Of a stretch of 23,705 nucleotides of DNA, positions 1 to 23,705 are shown one piece after another. The stretch comes from a virus: IMG/VR virus record IMGVR_UViG_3300048999_000098, positions 1 to 23,705 of that record. One strand, 5' to 3'. A program made the position numbers and the translations under genes. How positions within the stretch are numbered: position 1 is the stretch's first letter; each line of letters begins with the position of its first letter. The notes under the pieces were generated by a model. It did no database searches and was not told the DNA's origin. It saw only the letters and a program-made list of their open reading frames with translations.

Positions 1-822
1 CCAGACTATGAGCATTTGATGAATGTGGCTATAGATTACCAGGACGGTTTGCCGGTTACTGAAGTGGCGTTACTTACAGCAGGTGTGGATATTCAGAAGA
101 ACCGTATTGAGGTTGAGGTATTGGGATGGGCTAAGGATCATCAAAAGTACTCTATTGACTACAATGTTATTGAAGGCAATACCGATGATCCTGAAGTGTG
201 GGGCAAACTTGCTGTTTACCTTGAAGGTGATTTTTTAAGGCCGGACGGCGCAATGATGAATATATCCTACTCCTGTATTGATAGCGGGTATCTCGCCAAT
301 ATTGTGTATGAATTTTGTGAGCGATTTGGATCGTCGCGCTGCTGCCCGATAAAAGGATCGGATACACAGCGGTTAATTGTCGGTCCCGCCAAGGCTACCG
401 ACTATACCAAATCCGGGTCAAAGAAGGCTGGTACAGCCATGTTGAGGACGTTGGGTGTATCTATATTGAAAGAGCAGATATTTTCAAGCCTGAAGCTAAG
501 AATACCTAAAGACGGTCCCCTTGCTGGCGTTGTGCCTACCGGTTATTGCTGGTTTCCTAAAGATAGGAGTGTGTATTATTTCAAGGGCCTTTGCTCTGAA
601 ATTTTCAGGATACACCAGGGTCGTGAGCAGTGGGTTAAGGTTGTGGAGCGAAATGAGCCGTTAGACTTACGCGTATACGCTTATGCTGCGGGGCAGATAG
701 TCGGCGTAACACGTAAGGAAAATGAGTGGTTTGATGACCAGATTGCAAAGTTTGTCCCCGAAAGGAAAATTTACACGGCGACACCTGTTAGGGAACGCCG
801 GAAAAGTGATTTTTGGGGATAG
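1..822 (+). CDS. Phage terminase large subunit, GpA family, C-terminal part (5' end outside window)
   Basis: The frame is open to the left edge, so this is only the C-terminal ~273 residues, which correspond to the nuclease half of a lambda gpA-type terminase. In that family the N-terminal ATPase drives DNA into the prohead and this domain cuts the concatemer. Family-like landmarks are a TAGVDIQKNRIEVEVLGW strand, where the Asp is a likely metal ligand, followed by DDPEVWGKL, a central CIDSGY Asp, and a C-terminal RNEPLDLRVYAYAA segment that resembles the conserved helix of GpA nucleases. It ends in a basic stretch and a final Trp-Gly. The gpW-like connector, portal and capsid genes follow, the usual lambda/P2-like head order. 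The TTG/ATG codons near base 16 are internal and not the start. The family call is confident; endonuclease activity is inferred. Confidence 0.92.
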   Translation, partial: PDYEHLMNVAIDYQDGLPVTEVALLTAGVDIQKNRIEVEVLGWAKDHQKYSIDYNVIEGNTDDPEVWGKLAVYLEGDFLRPDGAMMNISYSCIDSGYLANIVYEFCERFGSSRCCPIKGSDTQRLIVGPAKATDYTKSGSKKAGTAMLRTLGVSILKEQIFSSLKLRIPKDGPLAGVVPTGYCWFPKDRSVYYFKGLCSEIFRIHQGREQWVKVVERNEPLDLRVYAYAAGQIVGVTRKENEWFDDQIAKFVPERKIYTATPVRERRKSDFWG

Positions 823-838
823 ATTTTAGTACCTAGTC

Positions 839-862
839 GCAAGTATCAAGTAGCAAGTATAT
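839..862 (+). repeat. Short AGTATCA/AGTAGCA-type 7-bp repeat
   Basis: About three degenerate 7-bp units (AAGTATC, AAGTAGC, AAGTATA) lie just after the terminase stop and before the first late-promoter element. The same word forms larger arrays near 7240-7356 and 7541-7570. It has no coding potential. Confidence 0.5.
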
Positions 863-880
863 AGAAAACTAAACTATTAA

Positions 881-925
881 TTTGTGAAATTATGTATACT
901 TTTTGTGAAATTATGTGTATATTTG
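881..925 (+). promoter_or_regulatory. Late-type promoter 1: two 21-bp-spaced GTGAAATTATGT repeats plus TATATTTG box
   Basis: Two copies of GTGAAATTATGT start at 884 and 905, exactly 21 bp apart, with GTATAC in between. A TATATTTG box, matching the Bacteroidota -7 consensus TAnnTTTG, sits at 918-925. There is no TTTG at the usual -33 distance, and the repeats occupy that space, which suggests dependence on an activator. The next gene is the gpW-like connector at 989. The same arrangement recurs at 4693-4758 and 7485-7528. The role as a promoter is inferred from this recurrence and the -7 match. Confidence 0.65.
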
Positions 926-988
926 ATTTCTTTATTTCGGATGTCGGATGTTCGATTTCGAATTTTAAAATTAACCTGCTTTAATACT

Positions 989-1201
989 ATGGCATTTGTA
1001 CAGGCTGATTTAGATGCAATTAATACGGCTATTGCCAGCGGTGCCCGTGAAGTGCAATATGCTGATAAAAAAGTTATATACACTTCTTTAAATGATTTGA
1101 TCAGGGCGCGTGTTACTATCATGTCTGAATTAAATCCAACTGTCCGTAACACGCGGACACATGGGGTTTATTTTAAAAATAGGGGGTTTTGTGAGGAATA
1201 A
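989..1201 (+). CDS. gpW-like head-tail joining protein
   Basis: A protein of 70 residues beginning MAFVQADLDAINTAIASGA. The pattern of an Asp-Leu-Asp-Ala-Ile helix, then a GAREVQYADKKVIYTSL beta hairpin, then an LNDLIRARVTIM helix is typical of lambda gpW-type connectors. These bind the portal vertex after packaging and allow tail attachment. Its position right after the terminase fits. The frame stays open upstream to 884, but that stretch overlaps the promoter element and does not look like protein, so ATG 989 is preferred. The last ~18 residues (from about RNTRTHG) look unlike the family. The TAA stop is shared with the first base of an AGTCGGA repeat array, so the C-terminus may have been reshaped when the repeat arrived. 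Confidence 0.8.
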   Translation: MAFVQADLDAINTAIASGAREVQYADKKVIYTSLNDLIRARVTIMSELNPTVRNTRTHGVYFKNRGFCEE

Positions 1202-1242
1202 GTCGGAAGTCGGAAGTCGGAAGTCAGAAGTCGGAAGTCAGA
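1201..1242 (+). repeat. AGTCGGA/AGTCAGA heptamer tandem array, six units
   Basis: Six uninterrupted 7-bp units (AGTCGGA x3, AGTCAGA, AGTCGGA, AGTCAGA). The array begins on the last base of the gpW-like stop codon and ends 38 bp before the preferred start of the next gene. Related arrays lie at 1405-1432, 4654-4681 and around 13795-13823. Confidence 0.9.
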
Positions 1243-1280
1243 AACTTGCTAAGGATTTTGTTGGCGAAGGGGTTGACTTA

Positions 1281-2576
1281 ATGTATTATAAGCGTATGAC
1301 GTCTATGTCTGCCGCTAAGTTGATTACTGATAGGGAAGGTGGTGAATGGAGTTTGGCGTCCTTTAGACAGAGGATAGCAAAGGAGTTTAAGAAGTCGTTT
1401 AAGAAGTCGGAAGTCAGAAGTCAGAAGTCGGAAACTATAGAAACCATAGAAAAAACACACCCCAACCCCTCTCAAGAGGGGAAGAAAAATAAAAACGAGG
1501 CTAAACCTTTTGAGGCTTCGGCTTGGAATTTTGAGACGGGTAAAATGATGGGGATTGAGGAATATTGTATTAAGTACAATCTTCCTATTGATAATGTGAT
1601 CAGTTATAAACTGGTTACTCATACTGGCACTCCGTTTTACAATACCCTGTTTAAGGATGTTTTTCAGAGTTTTGAGGTTATCTCAAATGAATTTTTAGAG
1701 GAAACAATTTCAAGGCTTGCTAAACCTGCAATACCTGCTTATATACGTGATTTTACGTCGAATTTAGAATGGTTCGACCGCTTGGTTTATACCGACGCTC
1801 ATATCGGCATGGATACCGACAAGGATGGTATTGCCATGTATGCAAGTCCGTGGAATAAATCGGTGCAGCTCAATCGCGCCAAGCTAATGGCCGAAGAAGT
1901 TATATTAAACCGAAAGGGTTCTGTTTTATTTATTGATGAATTGGGCGATTTTATGGACGGGTGGAACGGGTACACTGTTCGCCAGGGTCATACCTTGCCG
2001 CAAAACATGGGTAATGAGCAGGCTTTTGATGCAGGTATATCATTTAAAATGTGCCTGATTGATAGTTTGATGCCTTATTTTGATAGACTTGTTTTTCATA
2101 ATATCTGCAATGATAATCATTCCGGATCATTTGGCTACGTGGTTAATTCTGCTGTAAAACAGATTTGTGAGGCCAAGTACGGCGACCATATTGAAATTAC
2201 CAACCACAGGCAATTTATCAACTATTACACTGTTGGCAAACATGCTTTTGTAAATACGCACGGCAAGGACGGAAAAAACCTAAAATTCGGGTTTAAGCCA
2301 CAGCTTGATACCAAGCAGATTGAAAAGATAGATGCCTTTTTAAAACATAACAAAATTTACGCCCAGGCTGAATTTATTGAGTTTTCAAAAGGCGACAGTC
2401 ACCAGATGTTGCTTGATTACTGCACCAGCGATGATTTTGATTATTTCAATTACCCGGCGTTTTCTCCGGCGAGCGAGTGGGTGCAGACGAATTTTAAAAA
2501 GAGCCGCAGCGGTTTTGTTCTGCAAAATGTGATGTATAACGAAAATGTTAAAGTGGTTAAGCCGGTGTGGTTTTGA
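1281..2576 (+). CDS. Putative calcineurin-like metallophosphoesterase with N-terminal HTH-like segment
   Basis: The C-terminal two thirds carries the metallophosphoesterase motifs in order (numbering from ATG 1281): D172-x-H174 in YTDAHIG, G-D223-x-x-D226 in ELGDFMDG, N279-H280 in NDNHSG, and His327 in NTHGKD, with His374 in GDSHQ as a further candidate ligand. Such enzymes use two metals to cleave phosphodiesters or phosphomonoesters. Residues 1-36 (MSAAKLITDREGGEW then SLASFRQRIAKEF) look like a small DNA-binding or HTH segment. The segment after it is encoded by an AGTCGGA array and a CCCCTCTCAAGAGGGG palindrome, so it is probably a tolerated linker. An earlier in-frame ATG at 1161 would overlap gpW by 41 bp and translate another repeat array. 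ATG 1281 is preferred because GAAGGGG lies about 9 nt upstream. The substrate is unknown; location in the packaging block suggests nucleic acid. Confidence 0.72.
   Translation: MYYKRMTSMSAAKLITDREGGEWSLASFRQRIAKEFKKSFKKSEVRSQKSETIETIEKTHPNPSQEGKKNKNEAKPFEASAWNFETGKMMGIEEYCIKYNLPIDNVISYKLVTHTGTPFYNTLFKDVFQSFEVISNEFLEETISRLAKPAIPAYIRDFTSNLEWFDRLVYTDAHIGMDTDKDGIAMYASPWNKSVQLNRAKLMAEEVILNRKGSVLFIDELGDFMDGWNGYTVRQGHTLPQNMGNEQAFDAGISFKMCLIDSLMPYFDRLVFHNICNDNHSGSFGYVVNSAVKQICEAKYGDHIEITNHRQFINYYTVGKHAFVNTHGKDGKNLKFGFKPQLDTKQIEKIDAFLKHNKIYAQAEFIEFSKGDSHQMLLDYCTSDDFDYFNYPAFSPASEWVQTNFKKSRSGFVLQNVMYNENVKVVKPVWF
1405..1432 (+). repeat. Coding AGTCGGA/AGTCAGA heptamer array inside the phosphoesterase gene
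   Basis: Four 7-bp units inside the reading frame, translated as a KSEVRSQKSE-like stretch. They are preceded by partial copies (GAAGTCG at about 1391 and 1403). The sequence matches the intergenic array at 1201-1242, so a normally intergenic repeat has become a protein linker. Confidence 0.85.
1466..1481. repeat. GC-rich palindrome CCCCTCT-CA-AGAGGGG, coding
   Basis: A perfect 7-bp stem with a 2-nt loop, translated as part of THPNPSQEGK. It directly follows the coding heptamer array and resembles the intergenic GC-rich palindromes elsewhere in the window. Confidence 0.75.
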
Positions 2577-2580
2577 ATTA

Positions 2581-2622
2581 GTCATTGGTCATTAGTCATT
2601 GGTCATTGGTCATTAGTCATTA
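2581..2622 (+). repeat. GTCATTA/GTCATTG heptamer array, six units
   Basis: Six 7-bp units between the phosphoesterase stop (2576) and the diphosphohydrolase start (2636). It belongs to the same family as the arrays at 7955, 18252 and 21486. Confidence 0.92.
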
Positions 2623-2635
2623 GTTAATAATAAAA

Positions 2636-3043
2636 ATGAATACACAACCATTAAACGATATAACCACCGATCCTCCAAATGGAGGCTCTGGTGTACCTGA
2701 TAAACCAAAAGGACTAAGATATAACACTGGCAAGGCTAAATGGTCGCTGATCGACTTCCCTTCGCTGGAGCCGATGGTTAGGGTTATGGAGTATGGGGCT
2801 GGTAAATACGCGCCTCATAACTGGAAAAAAGGCATGTCACATACTGAAATTGCAGAATGTTTGATGCGGCACCTGTTTGCCTACTTAAATGGTGAAGATA
2901 CTGACCCGGAAAGCGGCGAAAGTCATGTAGGGCACATTCAATGCAACGCTATGTTTTTGCAATACAATATTAAAAATCATCCTGAATTGGATGATAGATA
3001 TGCCTCACCTAACCTCTCCAAAGGAGAGGAATTAGAAAAGTGA
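2636..3043 (+). CDS. dATP/dGTP diphosphohydrolase N-terminal domain family (DUF5664-like)
   Basis: A protein of 135 residues. The core from about residue 27 (LRYNTGKAKWSLIDFPSLEP, then VMEYGAGKYAPHNWKKG, then LMRHLFAYLNGEDTDPESGE and SHVGHIQCNAMFL) matches my memory of the phage family annotated dATP/dGTP diphosphohydrolase N-terminal domain. Conserved features are the RH pair, the GEDxDPESG acidic loop and the final SHxxH-x-CN helix. Such all-helical, MazG-like enzymes hydrolyse (d)NTPs and occur in phages that adjust the host nucleotide pool. The N-terminal PPNGGSG stretch and the C-terminal ASPNLSKGEELEK tail are encoded by GC-rich palindromes and are probably repeat-derived additions. The gene ends 4 bp before the portal start. 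The family call is good; the substrate is not shown here. Confidence 0.78.
   Translation: MNTQPLNDITTDPPNGGSGVPDKPKGLRYNTGKAKWSLIDFPSLEPMVRVMEYGAGKYAPHNWKKGMSHTEIAECLMRHLFAYLNGEDTDPESGESHVGHIQCNAMFLQYNIKNHPELDDRYASPNLSKGEELEK
3013..3029. repeat. GC-rich palindrome CCTCTCC-AAA-GGAGAGG, coding
   Basis: A perfect 7-bp stem with an AAA loop, preceded by CCTCACCTAA as in the intergenic copies at 14552, 20281 and 23553. Here it lies inside the reading frame and encodes the NLSKGEE part of the C-terminus of the diphosphohydrolase-family protein. Confidence 0.88.
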
Positions 3044-3047
3044 AACA

Positions 3048-4685
3048 ATGAGTAAAAATATAAATGTTTTTGAGCGGAGTATCGCATTATTATCACCTGC
3101 TTGGGCGGCGTCGCGCGCTGCGGACAGGATGCGGTTTGATATTTTAACCAATAGTAATTCCAGGTCGTATGATGCTGGAAGGAACTATAGAAATCCTGGC
3201 TGGAACACACACAATGCGTCGTCTGCAAATAGTGAGATTGGGCCAGATTTAGTTTGGCTACGTGGTAAATCAAGTGATTTAGTGCGAAATAATCCATTTG
3301 CTAAGAAAGCTGTGCAAGTTATAACTACCAATGTGGTAGGTACTGGAATTAGAGCTTCAATAAGAAAAAAAGCACTTGTAAAAGCCCAGGAAACTAAATT
3401 AATGACTGCCTGGCGAAATTGGGCAGAAACTACAGACTGTGATTTTAATGGTCAAAAAACATTTTATGGGCTACAGGCATTGGGCTGGAAAGCTTCTGTA
3501 GAGCGTGGTGATGCTTTTTTTCGTATTATACGCCAAAGAGCAACCAGAGGCGTACAATTAACCGTTCCTATAAAATTACAGTTATTAGAAGCCGATTACC
3601 TGGATCATCAACGTGATGGTGAAATATTCGCCAATGGTAATTACTGCGTTATGGGTATTGAGTTTGACGGCAATACGCATCAGCGTGTTGCTTATTGGAT
3701 GTATAAGAAACACCCAAACGATATGTTACCGATCAATGTAGATACGTTAATGTCGGTGCGTATACCAGCCAACGAAATTATACATTGGTATGAAATTTTG
3801 CGCCCCGGTCAAGTAAGGGGCATACCACATGGTGTAGCTTCATTCCTGACTATAAAAGACCTGGACGATTACGCCGATGCCCAACTAAAACGCCAAAAGA
3901 TAGCTGCAAGCTTTGCTGCCTTTATAAAGAAAACAGAACCAGGGTTTGCTGATCAATATGACCAACAATCTGCTGCTTATAATAAAGCAAATAAAACAGT
4001 ACCTAATCTACATGAAAAAATAGAACCTGGAGCTATTGAGTATCTTTTACCTGGCGAAGATGTAACATTTGCTAACCCTCCGGGCACCACTGGCTATGAT
4101 GAATATACTACAGGTGTAATACGCTCTATTGCTTGCGGATACCTGGTTACTTACGAAAGCATTTCAGGCGATTACAGCAAGACTAATTTTAGCAGTGGTC
4201 GCTTAGGTTTTATCGAAGCTAATAAGCAGGTTGGCGACTGGCAATCAAACACAGTTATCCCCATGATGCTGCATCCTGTTTGGAAACATTTTTTCAAATC
4301 GGCTACTTTGGCAGGATTATATTCAGGCCCATTCATTGCGCCGGACTGGACAGCGCCTAAGCGGGATATGATTGACCCGTATAAAGAAGCCAAAGGATAT
4401 GGCGAATTGTTACGGATGGGTGTGGTAACCAAAGCGGAGATCATAAGAGAGTTTGGCGACGATCCCGAACGTGTTTTTGCAGAGATTGACGCAGAGCAAA
4501 AAGAAGCTGACGCAGCAGGAATGATGCTGTTGAGCGACCCTAAGTGGGACCCTACCAGGGTTAATTTTGGGAAAGATGTTTACTTGCAGACCAAGACACC
4601 TGTTGCGCCTGTGGCTAATCCTGCTGGAGATAAGCCAGTGAAGGTGAAAAAGAAGTCGGAAGTCCGAGGTCAGAAGTCAGAATGA
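3048..4685 (+). CDS. Phage portal protein, lambda family
   Basis: A protein of 545 residues, normal for lambda-type portals, which form the dodecameric ring through which DNA enters and leaves the capsid. Recognisable features are an N-terminal YDAGRNYRNPGW segment, the LRGKSSDLVRNNPFAKKAV helix followed by TNVVGTGI, ERGDAFFRIIRQ, the EIIHWYEILRPGQVRGIPHG crown/stem segment and DLDDYADAQLKRQKIAA. The stem-like region continues with NFSSGRLGFIEANKQ. The last ~15 residues (KKKSEVRGQKSE) are encoded by an AGTCGGA-type array, so the C-terminus is repeat-derived. It is followed directly by late-type promoter 2. Confidence 0.95.
   Translation: MSKNINVFERSIALLSPAWAASRAADRMRFDILTNSNSRSYDAGRNYRNPGWNTHNASSANSEIGPDLVWLRGKSSDLVRNNPFAKKAVQVITTNVVGTGIRASIRKKALVKAQETKLMTAWRNWAETTDCDFNGQKTFYGLQALGWKASVERGDAFFRIIRQRATRGVQLTVPIKLQLLEADYLDHQRDGEIFANGNYCVMGIEFDGNTHQRVAYWMYKKHPNDMLPINVDTLMSVRIPANEIIHWYEILRPGQVRGIPHGVASFLTIKDLDDYADAQLKRQKIAASFAAFIKKTEPGFADQYDQQSAAYNKANKTVPNLHEKIEPGAIEYLLPGEDVTFANPPGTTGYDEYTTGVIRSIACGYLVTYESISGDYSKTNFSSGRLGFIEANKQVGDWQSNTVIPMMLHPVWKHFFKSATLAGLYSGPFIAPDWTAPKRDMIDPYKEAKGYGELLRMGVVTKAEIIREFGDDPERVFAEIDAEQKEADAAGMMLLSDPKWDPTRVNFGKDVYLQTKTPVAPVANPAGDKPVKVKKKSEVRGQKSE
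4654..4681 (+). repeat. Coding AGTCGGA-type heptamer array at the portal 3' end
   Basis: Four degenerate units (AGTCGGA, AGTCCGA, GGTCAGA, AGTCAGA) translated as the C-terminal SEVRGQKSE of the portal. The stop codon lies just past the array. Confidence 0.85.
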
Positions 4686-4692
4686 TTATTTA

Positions 4693-4758
4693 TTTGTGAA
4701 ATTTTGTATACTTATTGTGAAATAATGTATACTTTTTGTGAAATAATGTGTATATTTG
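4693..4758 (+). promoter_or_regulatory. Late-type promoter 2: three 21-bp-spaced GTGAAA repeats plus TATATTTG box
   Basis: Copies of GTGAAAT(T/A)(T/A)TGT start at 4696, 4717 and 4738, each exactly 21 bp after the last, with GTATAC in both spacers. A TATATTTG box lies at 4751-4758, 13 nt from the last repeat, the same offset as in promoters 1 and 3. The protease/capsid ATG at 4771 is only 12 nt beyond the box, so the transcript would have almost no leader. This is the richest copy and precedes the most abundant virion protein, which fits activator binding at multiple sites. Direction and activation are inferred. Confidence 0.7.
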
Positions 4759-4770
4759 TTTTCTTATAAT

Positions 4771-6810
4771 ATGGAACCAGGCGAGAACAAAGAAGTAATT
4801 GTAGATAACAATGCAACTGAATCATTAGTGTGGTGCAGGGCCTTGATAGACAATACTACATTTAACGTTGAAACAAACAGCGTTGATGTTATTGCCGCTA
4901 CAGATACGCCATGTTTAGCTATTGATCCGTCTGACGGAAGTTTATTTAACCAGATACTATCATTTGATCCGTCTCATGTTCGCATGGCGAGGATACAGGC
5001 TGGTGGTCCGGTTCTGGATAACCACAATAGCAAGGGTAGTATACGGGATATACAGCTTGGGGTTGTTGAAAATGCAAGAATTGAAGGCGGTAAATTATTA
5101 GCCTCTTTGCGATTTTCAAAAAGACCTGATTTAGTGCCTTTTGTGAACGATGTTAAGGATGGTATAATCAAAGGAATAAGTACACGTTTTCGTGTTTATC
5201 TATACCGGGATATTACATTGCCTACTGACACCCATCGCACCCTGCTTGCAATAGATTGGGAGCCGATTGAAATATCGGCTACGCCAATACCGGAAGACTT
5301 TAAGTCAACCATTCGATTGATGGGGGATATTGAAGATGTTGTAACGGTTGAGAATACTGAAGAAATTATAGTTGCATCCGAAACTGAAAGATCATTAATT
5401 GATAAATCAAAAACAATAATTATTAAAATGGAAGAAACCGAGGCTGAAAAAGCAATCAGATTAGACGCCGAGAAAGCCGGGCGCACAATCGTAGTAAATG
5501 AAGAACGGGTGCGTTCTCTGGCTATCATAGAGGCCGCCAATTCTGTTGGCTTAGAGCCGGAGTTTGCTACAGAACATGTAAAGTTAGGCACTACGCTTGA
5601 TACTTTTCGTTCATTGGTAATTAATAAAGTTGCTGAAAAGCAAAAAGAAACTGATTTAAACCCGCATAATGTAGCGGCTATTAAGGTTGGTGCCGACAAA
5701 ACTAAAGAAGGACGCGTATTGGCGCTTGAAGAAGCTATAACTATCCGTTCTTTTGGTGTTGAAACACTTGGCAAAGACGGCCCGAAAACAGAGTATGGTA
5801 AACGTGTCGCCAATGGTGGCCGCGCTCCGCGTCTTTCTGATTTTGGTGTTTTCTCCTTGGAAACGAGCGGTGTAGATGCTTCCCGTTTTGATGAAGGCGA
5901 AATATTTGCCCGTTCAATGGCTACCGGCGATTTTCCTATTACGTTAGCTAATGTGATGAATAAAAATCTTCGCCAGCGTTATCAGCAAGCAGAACCGCAG
6001 TGGAAAAAGTTTGCTAAGAAAGTAACTGCAAAAGATTTCAAAAAGATATTTAGCGTACAGGTTGATGGTAATCAATTACCTGGTAAACTTACTGAAAAGG
6101 GCGAATATCCTAACGTGTCATTCAAAGAGGCTGGCGACAGTTTCGCGCTTGATACTTACGGTTTAACCTTCAGTATGAGCCGCCAATTGTTTATCAATGA
6201 CGATTTAGGCGCGTTTGAAAAGTTTGCTCCGCTTGTATCTGACGGATTTATCTATAACCAAACACAGCTTGTGTATAACGCCTTGTTAGGTGCTGGTGGC
6301 TCTGGTTTAGGCCGTGTGATTGGCGAAGATAATAAAACATTATTTCACGCGGCGCACAATAACCTTGTGGCCGTAGGTGCTGGTGGCCCACCATCTATAG
6401 CAGCTTTCACCGCTGCTCAAATAGCTATGCGTCGCCAAAAAACACTTTCAGGCAGGATAATGAATGCTAACAAGCCTAAATTCCTTGTCGTTCCTCCTGA
6501 ATTAGAGGTTGCAGCAAAAACAATACTTCACGGTATTATTGTTGCTAACCAGGTATCAAATGTTAACACTTTCACAGGCCAGTACGATATATTAGTTGAG
6601 GATTTCTTTACTAACACAACCGCATGGTTACTGGTTGCTGATCCAGGTCGTGTTGAAAGCGTTAAATATGCTACCCTTGACGGACAGGAGGGTATCTTCA
6701 CTGAACAATGGTGGGAGCCTGGAAAAGATTGCTGGAAAATGAAGTCAAGGAATGATTTCAGCGCAACCGCTGAAGAGTTCCGCGGGGTATATCAGAATGC
6801 TGGTATATAA
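4771..6810 (+). CDS. Prohead protease / major capsid protein fusion (HK97 fold, gpT-like capsid)
   Basis: A protein of 679 residues from ATG 4771; the frame runs 5 codons further upstream, but that part lies inside the promoter. Residues ~40-200 resemble HK97-type prohead protease: likely catalytic His85 in LDNHN and Ser137 in GIIKGISTRF, then WEPIEISATPIPED. Residues ~215-320 are charged and helical (EAEKAIRLDAEKAG and onward) and probably serve as an internal scaffold. From about residue 370 it is a Mu gpT-like major capsid protein: ITLANVMNKNLRQRYQQ, KKFAKKVTAKDFKKI, FSMSRQLFINDDLGAFEKFA, and a C-terminal AEEFRGVYQNAG. A self-cleaving protease-scaffold-capsid polyprotein replaces separate genes. 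The cleavage site is not visible by eye. Confidence 0.93.
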   Translation: MEPGENKEVIVDNNATESLVWCRALIDNTTFNVETNSVDVIAATDTPCLAIDPSDGSLFNQILSFDPSHVRMARIQAGGPVLDNHNSKGSIRDIQLGVVENARIEGGKLLASLRFSKRPDLVPFVNDVKDGIIKGISTRFRVYLYRDITLPTDTHRTLLAIDWEPIEISATPIPEDFKSTIRLMGDIEDVVTVENTEEIIVASETERSLIDKSKTIIIKMEETEAEKAIRLDAEKAGRTIVVNEERVRSLAIIEAANSVGLEPEFATEHVKLGTTLDTFRSLVINKVAEKQKETDLNPHNVAAIKVGADKTKEGRVLALEEAITIRSFGVETLGKDGPKTEYGKRVANGGRAPRLSDFGVFSLETSGVDASRFDEGEIFARSMATGDFPITLANVMNKNLRQRYQQAEPQWKKFAKKVTAKDFKKIFSVQVDGNQLPGKLTEKGEYPNVSFKEAGDSFALDTYGLTFSMSRQLFINDDLGAFEKFAPLVSDGFIYNQTQLVYNALLGAGGSGLGRVIGEDNKTLFHAAHNNLVAVGAGGPPSIAAFTAAQIAMRRQKTLSGRIMNANKPKFLVVPPELEVAAKTILHGIIVANQVSNVNTFTGQYDILVEDFFTNTTAWLLVADPGRVESVKYATLDGQEGIFTEQWWEPGKDCWKMKSRNDFSATAEEFRGVYQNAGI

Positions 6811-6829
6811 TTGTTGAAAAGTTTTAAGG

Positions 6830-6866
6830 TTGGAAAGTTGGAAGGTTAAATCTTGCAACTTTCCAA
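6830..6866. repeat. Hairpin between capsid and decoration genes
   Basis: A perfect 11-bp inverted repeat, TTGGAAAGTTG (6830-6840) and CAACTTTCCAA (6856-6866), with a 15-nt loop, built from GTTGGAAA-type repeat words. There is no T tract after it, so it is more likely an mRNA processing or stabilising hairpin than a terminator. Confidence 0.7.
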
Positions 6867-6903
6867 TATTTGTAACATAATATTAAAAAGGAGATTTTTA
6901 AAA

Positions 6904-7233
6904 ATGAAAAATTTAATTCAGGACGGGCGGTCGATAGATGTAACGCTTGCGGCAATTGCTGCGCCTGGTGACGTTGTTTTAGTTGGTGATGTTGTAGGTG
7001 TTGCTACTTCTGGTGGAATTATTGGAGATAAAGTAAACGTGCAGTTTGTTGGGGTATACGCTTTACCAAAAGCTATTACTGTTGCCTCCGGCATAGCGCA
7101 GGGCACTAAAGTTTATTGGGATAATGCCGCTAAACAAATCACCGCTACTGCCGGCGCTTTGAAATTTGCCGGTTATGTGTGGGCTGTGGCTGCCGATGCC
7201 GATACAACCGTGGCGGTTAGACTGTTGGGATAA
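6904..7233 (+). CDS. DUF2190 family capsid decoration/cement protein
   Basis: A protein of 109 residues beginning MKNLIQDGRSIDVTLAAIAA, with PGDVVLVGDVVGVA, a GVYALPKA strand, ASGIAQGTKVYWDNAAKQIT and a final VAVRLLG. This beta-rich pattern is typical of the DUF2190 family found directly downstream of Mu-like and lambda-like capsid genes, where it acts as a capsid cement or head-fibre base. The frame is open from 6853, but ATG 6904 is preferred because AAAAAGGAG (6885-6893) lies 10 nt upstream. That is an unusually good Shine-Dalgarno match for Bacteroidota and suggests strong translation. A terminator follows at 7398. Confidence 0.88.
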   Translation: MKNLIQDGRSIDVTLAAIAAPGDVVLVGDVVGVATSGGIIGDKVNVQFVGVYALPKAITVASGIAQGTKVYWDNAAKQITATAGALKFAGYVWAVAADADTTVAVRLLG

Positions 7234-7239
7234 TTATTA

Positions 7240-7356
7240 GTAGTTAGTATCAAGTATCAAGTATCAAGTACCGAGGCAAAAAACAAAGCCATTTAACACG
7301 TTAAGTATGTGTTGACACTTTAATACTTGCTACTTGATACTTACTACTTGCTACTT
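7240..7356. repeat. Facing AGTATCA-type heptamer arrays (long hairpin)
   Basis: AGTATCA units in forward orientation (about 7240-7271) face the complementary word ACTTGATACTTACTACTTGC (about 7321-7356), with ~50 bp between. The strands could pair over roughly 25-30 bp with mismatches. The intervening segment has a smaller imperfect AACAC/GTGTT dyad. It lies just upstream of the terminator. Confidence 0.7.
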
Positions 7357-7397
7357 AAAAAAAGATACTTGTTTTAATTTGGTTGTGCTGATGTGGG

Positions 7398-7429
7398 CGG
7401 GGTTGTATTTATACAATCCCGTTTTTTTT
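7398..7429 (+). terminator. Rho-independent terminator after the head genes
   Basis: The stem CGGGGTTGTA (7398-7407) and TACAATCCCG (7412-7421) forms 10 pairs including one G-T wobble, with a TTTA loop, followed by eight T residues. This is the clearest terminator in the window. It ends the portal/capsid/decoration transcript before promoter 3. Confidence 0.88.
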
Positions 7430-7484
7430 ATCACAGATTTTTAGTTGATTTTATTGATTTCATAGATTGTTTTTTATTGTATTA

Positions 7485-7528
7485 TTGTGAAATTTTGTAT
7501 ACTTTTTGTGAAATTTTGTATATATTTG
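7485..7528 (+). promoter_or_regulatory. Late-type promoter 3: two 21-bp-spaced GTGAAATTTTGT repeats plus TATATTTG box
   Basis: Copies of GTGAAATTTTGT start at 7487 and 7508, 21 bp apart with GTATAC in the spacer. TATATTTG is at 7521-7528, again 13 nt from the start of the last repeat. An ATG at 7535 lies 6 nt beyond the box. It follows the terminator, so it probably drives the connector and exported adsorption genes. Confidence 0.7.
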
Positions 7529-7534
7529 TGAACG

Positions 7535-7591
7535 ATGAATAATTATCAATTATCAAGTATCAAGTATCAGGCAGGAGGTAATTTTGCCTAA
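7535..7591 (+). CDS. Possible 18-residue leader peptide overlapping the connector start
   Basis: The ATG sits right at the predicted transcript start and opens a frame of 18 codons (MNNYQLSSIKYQAGGNFA), largely made of AGTATCA repeat sequence. Its TAA (7589-7591) lies just past the TTG start of the next gene at 7584, so ribosomes finishing it would sit at that start. Leaderless initiation plus translational coupling is possible. The alternative is that the frame is accidental. I see no conservation evidence, so confidence is low. Confidence 0.25.
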   Translation: MNNYQLSSIKYQAGGNFA

Positions 7592-7955
7592 GTTATTTGA
7601 TCGGCTTGAGACTTTGGTTTTTGGGACGGTTAATCAAATTTTTGGTGAAACTATTTTAGCTACCTGGGTTTCGGTTGATACCCTTGCTTCTTATACAGGT
7701 TCGGTTCTTTTTAGTAATCCTACCCATAAGGAGACAATGGATCAAATAGAGTATGTTGAGGCTGATCCTTATTTTGAATATCTCGCGCCTGCTTTTGCCG
7801 GTTTAAAATTCAGGGCCGATAAGTCGCAAAATGAAATTGTAAACATATCCGGTGCTGATTATTATGTTACCGCTGTTAGTCAGCTTAGTGATGGCAATAC
7901 TTTTAAAGCTTATGTGCAATTAGTTACCAGCGCTTACGGACCGGTTAGTAGTTAG
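7584..7955 (+). CDS. Putative head-tail connector / head completion protein
   Basis: A protein of 123 residues that probably initiates at TTG 7584: AGGAGG (7573-7578) lies 5 nt upstream and no in-frame ATG is nearby. It starts MPKLFDRLETLVFGTVNQ, followed by FGETILATWVS, a SYTGSVLFSNPTHKE strand, a FEYLAPAFAGLKFRADKSQ segment and YYVTAVSQLSDGNTFKAYV. That resembles small beta-barrel head-closure (lambda FII-like) proteins, where a FGE(T/S) start and a turn like SGADYYVT are common. The assignment rests mainly on position and this weak resemblance. The TAG stop is the start of a TAGTCATT repeat array. Confidence 0.55.
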   Translation: MPKLFDRLETLVFGTVNQIFGETILATWVSVDTLASYTGSVLFSNPTHKETMDQIEYVEADPYFEYLAPAFAGLKFRADKSQNEIVNISGADYYVTAVSQLSDGNTFKAYVQLVTSAYGPVSS

Positions 7956-7996
7956 TCATTGGTCATTGGTCATTGGTCATTGGTCATTGGTCATTA
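7955..7996 (+). repeat. GTCATTG/GTCATTA heptamer array, six units
   Basis: Five GTCATTG units and a final GTCATTA. The first G is the last base of the upstream TAG stop codon. The next start codon is at 8017. Confidence 0.92.
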
Positions 7997-8016
7997 GTTG
8001 TTATTTAGATAGATAA

Positions 8017-8445
8017 ATGTTAGTAAATATAACTCCTGTACGGGCTAATACCTTACCTCTTGACAGTGCTTTAACAGGCACCGAGACTATGCTTATTATA
8101 AGCAATGGTATATTGTACAGGGCGTCTGTTGCCCAGTTTGCTTTACTGGTTGGTTCAGGTCCTTCGGCTCAAACTGTGCTTATTCCGGCAGGTACGCCCA
8201 TACCTGCACCTATCATAATGAATACTGTTTATTCAATATATGGGCCTAAGGCAAGTATAATAGCAGAGATACCAGATGTTGACGACCCTACCGATACTGT
8301 ACTAATTGAATTTAAAGACATTGAGATCAGGAGAAGATACAGTGATTCATCCAAAACGGTGCTGGTAAGTATAGATATATATGGGCACCAAGACGCTACA
8401 GGTTTACTTTTTAATGAAGATACTTATATAACCATAAAACCTTAA
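8017..8445 (+). CDS. Hypothetical phage structural protein, possibly fibre-associated
   Basis: A protein of 142 residues with no confident family. The N-terminal MLVNITPVRANTLPLDSALTGTET and MLIISNGILYRASVAQF resembles the short module seen at the start of many tail-fibre proteins (LTGTE ... NG ... A/S-QF). The rest is acidic and beta-rich, with an IPDVDDPTDTVLIEFKDIEIR strand pair. It has no signal peptide, unlike the next five genes. It stops 1 nt before the next ATG, so it is in the same operon. It may be a cytoplasmic partner or virion anchor of the exported fibres. Confidence 0.5.
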   Translation: MLVNITPVRANTLPLDSALTGTETMLIISNGILYRASVAQFALLVGSGPSAQTVLIPAGTPIPAPIIMNTVYSIYGPKASIIAEIPDVDDPTDTVLIEFKDIEIRRRYSDSSKTVLVSIDIYGHQDATGLLFNEDTYITIKP

Positions 8446-8446
8446 T

Positions 8447-9337
8447 ATGAAGAAGATATTTTTTATATTTTCCCTTTTTTATTATACCTGTTCTTTTAGC
8501 CAGGTAAAGTCTGTTGCTCCTCAATTTGTAACTGACCCCACAAAGGATAGTATCGGTTACTCCATTCCTAACATTGCAGGCGTAAAATGGCTGTATGATA
8601 GTAGGATTATTAACACCAGCGTTGCAGGCGGTCCAATAACTACCCTGCCGACCATTGGCTTTAACCCTGGCGCTGGAATATCAGCAAGCAAGTGGATAGC
8701 CAATACTTTTTATGGATCACAATCACCAACGGCAAGTTTGACAGGTGGGAACATTTATGAATTAACAACAAGTAACCAAACCCATAATTTAAATTGGACG
8801 TATGGAAGGCAATCAGCTACCGTAACAATAGCAACAGTCGTTATTAATCCTGGTTCATTTAATGTGTTTAGTAGTCAGCCAAGCCAACCCGGAACCATAA
8901 GCGGAACACAGTCCGTAACCACAACGGCCAATACTAACACTACTTATACGCTTACAGTTACAACTACAGACAGTAAGACGGCAACATCAACAACAACGGA
9001 TACCTTTTTACCGCGTTTTTATTATGGCAGGTGTGCAGGTTCAACGCCTACAACAACGGAAATACTGGCTTTTGCAGGTGGTAATAATCCTTTAACAGGC
9101 TCACACGCCATAGGCCCAGTAACAATCACAGCAAGCGGTAGTAAATGGCCCTTTTTCAGTTATCCTGCAAGTGAAGGTTTTGTAACTATTATCAAAGATG
9201 TAAATGGGTTTGATGTTACCAGCGCCTTTGTTTTAACGACCGTTAGCCTTACCAATACATCAGGATACACCCAAGCATATAACATATATACCTTAAATGC
9301 CGCAACAGCCTCTAATTATACTATAACTACCAATTAA
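8447..9337 (+). CDS. Exported Ig-like tail-fibre protein
   Basis: A protein of 296 residues. The Sec signal peptide MKKIFFIFSLFYYTCSFS is followed by Gln, matching the Bacteroidetes Q-rule. The mature part has a central Ser/Thr-rich Ig-like stretch (SGTQSVTTTANTNTTYTLTV). It then has a module of PRFYYGRCAGSTPTTTEILA, WPFFSYPASEGFVTIIKDVN and a final GYTQAYNIYTLN, which I recognise from tail-fibre and spike proteins of Bacteroidota phages. Its likely role is receptor contact at the host surface. It lies 1 nt after the upstream gene and 1 nt before the next. An export signal on a phage fibre is unusual. No type IX secretion C-terminal domain is evident. Confidence 0.65.
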   Translation: MKKIFFIFSLFYYTCSFSQVKSVAPQFVTDPTKDSIGYSIPNIAGVKWLYDSRIINTSVAGGPITTLPTIGFNPGAGISASKWIANTFYGSQSPTASLTGGNIYELTTSNQTHNLNWTYGRQSATVTIATVVINPGSFNVFSSQPSQPGTISGTQSVTTTANTNTTYTLTVTTTDSKTATSTTTDTFLPRFYYGRCAGSTPTTTEILAFAGGNNPLTGSHAIGPVTITASGSKWPFFSYPASEGFVTIIKDVNGFDVTSAFVLTTVSLTNTSGYTQAYNIYTLNAATASNYTITTN

Positions 9338-9338
9338 G

Positions 9339-11480
9339 ATGAAAAGATTAATTTTTATATTTTTATTATTTGCCTCGTTTGGGAGCATTGCGCAAACTAT
9401 AGGTATCAAAGTCGCAACGCCAATTATAAAAAATAACCCTGCTGACAATACCTCAACAGGGTATGCAGACCTTTTAACAGGTGGTTACCATATTGGCGGG
9501 ACTTATCATAGCCGTGACAGTTTAACCACTTCTTTTAATTCGGTATTAAAAGTTGGTATGTTATTTTATGTTACGGGTGTGGATAGTACTTACAGGTGGA
9601 GCGGGTCAGCATGGATGCCTTTAGCTTTAGGCGGCACTACTTTATATACCGGTGATGGGACGATAACAGGTAGCGGTATAGTAAGGACAGTTAACATAGG
9701 TAATAATTTATTGTTTTTTAAAGACCCAACATCCCATGTTGTTGTACGGATTGATGCGACAACGGGAGGGGGGCCAGATATTGTTTTACAGGCATGGAAT
9801 AGCTCAAATGTCGGTGGTTCGTTAAGGTTAGATGCTACAAACACCTTGTTAGGCTTTAACAGTCCATCATGGGGGCAATCGTTCATACAGCAAAATATGG
9901 CTGGAATGATCATACATGACCCTATTAATAATGTAGGTTTAATTACGGACGCTTCTGTTGATACATCGGTAATTACTGATTATCCAAGGGCTTATGTCAC
10001 AAATGAATGGGTAACGAGGCGTTTAGGAGGAAGTGGAATTACAACAAATTTACTAACAGTAGACAATAGCGGGACGGGTGATGTCAGTGGCTTTACCTTT
10101 AACGGCAGTGTGCCTAAAAAGATAAGTTATAATTCTATAGGCGCGCAGGCTGCTTTAGGTTTCACACCAAGTCCAATTTTAACATTTACCGGTGGACTTC
10201 AAAAAACTGGAACAACTGTTAAATTAGGGGGATTAATACCAAGTGGGGTATCCTTGGACCTACCAAGCCACTTTGATGCAGGAGACGGGTCATCAACATT
10301 TTATATTGGGGACAATAGGGGTTCTGTTTCATATTTTCAACAAAATATAGACCCAATATATAGGAGAACAAGTATAACCACATCTTCAGATGGGTCAGAC
10401 AGTAATGATCCCGCGCAGTTTTCGTCCAACCTGGTTATAGGCAACAATGGCAGTACACCAGATGGAAGTAGACAATTGTACGGGTCAGAGTTATCTTATT
10501 ACGATAATTTAGGTAATATTCAACAAATACATTTAGGTGAAAGTCCTATAGGGTCGGGTTTTAGTTCGGTTAAGAACTTTTATTTTAGAGACGATATTAA
10601 TCAAATTGGGCCAACTGATTATGCCGATTATTCAGCAAATTTCGTAGCGCTGTCTTTAATCACAAAAGTATACGCAGATAGTCATTATGCCCTTTCAGGC
10701 GGCGGCTCTCCTTTCACTTCTATTTTTGGACGTACAACTCCGGCTCTTATTGCCACATCCGGTGACTACAACACCTCCCAGGTAACTGAAAATACGAATT
10801 TATACTATACTAATGCCAGGGCAATTACAGCGCCTTTGACCGGCTACACAAGCGGTGCGGGAACGGTTTTAGCAACCGATAATATTTTACAGGCATTTCA
10901 AAAGGTCAATGGTAATGTAGCTGCAAATACTTCAACTATAAGTGGTTTAAGTTCGGTTTATCAGCCTATTGGCACATACCTTATCCCTACCGGATCATAT
11001 GCAGACCCAACCTGGATAACATCACTTGCTTATAGTAAAATTACGGGTGTGCCTGCATTTTTAACCAGTTATACCGAAACTGACCCCTTGGTGCCTTCTT
11101 ATGCAAAAGGCCTAACGGCATTTTCAGTAATAAAATCATCTACCGATCTTTTGTACGGAACAATAAGTCAGCAAAATACCAACACTTCAAACATTGCTAC
11201 AAATACCACAAATATTGCAACCAACACAACCGCGATCACAGGCAAATTAGCGGCTTCAAATTTTGTTTTTGATGAAGTGCCTTCCGGGACGATAAACGGG
11301 ACTAACGTAACTTTTACGCTTGCATTTACACCCGCAACAGGGTCAGTACGCCTTTATAAAAACGGACAGCGGTTGAAATTAACTACTGATTATACAATTT
11401 CAGGAGGAACTATTACATATGTAGTACCACCTGTTTTAATTCCATACCCTGATTTACTTGCAGCAGAATATATAAAATAA
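9339..11480 (+). CDS. Large exported tail-fibre / receptor-binding protein
   Basis: A protein of 713 residues. The signal peptide MKRLIFIFLLFASFGSIA is followed by Gln. The body is a chain of short beta modules typical of trimeric phage fibres: SAWMPLALGGTTLYTGDG, IGAQAALGFTPSPILTF, and an FGRTTPALIATSGDYNTSQV then TENTNLYYTNARA module. A helical segment follows (VNGNVAANTSTISGL, later NTSNIATNTTNIATNTTAI). The final ~75 residues (EVPSGTINGTNVTFTLAFTP, then VRLYKNGQRLKLTTDYTISG) match a domain that often closes phage fibres. It is probably the main adhesin of the virion or a surface-displayed copy of it. There is no chaperone or autocleavage motif that I recognise. Confidence 0.75.
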   Translation: MKRLIFIFLLFASFGSIAQTIGIKVATPIIKNNPADNTSTGYADLLTGGYHIGGTYHSRDSLTTSFNSVLKVGMLFYVTGVDSTYRWSGSAWMPLALGGTTLYTGDGTITGSGIVRTVNIGNNLLFFKDPTSHVVVRIDATTGGGPDIVLQAWNSSNVGGSLRLDATNTLLGFNSPSWGQSFIQQNMAGMIIHDPINNVGLITDASVDTSVITDYPRAYVTNEWVTRRLGGSGITTNLLTVDNSGTGDVSGFTFNGSVPKKISYNSIGAQAALGFTPSPILTFTGGLQKTGTTVKLGGLIPSGVSLDLPSHFDAGDGSSTFYIGDNRGSVSYFQQNIDPIYRRTSITTSSDGSDSNDPAQFSSNLVIGNNGSTPDGSRQLYGSELSYYDNLGNIQQIHLGESPIGSGFSSVKNFYFRDDINQIGPTDYADYSANFVALSLITKVYADSHYALSGGGSPFTSIFGRTTPALIATSGDYNTSQVTENTNLYYTNARAITAPLTGYTSGAGTVLATDNILQAFQKVNGNVAANTSTISGLSSVYQPIGTYLIPTGSYADPTWITSLAYSKITGVPAFLTSYTETDPLVPSYAKGLTAFSVIKSSTDLLYGTISQQNTNTSNIATNTTNIATNTTAITGKLAASNFVFDEVPSGTINGTNVTFTLAFTPATGSVRLYKNGQRLKLTTDYTISGGTITYVVPPVLIPYPDLLAAEYIK

Positions 11481-11488
11481 CATAACTA

Positions 11489-12838
11489 ATGAAAAAATTA
11501 ATTTTATTTCTATTTACGGCGGCGCTTTCGCTAACGGGCTTATCGCAGTCAAAAATTAGTACGGGTAACCTTAATATCCCGACTGCCATAACAGGCACAT
11601 ATGGAAATCTTCGCGTTGTTGGCTATGGATCAAGGGTGCCTTTTCAGTTAGCTACCTTTTCAGATGGTACAGCCACGACCGAAACCGTAAGGTCACATTA
11701 TATAGCTATTGGTCAAATCAGCGACATTCATATCGCATTCTGCAATTTTCCAGGCCAGCAAGCTTTATTAACAGATGTCAACCCATCGGCTGATGTCACG
11801 CTTCAGATCGCTATCGAATATCCATCGGGCACGTTTACCAATGTTTATTTTAACGGAGCGGGAACCTACCTCTTAAAGCTACGAGCAACCGTACTTAGTG
11901 ATGCTGTGCCAGTAGTTATACCGGATGGCGCTGACTTTTGGGTACGAACAAATGTACTTGTCACATCTGGTCAAAAGTGGGTAAGAAACGGTGTAGCGAA
12001 CACCTCATTCAATGAAGGGATCGCAGCTAATACCAACTCCTATAATTCCGGTACGATTGCTAATAGTACCGGATTTTGTTTTACGCCTGCGGCTGTTTTA
12101 GGTACATCCACAACGAACAAAGGAAGTGTGTTATGGTTAGGTGATTCGATTTCGTTAGGACAAAACGATTCAGGTGCAGGTACGACAACAAATTGTCCTT
12201 TCGTGCAGAGCGGAGGCATATTTAACCGGGCCTTCGGTAAGACTTATCCGGTACTTATGTCTAATGTATCCGGACAAAAGGTAAATTTTTATAACCCTAC
12301 ATTAACCGCTGGCTCTGTTGCTAACTTTTCAAGTATATTTTCAACTTGTCAATATGCGATAAGCAACTTAGGGGTTAACGACTTTACGTCATTTACCGCT
12401 TTACAGGTTGAGCAATCATATTTAAATATGTTCGGCCCGCTAAAATCGCGGGGCGTAACAAGCTACCAATGCACCATTACGCCAAGGACAAGCAGTACGG
12501 ACTTATGGGTTACTACTACAAACCAAACGGTAACGCCACAAGAAGCCGTTAGGATAGCAATTAACACCTGGTTGCGTGACGGTGCACCTTACGATTACGC
12601 AACTTTTACACCGGTAGCAAGTGGAACGGCAGTTGGAGGCACGGTTATCAGGATCGGTTCACCTAATCATGTTCTTGCAGGTATAATTGAAATTGCTGAC
12701 GCAGTTGAAACATCACGAAATAGCGGTATATGGCCCGCTAATGGAACAACGGATGGATTGCATGGAGTAAATGCAACTTATACGGCTATGGCTGCTGTAT
12801 TAACAGCAGTATTGGCTAAGTATTTCAATAAGTTTTAA
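11489..12838 (+). CDS. Exported SGNH/GDSL-family hydrolase (putative glycan esterase)
   Basis: A protein of 449 residues with signal peptide [19 protein letters not shown] and Gln at the next position. SGNH hydrolase blocks are present in order: G218-D219-S220 in LGDSISLG (nucleophile Ser220), G-V-N297-D298 in NLGVNDF, and D422-x-x-H425 in TDGLHGVN. Family members remove acetyl or acyl groups from polysaccharides, lipids or peptidoglycan. About 200 residues precede the catalytic domain and look like a beta-rich binding or virion-attachment domain. Between two fibre-like genes, a role in de-acetylating surface polysaccharide during adsorption is a reasonable inference. Substrate and location on the virion are unknown. 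Confidence 0.8.
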
Positions 12839-12858
12839 AAAAGGGAAATAATCAAAAT

Positions 12859-13620
12859 ATGAAAAAAGTAATTTTTATTGCAATAATGACCTGCTCATTA
12901 TTATGTGCAAAGGCTCAAACAAACGTTTTTGAAAGAGTAAACGCTGGGCCTGCCAAACCCGGCTATATCTTGCAAATGGGTACGGACGGATATTATCATG
13001 CTATTGATCCTGTAACCATTACGGCATTAAAAGGGGCAACCGGAGCGCAAGGCATAACAGGATTAACCGGAGCTACGGGCGCGCAAGGATTACCGGGCAT
13101 AAATGGCGCTATCGGTGCAACTGGCCCTATTGGGCCTGCTGGAAGTAATGGAATACAAGGAGCAACCGGCGCGACCGGCCCGTCAGGCCCAATAGGGCCA
13201 GCAGGTAACTTTGCAAGCATCCCCAACCAACAGGAGGGTTACACACCTGCCTACATTAATGGGCAATGGATAGCGGTACCAGCGAGTTACAATATTGATA
13301 TTGCCTGGTACCCGGTATTAACTTCATCTTTTTCGGTTGGGATTCCTATTCCTAAAACAGGTAAGTATACGGTAGCCCTTTCAGCCTTACCCGCGATATT
13401 ACCAGCAGGATCATCTATAACAGCTATTGTTACCTATACTGATCAAAATGGGGTATTGACAACAATACCTTCAACCAAATTTCCGGCGATAACAACTATT
13501 ATCCAAACTGACTATCCGGTAATGCAGCTTATGATACAGGGGCTAACAAATTTATCTATCCAGTTTATATTAACTGGCCCTGGTACCTATGCAGCCGGTG
13601 ATGTTGTGCATCAACTTTAA
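12859..13620 (+). CDS. Exported collagen-like fibre protein
   Basis: A protein of 253 residues. The signal peptide [19 protein letters not shown] is followed by Gln. A short N-terminal segment ([20 protein letters not shown]) precedes 19 uninterrupted Gly-X-Y triplets (residues 59-115), many of the GAT, GAQ, GPI and GPA type, which should form a rigid triple-helical stalk. After the stalk comes a [20 protein letters not shown] linker and a ~110-residue beta-rich head domain. The architecture is that of a trimeric phage fibre, although exported collagen-like proteins are also known in bacteria. It follows the SGNH gene by 20 bp. A GC-rich palindrome comes after it. Confidence 0.75.
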
Positions 13621-13624
13621 CAAT

Positions 13625-13690
13625 AGCCCCAGCCTCCTCTAAATCTCCCCTGGTAGGGGAGACTTTAAAAGCAGTAGGGGAGACTTTTGA
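13625..13690. repeat. GC-rich palindrome (TCTCCCC-TGGTA-GGGGAGA) with duplicated right arm
   Basis: The element reads CCTCCTCTAAATCTCCCC, then TGGTA, then GGGGAGACTTTAAA. The stem is 7 bp (13644-13650 with 13656-13662). The right half, AGTAGGGGAGACTTT, is repeated at about 13674-13688, so the element has been partly duplicated. Related copies lie at 14079 and 15401. Confidence 0.85.
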
Positions 13691-13728
13691 TTTTACTTAT
13701 ATAAATACTAAACATAACAAATAAAAGT

Positions 13729-14058
13729 ATGAAAATAGCAATTTTAATTATCGCCCTGGTGGCATTTACAGCGTTTGGCTTTGCTCAAACAAAAAGTCCA
13801 AAAGTCCGAAAGTCGGAAAGTGTTAAAAAGGACACAGTACAGGTAAAACCTAAGTATAAGAAGTTTTTTGCAGTGCCCGAACAGACTTATTATTTACTTA
13901 TTGGCGCTGCTCAATATTATAAGGATGGTTTGATTTATAATCCTTTATTAACAGACAAAGAACAAAGAAGCCAGGCAATTGATATGAGCGGTTTGATTAA
14001 CTACCTTAATAAAAACATGAAGATTGACAGCGTTATAGTTTCGCCTGTAAAAAAGTAA
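13729..14058 (+). CDS. Small exported basic protein of unknown function
   Basis: A protein of 109 residues. The signal peptide MKIAILIIALVAFTAFGFA is followed by Gln, then a basic stretch (KSPKVRKSESVKKDTVQV) that includes AGTCGGA-type repeat words. The C-terminal domain FAVPEQTYYLLIGAAQYYKD, then NPLLTDKEQRSQAIDMSGLI, has no family that I can name. It stands just before the holin, so a lysis role (for example a periplasmic spanin-like or endolysin-accessory part) is possible. It lacks both the lipobox of an outer spanin and the coiled coil of an inner spanin. A fibre-associated role is equally possible. Confidence 0.5.
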   Translation: MKIAILIIALVAFTAFGFAQTKSPKVRKSESVKKDTVQVKPKYKKFFAVPEQTYYLLIGAAQYYKDGLIYNPLLTDKEQRSQAIDMSGLINYLNKNMKIDSVIVSPVKK

Positions 14059-14078
14059 AGATCACCATCCCTCTCTAA

Positions 14079-14099
14079 GTCTCCCCCGGTAGGGGAGAC
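14079..14099. repeat. GC-rich palindrome GTCTCCCC-CGGTA-GGGGAGAC
   Basis: A perfect 8-bp stem with a 5-nt loop, preceded by CCCTCTCTAA and followed by TTTAAA. It is the same family as at 13644. The short T run could give weak termination ahead of the holin gene. Confidence 0.88.
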
Positions 14100-14142
14100 T
14101 TTAAATACTTCACTTAATAATTTAATCATAATAATAATAAAA

Positions 14143-14538
14143 ATGGAAACTTCAAAAAAATGGACTTTAGATCTTATTGATTACGGTAAGGCGTTTATCA
14201 TGGCTGTATTATCTGCGGTAATAGGGGGCTTGGTTTCAATGGCGCAGGCTGGAAATACACATTTTGACCCTAAGACAATACTTGCCTTCGCTATATCTGG
14301 CGCTGGCGCTTATTTATTACATGCATTGCCGCAAGTTTCTCAAGTTATAATAACCCCGACAACTTTGTTAAGTAGTCCGGTTAGCGATAAGAGTAATTTA
14401 ATTACAGCGCAATCACAGGCGGCAGCAATTGAAGCCGCTATTGATAAGCCTGTGGTTATTGCGGATACTGCTCCTATTGTTGTATCTACAAATACTACAG
14501 GGGCTGCGCCTGTTGAACAGCCGGGTTCAAGTATGTAA
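14143..14538 (+). CDS. Putative holin
   Basis: A protein of 131 residues with two hydrophobic segments: about residues 13-33 (YGKAFIMAVLSAVIGGLVSM) and about 46-66 (ILAFAISGAGAYLLHALPQV), separated by the short polar QAGNTHFDPKT. The tail is soluble and Ala/Thr/Pro-rich. Size, two closely spaced membrane segments and the start METSKKWTLDLIDYGKAF resemble holins annotated in Bacteroidota prophages. Such proteins form membrane lesions at the end of the lytic cycle. No endolysin is adjacent in the window, which weakens the context argument. A GC-rich palindrome with a T run follows. Confidence 0.65.
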   Translation: METSKKWTLDLIDYGKAFIMAVLSAVIGGLVSMAQAGNTHFDPKTILAFAISGAGAYLLHALPQVSQVIITPTTLLSSPVSDKSNLITAQSQAAAIEAAIDKPVVIADTAPIVVSTNTTGAAPVEQPGSSM

Positions 14539-14551
14539 TAAGCCTCGCCCT

Positions 14552-14577
14552 ACCCTCTCCAAAGGAGAGGGTTTTTA
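14552..14577 (+). repeat. GC-rich palindrome ACCCTCTCC-AAA-GGAGAGGGT with T run (possible terminator)
   Basis: A perfect 9-bp stem (14552-14560 with 14564-14572), loop AAA, followed by TTTTAATT. It is preceded by GCCTCGCCCT as in other copies. Of all palindromes of this family in the window, this one most resembles a rho-independent terminator. Confidence 0.8.
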
Positions 14578-14605
14578 ATTTTCATTTGACTTTAAATAAG
14601 TAATC

Positions 14606-15394
14606 ATGTCAGCAACTATATATGAAGATTTAGAGGATGCCATCGTAATAGCGCTGGCCCCTATCGGGCTTGCAGGTACCGTTGAAGTTGTGCTGTTCCC
14701 GGATGATGAAAGCGAGAAGAAAAAAGCGTTTTCAAAACCAAGAATATCGGTTAGTTACCATTCATTTACCGGAGGCGATCAGCTTGATACCGGGATGTCT
14801 ATTGCTGAAAAATCAATCAGTGTACAGGTAATGTTTGAGGCGAAGAAAACAAGGGGTCCATTAGGTATTTACGACCTGGAGGTACAGGCCGAGGCAATAT
14901 TAAATGGCCTAGAGTTACCAAACTACAAGCGTTTTACCATCGGTCAGTTTACCAGGAATGAGCGTACTCCTGACGGTATTTGGGTTTATAACCTGATTAT
15001 AAAAACTGAAGGCGTGAGCGCACAGAGTTTTGATGATATAACACCAAGGCTTGCGCCTACAGGGTTGGCGACTGCCGTATCAGCGTTGCCGCCGAAACTT
15101 ATAAACGCACGTGTTGATGATTTTAGCCCAAATGCCATTTCCCTGCATTATAATAAGTCTTTAAACCCTTCAATTATACCTGTAGCAAGTGATTTTGTAA
15201 TCGGATTAGGAAAGGTAATAACAGCAATTTCAATTATCTCAAACCGTGTATACATAACGGTAGATAGTATATACGACGAGCTTGATTTTGTTATCATAAC
15301 TTATAATCCAGGAGCAACACCAATACAGGATACTATAGGCAACTTAGCCGCTTCTTTGCTGGGAGAACCTGTATTGAACTATGTTGTAAACTAA
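14606..15394 (+). CDS. Gp37-like tail terminator protein with C-terminal SwmB-type Ig domain
   Basis: A protein of 262 residues. Residues ~1-145 (IYEDLEDAIVIALAPIG, then FSKPRISVSYHSFTGG, MSIAEKSISVQVMFEAKKTR, LGIYDLEVQAEAILNGLELP, RNERTPDGIWVYNLIIKTEG) resemble the Mu gp37 family, which caps the tail tube and is encoded just before the sheath, as here. Residues ~162-258 (PPKLINARVDDFSPNAISLH, then a VASDFVIGL strand, NRVYITVDSIYDELDFVIIT, and IQDTIGNLAA) match the SwmB-type beta-sandwich repeat known from bacterial surface proteins. A surface-adhesion domain fused to a tail terminator would sit at the neck of the virion. The first domain is a moderate call and the second a good one. Confidence 0.72.
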   Translation: MSATIYEDLEDAIVIALAPIGLAGTVEVVLFPDDESEKKKAFSKPRISVSYHSFTGGDQLDTGMSIAEKSISVQVMFEAKKTRGPLGIYDLEVQAEAILNGLELPNYKRFTIGQFTRNERTPDGIWVYNLIIKTEGVSAQSFDDITPRLAPTGLATAVSALPPKLINARVDDFSPNAISLHYNKSLNPSIIPVASDFVIGLGKVITAISIISNRVYITVDSIYDELDFVIITYNPGATPIQDTIGNLAASLLGEPVLNYVVN

Positions 15395-15400
15395 ACATAA

Positions 15401-15433
15401 GCCCCCTCTAAATCTCCCCTGGCAGGTGAGGCT
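15401..15433. repeat. Decayed GC-rich palindrome of the TCTCCCC family
   Basis: CCCCCTCTAAATCTCCCCTG then GCAGGTGAGGCTTTAA: same layout as at 13644 but with right-arm mismatches, so the stem is broken. This looks like a degenerating copy. It lies between the tail terminator stop and promoter 4. Confidence 0.75.
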
Positions 15434-15449
15434 TTAATATTATGCATCA

Positions 15450-15495
15450 AATGTGAAATAATGTATACTTATTTCACATTTTTTCATTATATTTA
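15450..15495 (+). promoter_or_regulatory. Late-type promoter 4: palindromic version of the GTGAAA operator plus TATATTTA box
   Basis: AATGTGAAAT (15450-15459) and ATTTCACATT (15471-15480) form a perfect 10-bp inverted repeat around a centred GTATAC (15463-15468). Here the second GTGAAA half-site is inverted rather than direct. Outer spacing stays about the same, so a protein contacting two half-sites two helical turns apart could bind both arrangements. TATATTTA, one base from the -7 consensus, follows at 15488-15495, and the sheath ATG is at 15531. It probably drives the tail operon. Confidence 0.65.
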
Positions 15496-15530
15496 CATTT
15501 TAATAAAATAAAACCCAAAACTAAAAACAT

Positions 15531-16958
15531 ATGCCATTTTTTCATGGAACCAAAGTGGATGACGTAGCGGCGCTGCTGATTTCTATTGCCCAGGTTAACG
15601 GTAGTACTATAGCCCTTGTGGGTACAGCACCCGACGGCCCGGCTGGTATGACCTTAGTAAGCTCACCTGCCGACGCTGCCCGGTTTGGTAAAAGTGTTTT
15701 TGATGGCCGTACTATTCCCCATGCGCTCGACGCAATTATAGGGCAGGGAACCAGCCAGGTTATAGTTATTAACTGTTTTAAAGCAGGTCATTTAGTAGCT
15801 GTTGCTGCCGAGGCTGTAGTCGTGCCGGTTGGTTTTGTTGTACCTTTGGCTCATGTGCCGGTAGGTCCGATAATTGTTGAAACTGCCGCACCGGTTATTT
15901 TGGTTAATGGTGTTGATTACAGCTATAATGCAGGCGATAAGTTTTTCACTATTCTTACTACCCGCACCTATATTGCCACTACTGCGCTTACTGTTGCTTA
16001 CAGCTACTTTAATTCTGCATTGGTTTTGGCTACTGATATTATTGGTGGTATAGATGGTGTTACAGGTGTAAGAACTGGTATTGCTTTGCTTGACTTGTGT
16101 TTTGCTATTACAGGCTTAACACCAAAAATACTTATCGCACCTATCCATTCAGAAACACAAACCGTTAACGACGCGCTGCTTTTACAGGCAGGTAAGCTTC
16201 GTTCCCGTGTTATTAACGATTCGCCAAGTGGTACAACCATTGCCGGAGCAGTTGCTTCGCGCGGTAATTTAGGAACTTATGTGAATTGGAATAGCTCAAA
16301 CCCGCGTCTTGTACCGGTGTTTCCTTACGTATTTAAACCAGACCCATTAAATCCCAATACTCCTGGTCAGCCTTTTCCTTATGCTGCATATTTTGCCGGC
16401 ATGTGGGCCGCTTCTATCAACAAGAACGGTATACAGCGCTCGCCGAGCAACTTGTCTATGGCTGGTTTTACTACCCCCGTAGTACCCATTTCTTTTACCA
16501 TAGGTGATAACACCTGCGATGCTTCCATATTGAATGCGGCAGGTATCAATAGCATCTGTTCCGCCTTTGGCACAGGACCTAAATCATGGGGTAACAGAAG
16601 CGCAGCGTTCCCGGCGTCAAACGGTATCTCTACCTTTTTATCTGTGCTATTAGTACAGGATATTATTGACGAGAGCGTACAAATGGCGTCATTGGCTTAC
16701 CAGGATTTACCTTTGGATCTAGCCCTGATAGACAGTATAGTATCTGCCGTTAACGCGCTGTTGAATAGTTTAAAACTATCAAAGGCAATTATTGATGGCG
16801 AGGCTTATTACGATCAAAATCTTAATACGCCTACACAATTAGCTACAGGTCAGGTAATTATAAGCTACAGGGACTTACCGCCGCCACCGGCTGAAGGTGT
16901 TACCTTCCAAAGCTTTATTGATATATCGCTGTTCGTGAGTTCGGGATTGGCGGGGTAA
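15531..16958 (+). CDS. Contractile tail sheath protein
   Basis: A protein of 475 residues. The start MPFFHGTKVDDVAALLISIA, then STIALVGTAPDGPAG, is typical of P2 FI/Mu L-type sheath proteins. A beta-rich insertion domain follows (residues ~85-170, DYSYNAGDKFFTILTTRTYI). The core has IIGGIDGVTGVRTGIALLDL, TPKILIAPIHSETQTVNDAL and YAAYFAGMWAASINKNG. The C-terminal ring-forming part includes QDIIDESVQMASLAY and VIISYRDLPPPPAEGVTFQS. It polymerises round the tube and contracts on adsorption, so the phage has a myovirus-type tail. Length is normal for the family. It is followed by the tube gene. Confidence 0.93.
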   Translation: MPFFHGTKVDDVAALLISIAQVNGSTIALVGTAPDGPAGMTLVSSPADAARFGKSVFDGRTIPHALDAIIGQGTSQVIVINCFKAGHLVAVAAEAVVVPVGFVVPLAHVPVGPIIVETAAPVILVNGVDYSYNAGDKFFTILTTRTYIATTALTVAYSYFNSALVLATDIIGGIDGVTGVRTGIALLDLCFAITGLTPKILIAPIHSETQTVNDALLLQAGKLRSRVINDSPSGTTIAGAVASRGNLGTYVNWNSSNPRLVPVFPYVFKPDPLNPNTPGQPFPYAAYFAGMWAASINKNGIQRSPSNLSMAGFTTPVVPISFTIGDNTCDASILNAAGINSICSAFGTGPKSWGNRSAAFPASNGISTFLSVLLVQDIIDESVQMASLAYQDLPLDLALIDSIVSAVNALLNSLKLSKAIIDGEAYYDQNLNTPTQLATGQVIISYRDLPPPPAEGVTFQSFIDISLFVSSGLAG

Positions 16959-16970
16959 GCCTCACCCCGG

Positions 16971-16990
16971 CCCTCTCCAAGGGGAGAGGG
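16971..16990. repeat. GC-rich palindrome CCCTCTCC-AAGG-GGAGAGGG
   Basis: A perfect 8-bp stem preceded by GCCTCACCCCGG, between the sheath stop and the tube start. It has no T run, so it is not an obvious terminator. Confidence 0.88.
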
Positions 16991-17030
16991 AGTTAGAAAT
17001 TTAAGTTTTTATTTTTAAAAGTTTAATAAA

Positions 17031-17555
17031 ATGTCATACGATAAAAAATATTCAAGGTTAACAAATGGTAACTTGTTTGTTGATGGTAATAATATGTACG
17101 CCAAGGTTGAGGAAATTACCAACCCTGAAGTTAAAGCGTCTATGAGTGATCATAAGGTATTGGGGGGTATTGGTAAAATAGAGCTACCTAATGGTTATGA
17201 TAAAATGGAGGCTTCGTTTAAACTTAACGGTCCATTGGATGAAATTGCCGCTATGTCGGCCAATGTAAAATCTTCTCACGAGGTAATTTTCAGAGGTAGC
17301 GTTGAAGGGTTTTCTGGTCAGGACATTGTTTCAGAGCGTCCCTATGTTTGTATATGGAGGGGTACTTTTAAAAACTCACCGGGCGGCGCGCAAAAACAGC
17401 ATGAAAATGTTGAATTGATGTATACCATGAATATCACTTATTATAAGTTGATGATTAATGGTGTGTCTCTTGTGGAAATTGACATTGTTAACAATATACT
17501 TAAGGTTAACGGTGTTGATTTATTGGCTAAGTACAGGGCTAATTTGGGGCTGTAA
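17031..17555 (+). CDS. Tail tube protein (P2 FII-like)
   Basis: A protein of 174 residues that follows the sheath, as is usual. It has the family pattern: YSRLTNGNLFVDGNNMYAKV, then EITNPEVKASMSDHKVLGGI, IELPNGYDKMEASFKLNG, RPYVCIWRGTFKNSPGG and ELMYTMNITYYKLMING. Six-fold rings of this protein stack to form the inner tube through which DNA passes. Length fits the P2 FII family (~170 residues). The C-terminal VEIDIVNNILKVNGVDLLAK matches the usual end. Confidence 0.92.
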   Translation: MSYDKKYSRLTNGNLFVDGNNMYAKVEEITNPEVKASMSDHKVLGGIGKIELPNGYDKMEASFKLNGPLDEIAAMSANVKSSHEVIFRGSVEGFSGQDIVSERPYVCIWRGTFKNSPGGAQKQHENVELMYTMNITYYKLMINGVSLVEIDIVNNILKVNGVDLLAKYRANLGL

Positions 17556-17560
17556 AACAC

Positions 17561-17615
17561 AAGGTTAAAGGCGAAAGGTAAAAGGATAAAGGCAACCCCT
17601 TAATGTATTTTACCT
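17561..17615. repeat. AAAGG-type repeat and small hairpin
   Basis: Degenerate AAGGTTA, AAGGCGA, AAGGTAA, AAGGATA words (17561-17592) are followed by a complementary TTTTACCT (17608-17615). This pairs with AGGTAAAA (17576-17583) as an 8-bp stem. The array again faces its complement across a short loop. Confidence 0.55.
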
Positions 17616-17655
17616 ATCGTATTTTTTTATCACCACACAACAAAACAAGTAAATA

Positions 17656-18123
17656 ATGACCGATAAAAAAACAGGAGCTATACATCCAATTCATAAAGTA
17701 GTTAAAGAGACTGAAAAGTCTACAGGAGATCAGTTGGTTGAAAATTTAAAAAAGGTAAAACTTTCTGATAAAGTCGCCGGACTATCTGGCGATGAAAAGA
17801 AGAAAGCTTTTGAGCTTATTGATATGTGGGCCGGGCAAATGGCTATTGCCAAGATACCTGTAGTTGCTACTGACTGCACTATTGAAATGGATTTGATGAA
17901 GGGTGGCCATATAAAAATTATTCCACCTACAGGCTACAATGTTATGCAAGGTAAGCGACAAATGGAGGTTACCGACAAAGAGAATATATTGCCTACTTAC
18001 ATCATGGTATCCTGCGCTGAAATTGACGGTAAGCCAATGGCTATGCACGACTTGAATGAAAGGTTAACAGCCAGAGACTTTAATATCCTATTTGGTTATT
18101 TCTGTAGGTTAAATTTGTTATAA
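17656..18123 (+). CDS. Tail assembly chaperone, unshifted product (gpE-like)
   Basis: A protein of 155 residues. The core IHPIHKVVKETEK (with GAI start), VKLSDKVAGLSGDEKKKAFE, VVATDCTIEMDLMKGGHIKI, then MHDLNERLTARDFNILFGYF resembles the P2 gpE/Mu gp41 type of tail assembly chaperone, which coats the tape measure before the tube polymerises. Position between the tube and tape measure genes is diagnostic. The last codons contain a -1 slippery heptamer, and a longer product is predicted in the entry that shares this start. Confidence 0.85.
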   Translation: MTDKKTGAIHPIHKVVKETEKSTGDQLVENLKKVKLSDKVAGLSGDEKKKAFELIDMWAGQMAIAKIPVVATDCTIEMDLMKGGHIKIIPPTGYNVMQGKRQMEVTDKENILPTYIMVSCAEIDGKPMAMHDLNERLTARDFNILFGYFCRLNLL

Positions 18124-18254
18124 CCCCTGTCCACATTGCTTATGTGGCAGAAAATACCGGTTGGGGGTACGGTGAAATTATGGGGATGACATGCCAGGAT
18201 ATTTATTTTTGGGCATCCGAATTTTTGGGCTTGAATAAATTGAGAGGGATTTAG
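17656..18254 (+). CDS. Tail assembly chaperone, -1 frameshift product (gpE+E'-like)
   Basis: Slippage on A-AAT-TTG (18111-18117) would move the ribosome from the gpE-like frame into the -1 frame just before the TAA at 18121. It would add 45 residues: VITPVHIAYVAENTGWGY, then GEIMGMTCQDIYFWASEF, ending LGLNKLRGI. That extension looks like the second half of known frameshifted chaperones (Asn-Thr-Gly-Trp start, QDIYFWASEF helix). It has no start codon of its own and is open only in this window of frame overlap (a TAG closes it at 18105). Total ~199 residues. Programmed frameshifting here is conserved in many tailed phages. The shift efficiency and any stimulatory hairpin are not determined. Confidence 0.78.
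18111..18117 (+). promoter_or_regulatory. -1 ribosomal slippery heptamer A-AAT-TTG
   Basis: It fits X-XXY-YYZ in the gpE-like frame (codons AAT and TTG, slipping to AAA and TTT). It is the only such heptamer between the -1-frame TAG at 18105 and the 0-frame TAA at 18121, so it is the most likely shift site. Confidence 0.75.
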
Positions 18255-18328
18255 TCATTAGTCATTAGTCATTAGTCATTAGTCATTAGTCATTAGTCAT
18301 TAGTCATTAGTCATTAGTCATTAGTCAT
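18252..18328 (+). repeat. TAGTCAT heptamer array, 11 perfect units
   Basis: Eleven identical copies of TAGTCAT, the longest and most uniform array in the window. The first TAG is the stop codon of the frameshifted chaperone. The array ends 13 bp before the tape measure ATG, so it is the whole intergenic region. Such perfect copies suggest recent expansion. Confidence 0.97.
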
Positions 18329-18341
18329 TTAATAATCAATC

Positions 18342-20270
18342 ATGGCGGTAGGTAAGTATCTTGAATTAGCGGTTATACTGAAGGCGTTCGATCAAATGTC
18401 GGGCACCGTTAAGAACGCTTTAGGTAATGCCGAGGCTGGATATAAGTCACTTGCCAATAGTCACGAACGCGCCCAGGAGCACATGCAAAAGGGTCTTACT
18501 ATGGGTGCCGGTGCTTTTGTTGCTATTGACGCCCTTAAGAGCCTTGCCGATAAATATGGCGATGTAGATGCCGCGCAACGGCAGTTACGCATATCTGAAA
18601 TGAAGCCTGGCGGCGTTATTGATAACGAAGCCTTCGAAAGGCAAATGACGCTCGTCAAAGCTCTTTCTGCCGCCTACGGAGAACACCAAACATCCTATAT
18701 TGACATGATCAGGGTAATGAAAAATTACCACCTTGACGATAAGGATATTCTTGGAGGCACTGGCAAGTCTGTTGCCTTGTTGTCAAAACTGTTTCAGTCG
18801 TCGCCTGATGCAGGAGCCTTGTTCGCCTCCAGGATGAAAACGGATTTCCGGGTAAATCCTGACGAAATGGGCAAAATGGTTGATATGGCTATCCGTTTAA
18901 AGCAATTAAATTCAGGGTTAAGCGGTGAAGAAATGCTTCATAACCTTACCGAGTTTTCGGCAGGCATAGCGCTTTCATCCCAAAATTTAGGTATGAAAGG
19001 CGCTAAGGATGCTTCGGAATTACAGGTACTTGGCGCAATGTACACAGCCAAAGGTATACCGGCAGAACAGGTTGCCACTACCCTGCGCCGTATTTTTGAA
19101 AATATAACAAAGCCCGACAGGCTTAAGAAAATGGATGAAGCCGCAGCAAAATACGGCAGGCATTTACATTTTTTTGATAGGAAGGGAAACTTTGAGGGGA
19201 TTGATAATTTCGTGGCGCAGCTTGGCACCTTAAAGAATTTAAAACCAAGTGCCGTAACTGAAATATTGGGCGTGTTAGGATCAGCGCAAGGTATGAGCAG
19301 TGTGATGCTTAAGAACATTGCGAAGTTTGGTACCGATGACTTTTTAGATTTTAATAATAACTATGCCAACCAGGGGACGCCAGAGCAGAAGTTAAACGAA
19401 ATGATGGGTGGACAGACAGAGCAGCTTAAAAAGGCGGCTGTTGATCTGGAAAATTTAGAGGTTGTGCTTGGCCAAGGATATAATCCAGCCGTTAAAGAAG
19501 GTGCAAACTTATCTCAAAAGTTTTTTGGTTTTATTACCGATTTCGCGTCCAATCACGGTATAATAACAGGTGTTGCAGAAGCTGTAGTCGGTTTAGGCGG
19601 GGCTTTAATGATTGCTGGTTCCGCGTTTCATTTCGCCTCTGCTGCATGGAATTTATGGGGCGCAGGTAGCATTTTTAGATGGATAGCAGGTAGCGACATT
19701 TGGTCTGGCATAACAATGGGTGCCGAAAGTTTCGCTATGTCATTACTTAAAATACCTTCGCTCATAGGCGAGATAGGTACAGCACTGACAGAATTAGGAG
19801 TAGTTGGCTCCCTTGGGCTTGGTGCTATCATTGCGGAAATGGCTTACTTTCCTTACAAGATGTTTACAGAACATCAAAAAGACGTAGAAGCCTCTGCTGA
19901 ATACCTCGCTGATTTAGCTGCGCACCCTTACGAACATAAGTTTACCGCTCTGTCACAGGCTGATATTGATGATTTTAACAAGCATAAAAAAAACGCATCT
20001 GTTAAAAAGTCAGAATTTGAATATCATAGTCCATTTCAAAACCGTCCCGACATTACCAATGATCTAAAAAACGATTTGGGAAGGGGTAAATCATTAGTGA
20101 CCGACCATCAAAAACCGACGATTGTTTACAGTCCTACTATAAATATAAACGGCAATACACCGGTTACTAAGAAAAGCATTGCCGATACATTAAGTGAGCA
20201 TGGCAATAAGTTACTGGAGTTGATAAATAAAAATCATAACGATCATTTGAGGACGTCGTTTAGTCATTAG
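18342..20270 (+). CDS. Phage tail tape measure protein
   Basis: A protein of 642 residues whose length sets tail length (about 0.15 nm per residue would give a ~95-nm tail; this is an estimate). The start MAVGKYLELAVILKAFDQMS, followed by NAEAGYKSLANSHERAQEHM and MQKGLTMGAGAFVAIDALKS, is typical of Mu/P2-type tape measures. The middle is helical (VATTLRRIFENITKPDRLKK, LKNLKPSAVTEILGVLGSAQ). Hydrophobic segments lie at about residues 405-440 and 470-505 and may insert in the membrane during DNA ejection. The C-terminus TIVYSPTININGNTPVTKKS then LSEHGNKLLELINK is also characteristic. The TAG stop forms part of a TAGTCATTAG repeat. Confidence 0.93.
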   Translation: MAVGKYLELAVILKAFDQMSGTVKNALGNAEAGYKSLANSHERAQEHMQKGLTMGAGAFVAIDALKSLADKYGDVDAAQRQLRISEMKPGGVIDNEAFERQMTLVKALSAAYGEHQTSYIDMIRVMKNYHLDDKDILGGTGKSVALLSKLFQSSPDAGALFASRMKTDFRVNPDEMGKMVDMAIRLKQLNSGLSGEEMLHNLTEFSAGIALSSQNLGMKGAKDASELQVLGAMYTAKGIPAEQVATTLRRIFENITKPDRLKKMDEAAAKYGRHLHFFDRKGNFEGIDNFVAQLGTLKNLKPSAVTEILGVLGSAQGMSSVMLKNIAKFGTDDFLDFNNNYANQGTPEQKLNEMMGGQTEQLKKAAVDLENLEVVLGQGYNPAVKEGANLSQKFFGFITDFASNHGIITGVAEAVVGLGGALMIAGSAFHFASAAWNLWGAGSIFRWIAGSDIWSGITMGAESFAMSLLKIPSLIGEIGTALTELGVVGSLGLGAIIAEMAYFPYKMFTEHQKDVEASAEYLADLAAHPYEHKFTALSQADIDDFNKHKKNASVKKSEFEYHSPFQNRPDITNDLKNDLGRGKSLVTDHQKPTIVYSPTININGNTPVTKKSIADTLSEHGNKLLELINKNHNDHLRTSFSH

Positions 20271-20280
20271 CCTCACCCTG

Positions 20281-20299
20281 CCCTCTCCAAAGGAAAGGG
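20281..20299. repeat. GC-rich palindrome CCCTCTCC-AAA-GGAAAGGG (one mismatch)
   Basis: Same family as 14552 and 23553, preceded by GCCTCACCCTG and following two TAGTCAT-type units. One arm carries a mismatch. Confidence 0.85.
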
Positions 20300-20320
20300 T
20301 TAAAATATATTAATTAAAAA

Positions 20321-21172
20321 ATGTACGCACAATTAGGCGCAATTAAGTTTGACGGGTTGTTTTCCTTTCACGAGTTTGAGCGGGTTAGCGAAGCTAAGTA
20401 CGCCGAGGTTGATTTGATCGGCGGCAAGCCTGATCTGCAACGCACCGGCGATGCGCTTATTGATATTAATGTTAATTTTCGTTTCCATGAAAGCTTTTGC
20501 GATTGCGAGGCGAGTTTTTCAGCTATAGAAGCCTATCGCCTTAATGGTGATATATTACCTTTCGTAAACGGATATGGAACCATATTAGGAAACTTTGTTA
20601 TTGAAAAGATAAAACAGAATGTATTAAATACTGATACTTTCGGGCGTGTTACCTTGTGTGAATGCGAGGTAGCCTTAAAAGAATATGCCGACCCTAACCG
20701 GGCGGTAACTGTAAGTAATAATGCTAAAACCAATGCGCTTGCGTTGTCAGCCACTTCTTTAACCGTAAATATAGTAAGCATCCCACCAAACCCTAACGCT
20801 GACATTTTTAATTCGATGTCGATTATTTCGGTTGGTTCTGGCAGTGTTATAGACGGTGTAAATAAGGCTTCGGCAGATAGTGCAAACGTTGTTTCGTACT
20901 TTAAAAATGCGGTTGCAGCAGCAAACCAAACCTATAACGAAGCCAATAAGTTAGAAACAAAAATAACCGACTATATAGCCCAGGGAGCAGGCGCTTATAC
21001 AGGCATGTTGGCTATGATAACGGCTGTGAAAGCAAATCTTACTGCCCTTAAAACATCGCTGGCCTCTGGCGATATTGCTGGCGCTGTTGGTGGGTTGGCG
21101 ACGTTTCAGTCGTCTATTTTTCAGTTAAATACATTGGCGCTGCCGGTGCAGGAGTTGCTTATTTTACGTTGA
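20321..21172 (+). CDS. U: gpU-like tail/baseplate protein with long C-terminal extension
   Basis: A protein of 283 residues. The first ~135 residues match the P2 gpU family: MYAQLGAIKFDGLFSFHEFE, then KYAEVDLIGGKPDLQRTGDA, FSAIEAYRLNGDILPFVNGY and GTILGNFVIEKIKQN. gpU acts at the end of the tail in P2-type phages and its gene usually lies beside the tape measure and X genes. The family is about 150-160 residues. Here ~125 extra residues follow, rich in Ala, Thr and Asn and predicted helical (AVAAANQTYNEANKLETKIT, ALKTSLASGDIAGAVGGLAT). Their role is unknown. Confidence 0.85.
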   Translation: MYAQLGAIKFDGLFSFHEFERVSEAKYAEVDLIGGKPDLQRTGDALIDINVNFRFHESFCDCEASFSAIEAYRLNGDILPFVNGYGTILGNFVIEKIKQNVLNTDTFGRVTLCECEVALKEYADPNRAVTVSNNAKTNALALSATSLTVNIVSIPPNPNADIFNSMSIISVGSGSVIDGVNKASADSANVVSYFKNAVAAANQTYNEANKLETKITDYIAQGAGAYTGMLAMITAVKANLTALKTSLASGDIAGAVGGLATFQSSIFQLNTLALPVQELLILR

Positions 21173-21245
21173 AAGGTTTAAAAGTTGGAAGGTTGAAAAG
21201 TTAAACATCTCAATCATAAAAATAACATTTCAACTTTAAAACCTT
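21173..21245. repeat. Inverted GTTGGAAA-type arrays between U and X (hairpin)
   Basis: The left arm 21173-21194 (AAGGTTTAAAAGTTGGAAGG and onward) pairs with the right arm 21224-21245 over 22 positions with 3 mismatches, loop ~29 nt. It is of the same word family as the hairpin at 6830-6866. Confidence 0.7.
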
Positions 21246-21266
21246 ACAACATTACAACAATAAAAA

Positions 21267-21488
21267 ATGGGAAATTTATCATATACCACTACGGGTGGGG
21301 AAAATTGGGGTATGCTAAGTTATAAATATTATGGCGATGAAGGGTTGTTTAAGTTGATTACTGACGCCAATCCTCTTGTTGCTATTACACCTATTTTACC
21401 TGCCGGTATAACTTTAGCTATTCCAATTGTACAGCCGCCAGATAGTAGTATTAATGCGGCGTTATTACCGGCGTGGAAGCGTGTTTAG
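21267..21488 (+). CDS. X: gpX-like tail protein (LysM-like)
   Basis: A protein of 73 residues: YTTTGGENWGMLSYKYYGDE, then LFKLITDANPLVAITPILPA and GITLAIPIVQPP. This is the pattern of the P2 gpX family: a small LysM-like fold with a G-(E/D)-W start, a YYG turn, an ANP helix and a final LPAG-x-x-L-x-IP. The protein binds peptidoglycan or the baseplate hub during tail assembly. It normally lies between U and D genes. Here a Nudix gene separates it from D. Its TAG stop starts the TAGTCAT array. Confidence 0.9.
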   Translation: MGNLSYTTTGGENWGMLSYKYYGDEGLFKLITDANPLVAITPILPAGITLAIPIVQPPDSSINAALLPAWKRV

Positions 21489-21513
21489 TCATTAGTCATT
21501 AGTCATTAGTCAT
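21486..21513 (+). repeat. TAGTCAT heptamer array, four units
   Basis: Four perfect TAGTCAT units. The first TAG is the stop codon of the X gene, and the Nudix ATG comes 2 nt after the last unit, so the array is the complete intergenic region. Confidence 0.96.
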
Positions 21514-21514
21514 T

Positions 21515-21958
21515 ATGAAAAATACAAAATGTTACGTTCTTGGATTTGCGTTTAACAATCATAAAACAAAGGTTATTTTAATAAAAAAAAATAGGCCATT
21601 ATGGCAAAATGGGTTATTAAACGGTGTTGGTGGTAAGGTTGAGTTAACTGATATTGATATATATCATACCATGACAAGGGAGTTTTTTGAAGAAACAGGC
21701 GTCACCACAAAAGAAAAAGAATGGCACCACTTTGCCGATATGGGATTCGATGAAGATATAATGGGCGGCAGCGCTATGGTTCACTGCTTTAGATTAAGTA
21801 ATGATATAGTCAATGATTGTAAAACAATTGAAAGCGAAGAAATAATACATTTCGACTTGGAAAATCCTTGCAGCTATCCAATTGTAAGCAATTTAAACGT
21901 ATTGATTCCAATGGCTAAAGATAGTAATTTCAATTTTTGCAAGTTAAGTATATTGTAA
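21515..21958 (+). CDS. Nudix hydrolase (cargo gene within the tail operon)
   Basis: A protein of 147 residues. The Nudix box lies at residues 40-63: G40-x5-D46, then after 8 residues R55-E56-F-x-E59-E60-x-G62-V63. The catalytic REUxEExGU half is intact. Compared with the consensus (G-x5-E-x7-RE) the first Glu is Asp and the spacer is one residue longer. Upstream, RPLWQNGLLNGVGGKVE is typical of small-molecule Nudix enzymes of phages and bacteria that cleave nucleoside diphosphate derivatives. It sits between the X and D genes, which are usually adjacent, flanked by a TAGTCAT array on the left and 2 bp on the right. I read it as an inserted cargo gene. Substrate is unknown. Confidence 0.85.
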   Translation: MKNTKCYVLGFAFNNHKTKVILIKKNRPLWQNGLLNGVGGKVELTDIDIYHTMTREFFEETGVTTKEKEWHHFADMGFDEDIMGGSAMVHCFRLSNDIVNDCKTIESEEIIHFDLENPCSYPIVSNLNVLIPMAKDSNFNFCKLSIL

Positions 21959-21960
21959 CA

Positions 21961-23052
21961 ATGCCAAGAGTAAGACAACCGAGTTTTAAGGTTATATATA
22001 ACAAGAGGGATATTACTGCGGAGATTACGCCGTACTTATCTTCTATTACTTATAAAGACGCTACGGAGGGTAAGTGTGATGAAGTTGAGTTAGAGGTATC
22101 TAATGTTAGCGGTATATGGCTTGACGAATGGTATCCCTCTATGGGTGATACTTTGTCGGTTTCTATGGGGTATGGAGCGCAAATGTTTAGCTGTGGTATT
22201 TTTGAGATTGACGAGGTTGAGTGGAAGCTATCTCCCGATATTATTTGCATAAAAGGCATTGCCGCCGACATAACCGACGCCACCAGGACTAAACGATCTG
22301 ATCAGCACGAAAATAAAACGTTGCTGCAAATAGCTAAAAAAATAGCTTCGCGTTATGGTTATACCATACAGGGAACTATACCAGACACGGGCCAAATTGC
22401 CAGGGAGACGCAAATATTAGAAACCGACTTAGGGTGGCTTAATCACCTATCCCGTGAGTATGGGTACTTATTTTCTCTGCGTGGTAAAGTGATGACTTTT
22501 ACCAATATTTACGACATTGAGGGCCTGCCTCCGGTTACCACGATTACCAGGCGCGATCTTGTGCCAGGCAGCAGCTTACGCGATAAGAGTTATGACACTT
22601 ATAAAAAGGTGCATCTATTACATTACGATCCCAATAATAAAAAAGTACTGGAGACTGAATTTTCATTTCCTACAATAACCAACGCTGATGGCTTTAGCTA
22701 TAATGGTATTGTTAAGAAAGATACAAAGGAAGTTAGATTAAGGGTTGACAACATTGAACAAGCTAATCAGAAAGCTATAGCCGCCTTGCATTCCAGTAAT
22801 TCAAAACAACAGGCAGGCAAGTTAAAAATGGTTGGCAATCCGCTTATTTTATCAGGTAATAACTTTGAGCTACACGAATGTGGTAAACTATCCGGCGTAT
22901 ATCATATCTATGGGTCGGTTCATACACTGAATGTTAAATCGGGTTATATATCCGAAGCCGACGTTAAGCGCGTTGGGTATATTGATATTGTTAAAACTAA
23001 AAGGAAGAAACCTAAGAAGATTAAGCCGGTGGTGGTGAATGTGGTGAAGTGA
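21961..23052 (+). CDS. D: Phage late control gene D-like baseplate hub protein
   Basis: A protein of 363 residues from ATG 21961, 2 bp after the Nudix stop; the frame is open 8 codons further up but overlaps Nudix. It has the gpD pattern: QPSFKVIYNKRDITAEITPY, then EVELEVSNVSGIWLDEWYPS, GDTLSVSMGYGAQMFSCGIF, then HENKTLLQIAKKIASRYGYT and SREYGYLFSLRGKVMTFTNI. This protein forms the trimeric hub at the base of the tube (homologous to T4 gp27 and part of VgrG). The C-terminus is very Lys-rich (KTKRKKPKKIKPV). A GATTTAC array follows the stop. Confidence 0.9.
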   Translation: MPRVRQPSFKVIYNKRDITAEITPYLSSITYKDATEGKCDEVELEVSNVSGIWLDEWYPSMGDTLSVSMGYGAQMFSCGIFEIDEVEWKLSPDIICIKGIAADITDATRTKRSDQHENKTLLQIAKKIASRYGYTIQGTIPDTGQIARETQILETDLGWLNHLSREYGYLFSLRGKVMTFTNIYDIEGLPPVTTITRRDLVPGSSLRDKSYDTYKKVHLLHYDPNNKKVLETEFSFPTITNADGFSYNGIVKKDTKEVRLRVDNIEQANQKAIAALHSSNSKQQAGKLKMVGNPLILSGNNFELHECGKLSGVYHIYGSVHTLNVKSGYISEADVKRVGYIDIVKTKRKKPKKIKPVVVNVVK

Positions 23053-23085
23053 TTTACGATTTAAGATTTACGATTTACGAATTAA
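23051..23085 (+). repeat. GATTTAC heptamer array, five units
   Basis: GATTTAC, GATTTAA, GATTTAC, GATTTAC, GAATTAA. The array overlaps both the end of the gpD gene and the 3' end of the minus-strand gene, whose stop codon and last residues are encoded by it. Confidence 0.88.
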
Positions 23086-23374
23086 GTTCGCGTAGTGGTT
23101 GATCTATAGTTACCTGCGAGTAATCTACTCTTTTAGCAGTATCAATAGCTTTATCATGATCATATCCACAGTTTCTAAGATGTTTATAAACATCAAATTG
23201 TTTTTGTGTACAATATAGCCATGTGTTATCTGGAATAATATAGTCATAAAAAATACTGACGGCGCCAATATCTGAAAAATTCCTAAATTCTGAAGTTGGA
23301 AGATTTTTCAAGAAATTAAACGTTTTGTCATTTACGTAAAAATTCCCTCGTTCAATTTTTACATATTCTAACAT
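23075..23374 (-). CDS. Minus-strand protein of unknown function
   Basis: A protein of 99 residues and the only convincing gene on this strand. It is rich in aromatic and charged residues (MLEYVKIERGNFYVNDKTFN, then FYDYIIPDNTWLYCTQKQFD and YKHLRNCGYDHDKAIDTAKR). I recognise no family. The sequence looks globular and cytoplasmic, with no signal or membrane segment. It lies in reverse between the gpD and gpV baseplate genes, behind a set of GTGAAA repeats that read in its direction, so it looks like a cargo or regulatory gene. A 15-codon frame upstream ends 1 nt before its ATG, and a poly-A tract lies at the junction. The real start may therefore be 23423 with a frame change. Confidence 0.55.
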   Translation of the reverse strand: MLEYVKIERGNFYVNDKTFNFLKNLPTSEFRNFSDIGAVSIFYDYIIPDNTWLYCTQKQFDVYKHLRNCGYDHDKAIDTAKRVDYSQVTIDQPLRELNS

Positions 23375-23375
23375 T

Positions 23376-23423
23376 TCAAGTTTTTTTGAAATCGCTTAAA
23401 TCATCAATAAATAAACTGTCCAT
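23376..23423 (-). CDS. 15-codon frame upstream of the minus-strand gene (possible split N-terminus)
   Basis: On the minus strand ATG 23423 opens MDSLFIDDLSDFKKT and stops 1 nt before ATG 23374. A run of seven A (plus-strand T at 23381-23387) lies 3 nt before the stop. Losing one A would join the frames as DDLSDFKKLEMLEYVKI, a smooth helix-like N-terminus. Either the gene has a homopolymer frameshift (real, phase-variable or a sequencing error) or the two are translationally coupled. Confidence 0.35.
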   Translation of the reverse strand: MDSLFIDDLSDFKKT

Positions 23424-23482
23424 ATTTTTAAATTTTAATTATTCTTCAAATGTATAAATACATTTTTATAAAGCAAATAAAA

Positions 23483-23526
23483 TTCACACTATTTCACAAA
23501 TAGTATACAAAATTTCACTATATTTA
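23483..23526. promoter_or_regulatory. Late-type element 5 between the minus-strand gene and gpV
   Basis: TTTCAC at 23492 and 23513 (GTGAAA on the minus strand) are 21 bp apart with GTATAC (23503-23508) between. On the minus strand a TTTATTTG box (7 of 8 to TAnnTTTG with the second base off) lies at about 23481-23474 ahead of the minus-strand gene. On the plus strand TATATTTA (23519-23526) is directed at gpV, as at promoter 4. The element may be bidirectional. Direction is uncertain. Confidence 0.5.
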
Positions 23527-23552
23527 CAACGTAGTTCAAGACCCTCACCCTG

Positions 23553-23571
23553 CCCTCTCCAAAGGAGAGGG
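23553..23571. repeat. GC-rich palindrome CCCTCTCC-AAA-GGAGAGGG
   Basis: A perfect 8-bp stem preceded by ACCCTCACCCTG and followed by TTTAAG, between element 5 and the gpV start. It is nearly identical to the copies at 14552 and 20281. Confidence 0.9.
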
Positions 23572-23592
23572 TTTAAGATAAAAAGAGTTTAC

Positions 23593-23705
23593 ATGTTTGA
23601 GTTTGGGGAAATTACTGATATAGACGCGCCCAGGGGTTATGTTAAGGTATATATACCTGAAACGGGTAACACTACCGAATGGATACCATTCATGCGGTCG
23701 TTTTA
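23593..23705 (+). CDS. Baseplate assembly/spike protein, gpV/VgrG-like N-terminus (3' end outside window)
   Basis: Only the first 37 codons are present: MFEFGEITDIDAPRGYVKVY, IPETGNTTEWIPFMRSF. The pattern of a G-x-I-x-D-I-D strand, a GYVKVYIPE strand and a TEWIPF segment is that expected for the OB-fold at the start of gpV/gp5-type baseplate spike proteins, which follow gpD in many contractile-tailed phages. The call depends on position and short similarity. Confidence 0.6.
   Translation, partial: MFEFGEITDIDAPRGYVKVYIPETGNTTEWIPFMRSF

Follow-up and report, generated by a model that had tools for sequence, protein, structure and literature searches.

Five consecutive Q-rule signal peptides in adsorption genes of a Bacteroidota phage suggest export of fibres before attachment to the virion

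Introduction

Fibres of tailed phages are regarded as cytoplasmic proteins, joined to the tail before lysis. The window analysed here (the whole stretch of 23,705 nucleotides of IMG/VR record IMGVR_UViG_3300048999_000098) belongs to a Mu/P2-like phage of Bacteroidota with a contractile tail, and five consecutive adsorption-type genes in it each encode a signal peptide, raising the question of why such proteins would be exported. If Bacteroidota phages routinely export virion fibres, the last assembly step would take place outside the cytoplasm. That would affect how particles inside the cell, mutants in adsorption, the production of recombinant fibres and the annotation of fibres are treated for this major phylum, whose members live in the gut and the sea. 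Test systems are at hand in cultured Cellulophaga phages for which virion proteomics is available.

Results

Five adjacent genes encode Q-rule signal peptides

N-termini were scored with a rule-based caller that evaluates n-region charge, an uncharged h-region, small residues at -3/-1 and the residue at +1. Sec/SPase-I signals with Gln at +1 were found in five consecutive open reading frames (8447-14058, here F1 to F5) and nowhere else in the window. The block and its flanking features are as follows.

7395..7424, + strand: intrinsic-terminator-like hairpin before the cassette (hairpin scan)
8017..8445, + strand: signal-less 142-aa protein, candidate tail docking protein from its position
8447..9337, + strand: F1, 296-aa predicted exported protein with a Q-rule signal, probable fibre from its position
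8447-8500, + strand: F1 signal, MKKIFFIFSLFYYTCSFS, cut before Q; mature start QVK
9339..11480, + strand: F2, 713-aa large fibre or virion structural protein with a Q-rule signal and two motifs
9339-9392, + strand: F2 signal, MKRLIFIFLLFASFGSIA, cut before Q; mature start QTI
11489..12838, + strand: F3, 449-aa SGNH/GDSL esterase (PHROG 8480), signal at 11489-11545
12859..13620, + strand: F4, 253-aa collagen-like fibre, Q-rule signal at 12859-12915
13729..14058, + strand: F5, 109-aa predicted exported small protein with a Q-rule signal, candidate fibre accessory or lysis-related protein
13729-13785, + strand: F5 signal, MKIAILIIALVAFTAFGFA, cut before Q; mature start QTK
14143..14538, + strand: hydrophobic 131-aa protein with two likely membrane segments, putatively holin-like from its sequence
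14552..14572, + strand: intrinsic-terminator-like hairpin of 9 bp, 6 GC, just past the cassette (hairpin scan)

The preliminary description had reported five Q-rule signal peptides at these starts, and this was borne out: all of the N-termini are present, and 5/5 were called, each with the basic n-region, hydrophobic core, small -3/-1 residues and +1 Gln of Bacteroidetes Q-rule SPase-I substrates, the Q-site call for F4 requiring a relaxed c-region rule (a stricter rule places the cut three residues earlier). Such signals occur in 5 of the 25 window genes, compared with 13 of 1885 genes of comparison phage loci (binomial P ~7e-7), and shuffling the first 40 residues of each protein produced a Q-signal in just 0.3-0.7% of cases. 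Four of the five genes begin no more than about 20 nt past the preceding stop, and the block is tightly packed, co-oriented and located within the structural gene region, flanked by head and tail genes. Signals, clustering and location are all read directly from the sequence.

Inspection of the five proteins revealed no lipobox with Cys at +1 (SPase II lipoprotein), the Cys of F1 and F4 lying inside the signal and outside any lipobox, and Pfam and NCBIfam searches up to E=1 detected no T9SS C-terminal sorting domain. Periplasm-specific features are not enriched in the block; Cys residues are few and the O-glycosylation motif occurs at background frequency. No Bacteroidetes-type promoter was found ahead of the block, and the region contains 12 terminator-like hairpins against 7.6 expected by chance.

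Identity of the block proteins

Fibre or receptor-processing identities had been proposed for most of these proteins; profile matches support them for F3 and F4, and shared motifs suggest one for F2. The Ig-like fibre proposed for F1 is not supported by any profile, and F1 has neither a profile match nor a tblastn relative. F3 matches PHROG 8480 (lysophospholipase L1-like esterase) at E=5e-38, belongs to the SGNH/GDSL family with its GDS block at residues 218-220 (the Pfam GDSL match is below the cut-off), and shares 28-30% identity, across 80-92%, with esterases that carry the annotation minor tail protein in phages. All three SGNH homologues checked (Keitabear gp26, Lo5R7ANS_62 and L002) are without a signal peptide, as are pectate-lyase homologues in other phages, arguing that the signal was added and is not intrinsic to these domains. 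F4 matches Pfam Collagen (PF01391) above the cut-off as well as PHROG tail fibre profiles, and shows a weak profile resemblance to collagen-like adhesins. Profile searches gave no family match for F5, which has no recognisable fibre feature, or for the protein at 14143, and the protein at 8017 showed no significant sequence match to proteins upstream of the Cellulophaga blocks described below.

The mature N-terminus of F2 carries GxxxYx(n)YxWxGxxW, as do MS/MS virion proteins with signals in Cellulophaga phages, and F2 also carries LITKxYADxxY, the two motifs occurring in the same order as in the MS/MS-verified Cellulophaga family. Among the fetched ORFs, 1.55 million residues in total, LITKxYADxxY was encountered 15 times, always in proteins of that family or in one virion protein of phi14:2. 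Profile comparison of F2 with the family gave a weak match (probability 43%, E=0.00025) that is inflated by the signal itself, and F1, F3, F4 and F5 showed no sequence homology to Cellulophaga block members.

A tblastn search of F1 and F2 against 50,697 phages yielded no match, and no cassette turned up when about 300-400 Bacteroidota genomes were searched with each of F1, F2, F3, the portal and the fibre of L116. A match of F1 to L232/L233 was taken as chance because it lies in a metabolic region, and a match of F2 to L196/L199, which is C-terminal only and in a prophage, was rejected as a cassette relative. PDB sequence searches returned nothing useful, and structure predictions for F3, from an alignment of two sequences, and for F1, from its sequence alone, were unusable, with pLDDT ~31-32.

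Comparable blocks in Cellulophaga phages are recorded as virion proteins

The preliminary description implied that the cluster is peculiar to the window, which is incorrect, because the layout recurs in other Bacteroidota phages. Adsorption modules of flavobacterial (Cellulophaga) phages likewise consist of three to five consecutive Q-rule genes: five in phi10:1 (gp91-95) and phi46:3 (gp79-83), four in Ingeline (gp31-34), four signals, three with Q, in phi19:1 (gp101-104), and three in Nekkels (gp53-55) and phi18:3 (gp85-87). Two further IMG/VR contigs, L219 and L221, have three each. A block of this type, with at least three consecutive Q-rule genes and fibre or glycan-enzyme domains, is present in the window with five genes.

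Deposited records cite 'experimental MS/MS proteomics' for phi19:1 gp101-104, phi10:1 gp91-94 and phi18:3 gp85-87. Signals are present in all 11 block proteins recorded in this way as virion proteins (10 of the 11 with Q) and in none of the 25 other scored MS/MS virion proteins of these three phages. A gene annotated as tail fibre sits inside the phi19:1 and phi10:1 blocks, and no second, signal-less tail-fibre annotation was seen in the examined stretches of the two phages. The signal-less 116-aa MS/MS structural protein gp90 precedes the phi10:1 block, and a membrane protein gene comes after the block in the Cellulophaga phages, too. In phi10:1, gp95 is annotated by similarity; every other phi19:1 and phi10:1 block member is marked as MS/MS-detected. 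Detection of the Cellulophaga block proteins by MS/MS could reflect co-purified exported protein.

The signals of phi46:3 gp81 and phi19:1 gp102 differ, and the two proteins are 92% identical from residue 35 onward; phi10:1 gp92 and Nekkels gp53 likewise have different signals on bodies that are 76% identical. The counterpart of the C-terminal domain of Nekkels gp55 in phi10:1 is gp95 (32% identity), a separate polypeptide with its own signal, and N-terminal segments are common to fibre and lyase within the Cellulophaga blocks. In these comparisons, each recombined N-terminus keeps the property of a Q-rule signal and not its sequence. Export is not required for adsorption proteins as such, since virion lyases or fibres without a signal exist in the Bacteroidota phages phi14:2, phi17:2 and phi12:1.

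Discussion

Proteins of related marine viruses that bear the same signal are recorded as virion components, and their signals persist through N-terminal replacement; these viruses, the window phage among them, therefore probably export their fibres before attaching them. The explanation that we favour, and regard as fairly probable, is that the fibres are virion parts exported by Sec, trimmed, probably capped with pyroglutamate in the periplasm, and joined to the tail at or after lysis. The block would equip a Mu/P2-like myophage of Bacteroidota for host adsorption, with a large fibre, a collagen-like fibre, an SGNH esterase that would act on surface glycan or lipid, and two more proteins. Its members would be made as Sec precursors, exported via the host SecYEG and cut ahead of Gln by signal peptidase I, and host glutaminyl cyclase would presumably turn the exposed Gln into pyroglutamate. 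Cytoplasmic assembly would yield capsid and tail that lack the block proteins; holin and endolysin would mix the compartments at lysis, and the mature fibres and enzyme could then bind the tail, completing the particle. For the window phage we infer export and cleavage as well as capping and late attachment. Among the four roles offered in the preliminary description, addition to virions outside the cytoplasm is favoured because the Cellulophaga Q-rule fibre and lyase blocks are recorded as MS/MS-verified virion proteins, and lysogen display, decoys or superinfection blockers, and biofilm or adhesion functions have little support, given the lack of a T9SS C-terminal domain or lipobox and the location in the structural region.

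The proteins might instead act off the virion: in soluble form they could serve as decoys or block receptors, or, as esterases and lyases, could remove capsule and debris from the surroundings of the lysing cell, and co-purification would then explain their presence in virion preparations. The signals are true export signals, enzymes are included (SGNH in the window, pectate lyases in relatives), and MS/MS of purified virions may include sticky secreted proteins; however, the MS/MS marking of the phi19:1 and phi10:1 blocks save gp95, the annotation of the tail fibre inside these blocks with no signal-less second one in the examined stretches, and the sharing of N-terminal segments by fibre and lyase, which resembles modular docking on virions, make this alternative unlikely. 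We consider it improbable that the signal-like N-termini are uncleaved or poorly exported and that fibres dock through this hydrophobic segment, on the tail or the inner membrane, while particles are assembled in the cytoplasm. Such docking would remove the topological problem and accommodate proteins recorded in virions, but the +1 Gln and small -3/-1 residues, needless for a docking helix, are kept in non-homologous signals, and in the relatives L114 and L115, the fibre-like genes that lie at the head-tail junction lack a conventional signal, with a single marginal call in L114. Secretion by lysogens of conversion or adhesion factors that alter the surface, biofilm or superinfection would agree with export, with the adhesin resemblance of F4 and with a block between two terminator-like hairpins, yet it is very improbable for closely spaced genes of one orientation that lie among head and tail genes and lack sorting domain and lipobox, and whose comparable blocks are virion proteins in relatives. 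This was dropped as a leading explanation. So was the reading that the signals arise by chance or misannotation, from incorrect starts or from hydrophobic N-termini of a generic kind; its probability is negligible in view of the enrichment over other phage genes, the shuffles (<1% each) and the spacing of the starts, even though the caller is rule-based and not trained.

Beyond the window, it may be, as we tentatively propose, that a whole class of Bacteroidota tailed phages builds its particle in two compartments, with capsid and tail cytoplasmic and with receptor-binding fibres and depolymerases Sec-exported, pyroglutamate-matured in the periplasm and docked only at lysis. If so, particles of these phages would gain infectivity only when the host cell bursts, and enzymes of the periplasm could modify their fibres.

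Phages of Bacteroidota are already in print as carriers of Q-rule signals, in genes of unknown function: Porphyromonas gingivalis phages of the proposed family Nixviridae have five genes with Q-rule SPase-I signals, which were read as host envelope modifiers and not as virion fibres (PMC10367356). Bacteroidetes Q-rule SPase-I substrates have the same signal and +1 Gln as the block, but those published are host envelope and secreted proteins (PMC5837995, PMC10653852), and the word phage does not occur in PMC5837995. The PHROG 8480 esterases found in phages of Gordonia, Arthrobacter and Mesorhizobium, hosts from other phyla, have esterase or minor tail protein as their annotation and are homologous over most of F3; F3 has a signal, and the three homologues checked do not. 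The Cellulophaga blocks differ from that of the window in their tailed-phage backbones, in having pectate lyases in place of the SGNH esterase, in lacking overall homology to F1, F3, F4 and F5, and in lying away from the head-tail junction, where the window block is located. They resemble it in having three to five consecutive genes that nearly all follow the Q-rule, in combining fibres with glycan-active enzymes, in often being preceded by a small signal-less protein and followed by a membrane protein, and in the two motifs of the gp101/gp79 family that are present in F2.

Five Q-rule signals in one gene block

The preliminary description had proposed Q-rule signal peptides (Sec-type, with Gln at +1) on five consecutive proteins of the window, F1 to F5, and this was borne out by the sequence and by a rule-based caller. 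These proteins, their neighbors and one further gene used for comparison are as follows.

1161-2576, calcineurin-like phosphoesterase (PHROG 22398), between terminase and portal
8017 (start), small signal-less protein preceding the block
8447 (start), F1
9339 (start), F2, 713 residues, fibre-like in composition
11489 (start), F3, SGNH esterase (PHROG 8480, 5e-38)
12859 (start), F4, collagen-like fibre
13729 (start), F5
14143 (start), small hydrophobic protein after the block

Each of the five N-termini consists of a Sec-type signal of 18-19 residues that ends in Ser or Ala and is followed by Gln, and the caller, which is rule-based rather than a trained predictor, detected +1-Gln signals nowhere else in the window. 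Neither T9SS sorting domains nor lipoboxes were found in the five proteins. In comparison loci anchored on the phosphoesterase, the same caller detected Q-signals in 13 of 1885 genes, at most one per locus; taking this rate as the null, the binomial probability of 5 among the 25 window genes is ~7e-7, a rough value because the loci are fragments, many of which leave out the fibre genes. When the first 40 residues were shuffled, a Q-signal arose in 0.3-0.7% of cases.

The block genes are closely packed, lie in the same orientation as the head and tail genes, and are flanked on both sides by terminator-like hairpins. The homologues of F3 are esterases of Gordonia and related phages, annotated as minor tail proteins, and no relatives were found for F1 and F5. 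A little past its signal, F2 carries GMLFYVTGVDSTYRWSGSAW, which matches GSLCYNSTEESLYSYDGSTW of the gp101 family of signal-bearing Cellulophaga phage proteins, and farther along its LITKVYADSHY matches LITKGYADATY of that family. Among 1.55 million residues of fetched ORFs, the LITK...Y pattern was found 15 times, always within gp101-family proteins or a single MS/MS virion protein from phage phi14:2. Profile alignment of F2 with the family was weak (probability 43%). We regard F2 as a probable virion fibre.

The phage and its relatives

By its gene content, the 23,705-base viral contig comes from a Mu/P2-like phage with a contractile tail. Profile matches identified the terminase large subunit (its start missing), portal, protease-capsid fusion, decoration protein, Gp37, tail sheath, a P2-type tail-tube family gene (PHROG 55), tape measure and protein D; a LysM-like tail X protein was recognized by sequence. 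The top phage relatives of the phosphoesterase, 44-54% identical, are in Cellulophaga phages, and these, together with the Q-rule itself, point to a host in the Bacteroidota. The PHROG 22398 phosphoesterase is common in Bacteroidota-type phages, the remaining genes of which mostly have no match in the window. Embedded among the structural genes are a dNTP pyrophosphohydrolase-like gene (2636-3043) and a NUDIX-like gene recognized by sequence (21515-21958). Short heptamer arrays (AAGTCGG, TTAGTCA, GTCATTG) are numerous and mainly intergenic (1200-1243, 2577-2624, 7955-7995, 18251-18329, 21485-21515 and others), and some fall within ORFs, where they translate to KSEVGSQ-like repeats.

Among contigs related by portal, sheath and capsid, the head-tail junction often lacks extra genes (L003, L004, L113). 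In contigs L114 and L115, fibre-like genes lacking conventional signals occupy this region, displaced by one gene (a single L114 ORF received a marginal call, with an n-region of 12 residues). Contig L116, assigned to the clade by its portal and terminase, carries a Q-rule fibre-like gene just past the portal. Three homologues of the SGNH esterase were checked (Gordonia Keitabear gp26, Mesorhizobium Lo5R7ANS_62 and one from the high-GC contig L002), and none has a signal peptide. The Q-rule signals are thus an addition to ordinary fibre-type proteins.

Signals on virion proteins

In phi19:1, phi10:1 and phi18:3, 11 of the 36 MS/MS virion proteins scored have signals, 10 of them with Gln, and every one lies within the adsorption block, the run of Q-rule genes; signals were detected in none of the remaining 25, which include portal, capsid, connector, tail and tape measure proteins. 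Virion status here is that of the depositors' notes in the three records, not of spectra or mature N-termini. These results support the view that the block proteins are virion proteins with genuine export signals. The main rival explanations are that the proteins are exported and merely co-purify with virions, and that the N-termini are docking peptides that stay uncleaved.

Capsids and tails of tailed phages are assembled in the cytoplasm, and fibres that are exported would therefore have to join the tail at lysis or later. By the established Q-rule pathway (PMC5837995, PMC10653852), the block proteins would be exported and cut before Gln, which would then form pyroglutamate.

Signal-less counter-examples exist. 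The caller found no signal in any of 14 MS/MS virion proteins scored in crAss-like phi14:2, pectate lyase included, and phi17:2 (L212) has a related signal-less lyase domain whose catalytic region is common to signal-bearing lyases. Both delivery modes thus coexist among Bacteroidota phages. Virion pectate lyases of Cellulophaga phages occur in signal-bearing and signal-less forms (the latter in L212, phi17:2, and L211, phi14:2).

Comparison with other phages

Riemerella phage RAP44 (L230, 12853-13545) encodes an annotated 'structural protein with Ig domain' whose N-terminus, MKKVLLFFALSLATLGTFTSC, resembles a lipoprotein signal; the SPase II route may therefore also serve for structural proteins in some phages. 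Flavobacterium phage FCL-2 (L214, 45363-45806) encodes a 147-aa Q-rule protein with the mature start QVGIATTTPTETLDVNG, a motif known from fibre-like secreted proteins of Bacteroidota. In Bacteroides phage p00 (Hankyphage; L231, 5054-5440), a 128-aa Q-rule protein, probably of the lysis cassette, immediately follows the lysin gene. In a Bacteroidota prophage (L199, reverse complement, 16052-16682), a membrane-anchored protein overlaps a Q-rule signal protein, an inner/outer spanin-like pair without a lipobox. Q-rule signals have been reported in genes without known function of P. gingivalis phages (PMC10367356); the literature searched, which covered few subscription papers, held no mention of signal peptides on virion fibres of Bacteroidota phages.

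The block layout of the window is the same as that of Cellulophaga phages. Five consecutive Q-rule genes occur in phi10:1 (gp91-95) and phi46:3 (gp79-83), and similar runs in Ingeline_1 (gp31-34), Nekkels_1 (gp53-55), phi18:3 (gp85-87) and phi13:2 (gp84, 86 and 87); all four of phi19:1 gp101-104 have signals, three with Gln, and the IMG/VR contigs L219 and L221 have three consecutive Q-rule genes each. Where N-termini have been exchanged by recombination, the incoming segment differs in sequence but is itself a Q-rule signal. From residue 35, phi46:3 gp81 matches phi19:1 gp102 at 92%, with a signal of the gp82 type; phi10:1 gp92 and Nekkels gp53 are 76% identical over residues 68-401, and their signals differ; and phi10:1 gp95, the counterpart at 32% identity of Nekkels gp55 residues 187-651, is a separate polypeptide with its own signal. 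In the gp101/gp79 family, the +1 Gln is invariant in all six aligned proteins, and the signal sequences are of three types. We rate the cassettes as ordinary fibre cassettes that use an unusual, apparently selected secretion route.
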